Source: Linnemannia elongata | Lineage: Eukaryota; Mortierellomycota; Mortierellomycetes; Mortierellales; Mortierellaceae | Assembly: GCA_036320915.1 (NCBI GenBank) | Contig: JAXBDG010000012.1 | Location: forward strand, 248,001-312,000 | Direction: 5' to 3' | Length of the DNA: 64,000 bases | Shown: positions 1-64,000 of the stretch, in pieces | Numbering within the stretch: the first letter of the stretch is position 1 | How the letters are laid out: every line of letters starts with the position of its first letter | The notes under the pieces: generated by a model | Databases searched by the model: none | What the model was told of the DNA's origin: nothing | Seen by the model: only the letters and a program-made list of their open reading frames with translations | Made by a program: the position numbers and the translations under genes

Positions 1-1594
1 CCGCCAAACATCCGAGTCGTTGGCAGACACCCCATTGAAAGGCCAGATCACGGCGGCAGGGTGCCTCGCAGACCAAGGTCTTGAACTTGGTCAGCTCGCC
101 GTTCTGGATCAAAGTGTCGGCACCGCGCAAGGCTGCGTACCAGATACGCTTGTGGCTGAAACTTAGTCCATTCTTGAGCGACTCTAGCAACCCTTGACCG
201 CTTTCCATCAGGTCCGTCACACCGTTGTACGCGTCCTGCACAAGTCCAAAGATCTGACCTGCTCCTTGGAACCCTTCTTGGATGGTGCTTAATCCGCTGA
301 TGAACTCTGCGACATTCAACCCCTTGATCGCACTCGCTAATCCTCCGACACCCTCGATGACTGCACCTGATCGTCGCAAGGCTGCCTGCCACGGCTCTTC
401 ATCGTCGGGGACACACAGCAGTGCCTGAAATGCGTATGCGGCTTGGTATACGATATACGGATCCTTGTCGCTCTTCAGACGGCCCAGGTAAGAGAGGAGC
501 GGCTCATGCAACTTGACGCGGTCCAGTCCTTGTATGTTGCAATCGGCCATGGCATCGAGGACACGTGACACCGTCATAGTCAAGCTGTAAATGTGCTGAG
601 GTGATTGGTGGAATGTCTCTTGGAGACGGGTGCTCAACAGGTTGAGGATCTTGACCAAGTCATCGGCCTCGATGTATTCAGGAGTGGCCTGAATCATGGG
701 CGCCAATCCCTGAAGAGCCTGGACATCCAGGAGGAGAGAATCATTGATCATGTTGACAAATAGGGAGAGCAAGGCTCGAAAATCGGGTCTCTCGAGCACG
801 GGAGCCAGGCACACGACCTCATTGATGGCCTTAACGTCCTTCAGTTTGTCCTGAACAAGCGCGCGGATCATATCTGTGGCCAAGGTCCTGAGTCTGTCCT
901 TTTCATCCTGATTCCTCTCGGTGGCTGTCAGCCAGGCGCGAGTTGAAGCGTCGAGGCTGTCCAAAGGTAAAGCTGTTTCTTGCAGGAGAGCAAGACAAAA
1001 AGCGAGTTGGCGAGTGCTGGTCAGGCGGTCATCAGGTCCTGGCAGCGTGAACTGGACAATGGGCGGAGGACAGTCCTTTGTGAAGATGGTTGGCAAAACA
1101 GTTCCTCTGTTGCGGATGGCGGCGGTGCTTGAAGAGATTGTCGAAGCAGAGACAACAGAAGCAGATGATATGGACAGAGGCAATTCTTGAGCCAAAGGTG
1201 GAGCTGGCGTACTCTTATCAATAGTCCTGCTGAGATTGGCAAAAGGGTCCGCAAATGGTCAGATACATATTCTCTTCATCGTCAACTGTCTCTACAATCG
1301 ATTCCAGCTACTTTGATTATACCTCAGTTCGTCAGCCTTGCTGTAACTGAGCTGGGCTTCGTTGGGAAGACCCAATTTCTCGAGGAGCTCTCCATGATGA
1401 CGAAAGGCGGCGATGATCTGATCATGATCCCTGATGCTCTTAGAGATGTCCATCCTCTCCAGAGCTTCTTTCGCATTGTCGCATAGTTTCTGGGCTCGTC
1501 GTCGGTCCTTTGTTTCCTTGGCATTCTCGAGGTGGGTGTTCGCACGGGCAAGGGCTATCTCCGAGGAGAGGGTTCTTTTATACCAAGGCGCCAT
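1..1594 (-). CDS. ARM-like repeat / STAND-type protein, N-terminal part (runs off left edge)
   Basis: Two exons on the minus strand: 1323-1594 (starts MAPWYKRTL) and 1-1226, joined by a 96-bp GT-AG intron (1227-1322). The frame is then open to the window edge. Exon 1 is a charged helical region; exon 2 begins with a Ser/Thr/Pro-rich linker and continues as a helical-repeat domain (motifs PGPDDRLTSTRQLAF, ATERNQDEKDRL, YQAAYAFQALLCVPDDEEPW). From memory this order matches the N-terminus of very large Mortierella proteins that continue into an NTPase (NACHT-like) and repeat region. Those parts lie outside the window, so the STAND assignment is inference. Family members are thought to act as intracellular sensors, but no function is shown here. 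The start is the first ATG and fits the helical N-terminus. Confidence 0.75.
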
Positions 1595-2256
1595 GTGGTG
1601 TTTTCTCTGTGGAGGTTGTCGGAACAGAAAGACTTTAGTGAACGGATTTTGACATTATTAATGAAGGACCCCTGGATGCGATGGATGTGGATTCTTACTA
1701 ATAGATCTAGTCTGATTGATAATCCAAGCGTGGTTGGCCAAAAGGAATAAGGGTGGCAAGGAAGGGAACGAAGGGAAAGAGGGAGGAGGAGGAGGAGATA
1801 GATGGAGCGAACAAAGGACGAACCAAAAAAAGAGTGTGGGAACGACCATTAAGTCTTCCTCCTCGATCAATCCTGTGCGATCCGAGCGTTTGAACTGACT
1901 GGTTACCATGCGCATGGATACTCAGGGGTATAACAGCCACATACCAGCAACTTCCAGGACAGAACAGCCGACGTTTTTTTATTTACAATCTGTCGCTTTC
2001 CTTACTTACAGGTGCCCTCGAATTTTTCTTCAGTTCCCTTGAAATTCCTTTGTGCAACCATGATTGATATCAACTGTCACATCTACTTCACCCCTTTAGA
2101 AAACAAAAAAAAGAAAGAGAGGAGATGTTGTTCTTTCGAACAAATCTATAGAACAATGGGCTTAATCTCAGCAGATCGTAGAAACAAGGCTACTCCCAGT
2201 GGGATATACTGGTTGAGAGGAGGTACCAATATCTTGACCTTTGACCAATTGAGCAA
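1595..2256. other. Intergenic, no gene seen
   Basis: Upstream flank of the minus-strand ARM-like gene. It contains a purine-rich stretch (about 1740-1805) and several A/T runs. Short ORFs on both strands show no recognisable domain, signal peptide or splice structure. Confidence 0.6.
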
Positions 2257-2383
2257 CAAGAAGTAAAAATCTTTCATCACAGTCACAAGTAAAATACCTG
2301 TTGAGAAGAAGTAAAATACTTGTAGGTTAGAAGTAAAAAATACTTGTTGCAAGAGGTATTTTACTTCTCCGCTAGAGGTATTA
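2257..2383. repeat. Degenerate AAGTAAAATACTTGT repeats with inverted copy
   Basis: Four direct copies of a 20-23 bp unit around AAGTAAAATAC(C/T)TGT occur at about 2258, 2287, 2309 and 2330. An inverted copy (GTATTTTACTTC) follows at about 2356, so the last copies form a near-palindrome. The array ends exactly at the base flanking the Helitron end at 2384. It may be the remnant of a small inverted-repeat element; no coding potential is seen. Confidence 0.6.
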
Positions 2384-2440
2384 CTAGCAAGTGCCCGTGG
2401 CTTCGCTCGCGGAGGGAGGTGAAAAAAAATAAAAGAGGGA
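2384..2440 (-). mobile_element. Helitron 3' terminus, copy A
   Basis: Read on the minus strand, a GC-rich hairpin (arms 2408-2412 and 2395-2399, 8-nt loop) is followed 7 nt later by terminal CTAG (2387-2384) and then a T. This is the Helitron signature: 3' hairpin, CTRR end, insertion between A and T. The element extends to higher coordinates. Its 5' end was not found, so only the terminal part is marked. It shares GAAGCATTG-AAGG-like sequence just inside the hairpin with copy C. Confidence 0.6.
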
Positions 2441-5400
2441 AGCATTGGAGGTGTACATTCGCCGACACAGCATTTGGATAGCTGAAGGACTCTGTTTTGC
2501 CCACAATCTACATGGCTGGCACAACTTGACTTGTATTGGGGTGGCTATAAACAAATATTCCTGTATTTTCTCCGATTTTGATCCCCTTTTCAGGCACCTT
2601 GCACACACTGTGTGCCCTGATCTTTGCTTTGACTTTTCTATGCCTGTGCTGCATGCCTACGTTCTCTAGGCGTATATGAATAAGAGGGATATTTTTTTGG
2701 GCTTTCCTTCTTACCTTGGCTCTTATCCCCCTTCTCCCTTTCCCCGACTTTGTTATTTCTTCGCCTTCACTTCAGCTCCTCTTCGGCTCCTCTTCAGATT
2801 TCTCTTTCTTCTTCCTTTTCTTTTCTACCCCTTCTACTCCCCTTCTATGCCATTTAATCCGTTTCCTTTCTCTCTCGTCTGCTTCCATGTTGTGCGCGTT
2901 GGCGCCATCATTCACGGCATAGTAGCAGTTAGGGAACGGATTGGTTGTGCTGCAAAGAAGCGTTGATACGTGCAATTATGGCCTGTTTTGCCGTTGGCGG
3001 TTTGATATTGCCATTTGTTTTCCTTTATAGTAGGGACAGAGGTGACCTTTCCCGCGTCTCTTAAAGCATTTGGTGAGAGGAGGAGAAAAGCAGAAAGAAG
3101 AAGAAGAGGTGATGGTCTGTTTGGGAAAGAGTGAAAGAAAAGATGACTTTCTGAGTAGACGATTGCCTTGTCGAGTTGGTGGTTTTGGATTGCATCAATT
3201 TTGCAGATCAGAAGCATATGACCGCTCTACAGCCCAGTGGCACTTGTTTGATAGCACGCTATTTTTTACACGGGTGGTGCACAACACGGCTCTAGCACGC
3301 CATTTTTTACTTTTTTATTTTTATATTTTTTGCACTGCAATTCTGTTAATTTTTATGCCAACAGCTACTGATGGGCGGATGAAGAGAGAGATGGACGCAT
3401 ATTCGAGAGATATGTTGTTTTGAAGAAGGGGGAAGGGGTTACAATGGTAGATACAAAAGAAAGAATGGCCGCACAATGGATAGGAACATCTACAGGTAGG
3501 AGGGACGACCTTTTTTTTATGTATCCATAGGCGAGAGATAAACTTATAAAGGAGACTTGAAAGGAAGAAGATATTGGGTTACATTGATACTTCTTCCTCT
3601 CTTCTCCATTCCTCCCTATTTTTTCGTTTATGCTTTTTTTCTTTTTCCTGCTGATAGCCAGTTTGATACCTTGCTGTCGTACGGTGTAGTAATTACATCT
3701 ATGCTACCGTAATGAAGAATGTTTGTTACTTTTGTGCTTTACTTTAACACCACGTCCAATGCAGGACAGTTACAGCACAGTGCAGTGGTAGAGAACACAA
3801 TGTAATAGACCAAAGAAAAGCAAGCGAATTTATTCAAGGCCCTTCTGTCGCGTTCTATAACTTTCGTCATTATATAGAAGTCTACGTAGAGTTACCCGTG
3901 CGTGAAGACGGGTATATACAGGCTGTCGTTGTTTGGCCTTGTGAAAATAATAGTAAGGAAAAATGCCTGTCTGATGGGAAATTGAAGTCGAGTGAACTTG
4001 ATGGGTGCTGTACCGTCGCCATTTGTCGTAGGAAGAATACAGGGATTGCGGAATGGATGATCCATGATTTTTGCAGAAGGGCGCCATTGAAAAAAATTCT
4101 CTACTCAGTAACTTTTCGTCTTTGGCAAGGACAAAGGACTGCTTTAAGTAAATGCAGCGCAGCCAGTTTCCCATGTCCTTGCAGCGCTCTCTCTCGGTCT
4201 CATGGTAGATAGTGTCAGGCATAAGGTGAGATCGGCATGTCGTTGTGAAATAAGAAAGAGATCCGTATCAAATCTAAGCTGATTCCTTTTGTTATAGATG
4301 TCGTTGTCCTGACAATGAAAGAGGGTAGCAATTACTCTCCGCAGCTGCCATCGGAGTGAGAAACAAACAAAGAACGAAAAAGTGTTTGTGCTACCAAAGG
4401 AAAGAAGGGATGGAGAGGAGAGAAAAGAGGAGACAGAGGCAAGCAAAGAAAAGGGTGGTGCTACGTAAAAGAATGAGAAACGAAATAGAGACGACGATGC
4501 TCATCGAACGTTACTCTTAAATGGCCTCTTCATAGTGCCTATAGCTGCGTCTCTTTACAAAATAGGCTGTACTGTAAGGCCGGAACAGTGCTCAAATTAG
4601 AAAACTGCCTATATTTATTTTATTTTATTTTTCTTTGAGAAAATGACATTGTCCACGGCGCGTTGCATCTTTTTTTGAATGAAAATGAAGGAGGGTACAA
4701 AAAAGGTACTATGCCCTTGAAAGGTCGACATAGTAACGCAACTTTCTTTTTCTCGTCCTTTCCTCGCGTCTATTCGTCACCTTCACTTTTGTTAACTTTT
4801 CATTCATCTGAGTCATTCCTAAAAAAAATGTGGTCAACTGCGATCACTCCCAGTTGGGTCAGAGTGTATGAAGGATATGTGGAAAGAAAGAGGGAGCATA
4901 GGTGTGGTGACAGAGAAGTCGAGGAGGCAGACCAATTATCACATTGCATGTAAGGGACAAACCTTTTTTTGAAGGGCAGTGCATGATTTTAAGGAACGCC
5001 TCACAGAGTCCCGATCAACATGCGATCAGACCATCAGGCCAAGCAAAATGCCCATAGACATAAACATATTCACTCCTGTTAACGAACACAATAACAAAGG
5101 AACGCCCAACAAATCGATCTTATTAGTATATATGCAGTTACCTCTACCATTCACCAAAGTACAGAAATGCGCCTTCAGGATTCGAAACAAATGACATGTA
5201 CAGTTGCCCGTGGCCTGCGTACTTTAGAGAAACGATTTAGAAGATTTTTAGGGAAAGAAGAAAAGAAACAAACCAAATGAAAGAAGAGAGCAAAGGGGTA
5301 AGGATAATATTAGAGAAAGTAAAGAAGAGAAAAAACTGAGGCGAGGGAGTGATGAGGAGGGAAAACAGAAGGAAAAGTTGAATAAGAGAAGCAATGAGGG

Positions 5401-6709
5401 TGACAATGCCACCACTTGGGTCAAAGGATATCATAGAAAAACAACGTCCATCTCCATCTCCATCTGTACCAATTTACAGAGGATGTCGAGAAGAAAATCA
5501 GAGCACAATGAGAATGTGACTGAAGAAAATAAGTGCATAAGGGAATCAGAAACAGATATGAAGCCTGCCAAAATAAAGTCGACATCTACCTCGACAACAT
5601 TTCGTTCTCTAGCTCTTGCCACCGCAGATCACATCCTAAAGAATCATTGCAGGAGGATACTAATCATGACCCAGACTCAGACTCTCAGGCACCATGAGCC
5701 CAAGGCCGGCGGAAATCAAACGCGTAAAAGCAGCACTAAATAAACCAAAAAGAACAAAGAAACGAAATATGAAGAAAGTGATGGAAGCCAGAGCAAACAA
5801 TGCATAGTTACACACACATTCGAAACAACTTATAGCACACACCCCGCACCGCATTGGACTCAGAGAAAGACTTAGACTTACTCGTGGTACAACCCAGGTA
5901 TGACACGGCTAACATCATCGGTAGACAAAGGCGCTATTGTAAAAAGATCCATAAAGCTGCCCATATCCATAGAAAATGTAGGTGATGAAGAGAAAGCAGT
6001 ATGGTGATGCAGAAATCGTGGGGAGAGAGAAAGATATTTGTGATTTGTGCAAAGTTAAACGTGGAGGGAAGAAAGGGGAGAAAGAGGTATAACAAAAGAG
6101 GAAAGAAAGCAAACAGTGCGTGATAGAAACCCTACAGCACCAAGCAGCAACGAAGGAGAAAGGATGTCAGAGAGAATAAGAATCAGAAACAAAAAAAAAA
6201 ATCACATAGGAAAAAATGAGACACTCTCGGAGAATGATTCAAAGTGCGTAAATCACGTTGCAGGGGCAAACTCGCTTATTCCTATAGTATATGTAGATCC
6301 CTCATACCGAGCGGTATTCTGCCTCCCGCGGGTCGGTAGGAAGAATTAAGGAAATGGCACCCTGAATACAAGTAACAGCCACCATGGCATCTTCGTTTTT
6401 TTCTTCTCTGTTCTCTATCCTCTATCCTCTTCCTCTTCACCCTTCCTTCCACCTTTCCCCCCTTCCTCTCGCACGCCCTTCCCCTCCTCTCTTTCTCATT
6501 TTTTTTTTCAAATATAACTAAAATCTCCTCACTCTTTGCATTTGAGGATTACCATCTTCTCCACGCGAGCCGCAAGCGCCTTCGTTTTTTTCTACCATGA
6601 GAAGCACGAACCAGGTCGCTGCTTGTTTTAAAAAGTTGCAGTTGTTCATTGCTCTTTTCATCCACCCCAACCAAGCAACTTTTTCATATAGGATGATCAG
6701 TGGTTTATT
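2441..6709. other. Gene-poor, A/T-rich region; no supported gene
   Basis: Holds the unresolved remainder of Helitron copy A and long pyrimidine/purine-biased tracts (for example 2680-2880 and 6390-6520). None of the 60-130 codon ORFs here has a recognisable domain, splice pattern or convincing codon use. The region is likely transposon-derived or plain intergenic DNA. Confidence 0.5.
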
Positions 6710-9700
6710 TTAGGTGTTGTAAGCCTGGCAAAGTGTTTTTTCTAAACTGTTAAAGAAAATGACATTACAAAAGTTAATATCAGAGAGCTGGGACCGTCTC
6801 GCCGTATACACCATCCCCGCCTTGCTAAAAAGTCTCTCTGATTCAGAGGATGTGGCCTGAATCGTGAGATACATTCGTGCAATGCAGGAAATGCTGACGA
6901 AGTTATCCACGCCCTCCATCATCCGCCAAAATGCAAGTGGATCGTCAAAATAAGCAACGTTGCGTGTCTTGTTTAAAAGCAGCGACTTGTACGCAAGCAC
7001 ACAATACTCTGCATTCACCTGAGCAAGACGTAGCACGGCCTCCTCGCTAGCGTCACCAATTGGATTAAAGGTGTTGTTGGCAAGATCGTACTTCCGCTTC
7101 TCAATCGCCAGATCCACTTGTCGTTGAATGATTGCTCTATAAACGAGAGTTTCAGCTCTCAATCGGTTGGTGGGTGCTGGCCGCGTTCTCTTGTAGGGCA
7201 GTTGGACTGGTAAAAGGTCAAGGCTTGAAGATTGATCTGGGGTGCAATCTTGAAACGGATCGGAAGGATCAACTTGATCTGAAACTTGAGGGGGCACTTG
7301 GGCTTGGGCTCGACCGTAGAGACGACTTCTGGCGGGATCTTGTCCGACGCTGTGTGCTGTGGTTTCGGCGGCTGCGATGGCGGCTTTGGTGGCTTCGGCA
7401 GCTTCGGCGGCATCTTCCGCAGCATGCTCGGAAACTTGATGGGCATTAACTCGATCCCAGAGCTCGTCTCTTGCACAGCCTGGATTGAAGTACATAGAGA
7501 GCAGCATCCCGTCCGAGATATCATCCCGAGGCTAGGCAGACTCGATCTGGGCTTGCAGCTTCATGTGCATGGATTGCGCCACCTCGGTCTGTAAGGTAGC
7601 AACTGGTGGAAGTAGGTTATATACCTTTCTGTACACTTGGGAGATGGTGGAGTAAGCAGACCCACCAATCCAGTGTGTCAACTCAACGGCTGGATGCAAA
7701 ATCTCGATGATTTCGCCAAGGATATTCAACTCCTCGACCGAAAGCAGTTGGTTTCGAAACTCCTTGAAGTTCTTTCTCTCCTCCGATGGTACATCCCGTT
7801 TCAGTAATAGCTCCTGGAAGTTGCTTCTAGTACTGCCCTGTAGCTGTAGACCCTTTCCACCAGATGGAGCTTTGAGTTCCATCTGGTGACATTGGCCGAA
7901 ACAAAAAAAATATCATAGTCCATACTGTGAGGGAAGCTGACTGAAGGAACACCGTTGAGAGGAGGGGCATCGTTAACAGGAAGGGCACCGTTGACAGGAG
8001 GGACACCACTGGCTGGAGGGGCATCATCGGCAGGAGAGGCACCGTTGACAGGAAGGGCATCATTGGCAGGAAAATTGCTGTTGACTGGAGGGACAGCGTC
8101 ACCGTTGGTTGAGAGGTTACTGCTGGCTGGAATGTCACTATTGGCAATCGGGATAGCGACGCGCCTGGCAGAAAGAGCACCGTGCTTGTGGGTTGTCCAG
8201 TGTCGCTTGATGGCGGCTCTGGCTGTTGAGTTGCCGTTGGAATCCATATACACTCTTTCGCGATCACCGCAAAAGCCGGGGGTTTATCCCATGATTTATT
8301 AACACATCCTTGAAGCAGGTGGGATGTGCAGGGTATCCAATGAGCTCCCAATCGATCCTCCTGTTCCCGCAGAGACTTTTTGATATTACTTCCTTGATCA
8401 CTGGTCATGCCGACCACCTTCCCCTCCAGAGACCACGCACCAATGGCTTTGTCTAATATTGATATTGTAGCAAAAGAATGGTTCGTAAGCATATGAGAAC
8501 AAGGCAGAACTGGTAAGGAAAACTGTCTTTCATAAGGAAACAAAAAAAACGTCAAATTATTATATCTTACTGATTGCAGTTGTAAGAATGTCGGTATTGA
8601 CTTTAACGGCAAGGATTCTCTCCATGCCGATCACAACAGAAGACAGACGATGATCTCGGGTCATATAGTGAAAGGTTATCCCGAGATACTCTCGCTTGTT
8701 ATGACCGGAGGTCCAACCGTCAGCAGTGATGGCCCCACGAGTGACGTTGGCGTGAAAATAATTCACAGTCTGCGCCTTCCGTCTTTCAACAACCTAGCGC
8801 AGCCTGGACTTTAAGGTAGTAGTGCAGGGAAATCGGAACCGAGGGATTAGCATCTGGCAGAGAGTCTTGAGGGTCTTCGACGTGGCGGCAGAAAAAGGCA
8901 CTCCCTCAACAGCAACAAGTCGCATGAGTTGATTTACGGCGGCGTCCTGCTGGCTATCGTTCCACAAAGGTACAGCGCTGTCGGTCGTGTTGATAGATTT
9001 CTTGCTCCGCTTGGAAGTGTTAGGAGTTTCAGGGTTGGAGAGCTGTCTCAAAGAGATTGCGATCTTCTGCTGTGCCTGGAAGTGCTCGATGGCGTCGATA
9101 ATGCCGGGGTGCTGGGAGATGAGGTGATTTCGACGAATGGTGGTCCCATGTGATGCTTGGGGATGATGACCGCAGGCCATCTCCACTCCATTGACAATTC
9201 GAGGAAGTAGACAGTGAAACTCTTCATCGATCTTTCTGTAGCAGAAAAGTGTTGAGCTATTGGCTCGAAGAGTTGGAGGCTTAGGAGGTGCCGGCTTCTT
9301 GCTCTTGCCGGTGGGCTTGGGAGATGGCTGCATGGTGGGCGTGTCCGACTCGGGTCTGTGGAGTAGCTCTCGAATGGGGACAAGAGCCAATACCTTGAGT
9401 TTTGGAGGGGCAAGGTTATTGCAGTCCTCAACGCTCGGAAGTTTGCCCAATGGGATGGAAGAATAGAGCTGGCGCCACTCCGGACAGCATGTCTTGTCTT
9501 CTTCCTGGAGAAGCTTCTTTGCCGCAATACTTTCGGGTCAGAATCCTTCTCCAAATACCTGCTAACGGCGTCATAAACCTCTTGCGTCATGTTGGATTCG
9601 ACTTTAAAGGAAGCAGAAGTCGTGCTTGAGGAGGCCGCTTGAGACGTTGATGGAGTGGATGACCATGACGACGAGCGTTGGTTGACAGGGTAATAGGGAG

Positions 9701-9717
9701 CCGCAGTGTTGACAAAA
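6710..9717 (-). pseudogene. Decayed hAT-superfamily transposase
   Basis: Pieces of one transposase lie in order on the minus strand. About 9590-8794 holds the N-terminal part with a BED-finger-like stretch (CGHHPQASHG...RNHLISQHPG). About 8766-8571 holds the start of the RNase-H-like core (TADGWTS...YLGITFHYM). A likely 118-bp intron spans 8453-8570. About 8452-7535 continues the core (GMTSDQGSN, HWIPCTSHLLQ, TRWNSKLHLVERV). The piece at 7507-6710 ends in the C-terminal dimerisation motif (SSESERLFSKAG). Breaks include frame changes near 9537, 8260 and 7880 and an in-frame TAG near 7534, so it cannot make transposase. The frame remains open upstream of the first ATG to 9717, where a Helitron end cuts it. 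Terminal inverted repeats were not found. Confidence 0.85.
7950..8250 (-). repeat. Pro/Val/Asn-rich degenerate repeats inside the hAT core
   Basis: About twelve degenerate copies of a 24-27 bp unit encode PVNGALP/PVNDAPP-like peptides in one minus-strand frame. They sit between the transposase segments ending near AKECIW and starting near NVTRWNSK, where hAT proteins do not normally carry such repeats. This looks like a local minisatellite expansion in the dead element. Confidence 0.6.
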
Positions 9718-9800
9718 CTAGAATGGTGCCCGCGGCTTCGCTCGCGGTTTCATTTTTTCTTTTTTTTGCATGGCGATCGACCACGGCTTCGCCGCGTCCA
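9718..9800 (-). mobile_element. Helitron 3' terminus, copy B, inserted in hAT-derived ORF
   Basis: On the minus strand a perfect 5-bp GC hairpin (arms 9743-9747 and 9730-9734) is followed by 8 nt, then CTAG (9721-9718) and T. The stem differs in sequence from copies A and C but still pairs, which supports a real structure. A second, imperfect GC stem lies just inside (about 9781-9796). The element extends to the right; its 5' end was not identified. Confidence 0.6.
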
Positions 9801-10562
9801 ATCACCATTTTTCCCACCCCATTACTTTCAAAGAGACTCTGCGACCCCACAATTCCGTTTTTTTTATTATGTCTTGAAGCACGCAAAGTCACCGCCTCTC
9901 TGGTGTAAAAAAATTGAACTCTTCACCCTTCACTCTTCACTCGTCCTCCCTGGTGCTATAGTGCTGTACACATACGAATGACAGGCGTAGTTGTCGTTTG
10001 GGTTCTGGGTCTTTCACTTGGTCGACATGTCAACTGAGCAGAAGTTCCACAATACTCTTATTTGCGGGTTTCCTGGGTGTCAACATGGAAAGCTGAGTTC
10101 CTATGCCACATGGGAATTCTTTCTCTGCTACCTTCACCGCCACTTTTTTCATCTTCTTTACCTTTTCATGCCTGCTTCTCGCAATCGTCGATATGTCATC
10201 ACCCCTACGCCCCCTGCTTCTTTTATGGAAAGGATGAGTGCTGCACATGTGTGTTTGTATCTCGGTCACAAATTTGCCTTTCCCTTCCCGTTGAGATTCA
10301 TCCAACAAATCATTTGTCAGTTGCAATGGTGGGGGTGTAGGTGAATATAAGAGGGAGACGGCGAGTGGGAGAGCATGTCAGTGACAGCTTAGGTAGGTAT
10401 GATTAAAATGAGTGTAGCAGAGGCAGGTAAATGATTAATTTGAGGGTTGGAGCTTGATGAAGAAAAAAAAATAGAAAAGAAGAGACAAAATGCGAGCAAC
10501 ATGGGATTACTTTAACGATGTAGCTACCATCACTGTCTTCATGAAAAACAGCTACCGCGGCC

Positions 10563-10601
<39 letters not shown>

Positions 10602-10739
10602 CGAGGGAGAAGAGAGCGAAGAGAGAAAGAGAGAGAAAATAAGGAAACGCCTCTTTGTTTATCTAATATTGGTCCCCTTTCCTTTTTTTTGAATTTTTCT
10701 TGCATTGATGCCCTTCGCTCTTTCCTTTCAAAATTTACT
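9801..10739. other. Gene-poor region with a 37-bp poly-A tract
   Basis: Probably includes the body of Helitron copy B. A pure A37 run lies at 10564-10600, followed by a GA-rich stretch. No gene is supported. Confidence 0.5.
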
Positions 10740-11088
10740 TCACGGTGGCCCTTCCTTGGATTTTTTTAACACCAGGTAAAAAATACATATGTTCATTGAC
10801 GGGCAGCGTCGACTCGTTGACCTTTGGTGATCGTTTCCACGGCACCTGATGCACCTACTAATAGAGGAAGAGGAGGAGGACGAAGAAGCGATTGCATTGG
10901 GTGTGGTGATAGCTCTATTGACATGAGGCGAGGAAGGAGAGGAGGGAATGATAACAGTATATTTTGAGGCGGCCGCACACCAGATGAGGGTAAGAGAAAC
11001 ACGGTGAGTGGGAGGCATGCTGACTGGTGAGATATGAATATGAAAATTGAAGTTGTGGCAGATGTAAGGTTGTAGTTGAGGAAACAGG

Positions 11089-11120
<32 letters not shown>
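10740..11120 (-). pseudogene. Possible transposon protein fragment with zinc-knuckle-like motif
   Basis: The minus-strand ORF running from a pyrimidine-rich start near 11024 to 10740 includes CIRCRGNDHQRSTSRRCPS. Its C-x2-C...H...CP spacing resembles the zinc-binding motifs of transposon-encoded proteins in Mucoromycota (memory-based). The rest is Ser-rich low complexity. An A30 run lies at 11091-11120. Only a fragment can be seen and the assignment is weak. Confidence 0.25.
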
Positions 11121-11124
<4 letters not shown>

Positions 11125-11448
11125 AAAAAATCCAAGAAAAATCCTAGCCGCGAGACGTTTTAAAGTCGTTAGAGGAGGAAATAATGTTGCTGGAAGATTC
11201 TAGAGTACACGCACTCTTAGTTAGCGCTTTGCTTGGTCGCTTGCTTTCTAGGGGACATGCAATTTTGCTTAGTTAACACCAAGGGAAGGTTTGGAAATTT
11301 AGTGGCGTTCGTCAGTTGCACGCCCTTCATCAATAGATGCAGTAAAATCATGTGATTTACGACCGATTTGATTGAATGTGACTGCGAACTATATCAGGTG
11401 ATCACAGTAACTCAGGTGACCACTACAGTCGCTTTGTAATATTAGAGA

Positions 11449-12230
11449 CTAGCTTAGTGCCCACGGCGTCCGCTCGTGGAGGGAGAGGGAGACGGAGAGG
11501 GAGAGGGAGACGGAGAGGGAGACGGCGAAGCATTGAAGGCACCGTTTCGCCCCAGTATCAGTATTTTGAATGGATAGCCTGAAAATGAGGAAGGGGCTCT
11601 AAGATTGCAGTCGCGATCTGCTTGGCTGAACACCTGACACCTTGTGTGTCGGTGGGAAAATGTGCCTTTTCCTTTTTTACTTTAGCTCTTAGCAGTCTTT
11701 CTCATCGAATATTTGAGTCCGTGCGAGACCCAACGTTCAATTCAAATAACTATTGCACTCGACTTCTACAGTGGACTCTAACGGGGTCCAATATTCGATG
11801 AGAAACACTACTCTTAACCCTCTTGTGTTTTCTCTCATTTTGTTCTTTCTTCGCCCTCCTCTTTTCTGTACCACTGTACCCGCTCCCATTTCTATCTCCT
11901 CTGTCTCAATGTTTCGAGCGTTAGTATACTGTGATGGGCAATATTTGATTGTTACATTTGTGCTTTCATTGCTTTGACACTGAATGCAAAGGCAGTACAG
12001 TTACAGGGGAGCAAAGAAAGGCAAACAAATTGTCCCAGATTGTCCCTAAAGCAGGCTATCAACCCTCTCTCCCTCCCCCCATGTTGCCAGGCCAGGTGAT
12101 TTATCCAAAGGTCAAGTGATTTATCGAAATTGGGACAGCGACCTAAGTCATTTGACTCTCTAAGTGACAGCGAACTAAGTCACTTGACGCTCTAAGCGAC
12201 TGCGTGCACCGAATTTGTTTTAGTAGAGAG
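11449..12230 (-). mobile_element. Non-autonomous Helitron, copy C (about 0.78 kb)
   Basis: The 3' end on the minus strand has a perfect GC hairpin (arms 11475-11479 and 11461-11465), 8 nt, then CTAG (11452-11449) followed by T. The likely 5' end at about 12230 reads TCTCTACTAAAAC, the typical Helitron 5' start. No Rep/helicase ORF fits inside, so the copy is non-autonomous. Internal features are a GA/G-rich stretch next to the hairpin (11479-11530), a 16-bp inverted repeat at 11698-11713/11790-11805, and a direct repeat around 12130-12205 (CTAAGTCA-TTGAC-CTCTAAG). The 5' boundary is blurred because it abuts a CT microsatellite. Confidence 0.6.
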
Positions 12231-12585
12231 AAGAGAGAAGAGAGAAGTAGAGAGAAGAAGATTAGAGAGAAGAGAGAAGAGAGATTAGAGAGATAGAGAG
12301 ATATAGAGAGAAGATAGAGAGAAGAGAAGAGAGATAGAGAGATAGAGAGATAGAGAGATATAGAGAGAAGATAGAGAGAAGAGAAGAGAGATAGAGAGAT
12401 AGAGAGATAGAGAGATAGAGAGATAGAGAGATAGAGAGATAGAGAGATAGAGAGATAGAGAGATAGAGAGATATATATAGAGAGAAGAGAAGAGAGAAGA
12501 GAGAAGAGAGATAGAGAGAGATTTTAATAGAGAGAGAAGAGAGAAGAGGGAGAGAAGAGAAGAGAAGAGAGATAGAGAGATGTAT
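12223..12585. repeat. GA-rich microsatellite (AGAGAT/AGAGAAG)n
   Basis: Some 360 bp are made almost entirely of AGAGAT, AGAGAAG and AGATAG units. It starts at the presumed Helitron 5' end. ORFs rich in Leu/Ser read from the other strand are artefacts of the repeat. Confidence 0.9.
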
Positions 12586-12651
12586 AAAGAGCCAAAAGAA
12601 GAAGCTAATTGAACTTCCAAGTTGGGTCGAGAAGGTGTCTGTCATGGTGTG

Positions 12652-12908
12652 CTTTCACATCACTTGGGCCTTCTTGGTTATTCCTTTCTTCTTGGAGGAA
12701 GGAGCGGCCTGTCAAACCCTAGTAGAAGCCACAGAAGGAACAATACTTGGTTCAAGGGTTTCTGGCTGCTGCGTTTCTTGCTGACTCTGGCCAGTGACAG
12801 CCTTCTTCTTCCCCGGGGGGTTGGTGGAAGTGAGAGGTTGTCGGAATCGTAGGCGGGTTCTTTTTCTCTCAAGGGTTCCTCCTGTTCCTGATCCTGTTCC
12901 TCGGTGAT
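12652..12908 (-). pseudogene. Decayed 3' coding extension of the adjacent gene
   Basis: Directly after the TAA that ends the gene at 12909, the same frame continues for about 30 codons as acidic, protein-like sequence (EEQDQEQEEPLREKEPAYD). It then shifts frame at a C/G homopolymer near 12818, runs through a Gln/Glu-rich stretch (QSQQETQQPETLEP), meets an in-frame TGA near 12718, and continues as a Lys-rich tail (SSKKKGITKKAQ) to a final TGA near 12654. Amino-acid composition and frame continuity suggest a former C-terminus with two stops and one frameshift. Sequencing error at the homopolymer could explain the frameshift but not the stops. Confidence 0.4.
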
Positions 12909-13980
12909 TTATGCTGGAGAAGGTTGTTGGGCTGACTGACCACTATTGCCTCCGAAAAGGGAGGCCAAGGAAACGCGACGTGTGGTGGGCTCTTGGTCGG
13001 AACCTGAAGAGGGGGAGGCGGACTTTATGTTACGGGTGAAGAATGAACCTATCGACGGAACTGTTGAGGAAGACCCTCTAGCTTTTGGATTTACTCCAAT
13101 GAGGTTCATGGCCATGATGGACTGACGGATTCCTTGCTGTAGGTTCTTTTCATCTTCTGAAGGCTCCTTGACAGGGTCCATGGGAATCTCCACAAAGTCA
13201 TCGGCATCTTGAGCAACAGTGGTCTTACCACCGCCTGCGATCTTCTTGAGCACCTCAGGGGCAAGATCCGAGCTGGCAGCCTATACCAAACGATGAAGTG
13301 GTACATAATGAGTATGGTGATACTAGAAATAGCAACAAAAAAAATAAATAAAAGGAAAGGTAATGGTACTTACGCGCTTCGATATCGGTTGGTTTTTATC
13401 AACGGCCTCCTGCATCTTTGCTGCGATTACCTTTTCCAAAGCCGACTCATCCTACCAGTAGAGAAATCAAAAGGCTTTGTGTTACACAGGCTAATAATTG
13501 CACAAAAAAAAAAGGTCTATTGAAAAAAATAAATTAAGCTTACTTGTACTTGTTTCCCCCAGGCTTTCTTCTTCACCACATCAGCAAATTCCACAATAGG
13601 ACCCTTCCCCTTGTGCATTTTGATGGCTTCTGGCGTGATGGAGGGTGCATAGACGACATTGCCATTAATAAAGTGGGAATGGCAGACAATGTCGCCGGTA
13701 ATGCGAAGTATGTCATCCTTTCCAAGTGGCACATGCTGTGTCCACCGTTGTTTCCCTCTCTCATGCTCTGGACCTGGAGTATGGAGAGGCAGGATTTGTG
13801 GCCCTGGTCAATGCTCAAGCCCCAGCCAATTTCCGCATATGCGCATGCAAATGATAGGTGGGGATCAAGTACAGTACCTGTATGATCTTGTATCCTGACA
13901 TGCAAACATGTTGTTGACGAGACTGCGTACCGTAAGGCGACCATCGCACAGAGCCAGGCTGCTAACATCGATGTCACCAT
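12909..13980 (-). CDS. Uncharacterised four-exon protein, about 260 aa
   Basis: Exons on the minus strand are 13878-13980, 13544-13773, 13374-13451 and 12909-13280. All introns are GT-AG (72-104 bp) and frames join cleanly. The first exon gives a hydrophobic N-terminus that could be a signal peptide but is uncertain, because another frame of the exon also looks coding. The centre (GKDDILRITGDIVCHSHF...KGPIVEFADVVKKKAWGKQ) is not recognised. The C-terminal exon is Ser/Gly-rich and contains an RRVSLASLF sequence of the basophilic-kinase type. The gene lies 168 bp from the next minus-strand gene. A decayed extension follows the stop codon. Confidence 0.5.
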
Positions 13981-14148
13981 TGTCTATTTGTAGTATATTT
14001 TATTTTCTTCCTTCCTGCTTCTTGTCCCTTCGTATGCACAATATCATTTTTGTTGCAGAATAAAAGAATTTTTTAAAAGCAAAATGTGAAGGTGTAAGAG
14101 AGAATTGAAAAGGGAGCTAGTTCTAGATAGGTTTACATTCTTTTACCA

Positions 14149-14893
14149 TCAAATGGCGGCGACACAATCCTTCTTAACGTAGTCTTTAGCATAACTCTCA
14201 ATGTTGCCTGCATACATCATTAGATCTTTGTAAGCCTCCGACGTGGCCTCCAAAGTAGCCTTTCCAAGACGATCCTCGTTTTCGCCCAACTTTGTGTGCA
14301 AGTCGCTGGCCGTCGAAACAAGAGTGTCCATTGTCGTTTGTGTCTTGAATTCGGTCTTCTTTGCTGCCTCGGTATCCGTTCTGGCATGGGTCACCAGATC
14401 TTCGATCTCAGTTAGCTTGGCGAGAACGTTCTTGGAGGGCTTTCGGTCGGTCACCTCTTTGCGGACTTCGTCCATTGACACCTCAATACTGACCAAAACA
14501 GACTTAATTCCGTTGATGTAGTCTTGGCAGATAGTTACTTGTTCAATGCCCTTCATATCTAGCCGCTTGGTAACCAGGCGGTCCATGGGCGTTGTGAGGG
14601 AGGAGGAAGAATAATCGGGTGTTGTTCGTTTGATGGTGTGACTTGTCGACGAGAGGGAGTCGTCCATACCGTTCTTGCCTTGACCGGAACTGACTGTATT
14701 AGGCCCAGGAGCATGCAAGGTGAGTGCTAATTGGTTTTGTCCATAACGTGAGAGAGGTTACGTTAGTACTTTGCGTGGCTGTATCCTTTGTCACGTTCAT
14801 TTGAGCAGATGTGAGAGTCGATGGGCTGTAGTAATTACCTTCTGTAGACATAAGGGTCATCGCAACAACAGTGGAAATGATCGTAGTCTTCAT
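14149..14893 (-). CDS. Predicted secreted helical protein, about 200 aa
   Basis: Two exons, 14839-14893 and 14149-14693, are joined by a 145-bp GT-AG intron. Exon 1 is almost exactly a signal peptide (MKTTIISTVVAMTLMSTEG). The mature part is Ser/Thr-rich at first, then a long helical region with heptad-like spacing (about residues 65-185; DYINGIKSVLVS, AKLTEIEDLVTHA, DLHTKLGENEDRL). Only two Cys are present. The helical secreted layout is reminiscent of fungal surface-binding proteins, but no family can be named. A microsatellite (TTG repeat, about 14895-14930) lies just upstream of the start. Confidence 0.6.
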
Positions 14894-16581
14894 ATTGTTG
14901 TTGTTATTGTTGTTGTTGTTGTTTGTGTGGTTGTTGGTGCTTGGACGGTTGTTCTTGTGCCAGAGGAGAGGGAATGGGAAAGGTTCGAAAAGTGAGAATG
15001 GAGTATTGTGAAGATGAAATAAGGAAAGGAGTGAAACTGGGAGTGAAGAGGATCGACCCTAATATACCATCTGGTTTGATTGCGTGTATCTGCTCGCCTT
15101 TGTATTTCTTTGCCTATGGTAAAACAGTAAAACAGTAGCAGGAGAATTCAAGGGATTGGGGCAGAAAAATGCAAGGGGGGTTTCTCTATTTTTTGCGCGT
15201 CTTTTTCTTGTCACTTTGTGCTCTCAGGATCACACCCACTTGCAGTTGTCGCCACCCTCCACTTGTACCAAGCAATCAGTTCATGTCTCTTTTTTCCCCT
15301 GATATAAGAAAAAAAGGACTCCACCACCACCCCTCTCTCTATCTTCTCGCCTTTGGGTCCACACCATACAATAACATCAACAACAACATTGCAGTGTGGT
15401 GGTTGCATCAAATGTCGCCGATAAACAAAGAGCCCCTGGCGTCATTCCAAAGCAAAGCGATTTTTTTTCTTTGTCCGTCAGTCACCTCCATCGTTTCCCT
15501 TTTTTTTAAACACAAGATTTTTCGACTGGATGGGCGTCCGGAATGCCTTTTCCTTTCTTTCAATGTCCATCGCCTTCCTTCAAGAACGCCAAAATCCTCC
15601 CTCCGGACATACACCCCTTACATTTTGTTTGTCATTGCCCCCCTCCTGAATTGTGCACAATTTTCTTTTGCAACCCTCGCTCCCTACTCGAGTCCCGTTC
15701 AATAATCTGTTGCGGAAAGAGACCTCCCTCCATAGTGTAGAATTACGCAGATGGGTAAACAGAGAGGTACTCGATTGTGTGGACACAACCATTTTCTTTC
15801 TTGATAGTTTTCGTAGAGAAACGCTTCTCATGGTGGACATCATTCTCTTTTGGGTAGTGACTGTGTCTTCTACGTCTTACTTTTTCTTGTTTTCCTGCCC
15901 TTGCTTTTCAATGTCCCCCTTTTTCGGATGGTCGATGTTGTGTACTTGACACCTCTCGGCATTGCATGCTGCTTGCTTTCCGTCTTCCTCTTTCTCGCCT
16001 TTGTGCCCTTGTGGCATTTCGGATGTGTCCCAATCAGGTCGTATAAGGAAGCAAGGTTTAAGTTCCGAGAAACAGAGGCTCACAATTGCGCATGTGGCAA
16101 AACGAAGAGGTGGTGTTAGGACGTGGAAAATTTAATTCCTACAAGGCAGGGAGAGGATGAGAAGGAAGTACAGTGCGGAATGATGCGTGAGTGTACCACA
16201 CATTTTTTTTTTTGTGCTTTGCATGCATACCCACTGGAGATCCGTTATCTCTTGATGGTCGTTTTTTTGCCATGAGGAGGATGGATGACGAAGAGGGTCG
16301 TGTCATGCTGTAGTGATACTGTGTATGCGTGCAAGGAAGGCGCAAAGGGAACGAACGTCCGTCCGAGGTCTGGAATGATGATGGCATTTTTGAAGTTTCG
16401 GTCTCCCTCCCGTTGGAACTCTATTACGTTTTGTTGCAAGAGGGAGCCCAAAAATGGCATTGGTACAAAGACGGACGAAAGTGAAGAAAGGTGAATCGGC
16501 ATTTCGACCATTTCTCTTCTTCACTTTCATTCCATCCATCAACTTTTTCTCCTACATTCCTTCCATCCCTACTTCCAAAAT
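14894..16581. other. Intergenic between divergent genes, no gene seen
   Basis: Separates the minus-strand secreted-protein gene and the plus-strand FAD monooxygenase. T-rich tracts and short ORFs only. The final 60 bp before 16582 are pyrimidine-rich, as expected for a fungal promoter/5' leader. Confidence 0.5.
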
Positions 16582-19044
16582 ATGACGACTTGGCCAGAGA
16601 ACACACTTCCGCCCCCAACAATTGATGGCAAGCCCCGTGTGTTGATTGTCGGTGCTGGTCTTGCCGGTAAAAGCACTGATCATATTAGTTTATCAGTCTC
16701 ACCTCTTTTACCAGATGATTGGAGGGATAGTATGGACCTGACAGACATTTTATTCTTTCCGTGACTGTGTGAATGAAAATGTGCATAGGCCTCACACTTG
16801 CGATCTTGCTCCAAAAGGCCGAGGTGCCCTACGACATCTTTGAAAGGGGTCTCGAAACCCGAACCGTTGGTGAGTGGTAAAGAAGAGTCTGACCCTTTTT
16901 CAGCTAACGACCCCAAAGCGAGGGGCAGAGGCCGAGGTGTTTACGACTTACAACTTCCCTTCTCTTTTTCTTTCCTTTCAATCACTCTAGGAACTGCTAT
17001 GATGTTTGGCGCTAATGTAAGGACTCGGCAACCACACCTCTCCCATATGACTAACTAGATGACTTCACCTTGCTTGTACTCTCCCATTTCTCACCCCAAA
17101 ATTATGGTTGCCTGTTGTATATAGGTCGGTCCCTTGTTTACTCAGCTCGGGATGTACGACGAGTTCGTGGACAATTCCAAGTCATGCGAGACTATCAACA
17201 TTTACGACGACGCCCGAGAGCTGCAGTTCACCAGGGACTTTAAACTGGCCGCAGAGATGTAAGGAACCCTTTTGCCCTGGTTTTTGTGTGTGACACCTTC
17301 TTTGTCATTTTTTTCTTCAGCGTAAGTCATACTCATCCTCACTGTCACTCGATCAAATATTGCTTCCAAAACTAGGGGGGGATACACAAACAGGATCATC
17401 CCTCGGACAACACTCTACAACATCATACTCAACAAAGTCCCCCAAGACAGGATCCATAAGGGCAAGAAAATGGTATCGCTCTATCAGGACGACGAAAGGG
17501 TTATCATCTATTTCGCAGACGGGACACACCACGAGGGTGATATCCTTGTAGGTGCCGATGGAGCTTACAGCGCAGTCCGTCATTGTCTATATAAGACCGT
17601 GGATCGGATAGGGAAGCTGTCACAGTCGGATGCGGAAGATTTACCGTATAGTTGTATCTGTCTTGTGGGGCATTCCAGCCCTCTTGATACAGAAAAGTTC
17701 CCGGCTCTGAGGGATGAGGTCTGTCAGTATAATGATACCCACTCGATCGATATTCCTTACTCTGTAAGTACATTGTCTGTTCAGAACCACCTTGTTTTTC
17801 TTATTTCGTAGGTTGTAATTTCTGGGCCGAGCTTTAATGCTTCTTTTTTTCCCCTTTTTGCATACTGCTAGTGGATGACATTCACAACCAAGGACGACGT
17901 GATTTGTTGGGGTGTCATAAAGTACCTCGACGTCCAAAATTCGGCCGCCTATAGTAGAGAGCAACGATCAGATTGGGGGGAAGGAGCAACAGAGACTATG
18001 TGCAACGAGGTGCGGGAATTTCCTATTCCTGGTGGGGATGGGTCATTGAGGTTGGGGGACTTGATTGATGGTACACCGAGAACACAGATCACGAAGGTTA
18101 TGCTGGAAGAGAAGGTGTTTGATACATGGTACTATGGTCGGACAGTCCTTGTTGGCGATGGTGAGTAATTCTCTGCTCTCTCTCAAATTATTTCATTTTT
18201 CTACACTGTACTTGTGTACCATACCTGATCCATTTCACTAACTTCAGCTTCTTTTTTTTTTTTTGTTGCATGTTTATATCAGCATGTCACAAGGTACCAA
18301 ACTGCCTTCTTTTTGCTCTCTCCCTTGATTCTCTTTTTCATTGTCGTCGCACCTACTCCTTTCTTCACTGGCTAACGCCCACTCACCCTCTCAAATACTG
18401 TTGCTACTCGCACTAGATCCACCCTGCAGGGAACCGAGGCGCAGTCCAAGCACTCCACGATGTCGTTGCACTAGCAAACTGGATCAACGTCCTCCCGCGC
18501 TCTGCAAAAGTTTCCGACATCGAATCGGCATTCAGGGCATACAAGGAGGAAAGACACCCTTTTGTCCAAGAGGCTGCTGTTCATAGCAAGAACCTGTCCC
18601 AAGTATCTTTTACCCCTGTACGTGTTTTACATGTATGATTTTGCAGTTTCATGGTCCTGCGTGATGTTCTTGATGGTTTTGGCATGAAATGATGTTTTGG
18701 TACTTTTTGTTTTGACCAAAAAAAAAGAAAGGGAAATTGCCCACTAATTATTACGATCTCCGCTATGTCTTTCTATTGGACTTTACTGCAATTTGTGGCA
18801 TACATAGGACATGAAGACAGTGATGTCGCGCTTCGTGACAAAGCATATGCCCTCTTGGCTATGGAGGGTCGTCAATACCAAAACTGCCAGCTACCGTCCT
18901 CAGGCGTCGTTCCTACCATTCGTGAAAGATGATGGTACCGTCAGCTCGACTCATTCGAGGAGTTACATCGAGACGCGGCGGATCTTGGAGGTGCGGAATA
19001 GTAGTTGTGCGCTTGCTGCTGCTACTACTGCTGTTGCGGTGTAA
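16582..19044 (+). CDS. FAD-dependent monooxygenase
   Basis: Nine exons: 16582-16666, 16789-16869, 16991-17016, 17125-17258, 17376-17763, 17872-18160, 18283-18293, 18417-18602, 18808-19044. They total 1437 nt (478 aa), with GT-AG introns and consistent phases. The Rossmann dinucleotide-binding motif VLIVGAGLAG is at residues 20-29 (GxGxxG). DG-type motif LVGADGAYSAVR lies mid-protein. The GD motif VLVGDACH spans residues 330-336 and contacts the FAD ribityl/pyrophosphate. This is the aromatic-ring hydroxylase / salicylate-hydroxylase-like fold (PF01494 type), which uses NAD(P)H and O2 to hydroxylate a substrate; the substrate is unknown. The tail after the GD domain is extended and Ala-rich at the end. 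Exon 7 is only 11 bp and encodes part of the GD motif. The gene converges with the F-box gene. Confidence 0.9.
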
Positions 19045-19212
19045 TGGGCGATGCTGACTATTCCTTTTCTTGGCACAAGGACATTTACACAGCAAAGCCT
19101 TTTCATTTATATAGAATGTGCACTTCACATACAGCCTTCTTATTGCTCTTTTTTTTTGATTCAAATGTATAAAATATAACTACAAGGACAAAGCTAATAG
19201 ATACATCGACTC

Positions 19213-21363
19213 TCAGACAAGGGGTGTCGCTTGTTTGACACAAATGTTCTTATGCTCCCGTTCGAACCAATCCAGGTGCTGCCTACACTTACCCATCTCA
19301 CCGTCAGCAGGGAAGAGCTCGATGACCTCCAAACTTGGCCAATTCTTCACCATCCACACCATTTCCCTACGACCAACCGTCCACCGCGTCTCCGAAGTAG
19401 TCGCTTGAACATGACCTCGCAACTCCCTCAAGTTGGTCAATCCAACCAGAAGCTTCAGGTATCCCCGTCGTCCTGCTCTCTTGTCTCCCAAGGAGAGAAA
19501 CCCCGGGAAGGTGGCATCAGCGCTGTTATGGTTCTCTGTCCGTGGCTCACTATCTGAATTCCAGTCATCGTCGATTTCCTTGCCAGAGCTGTTGCTAGGT
19601 GGGGCGGGTCGCGCTTGTCCTGACTCGTCCAGCCATTGCAGTTCCTTGGACTTGATCCTGAGATTCAGGACCTCAATATCCTTTAAGGTCCCGAGCCGCC
19701 GGTAGAACTTCTTCAGCCTCTCCCAAGTCCCTTCGGTCACGGCCGGTATTGCTTGTCCTTGTTTCCGTAAATACGCTGCGGTATACCTCTGCTGACGTAA
19801 CTCGACCGTGATATCGAGAACCTTGAGTCGGACGGCATTCCACTCTCCCTCTACCAGATCCTTCAGTCGAATTGACGATCGATCCTTGTCCTGGACGGAG
19901 AAGTGTTCAAGGGAACGGCAGTTCATCAGAATGCTCCGAACGGTCTTTCCATCGATATGCTGGCATTGAACCAAGCGGATCTTCCTGATGCTCCTGCAAT
20001 GCTGCATCGCGACCATCTCTAAGATCGGATTCACCTCATCGCCAGCAGCAAAAGAGTGATTGCTGAGAACGTCCAAGGAGTCGTCCGGAAGCGCCTTGAG
20101 AATATCAGCCGAACCGTGACCGCAGTTATCCAGCTCGCGGAGACGAGGGCAACGGTCGACGACCGTTTCGGTGAGTAGGCGACAATTCTCTCCAGGCCAA
20201 AGAGGGGGTGAGATTGCCTCCAAGGCTGGACAAGACCTGACAAACTCTCCAAGTAGCCATTCGTTCGTCTTGTGATCAAAAACGATCCGAATGCTCTTCA
20301 GATATTTCAATGGCCCTCCGCGTCGATGCACAATCGGTCCTGTTTCATTTCCAGGCGCAAACAAACCCTCATCTGATTGCCAAATAACCATATCGGACTT
20401 GTGGCCGGTGTAATACCGGCAACGGAGCCGGAGAGTCTCGAGAGATGCGGGCAGATTGCAATACAGGATTCTGAGAATACTGTGCAACGACATCTCGCAC
20501 AAGCGCAGGTTCAGGCCGAGGTCCTGGAGAGAAGTCAGACGGGCAATGGCGCGGACGAAATGTAGTGATACATCGATGGATGAGAAGGCGTAGTTGTTGA
20601 GCTGGACACGGGTCAAGGCAGTGTTGTGTGAAAGGAGCCAGGTTAGCTCCAATTCTCCCCGGATTTCAAGTGAGCGATAATAGGTCTCACTAAAGTCTTC
20701 CTGATGGGTGTATGCGGTCGCTGCGGGAAAGATGTTCTGGCCCTGAGAGTCGAACATCTCAAAGTCCAGACTGCAGAGATCTGTTATCGGTGGAAGGGCA
20801 ACAGTCAATGGGTTGACCAAGGGCAGTTCCGGGAGCCAGTCGGGACCGCGCCAAGGGAGAGTAGCAAGCGTTTTCGTCTTTCCTTTCGGTGAGGTAGGAT
20901 CAAAGTTGGATTCAATAGTAGTTGGGTGGTTGTGATTCTCGTCACTGTACTGCGCCATGCTGTCGACAAGATAGTGGAGGGCGCTGACGTGAAGCTTGAG
21001 GTGTCTGACCGTGCCAATGCTCCTGTACAGGGCTTCCCGACCTTTAGGGGAGTGTAGGCGGCGCTGTATCTCGTTGGGGTCGCAAAGGTCGAGCTGGGGC
21101 CAGAGCAGATGCTCCAAAATCTCAAACAGGAAGCGATTAGTCATGGCAACGTTGATTAGACTGGAGGCATCGAGGGATTTTGCGAGGATCTCTACCAGCT
21201 CAGCCATGGCAAAGAATTGCGTTGATGGCATTTCGGTCATCCTTGTCGTTTCTGTCATTTCGGCTATACTGGTGTATGCTTGCATCTCGGTGTTGTCTGT
21301 TCTTGTCCTCTTCCTTTGCATTGCCCGCCCCGAGGTCGAGGTTGCTGTCGAAGTCAAGTCCAT
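19213..21363 (-). CDS. F-box / leucine-rich-repeat protein
   Basis: Single-exon 716-aa protein. After a Thr/Met-rich N-terminus, residues about 50-95 form an F-box-like helical segment (FAMAELVEILAKSLD...MTNRFLFEILEHLLWP). The rest contains repeated leucine-rich segments (LRHLKL, LETLRLRC, LKYLKSIRIV, LRELDNCGH, IRKIRLVQC, LEHFSV, LKVLDITVEL, IEVLNLRIK, LRELRGHV). Proteins of this type usually serve as substrate receptors of SCF ubiquitin ligases and are very numerous in Mortierellomycota. The target is unknown. The start at 21363 is chosen as the first ATG; one 45 codons later (MPSTQ) is also possible. An acidic Ser-rich insert lies near residue 600. Confidence 0.85.
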   Translation of the reverse strand: MDLTSTATSTSGRAMQRKRTRTDNTEMQAYTSIAEMTETTRMTEMPSTQFFAMAELVEILAKSLDASSLINVAMTNRFLFEILEHLLWPQLDLCDPNEIQRRLHSPKGREALYRSIGTVRHLKLHVSALHYLVDSMAQYSDENHNHPTTIESNFDPTSPKGKTKTLATLPWRGPDWLPELPLVNPLTVALPPITDLCSLDFEMFDSQGQNIFPAATAYTHQEDFSETYYRSLEIRGELELTWLLSHNTALTRVQLNNYAFSSIDVSLHFVRAIARLTSLQDLGLNLRLCEMSLHSILRILYCNLPASLETLRLRCRYYTGHKSDMVIWQSDEGLFAPGNETGPIVHRRGGPLKYLKSIRIVFDHKTNEWLLGEFVRSCPALEAISPPLWPGENCRLLTETVVDRCPRLRELDNCGHGSADILKALPDDSLDVLSNHSFAAGDEVNPILEMVAMQHCRSIRKIRLVQCQHIDGKTVRSILMNCRSLEHFSVQDKDRSSIRLKDLVEGEWNAVRLKVLDITVELRQQRYTAAYLRKQGQAIPAVTEGTWERLKKFYRRLGTLKDIEVLNLRIKSKELQWLDESGQARPAPPSNSSGKEIDDDWNSDSEPRTENHNSADATFPGFLSLGDKRAGRRGYLKLLVGLTNLRELRGHVQATTSETRWTVGRREMVWMVKNWPSLEVIELFPADGEMGKCRQHLDWFEREHKNICVKQATPLV

Positions 21364-22559
21364 CGCAGTTGTTTTGAAGTTGAGGTCGAAGTCGCGATTC
21401 TGAGCGACGTTAGAGAGCGTTATTTTTTTTGCTTGCGTGCTTTTTTGTTATCTTGGTTGTCGTAAAGGTAGCGGCCAGTGGCTGAGGATTGGAGTTGAAC
21501 AGTTCTGAGCAGTGCGGTTCGTTAAATTGTCCAAGCATTATGTTGTTGAGGTCGAGAGATAGACCATGTATCCATGTGTCCCACTGAGTGAGTGTGAGTA
21601 TGCGTCCTTGCATGAGAGAAAGGGAAGAAGACCAGAGTTGGTGTTGTGAGCAGGAAAGTCTGGAGTAGGGAAAGGAGAGTAGGCGTAGATGTCATCCATG
21701 GCCGTGGGAATGAAACAGTGGATTGAAGGAGACAAGAAAGACTGTCAAAATTAACAAAAAGGTCTATCTGTCCCTCCTGTCTGTCTGCTTTCCCGATGGC
21801 TCTTCTTCCCTTTCTTTCTTTATTGTCACTTTCTCCCACCTTCAGACTGATAGATAAACACAGCGTGCTAACCGCTTTTCTTCCCAACTTTGTTGACTAG
21901 CGCCAAGCCAACCGGGAACTCTTTCTCTCCGCCACCATATTCGCCACCATAACTCAGCTCAGTCCCTCACCCGTGCCATCCCCCCCCCCTTTTTGAGCAC
22001 GCCAATATGCCCATGTCGCTGTTAACGCCTTTCCTGGGTCCCAACCCTGTCGCTATTGAGTTTCTGCGGCTGCAAAGCGAGGTGTTCGTTTTGACCAAGG
22101 AGGCCTTTACAATGACGTGATGTCACTAAACAATTACATTAGCATGGACGTAAGCGATACGCACATAAATTGGTAGCCGTGCACACTAGCACCATGTCTA
22201 CCCTACCCCCTCCTCCTCCATTGATACGTAATCATTGCGTTATTAGAAAATGGTGCCACAATAAGCAACATTCAACAATTTGGTGGGGTTCTGTATGCAA
22301 TCGTATTCAACCTCTGCTTATGCACACTAGAAGCCAACAGAAAGGTGTAGAAAGTTTGGACTTTTGGATGGAAAATAGGCACCATATGACTACTCTTACC
22401 CTGTCTGGAGCATTCATCATTTAAGGGGTATGAGCATGTGGAACTGATAAATATCCGACGTGGACCGCAACTTTTTCACGGTATCCTTCACACTCTCTCA
22501 ACACTACACACTTCCTACACAAACCCACACAAGCCCATACACAAACCCACACACACAAC
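21364..22559. other. Intergenic, with one 37-codon protein-like ORF
   Basis: Between the divergent F-box and C2 genes. The plus-strand ORF 22007-22120 (MPMSLLTPFLGPNPVAI...) has coding-like composition but is short and has no recognisable domain; it may be a gene fragment. A C9 run precedes it. The last 60 bp before the C2 gene are repeats of ACACAAACCC, and GATAAATATCC near 22445 may be a TATA-like element. Confidence 0.4.
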
Positions 22560-22940
22560 ATGTCTCACCGTATCAAAGTCGAAGTTCTCCGTGCCAGGGA
22601 CCTCAAGCGCGAGGACGGCATTCTCGGCAAGAACGACCCCTATGTCGAGCTCAGCATTGGCCACAAGCTGTTGGGCGGTCAGAAGCACAAGACTGCCACA
22701 CACAAGAACCAGACCGGTGACGTCGAGTTTGGAGAGAGCTTCGAATTCGATGCCAAGGCCAGCGACGACCTCAAGGTCAAGGTCTATGACGATGACTTGG
22801 TCAACGACGACGACATTGGCCACACCAAGATCCCCTTGGACTCCCTCTTCGAGGCAAACCAGATCCAGCAGTGGTACCAGATTGGTGAGGGCTCCAAGGT
22901 CCGTGGCCAGATCGAGCTCCGTCTGTCTGTCCTCCAATAA
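22560..22940 (+). CDS. Single C2-domain protein, 126 aa
   Basis: The whole protein is one C2 domain: strand 1 IKVEVLRARDL, then GKNDPYVELSIG (residues 23-34), a middle segment GDVEFGESFEFDA, and KVYDDDLVNDDDIGHTKIPL (74-93). The Asp residues at 19, 26, 77, 79 and 83-85 fall where C2 domains bind calcium, so Ca2+-dependent phospholipid binding is likely. Small free-standing C2 proteins are common in plants and fungi; a membrane-signalling or trafficking role is inferred. Intronless, with a strong ACACAACATG start context. Confidence 0.9.
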   Translation: MSHRIKVEVLRARDLKREDGILGKNDPYVELSIGHKLLGGQKHKTATHKNQTGDVEFGESFEFDAKASDDLKVKVYDDDLVNDDDIGHTKIPLDSLFEANQIQQWYQIGEGSKVRGQIELRLSVLQ

Positions 22941-24058
22941 GTAACGATAGCCTCCCCCTTTGGCGTGTCCTTACTTTGTACATAGCCTGAACCTGCACCA
23001 AACAAGTTGCTATCGAATTGATTTTTTCGCACATCGATGAAATAAAAAAAACCACTCTGCGCCCATGAATTGGTTCAACGATGCCATTCAAGTTCTGTTC
23101 CAATAGGCACATCCATGTATTCAACCCTCCTTCTACCTTCGAGAAATTTCCAGATTGAAGGGCGCAAACCCGTATCGATAGAAAACGCCCCCTGTTAACA
23201 CCTGTTATTTTTTAAAGTTTGCATGAACTACGCATGCACCTATCCGTTCTTTGCGCACGAGCGAAGATGGAGGGTGGAAAAAGTATAGGATCCTGCGTTT
23301 TATTTCGCAACAACGGGTGCCCCATGAAATTTCAGTTCTATTACAGGCAAGGATATGCACGTCATGCAACGCTTCGTTTCTAGGACCCAGCAGTACATGG
23401 ATGGGGGGTGTGGGAAAAGGCTGGGAAGTGTGTGAGTAAAGAAGGGAGACAGGAACTAGCTTTGTACGGTGTTTTTATTCGGATACCTGTGCCACGGTTT
23501 GTCCCAGGTCGCCGGGCGTCATGGCCGCCAGGTAGTTCGCAACATCTTTTTGCCGCCTACGTGACGTTTGAGCGCGTTGTGGAATTTGAGTTTATCACGT
23601 GACTACCGCCACCAATTAACCTGATGCGGCTAAGTCCCAGGCGGTTGTACTTCTATCCTTATGTCCCCCGGTCTAGGCCGATACTTGCAAAGACCTACTT
23701 ACCTAGAGTCATTCCAGCAATAGCCTTTCCCCTTTTCCTTATTGCTCTTTTCCTCATCACCCATTTGCCTGTGCCATTCGTTTGCCATTTGCTTTTTTCC
23801 GTTCCGGTTTCTTATTCAACAGTCCAGCCCCGTCCCCCACGTCCTTAGTATATCTGCAATAAAGAGTAAAAAGCCAAGCTTAGGGCCTTGATATTTTTCT
23901 ATATAAAATTCTATAACGGACTTTTCGATTGCTTCGCTGACAAGGATCTCCTAAAAAGGCCAGAGCATTTCTCTCCTCTTTCACTCAAGCCTGGGTAGAT
24001 CTCTATCCCCTAGCTCATCCCTCCCGGGGGGGAGGGGGCAAAAGGCCAGGAACTGTGC
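22941..24058. other. Intergenic, no gene seen
   Basis: Downstream of the C2 gene. Short ORFs without domain signals. A CACGTGA site is at about 23597 and a G-rich run at about 24024. Nothing further can be supported. Confidence 0.5.
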
Positions 24059-25910
24059 TCATCCACAGCATGCAGTCCAGCACCGCCCTTCTCTGGTGCA
24101 CCATGAGTCCCAACACAACTCTTCACGCAAACTACCATCGCTGCATTGGTGAGTAAAAGGGTGGAGCCAAATGGGATGGTTGATCTGTGACCTGGGCGGA
24201 AAGGTCGGCATGGACCACATCGAGCACATGGATGGCAGGGGCGACATGACCGGCATAGGCGACCTCAGAGGAGTGAACGGCGTAGGCGACATGGGCTGCA
24301 AGGTCGTCATGAGCGGCAAGGGCATTGGCGCCATGGGCTTCATCGTACGCATGGGCATCATCGGCGGAATGAGGTTTTCGTGGAACGGAGGATGGCACTG
24401 ACAACTGCTGCTGCCATTGACTTCGGGATTTGGACCACCCGCCTGTTGTTCGGCCATTGCAGTACTGAGGGACGAATAGTAGTAGACACCTTTGTCGGAC
24501 TCTCTCCTTGTGTCCGTATTCGAGTAGTCAAAGACGTACTGGTCTTCGTCCTCTTCTTTTTTGATTGAGTTCATGAAGGGAGAGTGAAACACTCGAGTGA
24601 CCGGGGTGTTGTCATCAAGGACCTCGTTTTGACTGTTGGGCGTCACGGAAGGTGACCATGCCGTTCTGGTGACCGGGTTGTAGCGAGGAGGGTGATGTCG
24701 GTCCTCCTTAGCATCCTCTTTAATTAGCCCAACGGAGGGAGTTCCTGTTACAGAATAGAAACAATGGAAATAATAACAAAGCTGTTGGTTCTCAGATTCG
24801 TACCCGATAGAGTCTTGATGATCCATGCAAACACCTCAATGTTGTTTACTGTTTTGCGCACTTCCTTCTCGCCCAGTTCACGTCTTTTTTTTCTTCTTCC
24901 TCGTACTACAGTAGTCATATCCTCTTATACTTACTTTGTCTCGACACCAGGGTATGACTCTCGGAGGTCCCAAACACTTTCACATCACCGTGTCGGTACG
25001 GGTCAGCCTCTCAGTGGCCAATAACACTGTTGGAACCAAAGCGAGGGGTAGACAGGTCTCCGTGATGTTGCTTGGGGCTGGTCTTGGGATAAGGCGTGCA
25101 ACGTCGCTTGATCGGACGTCTACGGTGGCCAAGACCCATTTCATGGACAGGATCGATAAGCACGGACTTGTAGGGATGATACTCAACGCTGCGTTTCTGG
25201 CCGTTGGATGCGGAGCGGAGGGGATCGTCGGGTCCAACACGGGTGATGTTGGTATTGTCGGTGTTGAGATTTTTGGCACTGAAAAAGCTGCGGCATGGAT
25301 CGTGGTGAATAGATCTGTTGAGACGAATGGAGTTGAACTTTTTTGTTTCGAAAATATTGTGATAAGGAACATCATGAGTAGATATTTTGGGCATGTTGTG
25401 GTAGAGATCGTTGTGGGTGGCACGAGCAATGTTGAAATTGTTGGTGTTGGGAGTGTTGTAGTAGGGCTCGTCGTGAGAGGGTCTGTCAGGAGAGTGAGCG
25501 ATGGTGTGTTTGTCGGTGTTGAGCATGCTGTGTTGGTGATCGTCTTCAGGACCGGTCTCATCGTCGCGGACATATCCATAGTCGCTAAAAGGCTCCTCCT
25601 CTTGCTCAGAAACATCATCATCCTCATCGATGTCTTCAACGGTCAGAGACAAGCGAATAGTAAGCATGCTCTTAACGTTGACGGGCTCAATCTTCATCAC
25701 GCCCTTGACCTTAATTTGGTCGCCAGGGTTGACATTAAGCAGGCCCTCCTTGATGATGCAGTCTCCAGTGCATGGATTGTACACAAGCTCCACTTCTTGA
25801 CCCTTGTAGCGGCAGATCGGGTTGTCGATGATGTCGCCGTTGTAGGTAAGTCGTCGGGCTGGTTCGCAGACGACCATGGACATCCATCGCGTCGGGATGT
25901 CAAACTCCAT
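24059..25910 (-). CDS. Uncharacterised spliced gene (model incomplete)
   Basis: The first exon starts at 25910 and is open to 25011. It opens with a beta-rich 95-residue region (PTRWMSMVVCEPARRL...KGQEVELVYNPC...DQIKVKGVMKIEPV), then an acidic patch (EDIDEDDDVSEQEEE) and an Asn/His-rich part with degenerate HD-x-PYxN repeats. The 3' exons are well supported: one ending at 24935, then 24804-24883 and 24059-24744, with introns of 51 and 59 bp and matching phases. The last exon is Met/Pro-rich. The link between exon 1 and the exon ending at 24935 is unclear: a straight read meets TGA at 25011, while a donor near 25178 with an acceptor near 24994 would keep a frame. No family is recognised. Confidence 0.4.
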
Positions 25911-27891
25911 AGTGAGGGAAGGAAGGGATGTGTTTATGCGTAGTCTGAGGGTTACTGCGAATGATATATGTTGGTTTGGGTTTAGGAGACGGAGATGAGG
26001 TAGGGCAAAAAATTTGGGTTGAGGAGAAGGTCCTCTTATACATCTTTCTCACAAGGCTCGATACCTTGAAGTGACTTTACGATGGATGACGAGGAAGCTG
26101 TCAAAGAATCGGAAAAGAAGTGGACGAAACCCACCATGGACAAAGAGAGAGAGAAAAAAACAGTACCACACTTCGAAGGGGGCTTCTTTTCTTGCGACGC
26201 AAGAAAGATTGTCACCAGAACCGAAGATAGGTGGCATGGACCCATTGCAAGGTCTATGATTACTATGCTATATTGCTTTCTCTTCGAAAGATGGATCATT
26301 AATTTAGGCAACCGCGCCACCTATAAAGCTCCTTTAGTATTTACTCTACAAATGGGGCAAGCAATGAAAAAAAAATGTGGTAACTGTGGACGCCATAACC
26401 CAGAGAGAACTCCTAAACCATTTCATGCACGCTAATCACAACCGTCGGCCACTTTGGCATATTTTTTTACGGTTGCTACTAGCCCTATTGGAATGAGCTG
26501 TTCGTGTTATTTTTCCTTTTTTTCATTGCGATTAATAGTTATGATGTGGGAATGAAACTACTAGCTGAACCAGGAGAAGTATAACACACATACACCTCAC
26601 ACACACACCACAAAAATACACCACATGGGTATCGAGGGATAATGGGACCGAGTGCTATAAGCATATGTTGTGGTCACACATATGTCATGGGCATCCGTCG
26701 GTCAGGGTAAGTGTGGCATGTCTAAACAACATGTCACGAATTTGGTTTTGTTTTTTCCTCGCCATATCCAACCATATCCTTCAAGTGTCGTATTCAAGTT
26801 GATATCTATCTGTCGAAAGAGTAAGAAGGGTGGGGTATCCCTCTTTATCCACCGCTGATGATTTAAACATACGCACACACACATCACCTCTTGCGCTCTT
26901 GTTTTCTAAATCTCGTCCCTCGCACACTCATGTTCCTTGCCGTTTGTTCTTCCGTTTTTCCTTCATTGTTTCTTTGTCCCTTGTTGTCCTTCTCTCTTTC
27001 TTGCATCCCTTAACCTATATTTGGTACGCATACATTATGTGCGAACGTGATCCTTGTGAGTCTTCACACAATAAATAATGAAGATGAGCGTGAGATGAGC
27101 GTATTAATGCTCCCTCGTAGATATACTATGCATAGACACATTCACAATGTAGCAAACAGAGTTTTGGTAGCAACATTCGAAGCGTATCAAGATTGAGTGC
27201 CCGATCGCATGGTTTAACGTTGTGGAAATGACGCTCTTTGTGTATCACCTTTTCTTTTGTTTCAAGTGGATCACAACAATGGTTTTTGGCAGTTGAAGAT
27301 AATCAACAACGAGAAAGTACACTGCGGCACATTTTTGCGTTGCTTGGCGTTGACATAGAACAAAATGAAACTTGGGTCCCAAAGAAGTGGCACGATATAA
27401 AGTGGCATTGTAGCAGAGTGCATGTAGTCCCTTGGGTGAGACTGGGAGGCGAGTAAGCTGGGGGGCGAGAAAGTGAGGGCCGAGGAAGTGAGGGGCGAGG
27501 GATAGGGGAGGTACCACTGTGGTCGAGAGTTGTGGTTAATTTTTGCGAATGGGTGGATGCGATTGTTTCAAGAGGGTTGCAAGGGGAGACAGGCGAGCAT
27601 CTCTGGAGGCTTAAAGTACGCCCCTGCTGTAAAATAAATACAAGAAGGAAGGTGCAAGTAGGAGAGTTGTGGAACAATAGGGGTGCCTTCTTTATGTAAA
27701 GTGCGGTTCACACATTTATTTTTTAAAGACTCTGTACTAGAACTAAGAGAAAAAAACATACTGCAAGGGGAGGAGGGACCGTGAAACAAAAGAAATGATT
27801 CGGGCACAGCAACAACGAAAAAGTAAAAAAAATGGTATTAAATATCATGAGTGCGGCGAAGAATCGGATCCTTGTTCTTAGTGGGCGAATG
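25911..27891. other. Intergenic, no gene seen; CA-rich microsatellite
   Basis: A 117-codon plus-strand ORF at 26082-26435 is Lys-rich at its start and ends near a CGNCGRH stretch, but has no recognisable fold. CA-rich simple sequence lies at about 26584-26620. GAGG/GGCGAG short repeats occur at 27450-27510. Confidence 0.45.
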
Positions 27892-28679
27892 TTACAGGTC
27901 ATCATCCTCGTCAGGAAGAGGCATGGAAGTGGCCTTGTTCAACTCCTCTGTGTACTGCTGCATAAGGGCAACGTCAATCTCGACTTCGGCGGGAGCCAAA
28001 GCCGGCGAGGCGACGAACTCCAAGTTCTGCTGGCCAGCCAACTTGCGGGACAACCAGAGGAAGGGCTTTTCATAGTTGTAATTGGACTTGGCAGAGATGT
28101 CGTAGTACTGGATGGACTTCTTGCGGTGGAAGTCAATAGTCTTGGGCTTGACCTTGCGCTCCTTGATGTCGACCTTGTTACCGCAGAGGACAATGGGAAT
28201 GTTCCCGCAGACACGGGTGAGATCACGGTGCCAGTTGGGGACGTTCTTGTAAGTGATGCGGGAGGTAAGTTCGAACATGATGATACCGCATTTTCCTTCG
28301 ATGTAGTAACCATCGCGAAGACCTCCAAACTTCTCCTGACCAGCTGTTACAGGGAATTGAAACAAAACGAAACAACACTAAGTCAGCTCCAGGCGTCTAT
28401 GTCAACCGATGGCAGGGCGTGAAACAATATTGTGGTATCAAATCACAAACATGCCATGCTATTGTCAGTAATCATAAAGAAAAACTTACCAGTGTCCCAG
28501 GTCTCGAAAGTTATCTCGCCGAAGTTGGTGGCGAACTTCAAGGGGTGGACCTCGACACCCATGGTGGCGATGTACATCTTCTCGAATTCGCCACTCAAGT
28601 GACGCTTAATGAAGGTGGTCTTTCCGGAGCCGCCATCGCCGACAAGGATGAGCTTGAAAGATGAGGAGGGTTCAGTCAT
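27892..28679 (-). CDS. GSP1: Ran-family small GTPase
   Basis: Two exons (28490-28679, 27892-28343) joined by a 146-bp GT-AG intron at codon 64; 213 aa, the usual Ran length. G1 motif GDGGSGKT (residues 14-21; most Rans have Thr instead of the second Ser). Switch I has [10 protein letters not shown]3 is [17 protein letters not shown], split by the intron. G4 is NKVD and G5 is SAKSNYN. The C-terminus ends in the acidic DEDDDL tail that regulates binding to Ran-binding proteins. Ran drives nuclear import/export and spindle assembly through a RanGTP gradient. It is an essential single-copy housekeeping gene in most fungi. Confidence 0.97.
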
Positions 28680-30118
28680 AGTGCTTTTGTTTCGTTGCTG
28701 TTGGGGGAGGAGTTGTAAAATGTGCTTGCTTGAAGGTGCGGTGGAAGGACTGAAGAAGAAAGAGATGGAAGTACAAGTCCTTGTTCTTTTATTTCAAGCA
28801 CGCGTCTCATCAGCCCTTTAAGTGTGGCTTAGGCGACTATAGGTCACGTGGTTCAGGGTCCTAGGAGTTGAACCTGAAGTCATTGAACGTGGAATTCCCA
28901 GGGGCGAATAGCGGTATGTCGAGCAGGTGCCGAAACGGTTCCCGCACATTATCATCCAGCAGGACAAGAAAATTTTGAGGCGCTTGTTGTTCGTTGAATA
29001 AACTTTGTTTCTTTTTACTCTTGACTGCACAAATTGGTGGCAAAGTATCTTCGACGTCTGTTTCTTTCTATGATCGCACTCGATGTAATCTTTCTTTTTC
29101 TGTTTTTTTCTTTTTTTTCTTGCTTTCTTCCTTTCTTCTTTTCTTCTGAAATCCGTTCTAATGCATGCGGCATCCATAGACAAGAACATCCCTACACCAA
29201 TAGCAACATTGAGGCTGTGGCATCCACTCCTTTCCTACTCTCTCAGCCATGTCATGCATGTCGCCTTCAGCCCAATGAAGGCCTTAACAAACCCACAACT
29301 CATCCTCCTCATCGCGCATTCGCATACCTCAACGACACCAGCCAAAAAAACCACTCGGCAACCAGTTGCTTCCTCCTTCGTACACGTGGAGTAGGAGGAC
29401 TCTGCTTGCATCGGCCTCGAGAGACTGGGTATGATTGTCGACCTGCGGCAAATGATGATTCTGGTGTTTGTGCTCTGTACGCCCAGTCCAATGGAAGGCC
29501 GAGAATGCTGTCACCTTCTTCGCTGTATTACTTTTTTTTTGAACAGCGCCTCTACAAGAAGAGCTGGATACTTGAACTATTTCTATGGTCTCACAATTCT
29601 GGTAGAGTTGCGCGGATATGTTCTAGGGTTTAAGCCATAAATCGGTCATAAGGTGTTGGAGTGCATGCTGACCCACTGGACCTCAGTTGCAAGTCATTGA
29701 TATTTTGCCTGTAAATGACATCAATCTGGTCGAACTGTAAGGAGGACCTTCAGCTGACAAAGCGCCTTCGCTTGTTAGGTGGATGTGTGACTAGTTTGTG
29801 GACATTTTGTGCTTTATTTGCGGCCCGTTACTGCAGATATAACCTCTGCAGAATTGCATTCTAGCCTTTACCTCTGCACTCTATCTCCATATTTTCAGAT
29901 GAAAAAATGATAAAAGGTCATCACTTGTTATGTGTTTAAAAAGGGTTTCACTTTCTTGTTTCTGACAGTCGACTTGCTTTTATTTTTTTCTTGTTTTATT
30001 CCTCCTACTTCAAAAAACAAAAAAGCACAAATCAAAAAGAATCTGCATCCACAAGAAACCTTTTTGTCACAAGTGATAAAAGGAAAGGGAACTACGAACA
30101 GAACATGTGCACCTTTGT
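28680..30118. other. Intergenic, no gene seen
   Basis: T-rich tracts (29090-29150) and scattered ORFs without domain, signal peptide or splice support. Contains the Ran promoter just beyond 28679. Confidence 0.5.
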
Positions 30119-30380
30119 TCAATCCCATCCATCATCACAACCCTGGGGAGTATTGAGGTTTTGCTCAGGCCACCAGATCTCTTGCTTGGTCACTCTGCGC
30201 TTGGTCCAGATCAGGTCACCTTTTGAGTGGACTTCTTGAAGACGCACCTTGTCCCAGTTTATGTGCGGCGGACCTGGTCGATGGAAGCAGCCTATATGGT
30301 CAGCAACAAGGCGGTAACTAGGGTAAGGATTAAAGCGTGTAGGATTCCATCTTGGGTCAATTTTATGGAGGGTATGAGAA
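30119..30380 (-). pseudogene. Decayed kexin-repeat secreted peptide gene
   Basis: On the minus strand an N-terminal signal-like hydrophobic stretch (ILHALILTLVTALLL) lacks an in-frame ATG and runs into a TAG just before AASIDQ. A different frame then carries INWDKVRLQEV...GDLIWTKRRV...EIWWPEQ and ends at 30119. The W-D-K and W-T-K-R spacing and the GDL-W segment resemble the intact gene at 51860-52111 (GDLNWGKR). At least one stop, one frameshift and start loss would be needed, so it looks dead. The relationship rests on short motifs only. Confidence 0.35.
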
Positions 30381-30448
30381 AGGAAAGAGTAGGAATGGTA
30401 GTAGATGTATCGATGTGGAGGGCAGGTGAGATGTGAATGAGGAGACAA

Positions 30449-31033
30449 AGAGATTGATTTAAAGTCAAGAGGTGAGGTTTATGGACCGTTTATCTTGCTT
30501 TGATCCCCTCGAGAGACATATGCTCAAGAAATGACAAATGTGGTAGTAACAAAATAGGGGGGGGTAGCAAAAGTTGCGAAGATAGAAAGAACGAAAGACA
30601 GGGTTGTAAACAAAGGAGAGGCACCCTTCCCTATCACCACTTCGTGGTATCCTGCAAGAGTTATTATACAACGCAACTTGTATCATCGGTTTGAATATGT
30701 TGCAAGACTTGCACTCGCTTTTAAACTGGCAAGTCAATGAAGTGTGAAGGTGCAATGCACAGGGACAGCAGAAACTTAAAACAAAACATGAGCGGGCGAA
30801 AACAATACGATCGCAGAGAGATGTGAAAGGCACGGCGTCTCTTTATTTATTTGTCGTGAATGATTGAATGAATAGGGAATGCCAGGAGATGTCGTTGTTC
30901 CTTCACTCTGCCTCTCTTTTGACGCGACTGAGTAATAATTATCTGCAATAAAGTCGTATGTTGAGTAAGTTGTTTTCGCCGTCTACCTTCCATCCCTGCA
31001 TCCACGTACTATATATGTTTTCTCAACATTATC
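30449..31033. other. Intergenic, no gene seen
   Basis: A G7 run is at about 30558. No domain-bearing ORF and no splice structure seen. Confidence 0.5.
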
Positions 31034-31035
31034 TA

Positions 31036-31392
31036 CAGTCGAACCCCTCTTATATGATACTGCTGGGACCATGGATGTGTTATCAGATAAGAGAGGTTAT
31101 CATATAAAGGCACCTGCCCCTTAACCGGCTCCAGCCTAGAAGTGAGCATGCCAGCTGAAAGACCCCCCTCAAAACATATGTGGTGTCGCGGCCCCGACCT
31201 CTGTTATCGGATAAGAATAACAGCTATATACAAAATTGAATTGAACTTTAAACTGGGACCGGGCTTTCGTATCAAATAGCAAATAAGAGAGGTTTATCGG
31301 ATAAGCCATAGGTCCCGACCTGGGACCGAGGGTTATTATCAGATAAGACAGGTTATCATATAAGAGGGTATCATATAAGAGGGGTCCGACTG
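31036..31392. mobile_element. MITE with 28-bp terminal inverted repeats and TA target duplication
   Basis: The ends CAGTCGAACCCCTCTTATA... (31036) and ...TATAAGAGGGGTCCGACTG (31392) are inverted repeats with one mismatch over about 26 bp. Both are flanked by TA (31034-31035 and 31393-31394). The CAGT start and TA duplication fit the Tc1/mariner-pogo superfamily. At 357 bp with no transposase it is non-autonomous. The inside holds four TTATC[A/G]GATAAG palindromes (about 31081, 31204, 31299, 31337) and further copies of GTTATCATATAA. Confidence 0.9.
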
Positions 31393-31394
31393 TA

Positions 31395-32190
31395 GCCTCA
31401 ACGCAGCGTTTTTTTTTCTCCAATGAAACGCCGGTGTCCGTTTCGGAAGAAACCCGCAGACGAAGAGCACACGGCGGCGCATTTGTTGATTCGACATGAT
31501 TTGTCCGCAAACTCTAATACTTTTGCAATGTGACCGATTCAACCTAATTTTTCATTGTTTGCTTGCAGAAGCAGGCACGATGACCACTAAGTAAGAGGGT
31601 AGATAAAGCTCGCTGGTCAAGGGAAGTTGGAGGTGCATATACGAGGTTTAACTTAGCTATAGCACACGAAAGAGGCGTACGACCTTTAAAGACAAGTGGG
31701 AGCCAGATTAGTAATTGGACGAGAAAGTAGACGGACCGTTGAGGGATCTTATATCTGTTTGAGCGGGCTCTCAGAGAAATAACGGCGTGTCGGAGAAAGA
31801 ATTAACATTCTCAGGCCTTTCCACATAACACATGAACAAACACACACCACACTCGGATTTTTTTATACCCTTCACTACGCGCTTCTTTCCCTCGTCCTCA
31901 CCTACAATGCCATAACGAAGAATCAAACAAACAAACTAAATCAAACATATACACCAACAAAACAAAACTCACTTTTTTCATTTTCCGTTCGTTCATCGAG
32001 CCCTGGGAAGTAACTTTCGACTCTATTGAACGAAGTCAAATAGCATTCTCTCAAACAACAAAAAAAAAATCACTAACACGCATTTTTTGTCAACAGCGCT
32101 TCATCTCATTACACAATTTAGTAAAGTGAGGGGGTATTAACTTTTATTCACTCTCTATTTTTGGTATAGAGTCAACGGAACAGATAGCAG
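31395..32190. other. Intergenic, no gene seen
   Basis: A/T-rich 3' flank of the minus-strand peptide gene. CA/AAC-rich simple sequence at about 31830-31980. No supported gene. Confidence 0.5.
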
Positions 32191-32538
32191 CTAAGGACCC
32201 CAGCCGCTGTCTTGAGGCTTGGCTGGCTCGGAGATCCATCCAATATCGCTACGCTTCCCCCACTGATCATCTTGAGGCTTGACTGGCTCCGAGTCCCATC
32301 CGAGATCGCGCTTTCCCCACTGGTCATCCTGGGGCTTGGCAGGCTCGGCATTCCAGCCGACATCCTCACGCTTTCCCCAACCACTGTCTTGAGGCTTCTC
32401 AGGTTCAGAGATCCCGTGAATATCACCACGGCCGGTAGGAGGCGAGCCAGGGCCCTTGCTGTCGCGGGTTTCGATGGGTGCGGCTTGAACGAACAGGGCC
32501 AAGGCCAGAGTGAGGAGTAGTGTGATTGTAGTTTTCAT
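32191..32538 (-). CDS. Kexin-processed repeat peptide precursor 1
   Basis: A 115-aa secreted protein. Residues 1-20 form a signal peptide ending ALFVQAA. Then come four tandem repeats of about 19 residues: ...SEPEKPQDSGWGKR, EDVGWNAEPAKPQDDQWGKR, DLGWDSEPVKPQDDQWGKR, SDIGWISEPAKPQDSGWGP. Lys-Arg pairs at 56-57, 76-77 and 95-96 separate them. This matches the fungal kexin-processed (KEP) layout: Golgi Kex2 would cut after each KR to release 17-19-mers with the core GW-x(2)-EPxKPQD. Each unit ends Gly before KR. The peptides' role (pheromone-like, symbiotic or developmental) is unknown. Intronless; an ATAAAAGG element (minus strand, 32644-32651) lies about 105 bp upstream of the start. Confidence 0.85.
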   Translation of the reverse strand: MKTTITLLLTLALALFVQAAPIETRDSKGPGSPPTGRGDIHGISEPEKPQDSGWGKREDVGWNAEPAKPQDDQWGKRDLGWDSEPVKPQDDQWGKRSDIGWISEPAKPQDSGWGP

Positions 32539-33908
32539 TGTGATGGATTGTGTGTGATGGAGTGAAAAGGTGAAGAAAGAAGTAGTGAGATGATGAGAAT
32601 TGATCTGAGGAAAGAAAAAAAAGAGATAGGAGGAAATTTAGCGCCTTTTATTCTCTTTTCTTGGTGTGTGCCTAGGTTAGAGAAAGTTGTGTGAATCTGA
32701 TGAAAGTGGGTGAACGTTATAACTAGATGATGCCTCATCTTTAACTTTTTGTCCTTGTCTATGTGCTATACCTTGACACTCACTTCATAACAAAGAATAA
32801 AGAAAGGTTATCACTAGATATTATATCCTCAGTTTTCCCCTCTGTTCGCCATTATAGCAAAAAATGCATAAACTCTAAGAAAAAGACGTGATTGGGTATC
32901 CAGGGAGTGTCGAACCTTCCTACTGTTGCTAGCAAGGGAACACAAGAATGCGGCGTATACCACACCCATTCAAACAACGCTACAAATGCCATCATACATT
33001 CGTGATCTTTCTGGAGGGGGTTGTTTTTCATGAAAATAAGCTCCCAGATAAAATCTCTTCGGTCGTGGACGAAGATGGACATTATCTGCGCCGCCTCTGC
33101 AAAACCACGCCTCGTGGATTGCTCATGTTTTTCTTTTTCCTGCTTGTGAAAGGCAGTCATGACCCTGTACTTGGCACTCTTTATCGACAAAACTAAGCTA
33201 CGCATCTTACCAAATTCGTCAACTGTAAACGTCTTCTAGGTTCCATATACTCGCCCATTAATGGCTATCTCGTTAAATGCTTCATGTTTGTGTGGGACCG
33301 CATCGGCCAAGGACTTTTATAACCTTCGCAACGCAGTAAAAAAACGCGCCGGTGCTAAACAGAATGATAGAAAGTGGCAAAAAGTAACAAACCTAGACCA
33401 TAAGAAAAGTTAGTTGTGATTGGTCAGTATGCCAAATGAAGCTTTCTCCGCATGCCTTTGCAATATCAACAAAGAAACAGACACACGCCGCTCTCTAGAT
33501 CAGAAAATAGGAACCTTCCCTAGAGTTGATTGTCGAGTGACATGGATTCGAAGAACCAATGAACAAAGCGAGAAAAAGAGATGGGTTGCTCGTGGTAACG
33601 AATTCTTTTATGACGGCGTCGAAGTCAAAAGTCATCACGCTTACCCGCCTCTCTTGCTGTGCCAATACTATTTCTCGCACTTCATTCCAGGCATTTTCCT
33701 TTGTATACGCACACTCTCCTTATCCCTTAGGTCCATCGTCTTACACAAATCCAAGGAAATCGAGTTGTTGTTGGACTCGCGTCCCTGTTCCCCTTGAAAT
33801 TTTTGATGTGTCGTAACTACGGTGGCTTGCATTGGAGCCTCCTAAGTGACGCGTTTTAGTGAAGTACTAATCGATACACAGTAGTACACATTTCAATACC
33901 ATCCCAAT
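32539..33908. other. Intergenic, no gene seen
   Basis: Between the divergent peptide genes at 32.5 and 33.9 kb. ORFs here have no recognisable domain. Confidence 0.5.
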
Positions 33909-34480
33909 ATGATCTTGATCGCACTTATCACTCTCGCTGCATCGATCGCCTCAATTCAAGCTAACTTGCCCCAGCTTGAACGCTGTCCACTCTCAAAATG
34001 CCCAGGTGCAAATGGTTAGACAATAAAAAAAACGATGCGGGAAGAGTGAGTGTGGGTAGGACAGCGAAAGGAATCGATTAGTGGTGTTACTCAGGGGAGA
34101 GGTCCTGGCTAGAGTGATAGGACCGCTGTTAAGTCCTCAATTGGTACGGGGGGGATGGAGGGGTTGTGGTAGCGTAGTAATAGTGGGATCCTAAAATAAT
34201 ACACGACTGCAGGGCGCCAACGAGACTCTTGTCAATTCTGCTCTTGTGTAAAAGGACCTTGTATTAATAATATTGATGGGGGAAGGGTTAAGTACCTGCA
34301 GGGCGCCAACGAGACTCTTGTCAATTCTGCTCTTGTGTAAAAGGACAAGGAGCAGACGAAAGAGCTCGGCGCACTACTAATACTAGTCTGCTAGAAATGA
34401 CTGCTAATCTAAAGCCTCGCCGCCACTGCCTAGCCACCACATCTTTTTGTAACAGTGGCAAGGGTGATAAAGAGACGTAG
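33909..34480 (+). CDS. Small cysteine-rich secreted peptide with duplicated second exon
   Basis: Exon 1 (33909-34005) encodes an 18-residue signal peptide (MILIALITLAASIASIQA) and ERCPLSKCPG. A GT-AG intron follows. Two acceptors, both ending CTGCAG, lie 89 bp apart before identical 45-bp sequences. Exon 2a (34213-34340) gives a 74-aa protein with RQRDSCQFCSCVKGPC. Exon 2b (34302-34480) gives a 91-aa protein sharing RQRDSCQFCSCVKG but with another tail. Both keep frame. The Cys pattern C-x4-C-x7-C-x2-C-x-C recalls antistasin-type inhibitor modules, but this is only a pattern. A likely branch site (CCTAAAA) precedes the first acceptor. The ORF is too short to be found without splicing, so the model is inference. 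Confidence 0.45.
34207..34346. repeat. Direct duplication of 51 bp, 89 bp apart
   Basis: 34207-34257 and 34296-34346 are identical over 51 bp (CTGCAGGGCGCC... to ...GTAAAAGGAC). Each copy contains a splice acceptor and the start of the Cys-rich second exon. Confidence 0.95.
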
Positions 34481-35683
34481 AGGACGGTTGTTAAGGGTTT
34501 TGGTAAGGGCAATGAAGTTGTGAGAGTATGATGGCGAAAATAAGAGAGCTAAAAATAAACATTGAAACAAGGGGAGGCAACAAAACTAAGGAAATGGGCT
34601 TGGGAGTGAGATGGCAAAAAGCAGTCAATTATTATGCTTCCAAAATGACTAGAAAAAATTGCGTGTTTTCCATTTCATATCTGTTCTCCATTTATCACTT
34701 CTAACTTGCTATCATTATCCACGTCCTTATCATGACCAATTCTCCCGCTCATTGTCTTCTTTCGCAATCTGTTTGTCTTCTATCCCTCTGGAAATGCTCG
34801 ACACATCCCTTCGATCAACACACAAGCACTCTCTCTCCTATCAACACTTTCCCACTCGTCTCATATCAACACTTTCATCCACCTTCTATCTCGTCGCCTT
34901 ACGAATTAACTCTCACTGTTGTCATCCATTAACCCCCTCCACGCCTGCCGCTGTGTTTTCCCTCTGACATTCTCCATTCTTTTCAAGTTATCTGTTCGGC
35001 ATGTCTTCACGGCAATCCACAAAGTGCAAGCCTAGGCCACGATAGGAGTTCTTTCCTGTCAGCTTACCTCCTTTAAATGGACTATCTCAACTTTGTCCAC
35101 TGCAGAACCGAAGACCATCTGTGGGGACGGATGTTTTCCGGTGTCAAGTAAACAAGTCGATTTTGGTTCTTACTCCCTCTCTCCCTCTCACTTCCTCTCT
35201 TCTCCTTTTCACTCCCTCTCCGCATGTTACAATAGTCTCTAAGGCTAGCCCCTTTCTCTATTCACACCATTTCTCAATAAATTATGTCTTAGAGTCTCGA
35301 TAACCCGTTTTTCAACTTGCGCATGCTATGCCTCTCACTCTCTCTGTATCAAAAATGGTGCTCCTGAAAAACGATCTGCCTCTTGCCCACTGTGACTGAA
35401 GGGCATCTGGGTTCTTTATGACGACTGCCCTATGTTACAGCATTGATGCCACCAAAGTTACTGGCATGATTGTTTCGTCAACATTATATCTTCGGTACTT
35501 AGACTTCTTTATTAGGAGCTTGGGAGCTGTTTTAGTCCTTTTCGAGATCGAATTCGTTGGAGCGCAAATCCCCACCGCTGCATACTTGTATCCTTCCTGG
35601 TTATTTTCCTTGTCATATCCGTAGGTCTCCAAAACGAAGTTAGACAGAACGACCAGATGCGGATGCCACTCTGAGCTATTTGA
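34481..35683. other. Intergenic, no gene seen
   Basis: C/T-rich sequence (about 34660-35280) without supported genes. Confidence 0.5.
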
Positions 35684-37849
35684 TTATCGTCGAAGGTACC
35701 CATCGTGCTTGCCATGGTGGTCTCTGCCTTCGTCATGCTTGCCATGGTGGTCTCTGCCTTCGTCATGCTTGCCATGGTGGTCTCTGCTTTCGTCGTGCTT
35801 GCCATGGTGGTCCCTGCCTTCGTCGTGCTTGCCATGGTGGTCTCTGCCTTCGTCATGCTTGCCATGGTGGTCTCTGCCTTCGTCGTGCTTGCCATGGTGG
35901 TCCCTGCCTTCGTCGTGCTTGCCATGGTGGTCCCTGCCTTCGTCGTGCTTGCCATGGTGGTCTCTGCCTTCGTCATGCTTGCCATGGTGGTCCCTGCCTT
36001 CGTCATGCTTGCCATGGTGGTCTCTGCCTTCGTCATGCTTGCCATGGTGGTCTCTGCCTTCGTCATGCTTGCCATGGTGGTCTCTGCCTTCGTCGTGCTT
36101 GCCATGGTGGTCCCTGCCTTCGTCATGCTTGCCATGGTGGTCTCTGCCTTCGTCGTGCTTGCCATGGTGGTCCCTGCCTTCGTCATGCTTGCCATGGTGG
36201 TCCCTGCCTTCGTCATGCTTGCCATGGTGGTCCCTGCCTTCGTCATGCTTGCCATGGTGGTCTCTGCCTTCGTCGTGCTTGCCATGGTGGTCCCTGCCTT
36301 CGTCATGCTTGCCATGGTGGTCCCTGCCTTCGTCATGCTTGCCATGGTGGTCCCTGCCTTCGTCATGCTTGCCATGGTGGTCTCTGCCTTCGTCGTGCTT
36401 GCCATGGTGGTCCCTGCCTTCGTCATGCTTGCCATGGTGGTCCCTGCCTTCGTCATGCTTGCCATGGTGGTCTCTGCCTTCGTCATGCTTGCCATGGTGG
36501 TCCCTGCCTTCGTCATGCTTGCCATGGTGGTCTCTGCCTTCGTCATGCTTGCCATGGTGGTCCCTGCCTTCGTCGTGCTTGCCATGGTGGTCCCTGCCTT
36601 CGTCGTGCTTGCCATGGTGGTCCCTGCCTTCGTCGTGCTTGCCATGGTGGTCTCTGCCTTCGTCATGCTTGCCATGGTGGTCCCTGCCTTCGTCGTGCTT
36701 GCCATGGTGGTCCCTGCCTTCGTCGTGCTTGCCATGGTGGTCTCTGCCTTCGTCATGCTTGCCATGGTGGTCCCTGCCTTCGTCATGCTTGCCATGGTGG
36801 TCCCTGCCTTCGTCATGCTTGCCATGGTGGTCTCTGCCTTCGTCATGCTTGCCATGGTGGTCCCTGCCTTCGTCATGCTTGCCATGGTGGTCCCTGCCTT
36901 CGTCATGCTTGCCATGGTGGTCTCTGCCTTCGTCGTGCTTGCCATGGTGGTCTCTGCCTTCGTCGCTCTTGCCACCGCCATCGTTCTTGCCACCGCCATC
37001 GCCATCGTTCTTGCCACCACCATCGCCATCGTTCTTGCCACCGCCATCGCCATCGTTCTTGCCACCGCCATCGCCATCGTTCTTGCCACCGCCATCGCCA
37101 TCGTTCTTGCCACCACCATCGCCATCGTTCTTGCCACCGCCATCGCCATCGTTCTTGCCACCGCCATCGCCATCGTTCTTGCCACCACCATCGCCATCGT
37201 TCTTGCCACCGCCATCGCCATCGTTCTTGCCACCACCATCGCCATCGTTCTTGCCACCACCATCGCCATCGTTCTTGCCACCGCCATCGCCATCGTTCTT
37301 GCCACCGCCATCGCCATCGTTCTTGCCACCACCATCGCCATCGTTCTTGCCACCGCCATCGCCATCGTTCTTGCCACCGCCATCGTTCTTGCCACCGCCA
37401 TCGCCATCGTTCTTGCCACCGCCATCGCCATCGTTCTTGCCACCGCCATCGCTCTTGCCACCGCCACCGCCATCGCTCTTGCCACCGCCACCGCCATCGT
37501 TCTTGCCGCCGCCATCGTTCTTGCCACCGCCATCGCTCTTGCCACCGCCACCGCCATCGCTCTTGCCGCTTCCTCCGCCAAGGTAGGCACGTCGATTGAG
37601 CGAACGCTTTTTCTTGTCGTCGCCCGCATCATCACGCCTCATGAAAGAATGTATCACGTCCGCGACACTAGCAACGGGAACAGCACCCGCATGGCGCTTG
37701 GCGACATCGATTTCATGCGAAGCGAAGGATCTGGTCAGAACATTTGCATGGCGTTTCTCAACAGACACGAGTTGATTGGACGTGGAGACCGGGGCCGACT
37801 GGATAACAGCCAAGGCTGCGAGGATTGTAATGAGGGTGAAAGTCCTCAT
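35684..37849 (-). CDS. Secreted His-rich repeat protein, 721 aa
   Basis: Signal peptide MRTFTLITILAALAVIQS, then a pro-like region with several dibasic sites (VEKR-H, VAKR-H, FMRR-D, KKKR-S, LNRR) that kexin could cut into peptides such as HANVLTRSFASHEIDVA. Residues about 90-290 are Gly/Asn/Asp repeats, mostly the 8-mer GGGKNDGD. Residues about 295-715 are about 42 near-perfect copies of DEGRDHHGKH, followed by DGYLRR. The His-His pairs and acidic residues suggest metal binding or a hydrated matrix, by inference. Nucleotide units are 30 bp and 24 bp, nearly identical, so copy number should vary between strains. The absence of stops keeps other frames open; those ORFs are artefacts. A TATAAATA box lies about 130 bp upstream. 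Confidence 0.85.
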   Translation of the reverse strand: MRTFTLITILAALAVIQSAPVSTSNQLVSVEKRHANVLTRSFASHEIDVAKRHAGAVPVASVADVIHSFMRRDDAGDDKKKRSLNRRAYLGGGSGKSDGGGGGKSDGGGKNDGGGKNDGGGGGKSDGGGGGKSDGGGKNDGDGGGKNDGDGGGKNDGGGKNDGDGGGKNDGDGGGKNDGDGGGKNDGDGGGKNDGDGGGKNDGDGGGKNDGDGGGKNDGDGGGKNDGDGGGKNDGDGGGKNDGDGGGKNDGDGGGKNDGDGGGKNDGDGGGKNDGDGGGKNDGDGGGKNDGGGKSDEGRDHHGKHDEGRDHHGKHDEGRDHHGKHDEGRDHHGKHDEGRDHHGKHDEGRDHHGKHDEGRDHHGKHDEGRDHHGKHDEGRDHHGKHDEGRDHHGKHDEGRDHHGKHDEGRDHHGKHDEGRDHHGKHDEGRDHHGKHDEGRDHHGKHDEGRDHHGKHDEGRDHHGKHDEGRDHHGKHDEGRDHHGKHDEGRDHHGKHDEGRDHHGKHDEGRDHHGKHDEGRDHHGKHDEGRDHHGKHDEGRDHHGKHDEGRDHHGKHDEGRDHHGKHDEGRDHHGKHDEGRDHHGKHDEGRDHHGKHDEGRDHHGKHDEGRDHHGKHDEGRDHHGKHDEGRDHHGKHDEGRDHHGKHDEGRDHHGKHDEGRDHHGKHDEGRDHHGKHDEGRDHHGKHDESRDHHGKHDEGRDHHGKHDEGRDHHGKHDGYLRR
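35700..36965. repeat. Minisatellite: about 42 x 30 bp
   Basis: Near-identical 30-bp units (plus strand GTGCTTGCCATGGTGGTCTC-type) differ at only two recurring sites (A/G in the His/Asp codon context, T/C in the Arg/Gly context). They encode DEGRDHHGKH on the minus strand. Confidence 0.98.
36966..37570. repeat. Minisatellite: 24-bp and shorter Gly-coding units
   Basis: Units of GCCACCGCCATCGCCATCGTTCTT, with 15-bp variants at both ends, encode GKNDGDGG / GKSDGG on the minus strand. About 18 full units are seen. Confidence 0.95.
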
Positions 37850-37976
37850 GTTGTGTAGAAGTTGAAAGGGTTAAGGATGGATGAAGAGAATGTGAGTCGT
37901 TTGAGAGGGTATGAGGAAAAGGATAAAGAACTTGAAAGTTGAGGATTAAACCAGAAAGCAGGGTACGACGGCTCCG

Positions 37977-37984
37977 TATTTATA
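37977..37984 (-). promoter_or_regulatory. TATA box (TATAAATA) of the His-rich protein gene
   Basis: TATAAATA on the minus strand, about 130 bp upstream of the ATG at 37849. The same octamer precedes the peptide gene at 51122. Confidence 0.55.
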
Positions 37985-39249
37985 GCTTTGACGAAGGTGC
38001 GATGGGATGCGTGAAAAACGAGCGGTTATTCCAGTGAGCATCGCTGTGATCTTCAATGTGTCTTGACGTGATCCCACAGTTGGAGTTGTTGTGGTCTACC
38101 AGGCCCATTTTAGGAAGTACGCGGCAATCAAGGGTCCAGGCTGCATGAGATCTAGCCACAAATATCAAAAAATAATTCCATCGCGTGTCGCAGCGATTGG
38201 TCCAGCAGACCGTGTTCCTCACTTTATTCAGGTATGCTATTTTTGCAAGCCAGACGTATTGTTAGTAGAAAGGGACGAGAAAGTTTCTCTTTCGAGGCCA
38301 GGCGCTCTATTTTTAAAACCGATATCTGCACATCGTTTTGTGAAATACTCCATTTTTCTATGTAAAAGTGGAGAACTTCAAGAAAAGCCTGCAGGCTATC
38401 AAATACATCTCAAGGACTGTGGACCCGTAAATAAGGATTCGCATAGGACTTGTAAGACTTAGTACCATTAATGTAACAGATCAGAACGAGGAAGAGAACA
38501 CCTAAGCAATAAACAAGACAGGGGTCAGGAAACAAGGACTCAGAGAGCTGATAACTGTATTCAGTGACGATCTTTTATTTCGCACCACTGAGTGGAAATA
38601 TGCCAAACGCAACCCACCCATATGGAGACTTATGTACCCTAGTGTGGTTTTTACCACATGGTGATGTTCCTCGAAAAAAGGGGTAATTAAAACAAAACCC
38701 GTACTGAAACAATACCACTCTAAGTAGAATATGTCCCCAGTTGACGTTCCCACTGTGGCCAAAGTGTAAGAAAATAGGAGACGCTCCCCCTGTGGCCAAA
38801 GCGTAAGAAAATAGGAGTTGCAACTGTAACGGTCAACCCAAATTCGTGAGTGTGTGTCTGACGTAGAGATCACCAGTGAAACATGTAACAATTGGCTAGG
38901 TATCTTCTTTCTTGCCTCAGGGGTAAAGGCCTGTGCGCTTGTGCCTGAAATTGACCAAAGCATGAAAATTTTATGGGGCCAGCCAGATCAAGGGGTGCGA
39001 AAAATCAAAGGGTAAAACATAACAGCGAAACAGACCATTTTTTTTTTCTTCTTTATACAAACTTGGAAATTGTTCATATCGCCTCTATAAGTAAACGCTC
39101 TAGCCCCCCTTCTTAATACTCGATAAACACGATAGCTATTACCGAACCTAGCACATTGCGTTCATCTCGGCCGAATCGTTGTCTTAACCTACAACAGTTG
39201 GATCCTTTTATTGTGATATCATACATGTAGACGGCCCCAACTATAAGGC
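37985..39249. other. Intergenic, no gene seen
   Basis: Contains short degenerate direct repeats (GTGGCCAAAGTGTAAGAAAATAGGAG at 38757 and 38795) but no supported gene. Confidence 0.5.
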
Positions 39250-39253
39250 CTAT

Positions 39254-39621
39254 CTAACCACTTCCCCATCTAACTACGCCTCCATTTAATCCCACCCAGC
39301 TAACCACACCGCCATTTAACCACTTTGTCACTATTCTGGAGCCTAGCCCATCATATATAAATACCCCAGCTTCCCTGTATAAGTACCCGCCGACGGAATC
39401 GAAAAGAGTCATCATGTCTGGTACCCAATCGTCATCCCAGCTTCCTTGTATAAGTACCCGCCGACGGAATCGAAAAGAGTCATCATGGCTGGTACCCAAT
39501 CGTCATCGGCGGCATTGAAGTAAAAACCCCAGTGCTGAGACAGGAGCTCGATCACAGAGCCTGTCTTGCCACATCCTATGAGAGCAGAAAGAACGCAACT
39601 AATAGTCAGAATACGCATCAT
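39254..39621 (-). pseudogene. Fragment of a P-loop NTPase-like (Crinkler/STAND-type) gene
   Basis: The minus-strand frame from 39621 reads a P-loop-like GCGKTGS followed by VIELLSQHWGFYFNAADDDW and MMTLFDSVGGYLYKEAG. In my memory this resembles the N-terminal NTPase region of Crinkler-like proteins expanded in Mortierella and Mucorales (GxSGCGKT...E-L...WGFYF). A 71-bp tandem duplication (39365-39435, 39436-39506) repeats the last segment out of frame, so the piece is not a working gene. No further downstream domain is present. Confidence 0.4.
39365..39506. repeat. Tandem duplication, 2 x 71 bp
   Basis: Units 39365-39435 and 39436-39506 differ by a few bases only. They lie inside the NTPase-like fragment and shift its frame. 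Confidence 0.9.
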
Positions 39622-39717
39622 CCGCGTTTGCTGATGTCTTCATGACGCCTTCATCCGTGTTTGCTGATGTCTTCATGACGCCTTCATCCGTGTTTGCTTA
39701 TGTCTTCATGACGCCTT
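39619..39717. repeat. Tandem repeat, 3 x 33 bp
   Basis: Three near-identical units CATCCGTGTTTGCTGATGTC-TTCATGACGCCTT abut the upstream end of the NTPase-like fragment. Confidence 0.9.
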
Positions 39718-40258
39718 TTGCATCAAATAGCTTAACAGTGACGCCGAACAGTGGGATGTACATCTTCAGAATGGAAGTCACTGTGATATTCTCCTCGACA
39801 TAGAAACAGAGTCGAAGTTCGGAAGGACTCTAGATTAAACCACCTTGTGCATCCCAAGTGAGACCCCATCACCAGACCCCATCACCAGGCATAACCGCAC
39901 GCTGGGAGCTTATAAATCTACTCGCTCAGAATCCATCCTGTCGCGTCTTAAGTATAAGGGAAAAAACCTAGAGTACTTGCCACTTTCTATGCCAAATCAC
40001 TTTCAGCCACAACAAATCTCCTATTCATGCCATACCTTCATTCCCACTCATGTTTTCAATCATCAATAACAAAAATAAAATGAAAAGATGTTTAGAAAAA
40101 AAGGTTTATTTGTAGCTCGCCGTCTGTCTGTGGGCTCTCACGGTAAGAACCCACATTCCAGGGCACACCGCGGGGAGGTCGCGAGCTAGGTGCCCCAAAG
40201 GTTGGTAGTTTGATAGTTTGAAAAAAAAAGAGGATCAAAAAAGCAAGCCACCGCTAGC

Positions 40259-40692
40259 CCAATGCCACCATAGTCAAAGAAAAGCCGACAGTGGAAAACT
40301 GCCTCAGACTGGATGCCAGTGTCATCATAGGCAGGTGTTTTTGCCCTCGGTTGCCCGAAGTCAAAGAAAAGCCGATTGGAAATTGCGTCAGACTTGGGGG
40401 CAAGTGTCATCGTCCGCAAGTTTGTACCCTCAGTTGCCTCAATGCCACTCTAACAAATAAAAGCCGATTTGAAATTGCGTCAGACTTGAAGTGTCATCAT
40501 CCGCAAGGTTGTGCCCTCAGTTGCCTCAATGCCACTCCAACAAGAAAAGCCGGTTGAAAAGTGCGTCAGACTTGAAGTGTCATCATCCGCAAGTTTGAGC
40601 CCTCAGTTATCCCAATACCACTCCAGCAAAGAAAAGCCGATAGTGGAGAGTGCCTCAAACCTCAGTATGAGTGTCATCATAGGCATAAGCCC
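40259..40692. repeat. Tandem repeat, 5 x about 85-97 bp
   Basis: Five diverged units share AAAAGCCGA, GCGTCAGACTTG, GTGTCATCATCCGCA and CCCTCAGTTGCC in order. A short GC-rich repeat follows at 40695-40860 (CCCGCGACCCCATTATG-like, about 6 copies). No coding role is seen. Confidence 0.85.
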
Positions 40693-40699
40693 GCGTCCC

Positions 40700-42458
40700 C
40701 ACAAGTGCGCCATCGTTCTGAGTGAACACACAATCATCCCTCGAGCCCATGATCCCGCGTCCCCTTAATGAGCCCTCAAGACCCCATTGCCCGCGACCCC
40801 ATTATGCCCGCGACCCCGTAATTAGCCCTCAGAATCCCATATTATCCCGCGACCCCATCCTAAATAGAAAAAAAACAAGAAAAAAAAGAGAATTTGAAGA
40901 GAGAAGCCCCCCAGGGCGACCACCATGCCGGCGTACCCACACCTGTGACATCCCCTTCTTTACCTGAATGGCCAACTAGAGATTGACGCAGTGCAATATC
41001 CAGTACTAATGTTGCTTTGAACAGTACCGTCTAGAAGGCCAGACAGTGTAGTGCAAAGAAGGACAACCGTGCCAAGGGGGACTTGCGGACACTTAAGTTA
41101 GGGGGGGGAGGGGTTTTTGACTCCTCCCGACCTCCGCTCGGCACCCCTTGATACTAAAGTTACAAGGCGACAGGGAAATGTTGTGATTAGTAAAAAGTTG
41201 CGCCACCAAAATTGCGTGTAGATGCTCCAGATTATTGCTCACTGATCTGCGCAAAATGATGTAATCAATGGCGATCAAGTTATGGCGAGGAAGGAGGGAG
41301 AGTGTGAAGGAAAGTAGTGTGTGAAGGAAAACGGAGGAAAGGAGGCGGAAGGGAAGGGAAGGGAACGAAGCAAAATCAACCCAGATGCGCACTTCCTACA
41401 AGAAAAGCAAAGAAAGTGGCGAAGACAAAAAAAAAAAAAAAAAAAAAAAAAGAGGGGAGGGGGGAAGAGCGAAACAAGGATACACACGCACACCCTCTCT
41501 TCTTTTTCGTGATACTTGAAATGAAAAGGAAATGAATGGAAGGGGAAAAAAGAGAAAGGAGGTATAGGAAAGGAAGGAAAGGGAAGGGAAGTATGTATCT
41601 TACCAGGTGTCGCTGAACCAGCGAGCAGGGGCCCTAGACTGTAGGGGCGGGCGTAAGGGAGAGGGGTTGATTCCTCCCCTCACCACCCGTTCTTGACGGT
41701 AGATCCAGACTTGACCTCTCACATCACTAAAGTTGATTCAGATGACAATAATCAAAAATCACTGATGATCAGTACAAAGCACACGCGACCCAATTTGTCT
41801 ATAGGTTTTTCTGATCAGTTTTGATCAGTGTGGAAACAACGTAACTATGATGGAAACGTCACTCAAGAACGACGAAGATGGCAGAGCGTGGGAACCGGAG
41901 AAATGAAGAGTGTATAAAAGAAGGCAAGGAAGAAAACGAGAGACCAAAACGCGGACGTAGACACACACCCGCAGATAATAGCCAACAAAGAAGGAGCGGA
42001 GAAGATCAAAGCCAACATACACCCCACAACGGAAGAAAGGACGGAGCACGAAGAAAGGCAGAGAATGGACGTCCAAGCAGTGAAGAAGGAGCGACGATGG
42101 AACATAACAAATAACGCAAACACAAACAAAAACGCGCACTCCGGCAAGAAAGCCAAGAAAGGCTGGACTGCAAGCAAAAGGCTGGAAGAGTGAAAAATAA
42201 CCATCCCCACACACTCTCTTTGCGTTTTCTGCTTTCTTGGAAGGAAAGAGGAGGAAAGGGAAAAGCTGTGCTGATTTACCAGTTGTCGCTTGTTCAGCGA
42301 GCGGGGTCCAAAAGAAACGGTAGAGGTGGGTGCCGAGGGAGGAGGCCAAAGAGGAGTGAAGAAGAAAAAAGAAATAGAAAAGACTTGTGAGTAAAGTGCT
42401 TTTATATGATCTCTCGAGAACACGTGGTCACCACCTCTTAACTTCCTGCTCACCCTCG

Positions 42459-42494
<36 letters not shown>

Positions 42495-42708
42495 AGCAAC
42501 TCGCAAACACCACCTCTCGAGACTCTATCAGCATGCAGGGAACAGGACCAACAAGCAAGGGACGCCATTTTGTTTGCTGCAATTAACCATCCGAAGGCTG
42601 CGATCGTAAGAAACCGACAGTTTATTGTCAGTGGGAATGTAGATGCTGGAAGGGATGGAGAGAATGTCGACGGTTCACTTGCTTAAGACCATTGAGCTGT
42701 TCCTTGGA
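40700..42708. other. Gene-poor region with poly-A, poly-T and a hairpin repeat
   Basis: A25 at 41427-41451 and T34 at 42460-42493. Two related segments, TTACCAGGTGTCGCTGAACCAGCGAGC (about 41601) and TTACCAGTTGTCGCTTGTTCAGCGAGC (about 42277), each form a TCGCT/AGCGA hairpin and may be ends of a dispersed repeat. Long ORFs across the purine-rich parts (for example 41863-42582) are Phe/Ser-rich low-complexity artefacts. Confidence 0.5.
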
Positions 42709-42873
42709 TCAGCTTTTGTCCGGAGGGAGACAGATGGTGCCTTCGTTGTCGTTATCTCCGAAATGATGAGACGCACATTGGTCATCGACATAGGAGAAGA
42801 TCCCTTTTGAGGGTTCGGGGTCTGATCCAAGGGAGCCAAGGCACAGGAATAAGAGAGGGAGAGATTTGTGCAT
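42709..42873 (-). CDS. Small secreted peptide, 54 aa
   Basis: Intronless ORF starting MHKSLPLLFLCLGSLGS (signal peptide), followed by a 37-residue acidic mature part with two Cys (DDQC...TIC) that could form one disulphide. The 5' flank on the minus strand has a TATA-like AAACTATAACAAC and a CAAC-rich leader, as in the other secreted genes here. No family is recognised; size and layout fit a secreted effector-like or signalling peptide. Confidence 0.5.
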   Translation of the reverse strand: MHKSLPLLFLCLGSLGSDPEPSKGIFSYVDDQCASHHFGDNDNEGTICLPPDKS

Positions 42874-44038
42874 GATTGTACACTGGGTGTTGAGATGAAA
42901 GGAGTTGTTATAGTTTATTAAATTGAGAGGGGCACTCTCAGATAGAAAACACAGCGACTAGTATGATCATATTTCTGGTATGTTGTTACCTTGCTCGACT
43001 AGGTGAGGACAAGTGTGAGAGAGGAAAGGATGAGTTGACTCAGGGACGGTGGTAGAAAGTTTTGGAAGAGAAGATGTTGCAGTATAATTGGCTAGTTATT
43101 TGCTTCGCGTAAGGAGGCTTGGTCGGGGTGAGGGTGATGCTGTAGAGGAAGCTAAAGGCGTTGTAGTTCAGTGCATGTGATGGCTCAAAGGCTGGCTCCC
43201 ACAAGACAGGCTTCGCGACCAATGAGGCAGATGGAGGTGGTGCCTGTTGCATAGGCAATACCGTAGGCACCGTTGGTGGCCATGGGTTGCACTTGAGGAC
43301 GATAAAGACTCAGACTGGGCTGAGGGGAGAGGGGCCACTATTCCATCGATAGTGACAACGGCGATGATGCGAACTGTGGAGATACCGCGGAAGAGTAAGA
43401 AGGATCTGATAAGAGCACTACTAATGATGTCTCAGCTGATATTAATGGATCAGTCTAAACTCGGAGAGGACGTAGCTGGCCTTGCAGTTGCAGCCACAGA
43501 GACTTTGGAAGGATACAACGATATCAGTGCCTTGCCCATCACTTGCAGCACTGCAAATATCGATCGTTGAGTAAGGAGGATTCTTTTCGTGGAAAAAGAT
43601 ACCACACCTCGACTGGTCTCCGGCTAATAGATTCAGGGCTCCGCGGTGGAAGAAAAGATAACGATGGTACATGACAGGTGTTCGGACAGCAGTACCTAAG
43701 AGACCGGCGAGGGCGTGATAAAGAGAAGTCGGTCAGCGCCTTCGCTATATGAGATAAAATAAGTACCTCGTCGCTTGCCAGCTTGGCCGCCAACAGCAAA
43801 TGTCGCCTTTCTCTTCTGCATCATATTCTTCCTTGAGCATTTCGATAGTCTGTAATAAAAGTAAAAAAAGCCGAAGAAGAATGAACGAGGCATGAATATG
43901 AGTCTAACAATCGCGGTTGACCCATGGCTTGAAAATATAAGAGGCAAGGCAAATTAGTGAATCTGGATCTGCACTTGGTCATAGTCTGGGGGTGATCAGT
44001 AAGTATGGTACGCGGGGTGTAAACAATAACGAATGAAC
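42874..44038. other. Intergenic; scattered exon-like pieces on the minus strand
   Basis: On the minus strand near 43840 an acceptor (TTACAG) precedes IEMLKEEYDAEEKGD. Near 43690 a piece reads VMYHRYLFFHRGALNLLAGDQ, and near 43290 a piece reads MATNGAYGIAYATGTTSIC, ending at TGA 43190. These look coding but could not be joined into one frame, so a gene or decayed gene here is possible but not supported. Confidence 0.25.
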
Positions 44039-44094
44039 GACAGCCAATCATCCTGGTTTTTGGCGCATGTCTACACCTCGGATGATTGGCTGTC
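44039..44094. promoter_or_regulatory. Perfect 15-bp inverted repeat carrying two opposed CCAAT boxes
   Basis: Arms GACAGCCAATCATCC (44039-44053) and GGATGATTGGCTGTC (44080-44094) are separated by 26 bp. Each arm contains a CCAAT box in opposite orientation, the core site of the HAP/NF-Y complex. This could be a bidirectional promoter element or a cruciform. Confidence 0.5.
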
Positions 44095-45342
44095 ATTTAA
44101 TCGCGACCTTTTACAAACACGAATTGTCTACTAATACAGTTGTTGGTTATTATATGATTGAGCAGAAGGTGGAGTATAGGTTTGACTTGATGAGAAGGTT
44201 GAAGGAGAGAAGGGTGCGGGTAGATCGTTTGATAGAGGAGGGAGGAAGTGGAAAATAAAAGAACGTTTTGGGGGTGATTGCTGATGTTACCAAGAGGTGC
44301 AGACTGATGCAGGAGGAACAGACTGACAAATGAATTATCGTGAAAGGTAAACTGAGAGGTGCACGTCAGATCAACCACATACTGCACTTGATACCGGGCA
44401 TTGAATGTTTATTTAGCTTAAAACCCTTATTTATCTATCTTGGATTCTTCCATGGCCCTTATTAGTGTCTTGAAAAACTACGTAGACGTTTGAGCATCAG
44501 CCTTTAACTTGCCCTTTGAGTGTCACGGTGGAATCTGGCAAACGATGGAGGTATCTAATATAGCATTACAACTGCAGCAATGCGGCCTGATGTTCCTGCT
44601 GTTTCTCCTAACTTTGTGCGTCCTGGTTACTGCGTCGTTTTGCTACTACCTGTGCCTGACGTCGTAGTGCTCACTCCTCTTGATCTGTTCCTTTGCGTTT
44701 GTCAATGGTAAGAGAAGAAGAGGAGGTAGCCATTGATGCGAATGCATATGTTTATGCGAGAGAGGGAGTGTGAATGAATGTGACAGTAAGTGAGTGGAAA
44801 TGAGTGAATGTGATGGAGAGAGAATGGGAGTAAAGGAGGAGGAGAGCAAAAAGGGAGAGTAAAGAGAATTGAGTGGTGAGAGGAAGAGTAAAGAGAACTG
44901 CGTGGCGAGAGGAAGAGATGGTCTTGGTGATAGAAGTATTGGTAACCCGTTGGCTGAGAGAGTGTAAGAAACGAATAGGAGCTGTTAGTGGTTGTGGTGT
45001 ACAATGGTGCGGAGGTATGAATAGGTTTGGTGACCGAAGAGGTAGAAGAAAGAAAGAAAGAGGTGAATGGAATGGATGGTTTGGTGAATGGTTGAGAGAT
45101 GCGAGTAGAATATGAAAAAAAGAAAGAACCAGAATGCGCGCTCGTTAGTGTTTCCTTTGTTCGTCCACTCTGCCTGTGGTTGGACACGACCCATTTCCTC
45201 AAGAGGGTTGTTGTTGATTAGGCTGGCCCTTAAAAACGTGACCGTTTTTTAACCACCTCCTTTCCAGGCCTGAAAAATTTAAATTGGCATGCACTCCTAC
45301 GCATACCTCCCTTCCTTTTTCTGTTACACCAGTTTTTCCGAG
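44095..45342. other. Intergenic upstream of the MFS gene
   Basis: Contains a strand-asymmetric GA-rich tract (44700-45110) with GAGTGAATG-like repeats. No supported gene. Confidence 0.5.
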
Positions 45343-47325
45343 ATGACTCGCCATGATGATGATGCAGAGTCCTCTGTCACCACCATACATGAGACTGGCA
45401 ATATCCACCGCCGTCATTCTCTGTCTGCGGTGACACATCTTCACAATGACCCGACAGCAACAGCAGTAATGGTTCAGGGGACAGTTGAAGCGATGGACAT
45501 TGAGGAGGACATCAACTCAGTGGGTCCTTCAAGGAAGACTGCGAAGGGCTTTTGGAAGAGCAGGTTAGCACTCCGCGACGGGTTTGAGGGCGATCCACGG
45601 CATGAGCTCTCCCGGTTTCAGAAGACGGTCATCCTTTGTGTTGTTTCACAAGCGGGTTGTCTTGCTGGGTTCAGCTCAACGATTTATGTATGCTCCAGAG
45701 ACTACTTGGCTTTCAGTATAAAGTGTGAAAGTACACAATGGACGTTGTTACTAAACAACCTCTTCTCCTTCAATCTCTCTCTCCGTCTTCTGGCTTATCT
45801 GGATGTGTCCATTCACTCAAATAGTTCCCCTCACTAGTTCAGATCAGAGATGACTTAAAAGCTTCCCAGACATCCATCAATGCCTCCGTGTCCCTGTTCA
45901 TCCTCTTCATGGGCATTGCACCCCTGGTCACCTCGACGCTGTCCGATACGTTCAAGATCCGCCGTATACTCTACCTTGCCTTTGCGGCGGTGTTCACGAT
46001 GGCCTCCATTGGCGGCGGCTTCTCCAGATCGGCTGCCGGTCTTGTACTAGCTCGGGTGTTCCAAGCGGTAGGATCTGGTGGTGCTACCATTCTGGGCGCA
46101 GGTACGGTAACCGACATTTATGTAAGTTTCATATCCAGGTGGCTTTATATGATGTATCCTTCTGCAGGTACTCTGGTGGCGGTAGGGACAGAACCGACTC
46201 ATCCGAAATTGTTTTTTCTTGTCAAATTCAACTGTGGCATAAAACGAATAGGTACAAGCTGAACAAGGAACCGCAATGGGTCTATTCTTCTTGGGTCAAT
46301 TCCTTGGCCCTGTCTTGGGACCACCAGTAGGAGGTCTTGTTTCACATGCATTTGGTTGGGAGGCCACGTTCTTTTTCATGGCAATCCTGAGTGTTGTGGT
46401 GATCCTCGAGATCTTCTTCCTCGTGCCCGAGACCTATCGTCAAGAACCAGAGGATATCCCGGATTCGTTGGAGGTCAACGATGACGACGCCAAATCAATG
46501 CAAACATTGACCAAGTCGAGGTTTATCAACCCGTTCGAAGCAGTGCTCTTGTTGAGACATCCTGTTATCTTGCTGGCATCCATCGAAATAGGAATGGTAT
46601 TTGGACTTATGTTTTCCAGTAAGTTTTATGGCGCGTAGGCTTTTGTTTACACTCTTGCTAAGGTTACTGTGTAGGAAATTGTTTCACTGTTAACACCTTT
46701 TTGATTTTTTAATTGGTCTTCTATAGTTGAAACCATCATTCCAGAGCTTTTCGCGCATCATTATGGCTTGAACGAAACTGAAACGGGTCTGACCTACCTT
46801 GGTGCCGGGTTTGGAAGTGTCTTCGGCGCTCTCATAGGAGGTAAACTCTCTGATATGTCATTAATACGCGGCAAGCAAAGAAATGGGGGCGAAGCTGTAC
46901 TCGAGGATCGATTCTCGCCCAGCATGTGGTTCGCAGGCTTTATCATCGTCCCCATTGGCGCTCTTCTTTTTGGATGGGGAGCAGAGAAGCATCTCAATAT
47001 CGCTGCCCCCATAGCAGGGTTCGCCATCTACAACTTTGGTATGGGTCAGGTTATGTCGGCCGGCTCAGCTTATGTGGTGAATGCGATCCCCGGTCAAGGA
47101 TCTTCGGCGACAGCTGCTGCTAACTTTTTGAGGATGGTCTTTGCGTGTATCTTTTCGCTTATTGCCCAGATCATTGTGGATGCCGTTGGATACGGTAACT
47201 ACGGAATCATCATGGCCGTCATCAATGTGATCTGTATGGGCGTGTTTTGCATTGTGAAGATCAAGGGCGCAAAGATGCGGGCTACTGCCGCCAAAGTCGA
47301 GCAGGCAAAAAACAAACGAAAATAA
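45343..47325 (+). CDS. Major facilitator superfamily transporter (DHA1-type)
   Basis: Four exons, 45343-45687, 45843-46121, 46252-46618 and 46727-47325, give about 529 aa with GT-AG introns and matched phases. The first 90 residues are hydrophilic and acidic, presumably cytosolic. Then follow about 12 hydrophobic segments. The second segment pair is followed by SDTFKIRRILY (loop 2-3 motif of MFS), and GLVLARVFQAVGSGGATILGAGTVTDIY is the DHA1 multidrug-transporter signature. FFLGQFLGPVLGPPVGG is the motif C antiporter region. Such proteins export drugs, polyamines or metabolites at the plasma membrane by proton antiport; the substrate cannot be read from sequence. An upstream in-frame ATG at 45289 is less likely because it adds a hydrophobic stretch. 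Confidence 0.92.
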
Positions 47326-48926
47326 TTAGATATTAGAAAACAGCCAAGCTTTTATATTTAGATAATGAAATCCCCTAATGCTCCATATCTTGATAAAACA
47401 ATTAATTCATGCCTTGTTATTGGGGCTCGATGGGTTCTTTCGGGGTACAGGGAGATCGAAAAGGGTCTACCAAGGAGTAGTACCTCATCTGTGCGTAGCA
47501 AGGAAGGGTATCAAGAGAGAGATGATTCTGAGGACGTGCATCTGTACAATTTTGTCTAGAGCCATACCGAATCCTTTTCTTTACTTCCCCATTTTTCTCA
47601 TTGTTCCTATTTTCGCTCGTCGGCGTCTAGGCATTTTTTTTTTTCTTTCATAAGTCCCCCAGCAAACGCGAATCTTCATATATCAGGTTTTTTCGTCTCC
47701 TTGATACAATAAATAAAAGCAACTCTCTTTTTCTTGCTAATGGTTGCCACTTGCTAGCATGATCCATGGTTAGTTAACTTTCAACAAAAAAAAGGGGGGG
47801 GGGCGGACAGGGCAGATTTCCCGACACCAGATGTGACCTCTTTTTCTATGGGCTTTGTCCAGTACTCTTGGTGTCTGACTGATTCAAGTTGAGAGCCCAC
47901 ATTGAAAGAAAGAGGCGAAAAAAACAAAAAAGCAACATGATTTACAATGAACGATGAACCCATGGTCCCATGATGCTATTGTGTAAATAAAATTAGACAC
48001 TTTGTGTGAACGATAAAACTAGTTCATCTCTATTGTTCTTTTCTCTCTTGGCACTATTGGCCCGAATGTCCAACAGAAGGGAGAGGGGATCCGTGTATCT
48101 TTTGTTCGTTGGAACGTGTCCGAGAGGGAGGGAAAAAAAAGACAAAAGGCGACTTTAACCCTGGACGGATGGATCTATTGTGTATATTAAAATAGACGAT
48201 ATGGTTTGTCCGCAGAACGTGCCTCTTCGGCCTTCTTTCAGATCATGATCACTTTTTGGTAATCTGTTGTATACACCATTGGAAAAAGAGGCTCAAAGGC
48301 AATGCCAAATTTCCCGATGCGAAAGTATGCTTCATTTTTTAAGCAAATTCTTGGGCACACAGCTAGTACAAAGGAGGGCGAACAGACAGGGATGATTTCC
48401 CAACATGAGCTCTGACTTTTTTTTCTTTATGGATTTGCGGTAATACTGCTGTGCTCTTTGGGTCTTAATTGCGCGATTCGAGAGCCTTTGTGGACAATAA
48501 GAACGAACTGGTTAAATGGTTGGCGTTGAAGGATGGATCTATGACCTATGACCCTATTGTTTGAAAATGTTGTGTTTGCAGAGCAATACTGATATCATGT
48601 CATTTTGTTCACTCTCAGAAAAGTCTATTGAGTCCATTGGTCTGAATAAATGGTTTGGAGGGAGAAGGAAGTCATTTGTCATTCTTTTAATTGTTGAGGG
48701 TCAAAAGAACGAGCGATGGAGGGGGGTGGAACACAATAAAAAGAAACGGTCAGGGGAAAAGAAGGGTGACTGAATGAGTGACACTACCATTTTGGGGTAG
48801 CAAAGAAAAATTGCGACCATTTACCATTGCTGTTTCTTGATGCTAGTCATTCGCCACTGAATGCACTGCATTGTACCCTTTCACTTAGTCTTAACTATGT
48901 TTGCTAAACTCCTTCTTATCCTTAAG
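47326..48926. other. Intergenic with decayed direct repeats
   Basis: Segments near 47806 and 48388 share GACAGG...GATTTCCC...CTCTGACTTTTT...TATGG. Segments near 47955, 48166 and 48530 share GGATGGATCTATTGTGTA-AAA-like sequence. They look like old copies of a 300-600 bp repeat. No gene seen. Confidence 0.45.
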
Positions 48927-49907
48927 ATGAATATAAAGCCCTTGCCCAAAAAAAGAAGAACCGCATCTTTCTATCCTCCAATCAACACGAAGATGCCCTC
49001 TCCCACCCCTGAACCCCAGTCCCATTCCCCTCCTCCCCTTCCTGACAACGCGGAAGATATAGATCCGCCGGGCCGTTATTGGTTCGAACCAATCCCTGAC
49101 CCAAACATTCCCCTGCCAGATGCTTACCGGTTAATCCTCCACATCAGACACATAAGCCAACCCGACTGGACTCTTGCACGAACGGACCTCTCCCCAATCC
49201 CCGAATGGACTCACAATCCAAACACTCAGTCGCACGAGGACTTTTGCACTGCGATTCAAGACCGCCTAGACTGGCTGTTACAAGGCCACTATGTGTGGCC
49301 TCAGCCCACTTTCCCGTACGTCAGGCCCGCGCATGCCCCCTTCGAATCCGAGATGTATCTTGAGATGAACGAAGATGACTACCACAAACATCTGGAGACG
49401 GCTTGGTGGAAGATTAGAAACATGGTTGGGCACAATGATGTTTTCCTCCATATTCACGTCTGCGTCCTTGAACCACCTGAAGATTCCACAGAACTTCAAA
49501 CTCCTGTTGCCCTCGGAGACTCTGTTGAGTCTGCAGCTCTTGATGCCCCCGTATCCCCCACAGCTCAAGATATCCTTGTAGGCCCCATTGAACAACTCTC
49601 TCTTTCGGAGCATCATTCTGGTCTTGATACCGAGGTCGTCCACCAAGCAACTCAAGACCAAGACATGGACGCCGAGGGTGTGATGGACCCTCAAAGACCA
49701 CTTCTGAACGGATCTGCCCAAGGTCCGTCTTTGGCTCTGCCTTTAACCACGGGGTATCTCTTTCTTGATGGAGAAGACGATGTTGAAGATTTCTCCAGCT
49801 CACTTGCTACCAGGGTGGTGATGGGGACTCCAGTAGTGTCGCTTGGAGCGGACGAATTCTTCACGCAAGAGCGGAGTGTCATCCACGAGACGGATGACTT
49901 TGCCTGA
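48927..49907 (+). CDS. Uncharacterised acidic Pro-rich protein, 326 aa
   Basis: Intronless ORF. The N-terminus has a basic patch (KPLPKKRR) then a Pro/Ser-rich linker (PTPEPQSHSPPPLP). Residues about 55-175 are a Trp-rich possibly folded region (PGRYWFEPIPDPNIPLPDAY...RLDWLLQGHYVWPQ...AWWKIRNMVGHNDVFLHIHVCV). The last 130 residues are acidic and low complexity. Start at 48927 is preferred for its AAGATG context; in-frame ATGs at 48861, 48894 and 48993 are alternatives. No family recognised. Confidence 0.6.
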   Translation: MNIKPLPKKRRTASFYPPINTKMPSPTPEPQSHSPPPLPDNAEDIDPPGRYWFEPIPDPNIPLPDAYRLILHIRHISQPDWTLARTDLSPIPEWTHNPNTQSHEDFCTAIQDRLDWLLQGHYVWPQPTFPYVRPAHAPFESEMYLEMNEDDYHKHLETAWWKIRNMVGHNDVFLHIHVCVLEPPEDSTELQTPVALGDSVESAALDAPVSPTAQDILVGPIEQLSLSEHHSGLDTEVVHQATQDQDMDAEGVMDPQRPLLNGSAQGPSLALPLTTGYLFLDGEDDVEDFSSSLATRVVMGTPVVSLGADEFFTQERSVIHETDDFA

Positions 49908-49962
49908 CAGGTGGAACCTGTGCCTGAGTCCTGAGATTCGAATATGTTTACTCTCAAGTGCC

Positions 49963-50219
49963 TCACCCATGTCTGTAACAGCGCCATCGAAGAAAGTCTA
50001 TAGTGATATAGTCCATTTCTGTTTGTAGAACAAGAGTATAAAGGCAGGTACTTGAACAACAAATGTACCAACCAGAGTAGAGGTTACGCAAGGTTCGCCA
50101 TCAGAGGTAGACCCACCCCTTTTTTGAACGATCACCCCAAAGTCGTTGTTCATTTTTTACCTTGAGAGGACCCACATTGCGACAGCAAGGACAACGACAA
50201 GAAGGGCACAAGACTTCAT
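49963..50219 (-). CDS. Possible small secreted peptide, 48 aa
   Basis: Exon 1 (50161-50219) encodes a near-ideal signal peptide (MKSCALLVVVLAVAMW) and ends at a GTAAAA donor. An acceptor at 50051-50052 leads to exon 2 (49963-50050) in frame, ending RCYRHG. The 110-bp intron and frame fit are plausible. It overlaps no CDS and runs antisense to the downstream flank of the 48.9-kb gene. The model rests mainly on the signal peptide. Confidence 0.3.
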
Positions 50220-50813
50220 GGTGGGCTATAAAGAGGCGCATGAGGGGGTGCGAATATCGTGGAGGCAAATCATGCGATCTTTGAAACAACGGAAGGTACA
50301 AAAGAAAAAAGAAATCTCTTGCAGAAAAAAAGATTGAAGACAAAAGCCATTTCTCCAAGAAGTAACCACACCGGACCACCAGAGAAAAGAGCAAGTGAGA
50401 AGAGACGACAAATGTAATCAGAGAGGATATAGGAAAGAGTCCAGAGGAAATATCCAATGCGATCAAGGATAGGGTACATCCGCTCCTAGCACACGTAATT
50501 GCACCAACTGCATGGAAAATAGGGACGAGCACAAAGGGAAGGGTGAGAAAGAAAATTTTCTTGCGTCTTATTTCACCGCCCTCTCCTCCTTTTTTTTTTC
50601 TTACTTTTTGTTTGGCATTCATTTTCTTCAACATACATGCCAAGCAACAATTCAAATAAAACCTTTTATTTTATGCTACGAACGCGCTGGCTGGATGATT
50701 GAGTACGCATCTCCTACTCAATTCAAGGTAGAATGATGTGCCTCGGGAAAGATCTCGTCTACTGTCTTCCCAGTCGATCGTATCTACCTCCGCAGAACCA
50801 TCACCCACTTCCA
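50220..50813. other. Intergenic, no gene seen
   Basis: A 184-codon ORF on the minus strand spans this region but is Phe/Ser/Arg-rich with no domain and is probably chance. A T9 run is near 50589. Confidence 0.45.
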
Positions 50814-51122
50814 TTAGATCACTGTGTCCACCTCTGCAGATTCACCATCACGTTTGTCCCAAGGATTCGTATCCCATGGATCGTTCTTGACTTCTTGAGG
50901 GTTCGAGGGTACAGCCTGCCAGCCCATATCCCGCTTGTCCCAAGGGTTGTTGTTCGTGACTTGTTGCACCGGTTCGGAGGGAGCACCTTGCCAGTCCATG
51001 TTGCTGGGGGTCAGGTCTTGCAGGGTGGAGGCAGCAGCGGGCTCTGGGACGGGTGTAATGGGCGCTGCTTTTGTGACGAGCGTGCAAGCTAGAGCCAAGA
51101 GAAGTGCGGTTGAGAATTTCAT
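50814..51122 (-). CDS. Kexin-processed repeat peptide precursor 2
   Basis: A 102-aa secreted protein. Signal peptide MKFSTALLLALACTLVTKA, Pro/Ala spacer, then two diverged repeats: MDWQGAPSEPVQQVTNNNPWDKR and MGWQAVPSNPQEVKNDPWDT-NPWDKR, with Lys-Arg at 63-64 and 90-91 and a short acidic tail. Kex2 cutting would release peptides with the core [D/G]WQ-x(2)-PS-x-P and a PWD end. The WDKRDMGW junction matches WGKRDLGW of precursor 1 and WGKRDTEW of precursor 3, so the three are probably paralogous despite different lengths. Intronless; TATAAATA lies at 51171-51178, about 50 bp upstream. Confidence 0.8.
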   Translation of the reverse strand: MKFSTALLLALACTLVTKAAPITPVPEPAAASTLQDLTPSNMDWQGAPSEPVQQVTNNNPWDKRDMGWQAVPSNPQEVKNDPWDTNPWDKRDGESAEVDTVI

Positions 51123-51170
51123 TTTTTGTGTGGTGGGAGGTTGCTGTTGAAATAAAGGTCGAAGCGGCGG

Positions 51171-51178
51171 TATTTATA
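51171..51178 (-). promoter_or_regulatory. TATA box (TATAAATA) of peptide precursor 2
   Basis: TATAAATA on the minus strand, about 50 bp upstream of the ATG at 51122. Identical to the box before the His-rich protein gene. Confidence 0.55.
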
Positions 51179-51859
51179 AGAGCGTGAAGGGAATCAGAGA
51201 GCAGGTGATCGGGTGAGTTTTCATGTTGCATTCCAAACGGTTCGATTAGAACTCCAAAGGGACAACAACAACAGCAAAAAAAAAAATATCACAACCCGAG
51301 AGAAGAAGGAAGTACAACAGAGGGACCCTGACTCGGTAAATATAAAGGCTTGTTGTGCTTGTGAGAAATGTGGGCTCAGTGGTATGTAAGTGTGGTGCTC
51401 ATTGCTGACAATTATTCATACTGGCATTCGTCAGTCAATAAACATGCAAAGACGGCGTGTTCAAGGGTCGAAACGTTAATTTTTTCTCTCCCCTTCACTC
51501 CTTTTTTCTCATTTTCAACCAGCAATAACGCCCAAAAAAAAAACGATATCTGTTTTTTTTTGAAAGGGGGACTACAAATAACATTTGTTCCACGAGTAGG
51601 GCTACGATCACTTGGAGAAAAAGGAACGGCGCGTAATGCATTCGTTTGTGTTCTCTCCACCTTTTTTCAGTCTCCCATTCCTTTTAGAATTGCCTCTCGA
51701 TTACAACTTACAAACATTATATTTAGCATCTAAAGAAAAAAAGCAAGGAAGGCATGTATAGAGGGAAAATGTCGTTGCATTGAAAGAAAGAGGGATAGAA
51801 TATAACGTCTATGGAACGGCATGTTACATGGCGACATGATCACGGTCGTTGAGAGAGTT
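51179..51859. other. Intergenic, no gene seen
   Basis: Separates two peptide precursor genes on the same strand. A-rich tracts only. Confidence 0.5.
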
Positions 51860-52111
51860 CTACTCGGTATCACTCTTGTCCCAGGTCATATCTCCAGGGA
51901 TACGAGAAGCGTGGTTGTCAGCAGGAGAGCTCCACTCGGTGTCGCGCTTTCCCCAGTTCAGATCTCCAGGGACACGAGAAGCGTGGTTGTCAGCAGGAGA
52001 GTTCTTCTCGGAATCGAGCTTTTCAACCGCCTGTTCGATGGGTGCGGATTGGCCGAATAGGGCGACAATGGAGCCAAGGGTCAAGAGAATGGTAATAGTA
52101 GTTGCTTTCAT
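51860..52111 (-). CDS. Kexin-processed repeat peptide precursor 3
   Basis: An 83-aa secreted protein. Signal peptide MKATTITILLTLGSIVALFG, then two near-identical repeats NSPADNHASRVPGDLNWGKR and SSPADNHASRIPGDMTWDKS separated by DTEW. The first ends in Lys-Arg (55-56); in the second the site has become Lys-Ser, so only one kexin cut is expected. The protein then ends DTE. Repeats are 80-90% identical at nucleotide level, showing recent duplication. It lies 0.74 kb from precursor 2 in the same orientation. An ATAAATA element is at 52196-52202. Confidence 0.75.
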   Translation of the reverse strand: MKATTITILLTLGSIVALFGQSAPIEQAVEKLDSEKNSPADNHASRVPGDLNWGKRDTEWSSPADNHASRIPGDMTWDKSDTE

Positions 52112-53038
52112 GATGTTGAAGTGAAATCAAATGGTTGAGCTTGGGGTTGGATTTATTAGAAAGGAAAGAGAATGCGAAATGGGGGAGAAGGCGCATATTT
52201 ATGCTTTTTTTTCACACTTGGATATTACGCCGCCGTCTGTTCAATGTCGGAATCTCAATCCGAACATTCCGAAGAAGGAAGAACGAAGAAATGAATATCT
52301 ATCAAACTGCCGGTCAATTCGGCGCGCTTGTGAGCGTCCACGATGAAAAGTACGCCATGCATAGCTCCACCGCGCCACTCCCTTCTTTATTCCTTATTTC
52401 TTTCAATGGTTGGACCAAGGTGAAAGCAAAGGAAGAAGGACGGCGTGTGGTTGAAGAGGTGATTGGCGATTGTCTAGTGGGATTCTCCTACACCCTTCAG
52501 CCTTTCCTTGAGCAGGCTGCAAGATAGACTGTGGGTTGTCCATTGGTGCAACCAACCCTCTTTGTGCTATTTTGCCAAGACCCGTCGATAGAATCGATGG
52601 AGCGAGAATGCAACTGGGGTCTTCGTATCTACCAATCGTACTAGACGGATCAATTCTTGTGTGTGTGAATCGAAGGTATGTGTTTCTTTTAGTCTTTTTA
52701 TCCTCTCTCTTATTGAATGAGACAGGGACGTTAATCATGCGATCATCAAATCTTCTTTACCTGTGAAGCTATCATTTTGACACGATCGATGAACAAGGGA
52801 AAAAGCCGACTGACTGGCAGACCCAGGGACAGACAGACAGACAGACAGTCAGACAGGCACACAGTCTTCCTTTTTTGCATTTCTTCTCCTTTCTTCCTTA
52901 TCATCATCCTTTTTCCTCTTTCTTCTTCATCACCGCCGTCATCCAACCAACACCACAAGGAACACAAAGGCACCAGGAACAGCAACCACTGATACTAGTA
53001 CCACCACTCATCATCAAACTCAGAAGTACAACCAGAGG
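52112..53038. other. Promoter/intergenic region of Sec18
   Basis: Contains (GACA)n at about 52828-52855 and a C/T-rich leader before the Sec18 start. A minus-strand ORF at 52403-52738 repeats MDNPQS-LQP/LDNRQS-LQP but has no signal peptide. No supported gene. Confidence 0.5.
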
Positions 53039-56000
53039 ATGAACAACAACTACCCCAACGAGCGCGGCTATAACACCTCGCCCAACCCAGCAGGAGGTCC
53101 AAGGATGCCTCCTCGTCCCCCACACCCTAACTCTAATGTCGCTGGAGGAGGGTACCAACCCCAGTCCGCCTACAATTCCCCCCCTCCTCCCTCTCAGCAG
53201 TCCAACTTCTCTAACCAGAACACCTACGGCCAGCCTGCTCCTCGTCAACAACATTACCAACAGAATACTGCTCCTGCATTCCAGCCGCAACCCTCGAGGC
53301 GGATGAGGGCCATCAAGTCCCCCAACGAGTCCTTTGCTCTCACCAACCGTGTCGCCTCTAGCCCGAACGAGTTCCCTCCTCACACCCGCTATGTTCTCGT
53401 CGAGCACCAATACGTCTTCTCCATCCAGTACGCTCACACCTTCTTCTCCTTGCTCATTCAGGGATCGACTATTCACAAAAAGGAAAGCACTTTCAATTAA
53501 CACCAACGCCGCCCTATCTGATGATATATATAATAGGCCAGACAACGCCGTGCAAGAGTCATGCCTGGGATTCAGCAACTTACAGCGCAAGTGGATCAAC
53601 GTCGGACTCAACAAGGAGATCGATGTCGCTCCCTGGGACCCCTCCAACGATGGACCCATGGTCTACCTCTCTAGCATCGAGATCGAGGTACCTTTTGTTC
53701 CTTCTGCTCGTTGTTGTTGGATTTATGACACCCAAATAACAAGGACAGCGTGCGTTTTTTAGAAACGAACCATTGGGGCAGTGTACTAACGTTCTTAATT
53801 CTATTTATTTCCACACGTCACCATCTCATGCCATGATGGTATTTAGGTTTCGCTGTTTGTCAAGAACAACGAGATTCGGGCAGAGTTTGATGCCAAGGAG
53901 ATGGCCCGCCACTTTACCACCGTATGTTCTTGATCTTGTCTGGAAAATACGACGCAGACATAGGAGTGGAGAGGGAAGAGGGAGAAGAGAAGACTTTAGA
54001 GGCAGGAGAGAATGAAGAGAGCATCATTTTCTATGGGGACATATAGGGACGTGTCACAGGAAAACGTTGCTGGTAGAGGAAAGGGATAAGCGGAGAGGAT
54101 CAAGCGGAGAGGATAAGCAGAGGAGAGGAACAAGAAAAGAGGTTGTAATGAATCATTCCCTTGTGTGTACTTGCAGTGCTGACCCCTCCCCCTCGACCCC
54201 TCCTTCTTTCATACGCACAAATAGGTGTTCAACAACCAAGTGTTGGCGGTCGATCAGGCAGTGGTGCTGGACTTCCAGGATACTCGTCTTATCTTGGTCC
54301 CCAAGTTGGTTCAGCTTGTGAGCTCAGAGGCTCTTATGAATGGCAACCGTGGCCCTGACGGCGAGGAACTTCGTAAGTTACTGCCATATGAACTATGTCC
54401 ATGTAACAAGATCGATATTCTGCAAGCAAGGACGAAAGTATGAATACTAACTAATACATATTGCACTCAATGCATATATAGCAAGCCGTGATGGATACCG
54501 TGGTGTGTTGACTCAGCAGGCGCAGATCCAGTTTGTCAGGGCTCAAGACTGCAACATCAAACTCAGGGGTGCTGCCAGAAAGTACGTATCAGGAATCTGC
54601 ATTCCGTTGCTGTCAAGTTTTTGTTATTCGTGAGTGTCTTACGATATAGAGCCTTTGAACTAACAATCCTTCTTACTCAATTATTCCCACAGCAAGCCAG
54701 CGGTGACATTGATTCAGCCTGACTTCAAGTTTGAGGATATGGGCATTGGTGGCCTGGACGCAGAGTTCAGTAACATGTTCCGTCGTGCGTTCGCGTCGCG
54801 TATTTTCCCTCCTTCGTTGGTGGAGAAGATGGGCATTCAGCACGTCAAGGGTATTCTGCTCTATGGACCTCCCGGTACGGGAAAGACCCTGATGGCTCGT
54901 GAGATTGGAAAGATGCTGAACGGTCGGGAGCCCAAGATTGTCAACGGACCCGAGGTGCTGTCCAAGTTTGTAGGTCAATCCGAGGAGAACATCCGCAAGC
55001 TGTTTATTGATGCTGAGAACGAGTACAAGGACAAGGCCGAGGACTCGAGTCTGCACATCATTATTTTTGATGAGTTAGATGCTATCTGCAAGCAGCGTGG
55101 CTCTAAGAACGACAACACTGGTGTGGGTGATTCTGTAGTCAACCAGCTGTTGGCCAAGATGGATGGTGTGGAGCAGCTCAACAACATTTTGATCATCGGT
55201 ATGACCAACAGGAAGGACATGATCGATGAGGCTCTGCTGCGTCCTGGTCGTATGGAGGTCCATATGGAGATTGGTCTCCCTGATGAGTCGGGTCGTCTCC
55301 AGATTCTCAAGATCCACACCCACAAGGCAATGGAAAACAACCTGCTGGCGCACGATGTCGATATGGTCGAGTTGGCGGCTTTGACCAAGAACTTTACGGG
55401 AGCCGAGATCAACGGTCTGGTCAAGTCGGCCTACTCGTTTGCGTTCAACCGCCACGTCAAGGTCGGAACCCTGGCAGGAACAACGGGCGATCTGGAGAAC
55501 ATGAAGATTATGCGTGCGGATTTCTTGGGAGCCTTGCAAGAAGTCCATGCTGCGTTCGGATCTGCTGAAGAAGAACTCGATTCGTGCATTGCCAACGGCA
55601 TTATTCACTTCTCGCCTCAGATTGACAGCATCTTGAAGGAGGGCTCCCTTCGGGTGGAGCAAGTCAAGCATTCGGAGAGGACGCCTTTAGTCAGTTTGTT
55701 GTTGCATGGACCCCCCGGAGCAGGAAAGACGGCGTTGGCAGCAACGATGGCGATGGAGTCGCAGTTCCCATTCATCAAGCTGATCTCGCCCGAGACGATG
55801 ATTGGAATGAACGAGATGCAGAAGGTGAATGCCATCCACAGAGTGTTCCAGGATTCGTACAAGTCGTTGCTGAGTGTGATTGTGATGGACGATATCGAGC
55901 GCTTGTTGGACTATACCCCTATCGGATCCCGGTTCTCGAACACGGTCTTACAGGCTCTTGCAGTTTTGCTGAAAAAGGCTCCCCCCAAAGGCCGTCGCTT

Positions 56001-56301
56001 GTTGGTACTAACGACGACAACGAGACGCCATGTGTTGGAGGAGATGGATTTGATGGATTCATTCTCGTCGGAGCTGTATGTTGAGAACTTGCGGACGTTA
56101 GGAGAGGTGAATACGGTTGTCAAGAACCTGAAGCTGTTCCCCTCAGATGATGATCGTAGGTCGGCAATGGCAACGTTGGCCAAGAGCGGGATCGAGGACA
56201 AGCTGTCGGTCAGTATCAAGAGGCTGTTGATGACGATTGAGAAGGCACGTCAGGACACGGATCTTGTTGGTCGCTTTGTCAGCGACATGAGTAACCTCTA
56301 A
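53039..56301 (+). CDS. SEC18: Sec18/NSF, AAA+ ATPase of SNARE disassembly
   Basis: Six exons: 53039-53427, 53537-53687, 53847-53921, 54225-54372, 54482-54581, 54693-56301; 823 aa with consistent phases. An Asn/Gln/Pro-rich extension (1-85) precedes the N domain (about 86-285; GFSNLQRKWINVGLN). D1 ATPase has Walker A GPPGTGKT (346-353), Walker B IIFDELDAI (411-419) and TNRKDMIDEALLRPGR (459-474). D2 has GPPGAGKT (627-634) and VIVMDDIERLLDY (683-695). Sec18 hexamers with Sec17/alpha-SNAP unwind SNARE complexes after membrane fusion and are needed throughout the secretory pathway. The low-complexity N-terminal extension is longer than in most homologues. Confidence 0.96.
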
Positions 56302-56997
56302 TTACCTTCTCTTGAGGTATGAGGTTCTCTATGTAGATCCCCTATTGAATATCGCCTAAAACGGTGGATGCCCATTGCATGTGTTAATTCTTTGTGTCAT
56401 CGACGAATACATATGAAGGTATATTACTTTCTCAGATCATTCCCATACACGTCTTGTAAACGATGTAGTAAGGTCCTAGAAATGTCCTTGGTGCTCATTA
56501 TTGTCTTGTTCTACGGCTATCATGTTCCTTCGTTTGTCTATAGTCCGTGCGTCACTTCCACACCCTCCTTTGTCTTTTTGGTGTTTTTTTTTGTTTGCTC
56601 ACGTCCCAACCTATTTCGTTCGATGTATTCGTATTCTTGAGCAGGTAAAGAAAAGGGTTGCTCGAGCGATCATTGAGTGAAAAAGAGAACTGACAAACAT
56701 AAAAGCTGTGGTCGTCTTGCTAGTTTGTCTCTTGACATTGTCCTTTATTCGACTCTTTGTTCTTCGTCTAGTGGGGGAGGAGTCTGTGCTCTTGCATCTG
56801 ACCAACATTATCCGTCGGGCCAGGACCATATATGTGTTATCTTCTTTTATTGTAATAAATGCGAAAATCCAGAAACTAAAACGTGTACAAAAGAGAAAAT
56901 AAGTTCTGCGATGGTCCCTGATCTGTCCCTCTTCTTCTTTTGTTTCGCCAGGGACATACCCGCATGCATTAGAATCCACTACTCACACGCTCAGCTC
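56302..56997. other. Intergenic, no gene seen
   Basis: 3' flank of Sec18 and 5' flank of the gag-like gene. No ORF with domain signals. Confidence 0.5.
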
Positions 56998-57744
56998 ATG
57001 TCACAACCCTCTTCCTCATCCTCTTCCCCATCCTCATCCTCAACCCCCACATTCGCATCCAAAGATGACGAGATTGCATTCCTTCGTCGCACCCTGGAAC
57101 GCGTGGACCGTTATATCGACGACCGCCTCAACACCAGCAATGACCAAGCCGTCAAAACTCAGTCTGCTCTTCAGATCTACTACCCCACAGACGACCAAGC
57201 CAAAATTTTCCCTCAAATCAAGCCCGAGCCTGCGATCGATTTCTTCACCAAAACGACTTTTACAGAGGCAGAGTACACAAAGAACATCCGAGAGTTTCCC
57301 AAGAACTTCTACATGGACGGATACAAGGCTCCCAAGGTCCCTCAGATCGTCACTAAAAACCTTTCCTTCTCCAACAAGCACGATGGCCAGATTCGTGATT
57401 TTCAAGAACGATGCGCTGAGATCACCCGTCCAATCGATTTCTTTTTCCACGAGTTCTATAAACTACAGGAAACTAACAAGGAAGATCCCGACAAGGTCAA
57501 TCACGCAGCAGTTCTGGATATCGCCGTCGACTTTGCCATTCTTATGCGCCGACATGTGGGCTCACTGGCGAACAAGATGCACGAGGCCCGGATGGCCAAC
57601 GTCCGAGCAGCAGCTGGCGCCACGATCGAGGACGATCCCCTCAGAATGCCTTCAAGCATTCGGCTCCGCCAGATAGAAAGAAAGCAACAGCGAATGGGAA
57701 GGTGGAAAAGAGAAGACAACAATGAACATACTGCTCAATGGTAG
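56998..57744 (+). CDS. Gag-like / retroelement ORF1-like protein, 248 aa
   Basis: Intronless. Ser-rich N-terminus (1-20), helix DDEIAFLRRTLERVDRYIDDR, then YPTDDQAKIFPQIKPEPAIDFF, TEAEYTKNIREFPKN, YKAPKVPQIVTKNLS and a helical C-terminal half (DFQERCAEITRPIDFFFHEFYKL...VLDIAVDFAILMRRHVGSL). From memory the order of a Tyr/Phe-Pro entry, a YKAP segment and an R-P-[I/L]-D-[F/Y]-F helix resembles ORF1/Gag of DIRS-like elements in Mucoromycota. No reverse transcriptase or tyrosine recombinase follows, so it is either a solo or domesticated copy, or an unrelated protein. The start at 56998 is chosen because upstream codons are not protein-like. Confidence 0.55.
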   Translation: MSQPSSSSSSPSSSSTPTFASKDDEIAFLRRTLERVDRYIDDRLNTSNDQAVKTQSALQIYYPTDDQAKIFPQIKPEPAIDFFTKTTFTEAEYTKNIREFPKNFYMDGYKAPKVPQIVTKNLSFSNKHDGQIRDFQERCAEITRPIDFFFHEFYKLQETNKEDPDKVNHAAVLDIAVDFAILMRRHVGSLANKMHEARMANVRAAAGATIEDDPLRMPSSIRLRQIERKQQRMGRWKREDNNEHTAQW

Positions 57745-57994
57745 AAAAGAGGCTGGCGTAACAAAGATAAAACAAAAGTGAAGGCACAAATGAAGAGATA
57801 TAGTAGAGAGAAAAAAATATATGGTATGAAAAAAAAAAGAAGAGTGAGCTGAGCTCATTGAAAAGAAGTGAGGAGAAGCAAAAAGGCAGGGCGAAGAAAC
57901 GGCCAACATCGTTCCCTCTGCCACTCAACATACTCCATGCAAGACTTGATTAAACGAGACTATGACCCCTAAAGCCAGAGGCGGAGAACCTGTC

Positions 57995-60900
57995 TTACCG
58001 GCGCCGCTTGGTTGAGCGCCCCAACTGGTCTGTTCCATCCTCCTGCGGTCTCTTTTGAGTTTCCTGTGGTCGATGTTGAAGGAGCTGTGCAACCGGTGGT
58101 GCTGAATGCTGTTCTTGCTTTCGTAAGCTGCCGGTTCCTTCTGGTGTCGAAGGCACCCCAGTCGGTGTCGCGCTGGCCGTTGTCGCCTTCTTGTCCTTGA
58201 CAGTTTGGGTCGCCTTCTTCTTATCCTTGACAAGCTCTGTCGTCTGCTTGTTGCCCTTGACAGTCTGGGCCGCCATCTTCTTGTCCTTAGCATTCTCGAC
58301 TGCCTTCTTCTCCTTGACAACCTCGACTGTCTTGACACACTCGACTTGGACCTTCTTGACCGACTTTGGCTCGGACGTGTTGGCCTTCTTGGCGAGCACC
58401 TTCGTGGCCTTGGGGTCCTTCGCCGCCTCGACATTCGCAGACTTGGCCTTCTTGGAGGCAGCTGTCTCGCGTTCAACCTTCTTTGCAGAGGCTGTTACTG
58501 TCGTTGCTTTCTTGACAAGCACCTTCTTGGCCTTGGACTCCTTCGCTACCTCGACATCCTCAGGCTCGACCGCGACCGGAATAGGGTCAGCCTTCGAAAG
58601 CAAGGGTTTCTTGGCAACAGCGCTCTTCTTGATCTCAACGACTTCGATCGGGAGACTCTGATTGGGCGACACCACCTTTGGACTCCTGGGCTCAACCGCC
58701 TTTGCCTGCTTTGGATCAGATTTCTTGACGCTGGCTTCGGACTCGGCCTTCTTGTGAGAGGTCCTTGCGGGGTCGACGTTCTTGGAGGCGGTAGGCTTGA
58801 TATCGAGCTTCTTGAGCGAAGTTGTCTCGAGTTCCTCTTTCTCGATGGCAGCCGTCTTGTCCTCGGCTTCAGTGTGGCTCTTGAACTTGCTGATCTCTTC
58901 GAGCCGGACCTGCTTGACAGTCTTGGCTTGAGTATGTGCGGACACGATCGCCTTCTGGACAACCGACTTCTCAATCACAACCGCCTTCCTCTCAACCACA
59001 GCCGCTGGCTTTTTAACCACAATCGTCTTCTTAACGACCGCCGACATTTCGACTTGTTCTTCCTGTACAGCGTCGATAATCTCCTTCACAGCTCTCACCA
59101 AAGACGACTTGCCTTTGGTCTTGTTGCTGTCAGGTACGGTCGATGACTGAATGTTCACGCACTCAAGGTCCATCTGGCTTCTAGATGTCTCCGAACTTGA
59201 CGCGCTCGCAGTCTCAGCCTCTGCTACCAATGCGGACCTCTTCTTCACAAGTCCTTCTTGATCGTTGTCTTCATTGTCAACGTCGTCATCGTATGGGTCG
59301 TTGTATAGGACACCCTCGTCGGTGGGGTCGTCGCCATCATATGGATCGCTGTATTTGCCGTCATCTGAGGTGAAGTCGCTGTCATCGTATGGATCGTTGT
59401 ATTGGCCGCCATCGTCGGCGGAGCCGTCGTCATCGTATGGAGCGTTATATTTGCCGTCGTCTGAGGTGTCAAGATCAACATTGCGCCCTGTCCCATGCTG
59501 CTGGGCACCACTTTGGGCACCCCTGCCGCCTGCACCGCCTCCTCTACGTCCTCCACGGCCTCCACCGCCTGGAGGGGCACCTCCACCTGGGGGACCTCTG
59601 CGTCCACCGCCACCTGGGGGGGCTCCACCTCCTCCTCCGCCACTGCCACCACCACCTCCTCCTCCTCCTCCTCCGCGTCCACCACCGCCTGGGGGGGCTC
59701 CACCACCTCCTCTACCACCTCCTCCACCGCCCCCACCACCTGGAGGAGATCCACCAACTGGAGGAGATCCACCTCCACTACTTGGAGAAGATCCACCTCC
59801 ACTACTTGGAGCAAATACACTTCCACTACTTGGAGTAGATCCACCTCCACTACTCGGAGTAGATCCACCTCCGCCTCCACCGCCTCCTCTACCTCTACCT
59901 CTACCTCTGCCTCTACCTCTGCCTCTACCTCTACCTCTACCTCTACCTCTACCTCTACCTCTACCTCTACCTCTGCCTCTGCCTCTACCGGCTCCAGCAG
60001 GAGGGACTGCATATTGGCCATTATGCAAAGTTTCCATTGCCACTGGAGGTGGATTAATATACCCGGCATCATTAACAGCTAAAGCTGGAGGACGAGCGTC
60101 ATATTGAGCAGCAGTGTTGAAGGCACGACCGTCCTTATTATAGAAAGAGACAATGTTGCGGTAGAGAGGCAAGTTTTCCTCATCCAGCTGGGTGATAAAG
60201 ACCTTGTAGACGTTAGCGGGATTGTGATTCACCGCGTTGATGACACGTACGTCTAAGAATAAGAAGGAAACACATGCAACAGTGATGACGAAGTCAGAAG
60301 AGGAAAAGAACAAAAAGAGTGGGAAGAGGAGAGGGTATAAAGGTGGTTAAAAGAGTGACAAGGGTCATTTTCTTGTTGTTGTGTTGTTGCTGTTATAGCC
60401 TTTGACGACAAGAGTGGAATCTTTCCCGAAAAGAACGAAAACAAATAAGAAAAAAAATACAAACCAAAAAAAAGACCTTGCATTACTCCATCGAAGGCTA
60501 ATGGTGAAACTTACCCTCAATACTTCTTCTCTCGTTATGGCCACGGCCGGTTACCACTTCATGGACGATGTTCGTCGTGAGGACTCCGCGATTCACTAAC
60601 AAAACGACGACGCGGAAGTGTTTGGCCGCTTCCCCCATCCCAGCGTTTAAGTGTACCATACGAAGAATGACGTTGTTGTCGGGCTGTAACAGGGAATGCA
60701 CAATAAGAAAACAAAAAAAAACACGTTAGTCAGATCCTTCACCTACCATGCACGAGCTTGTGCATCACGTTATGCATATGTGCGCACTTTCATGGACTAG
60801 CGTCGACAGTGAAAAGAAAAACAGCAAAAAGAGAAACGAAAGCGAGTGCCAGTTGGCTAACAAACATACCAGGACTTGCAGGCCAACTCGAACAAGGGCA

Positions 60901-61025
60901 GTCAAAAACTGTATTTCTTGGAAAACGTGCAAGTTGAACGGCGCAAATAAGCTGCCGACGTCCCAGATTTTAGTTTCCACGAACGAGATGGCTTCTCGGC
61001 CATCCAGATCGACCAAAGAAGTCAT
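57995..61025 (-). CDS. RG-repeat, Lys-rich protein of unknown function, 860 aa
   Basis: Three exons, 60870-61025, 60515-60683 and 57995-60252, with GT-AG introns and matched phases. Residues 1-195 form an unrecognised folded domain (WDVGSLFAPFNLHVFQEIQF, HFRVVVLLVNRGVLTTNIVHEV, INAVNHNPANVYKVFITQLDEENLPLY). About 17 RG dipeptides follow, then Gly/Ser/Pro blocks. A repeated acidic part (YDDDGSADDGGQYNDPYDD-type, four copies) comes next, then a long Lys/Ala/Val-rich tail (KKA, VKDKK, AKK repeats) ending STKRRR. RG tracts bind RNA or G-quadruplexes and are methylated by PRMTs; the basic tail suggests nuclear localisation. Both are inference. ORFs on the opposite strand here are shadows. Confidence 0.75.
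59880..60000. repeat. 6-bp (GGYAGA)n repeat coding RG dipeptides
   Basis: About 17 units of CCTCTA/CCTCTG on the plus strand encode alternating Arg-Gly on the minus strand. Confidence 0.9.
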
Positions 61026-63846
61026 GACGAAAGAATTGAAAGGATGTTGCGGTAGAGAAGGCTGTGTTTTGCTGAAGGAATGGAGACTTTGAAGGAGTAA
61101 TGAATAAAAGGGGACGAACAGAATAGGGAGGAAGTGGTATCGAGGAGAAAGTGTTAACGTGGGGCTGGTTTTTTTTTTTCTTTTTTTTTGGCTTTCTGTT
61201 CTTTTGTGTTGTGCTTTTGGTGTGTGGACGTTGGGAAGAGGACTTAAAAAAGTGAGGTGAGGTGGAAGTGGGATAGAGAGAGGACAAGGAAGAGAAATAG
61301 GAGGGGGAAGATGGGCTTTGACCCTACCGTTATATGTGCTCAATGGTGATGGTCCTTTGTCATATGGTTCTTTGACACCCTCTCTTGGATAGGTACGGGC
61401 TAGAGAGCAGCAAACGCACAAAGACTCGCCTCATTGCCCCTGACCTCTCTTTTGTCCCTGGCCTCTCTTTACCCTCTCTCCACTCCAGACAAAGGCAACT
61501 GTGGTGTTCTTAAAATAAACAAAAGTAAACTTCATCTATGAGCGTTCTTGAAAGGAAGCTACATGATCCATACAATAACACCTTGGCTCCCCTTGCGTGA
61601 TGAAGAAGTCTTCATTATCGCCTCTTTGTGTGCAGATACAGGTAAAAGGAGACCACTGCTTATCGACAATGTCGAACGGTGGACATCCAGAACAATGGAA
61701 TTGCTTGTCTCTGGGAGCGGGTGATAGAGTGAGGCGTGGTAAAGAAGGCGTGGTAGAGTGGGAGTGGCGACACGAATGTGTCTGGCAAGTGTGGAGGACT
61801 TCTGCGACATAAAATTGGTTACAGAGAAAATGAAGAGGCGGGAAAGATGCAAGGAGAGAAAGGGTGTGTGCATATGTCCGAAAATGGGTATTAGGAGGCA
61901 GTACGGATGGAAGGATGCGGAAAGGGGTGAAGTAAAGAGAGGAATGAGGGACCCACAGTAGCGCATCAGATAGGGGCAAGGACATGAAGTGGGTGAGGTA
62001 GGTGAGGTAGTGAGGTAGGTGAGGGGAGACTCAACGAGGGCCAGGTTGACTTAGGTAACGACACGCGTGCCGGGGAAGATAGGAGAAGAAGAGACTGAGC
62101 AGAGACGAGAGACACTTACGATAGCGTGACCAGGATGCGCCTCTGTCCTGTGTGGGAAGGACCTCTAGTCAAGTTGACTCTACGTTTCAAGAAGAAGGCA
62201 GAGAAAGAAAGAGAGCGTGTGTGAATAACTAATGCTCACGAATAGTCAGCCTAAAAGGAGGCTGGACCTGAAAAGAGTCAGAAATAAACAAAAAAAGCTG
62301 ATAATAAGGGTAAAGTCATGTTGGGATCTTGGACCCACTTTATCTTTAGTGAAGAAGTGATGGCTATATCCCGGTTGGGATCCGGGTTGGACAGATGCTG
62401 CATCTATTGTTGCAGGGATGGTGATGTCAAACACTCATAAGGACTGTGGTGGTAGTAGTTAGTAGTCGTAGTAGAGGTTCGTAGTCTTAGTAGTCTTGGT
62501 AGTAGTAGTAGTTTTTAGTAGTAGTAGAAGCTGTAGGCTAGAGTGCCATCCACCTGCTGTTCGGTGTTCTCTTGTATACATTCTTTTCTTGGTCTTGCTC
62601 ACCTTCTCCTCCTCGTCATAAATCTACCACAGAGCCAACACCCTCTACGGTCCACACTCCATCCTCCAGCATGACTTAATAACCTGGTCCGATATAACTA
62701 CACTTGCTTGCACCCTTGCCTTTCTGTTCACGTATGTTGGGTTGTGTTCATTGAACGTATGTTCAGCGTGTCCAGAGGAGTACTTGGCCGTTCATTGTTA
62801 TGTTTCGATTCATATCTCCGCATGTCTTGTTTGACAATAGACGCGCTAATAACACACCTCACACCACCTTTCCTGAACCACTTATTCTTTCAAAAGAATG
62901 ACAGAGCATGCAAATTATCCATATCGTTTTGTCATCGTTGTGTTGCTCTATGCTTTTGTTGTTCTTTGTCTTTTGTTTTTCTTTCACACTAGCCTTGAAA
63001 AGTAGGCAATATACAGCACATGCCAATAAAGAACAATCCTCTTCCAAGTGACCTTGGAGTGTGTACTCTTTGCTCTTTCGCTGTTAATCAAGGTGTTTGT
63101 AGTCCTTTTTTCTTTGTCCGTTGGACCATTCTAAAGGTGGGAAGCAACAAAGGGCAAAGAAGGCGGGGAAACAGTCTGTATATTATTTTTGGCTAACAAA
63201 GACGGAAAACAATCGTGTCCAAACCCATATGCGCGTCCTTTTTTGGAACAAAGACAAGGGAATGGTGGAAGGGGGAGATAATGGTGGACGGTAGAGATAG
63301 TAGTAGGCCGTTTCAGGAATAGCAGGGTGCTTCTTGTTCTTTGAAGAAAGCTTCCAGATGGAAAACAGATATGTGGATGTGGATTGAAATGACGCAAACT
63401 TAAGTGAGGTCAAGTCAGTGTGGGTGGGTGGTTCAACGTACTTTTGGCCAATGGTGGTGATGATGGGTGGAGATGAAGTAGTGGCAAAATGAGCAAAGAC
63501 TTTGCTTTATTGTTCCCACCAAAGAGGGGCCAACATTTCCTTTGTTCTCTCGTACCTGGCCTAGGTCACTGTGGACCAAGAGTGAGGTCGACTATGCCAC
63601 CATACCCCAATCCTCTTCTTTCATGGTCCCTATTGGTCGATTAATGGTTTCTGTGGTCAGAGTGTAGGGGACCGCACTGTACAAGGGCGTGAATAAGACA
63701 GGGTTGTAGTCGCTATTCTCTTCTTTCTTTCTCCAACCTCTCCAACCTCTACAACCTCTCCTCGTCTCCTCCATTTCTCTCAACTTCTAACTCCCAACTC
63801 CCAACTCCTAACTCTAACCTTCGTCTCCTCGATCCCTAGCACCCTA
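61026..63846. other. Gene-poor right flank with simple repeats
   Basis: A TAG/GTA trinucleotide microsatellite is at about 62448-62530. GGTGAGGTA repeats lie at 61990-62025. The 63730-63846 stretch is C/T-rich with CAACCTCTC and CTAACTC repeats. No supported gene. Confidence 0.55.
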
Positions 63847-63870
63847 CCCCCCCCCCCCCCCCCCCCCCCC
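63847..63870. repeat. Poly-C tract, 24 bp
   Basis: Uninterrupted C24, within a pyrimidine-rich stretch upstream of the ATG at 63911. Length is prone to sequencing error. Confidence 0.9.
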
Positions 63871-63910
63871 GCCTTGCCTTCATCTCCGACATCGCCAAAC
63901 ACCACAACAT

Positions 63911-64000
63911 ATGGCTCAACAAGTGGCTCAATATGATCCCACTTGGGGGTATCAAATAAACAGGCATGAAAACATTGCCCCAACAGCGATTTGGTGCGTG
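63911..64000 (+). CDS. Possible 5' end of a gene cut by the window edge
   Basis: An ATG in ACAACAT-ATGG context after a 200-bp pyrimidine-rich leader opens a frame to the edge (MAQQVAQYDPTWGYQ...). The last bases (TTTGGTGCGTG) could be a splice donor. Only 30 codons are visible, so this is tentative. Confidence 0.3.
   Translation, partial: MAQQVAQYDPTWGYQINRHENIAPTAIWCV

Follow-up and report, generated by a model that had tools for sequence, protein, structure and literature searches.

Putative KEX2-processed repeat protein precursors with a shared tryptophan-flanked Lys-Arg junction on one contig of Linnemannia elongata

Ascomycete alpha-factor precursors carry tandem peptides that are cut out by Kex2 and that often have aromatic ends. 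A class of secreted fungal precursors in which repeat units are separated by such sites, the KEX2-processed repeat proteins, was named KEPs in PMC6339444, which describes their role in early-diverging fungi as still to be determined. A survey of 1461 strains reports KEPs in 38 of 39 Mucoromycota strains, at 9.15 per strain on average, and counts another KEP gene nearby for 767 of the 6120 KEPs that are without DUF3328 genes (PMC7329392); by that count, neighbouring KEP genes are not unusual. Linear, minimally modified KEP peptides have been detected in mushrooms, as described in PMC9769878. The string "Mortierell" is absent from the main texts of PMC6339444 and PMC7329392. Here we describe four genes, designated A to D, that constitute a real but modest family, apparently of this known kind.

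The window, by which we mean the whole 64,000-nucleotide stretch of DNA analysed (G000:C4:248001-312000), contains three of the four genes, all on the minus strand and each readable as an intron-free frame encoding a secreted-looking precursor. Gene A (32191-32538) encodes 115 amino acids and contains a 57-60-bp tandem repeat; its four repeat units read GISEPEKPQDSGWG, EDVGWNAEPAKPQDDQWG, DLGWDSEPVKPQDDQWG and SDIGWISEPAKPQDSGWGP; a motif scan locates its three W-G-K-R junctions at 32368-32379, 32308-32319 and 32251-32262 on the minus strand, and the junction of full motif form is WGKRDLGW. Gene B (50814-51122, 102 amino acids) contains two units, starting NMDWQGAPSEP and DMGWQAVPSNP, that are only loosely alike, together with two W-D-K-R junctions found by motif scan at 50931-50942 and 50850-50861 (minus strand), the full form being WDKRDMGW. 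Gene C (51860-52111, 83 amino acids) has a body of two near-identical 72-bp units (SPADNHASR...) and a single intact KR site, in the junction WGKRDTEW at 51944-51955 (minus strand); its second junction, at 51872-51883 on the same strand, has decayed from KR to KS and reads WDKS. B and C stand in tandem with a gap of 737 bp, and A is 18.3 kb distant. For A, B and C, the frames, coordinates and junctions, as well as the B/C tandem, agree with the first-pass annotation of this DNA.

Genome searches, which covered the 51.1-Mb, 32-contig assembly, identified with B as query a fourth gene, D, which lies beyond the window elsewhere on its contig (C4:139534-139851, plus strand, 105 amino acids). Its order is signal peptide, short acidic stretch, KR, DFSWNGTPSKPESENSHWK, KR, DTAWNGTPSKPESKDSHWK, KR, and an acidic tail starting AEAQEAE. 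By a crude hydropathy and small-residue rule, a signal-peptide-like start is present in all four precursors. The mature parts of A, B and C start with [AS]-A-P-[IV], which is weak evidence alone because a frame with other repeats, at 37849(-), has this entry too. Directly after the B stop codon, at 50760-50861 (minus strand), there is sequence which, when read in another frame, is by eye like the tail of B (DGESAEVDTVI versus DGSAEVDTIDW in B), suggestive of a duplicated end.

The surroundings of the four genes contain several other features. The frame at 35684-37849 (minus strand) encodes a 721-amino-acid secreted-looking protein with a signal-peptide-like start, several KR sites, GGGKNDGD repeats and ~42 copies of a His-rich decapeptide, DEGRDHHGKH; considered as a family member, it was set aside, having no WxKR and other repeats, and Pfam returned nothing for it at E up to 0.01. 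The Pfam "Decapeptide" match in this region is to another frame of the DEGRDHHGKH array. A hAT transposase dimerisation domain lies at 6713-7531 (minus strand). Near D, the segment C4:138001-148000 (L037) has minus-strand frames at 2268-3500, 4080-5336 and 9157-9549, two of them matching the Pif1 2B domain, one of these two just under its cut-off, and one having a Cas12f1-like TNB zinc ribbon, possibly of TnpB/Fanzor type. The protein encoded at C4:46843-47523 (plus strand; L035) looks secreted and has a long stalk of Pro-Ser-Gly repeats followed by a C-terminus rich in Cys.

The junction pattern W[GD]KRDx[GE]W, picked post hoc after the sequences had been seen, occurs three times in the six frames of the window and not once in 200 first-order Markov shuffles, and the looser WxK[RS]x2-4W occurs eight times versus a shuffle mean of 0.96. 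Because the window motif was post hoc, WxKRDxxW was searched genome-wide, giving 15 sites in 51.1 Mb versus one for the reversed pattern. Four of the 15 fall in signal-peptide precursors, all of them within 161 kb of C4, from 139.5 to 300.1 kb. The first-pass annotation had named as its refuting case a motif occurring at random in unrelated secreted proteins; this is not what is observed, since the other 11 of the 15 sites lie in frames of 9-159 amino acids that by eye are not secreted-precursor-like, with a stop inside the motif in three, and some of these frames could be exon pieces. A repeated-junction pattern (WxK[R/S] twice) gave 72 sites in the genome versus 56 in the reversed control, three of the 72 being in A and D and the other 69 not scored frame by frame; a stricter form gave three sites, two of them within A, versus five in the control. 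A scan of 162 kb of C4 (1-48, 128-158 and 238-322 kb) with a crude filter (signal-like start, fewer than 350 amino acids, repeats or WxK[RS]) revealed no fifth member, the remainder of C4 being covered by the genome-wide searches only. Since those searches score only the best candidates, four genes is a lower bound. Four pattern matches in viral contigs and 32 in contigs of prokaryote genomes included no confirmed relative, as expected for a fungal gene. Because the frames are short and their contig carries transposon-like remnants, they could in principle be translated noise in which the motif is coincidental; the motif statistics, the four signal-peptide frames within 161 kb and the synonymous-leaning repeat differences described below all argue against chance, a reading that is already disfavoured and that we regard as very improbable.

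The links among the four genes differ in strength. With B as query, the genome search returned D at 6.9e-7 and A at 0.29, C not being returned at E up to 10, while D as query returned B at 4.2e-5, A at 0.004 (with a second A stretch at 0.74) and C at 0.057. At the default cut of 0.001, A as query returned C alone, at 5.4e-4, and C as query returned A at 0.0026 and D at 0.065 and did not return B. A frame on contig C5, matched by D at E 4.2, was by eye not a precursor. In local alignments of the mature parts, for which as for all these shuffle-based z scores the values are raised somewhat by internal repeats, A-D scored z 9.8, B-D 7.7 and A-B 5.6, with 0 of 3000 shuffles as good in each case, and the pairs with C scored 4.6 (C-D, 1 of 3000), 3.2 (A-C, 20 of 3000) and 3.1 (B-C, 34 of 3000). 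Including the signal peptide, the z scores were 8.2 for A-C (0 of 3000), 6.0 for C-D (2 of 3000) and 3.1 for B-C (29 of 3000). The motif W-x3-P-x2-P is present three times in A and twice each in B and D, versus shuffle means of 0.12, 0.09 and 0.03, as many copies arising in 3, 60 and 8 of 20000 shuffles, respectively; it is absent from C.

Thus, by the mature-part alignments and the W-x3-P-x2-P counts, A, B and D are related in body as well as junction, and C appears tied to the family mainly via its junction and signal peptide, a weak link. When the four genes were compared as DNA, flanking sequence included, a single match emerged, 30 bp common to A and C, which by reckoning of coordinates falls in the signal-peptide region; with this one match only, there is no sign of recent segmental copies. 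A, B and D look like paralogous precursors of the KEX2-processed-repeat type, and C is probably another. The dispersed family proposed in the first-pass annotation is supported, as a small set of Kex2-type precursors that look secreted, and gains a member in D, on the same contig, with some amendments. Its remark that the repeat bodies differ, illustrated with B and C, holds for C only, A and B having W-x3-P-x2-P in common; its inclusion of C rests on a weak link, searches with B and with C not returning each other. As for the family being undescribed, the class to which it belongs is well described, and a narrow literature search found no published description of this particular family.

The repeat units were compared within genes by the Nei-Gojobori method, and dS exceeded dN in nine of nine pairs, which are non-independent and have only ~7-15 synonymous sites each. 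Of the six pairs in A, five have saturated dS versus dN of 0.09-0.41 and one has dS 0.85 versus dN 0.24; the unit pair of D has dS 0.64 versus dN 0.13, that of B saturated dS versus dN 0.27, and that of C dS 0.19 versus dN 0.12. Summed over the six adjacent pairs, third codon positions hold 36 of the 72 differences, and the third-position excess is significant alone in one of the six (A units 2-3, P 0.009). These differences speak for conservation of the peptide body in A, with weaker signs of it in D and B; the two C units look like a recent duplicate. Of the suggestion that a conserved junction accompanies fast-evolving repeats, the conserved junction is retained and the fast repeats are not, given that the body is kept among A, B and D and that the differences, over few sites, lean synonymous.

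A processing enzyme was sought in the genome, where P-proprotein matches are located at C30:1011926 and C30:1016600, ~5 kb apart. The frame at C30:1011926 is closer to yeast kexin (8e-34) than to furin (9e-23), and the match at C30:1016600 has one stop inside; on these similarities, a kexin is encoded in the genome. KEPs are recognised by at least two similar units with Kex2 sites between them, a layout that is clear in A and D; the units of B, which has two KR sites, are only loosely alike, and those of C are near-identical but come with a single KR site. The layout and the genomic kexin together would place A and D among the KEX2-processed repeat proteins, with B marginal. The few KR sites in B and C, and their loosely alike or decayed units, would also suit an intact secreted repeat protein, or long fragments of one, acting at the cell wall or surface, with KR incidental or used for maturation only; we consider this unlikely, as the repeat units of both A and D have KR at the same position, flanked by conserved Trp residues.

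If A-D are processed as KEPs, each precursor would enter the secretory pathway by way of its signal peptide and be cut by kexin after each Lys-Arg, both steps being suggested by sequence, whereupon the basic residues would be trimmed and linear peptides of ~17-27 residues released to the cell exterior. Those from A, B and D would have the form [D/E/S]...W-x3-P-x2-P...W-[G/D/K], predicted products including DLGWDSEPVKPQDDQW, with its G kept or lost, and DTAWNGTPSKPESKDSHW, with its K kept or lost. The junction seems conserved mainly because the peptide's own first and last residues flank KR. The released peptides may serve as extracellular signals, hormone- or pheromone-like, to the fungus itself or its neighbours, and the two Trp residues may be the receptor-contacting ends of the peptide. 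That A-D are paralogous KEP-type precursors of linear extracellular signalling peptides is a tentative proposal, plausible rather than probable, the signalling role in it being guessed from the architecture and by exclusion. A more specific version, which we consider improbable, is that this early-diverging fungus has in A-D a localised family of hormones or pheromones made of linear peptides capped by Trp; if true, peptides would serve for self or mate signalling in a lineage whose pheromone chemistry is largely unknown. PMC9769878 describes kep knockouts in Coprinopsis as being without detectable phenotype, an absence that counts against the signalling explanation.

The same paper suggests interaction with the biotic environment for the Coprinopsis KEPs, and PMC6339444 includes effectors among possible KEP roles, both consistent with KEPs whose peptides act outward, as effectors or antimicrobials on plants, bacteria or other microbes, rather than as self-signals. 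The KR-cut fragments of A-D have net charges of 0 to -6 and are mostly acidic, and the mature parts of all four precursors contain no Tyr and no Cys. Typical membrane-active antimicrobial peptides are unlike such neutral to acidic, Cys-free fragments, which argues against antimicrobial action in particular, and outward action as a whole we judge possible but somewhat unlikely.

The same precursor layout is seen in ustiloxin/dikaritin-type RiPPs, which are cyclised and carry UstYa (DUF3328) modifications, and PMC7329392 describes a type, P-3, with W and P, in which DUF3328 genes lie near four of seven members. The lack of Tyr in the four mature parts speaks against this origin. A whole-genome search for UstYa gave zero matches, its controls also giving zero, and no UstYa was reported by a Pfam scan that took in 16 of the window's 35 frames with at least 190 amino acids; a RiPP precursor family seems to us very improbable. 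For the signalling proposal, STE2 and STE3 receptors were searched for in the genome with zero matches and zero for the controls, and PAM, which could amidate the A and C peptides at their C-terminal W-G, likewise gave zero with silent controls. As no control rang, the zeros for STE2, STE3, UstYa and PAM neither help nor hurt. Amidation fits poorly since KR is preceded by Lys in gene D and by Asp in gene B. Pfam searches of the four precursors gave nothing above the cut-off and four sub-threshold matches, the best at E 0.013, and no match to MF_alpha or MF_alpha_N up to E 1 in any of them.

In comparison with known systems, A-D resemble KEPs in having a signal-peptide-like start and, clearly so in A and D, short repeat units separated by KR, and differ in a repeat of their own, W-x3-P-x2-P...W-x-KR-D-x-x-W. 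The family is compact, has a clear core motif and was encountered nowhere beyond 161 kb of one contig; small enough for deletion or synthesis in its entirety, it offers a tractable test case. With alpha-factor precursors the genes have in common a layout of tandem peptides with Kex2 sites, but they are without an MF_alpha match and most of their junctions are followed by D/E/S rather than by Ste13-type dipeptides, the AEAQEAE after the last KR of D being a faint likeness noted by eye. Dikaritin precursors (ustiloxin, phomopsin, asperipin) likewise have Kex2-cut repeats after a signal peptide, but the ustiloxin, asperipin and phomopsin cores contain Tyr, whereas mature A-D contain none. Lastly, the KEPs of Rhizophagus irregularis also come from an early-diverging fungus, but those treated in PMC6339444 are Tyr-rich and mostly carry Ste13 signatures, whereas A-D are devoid of Tyr and have a Ste13-like stretch only in the tail of D.
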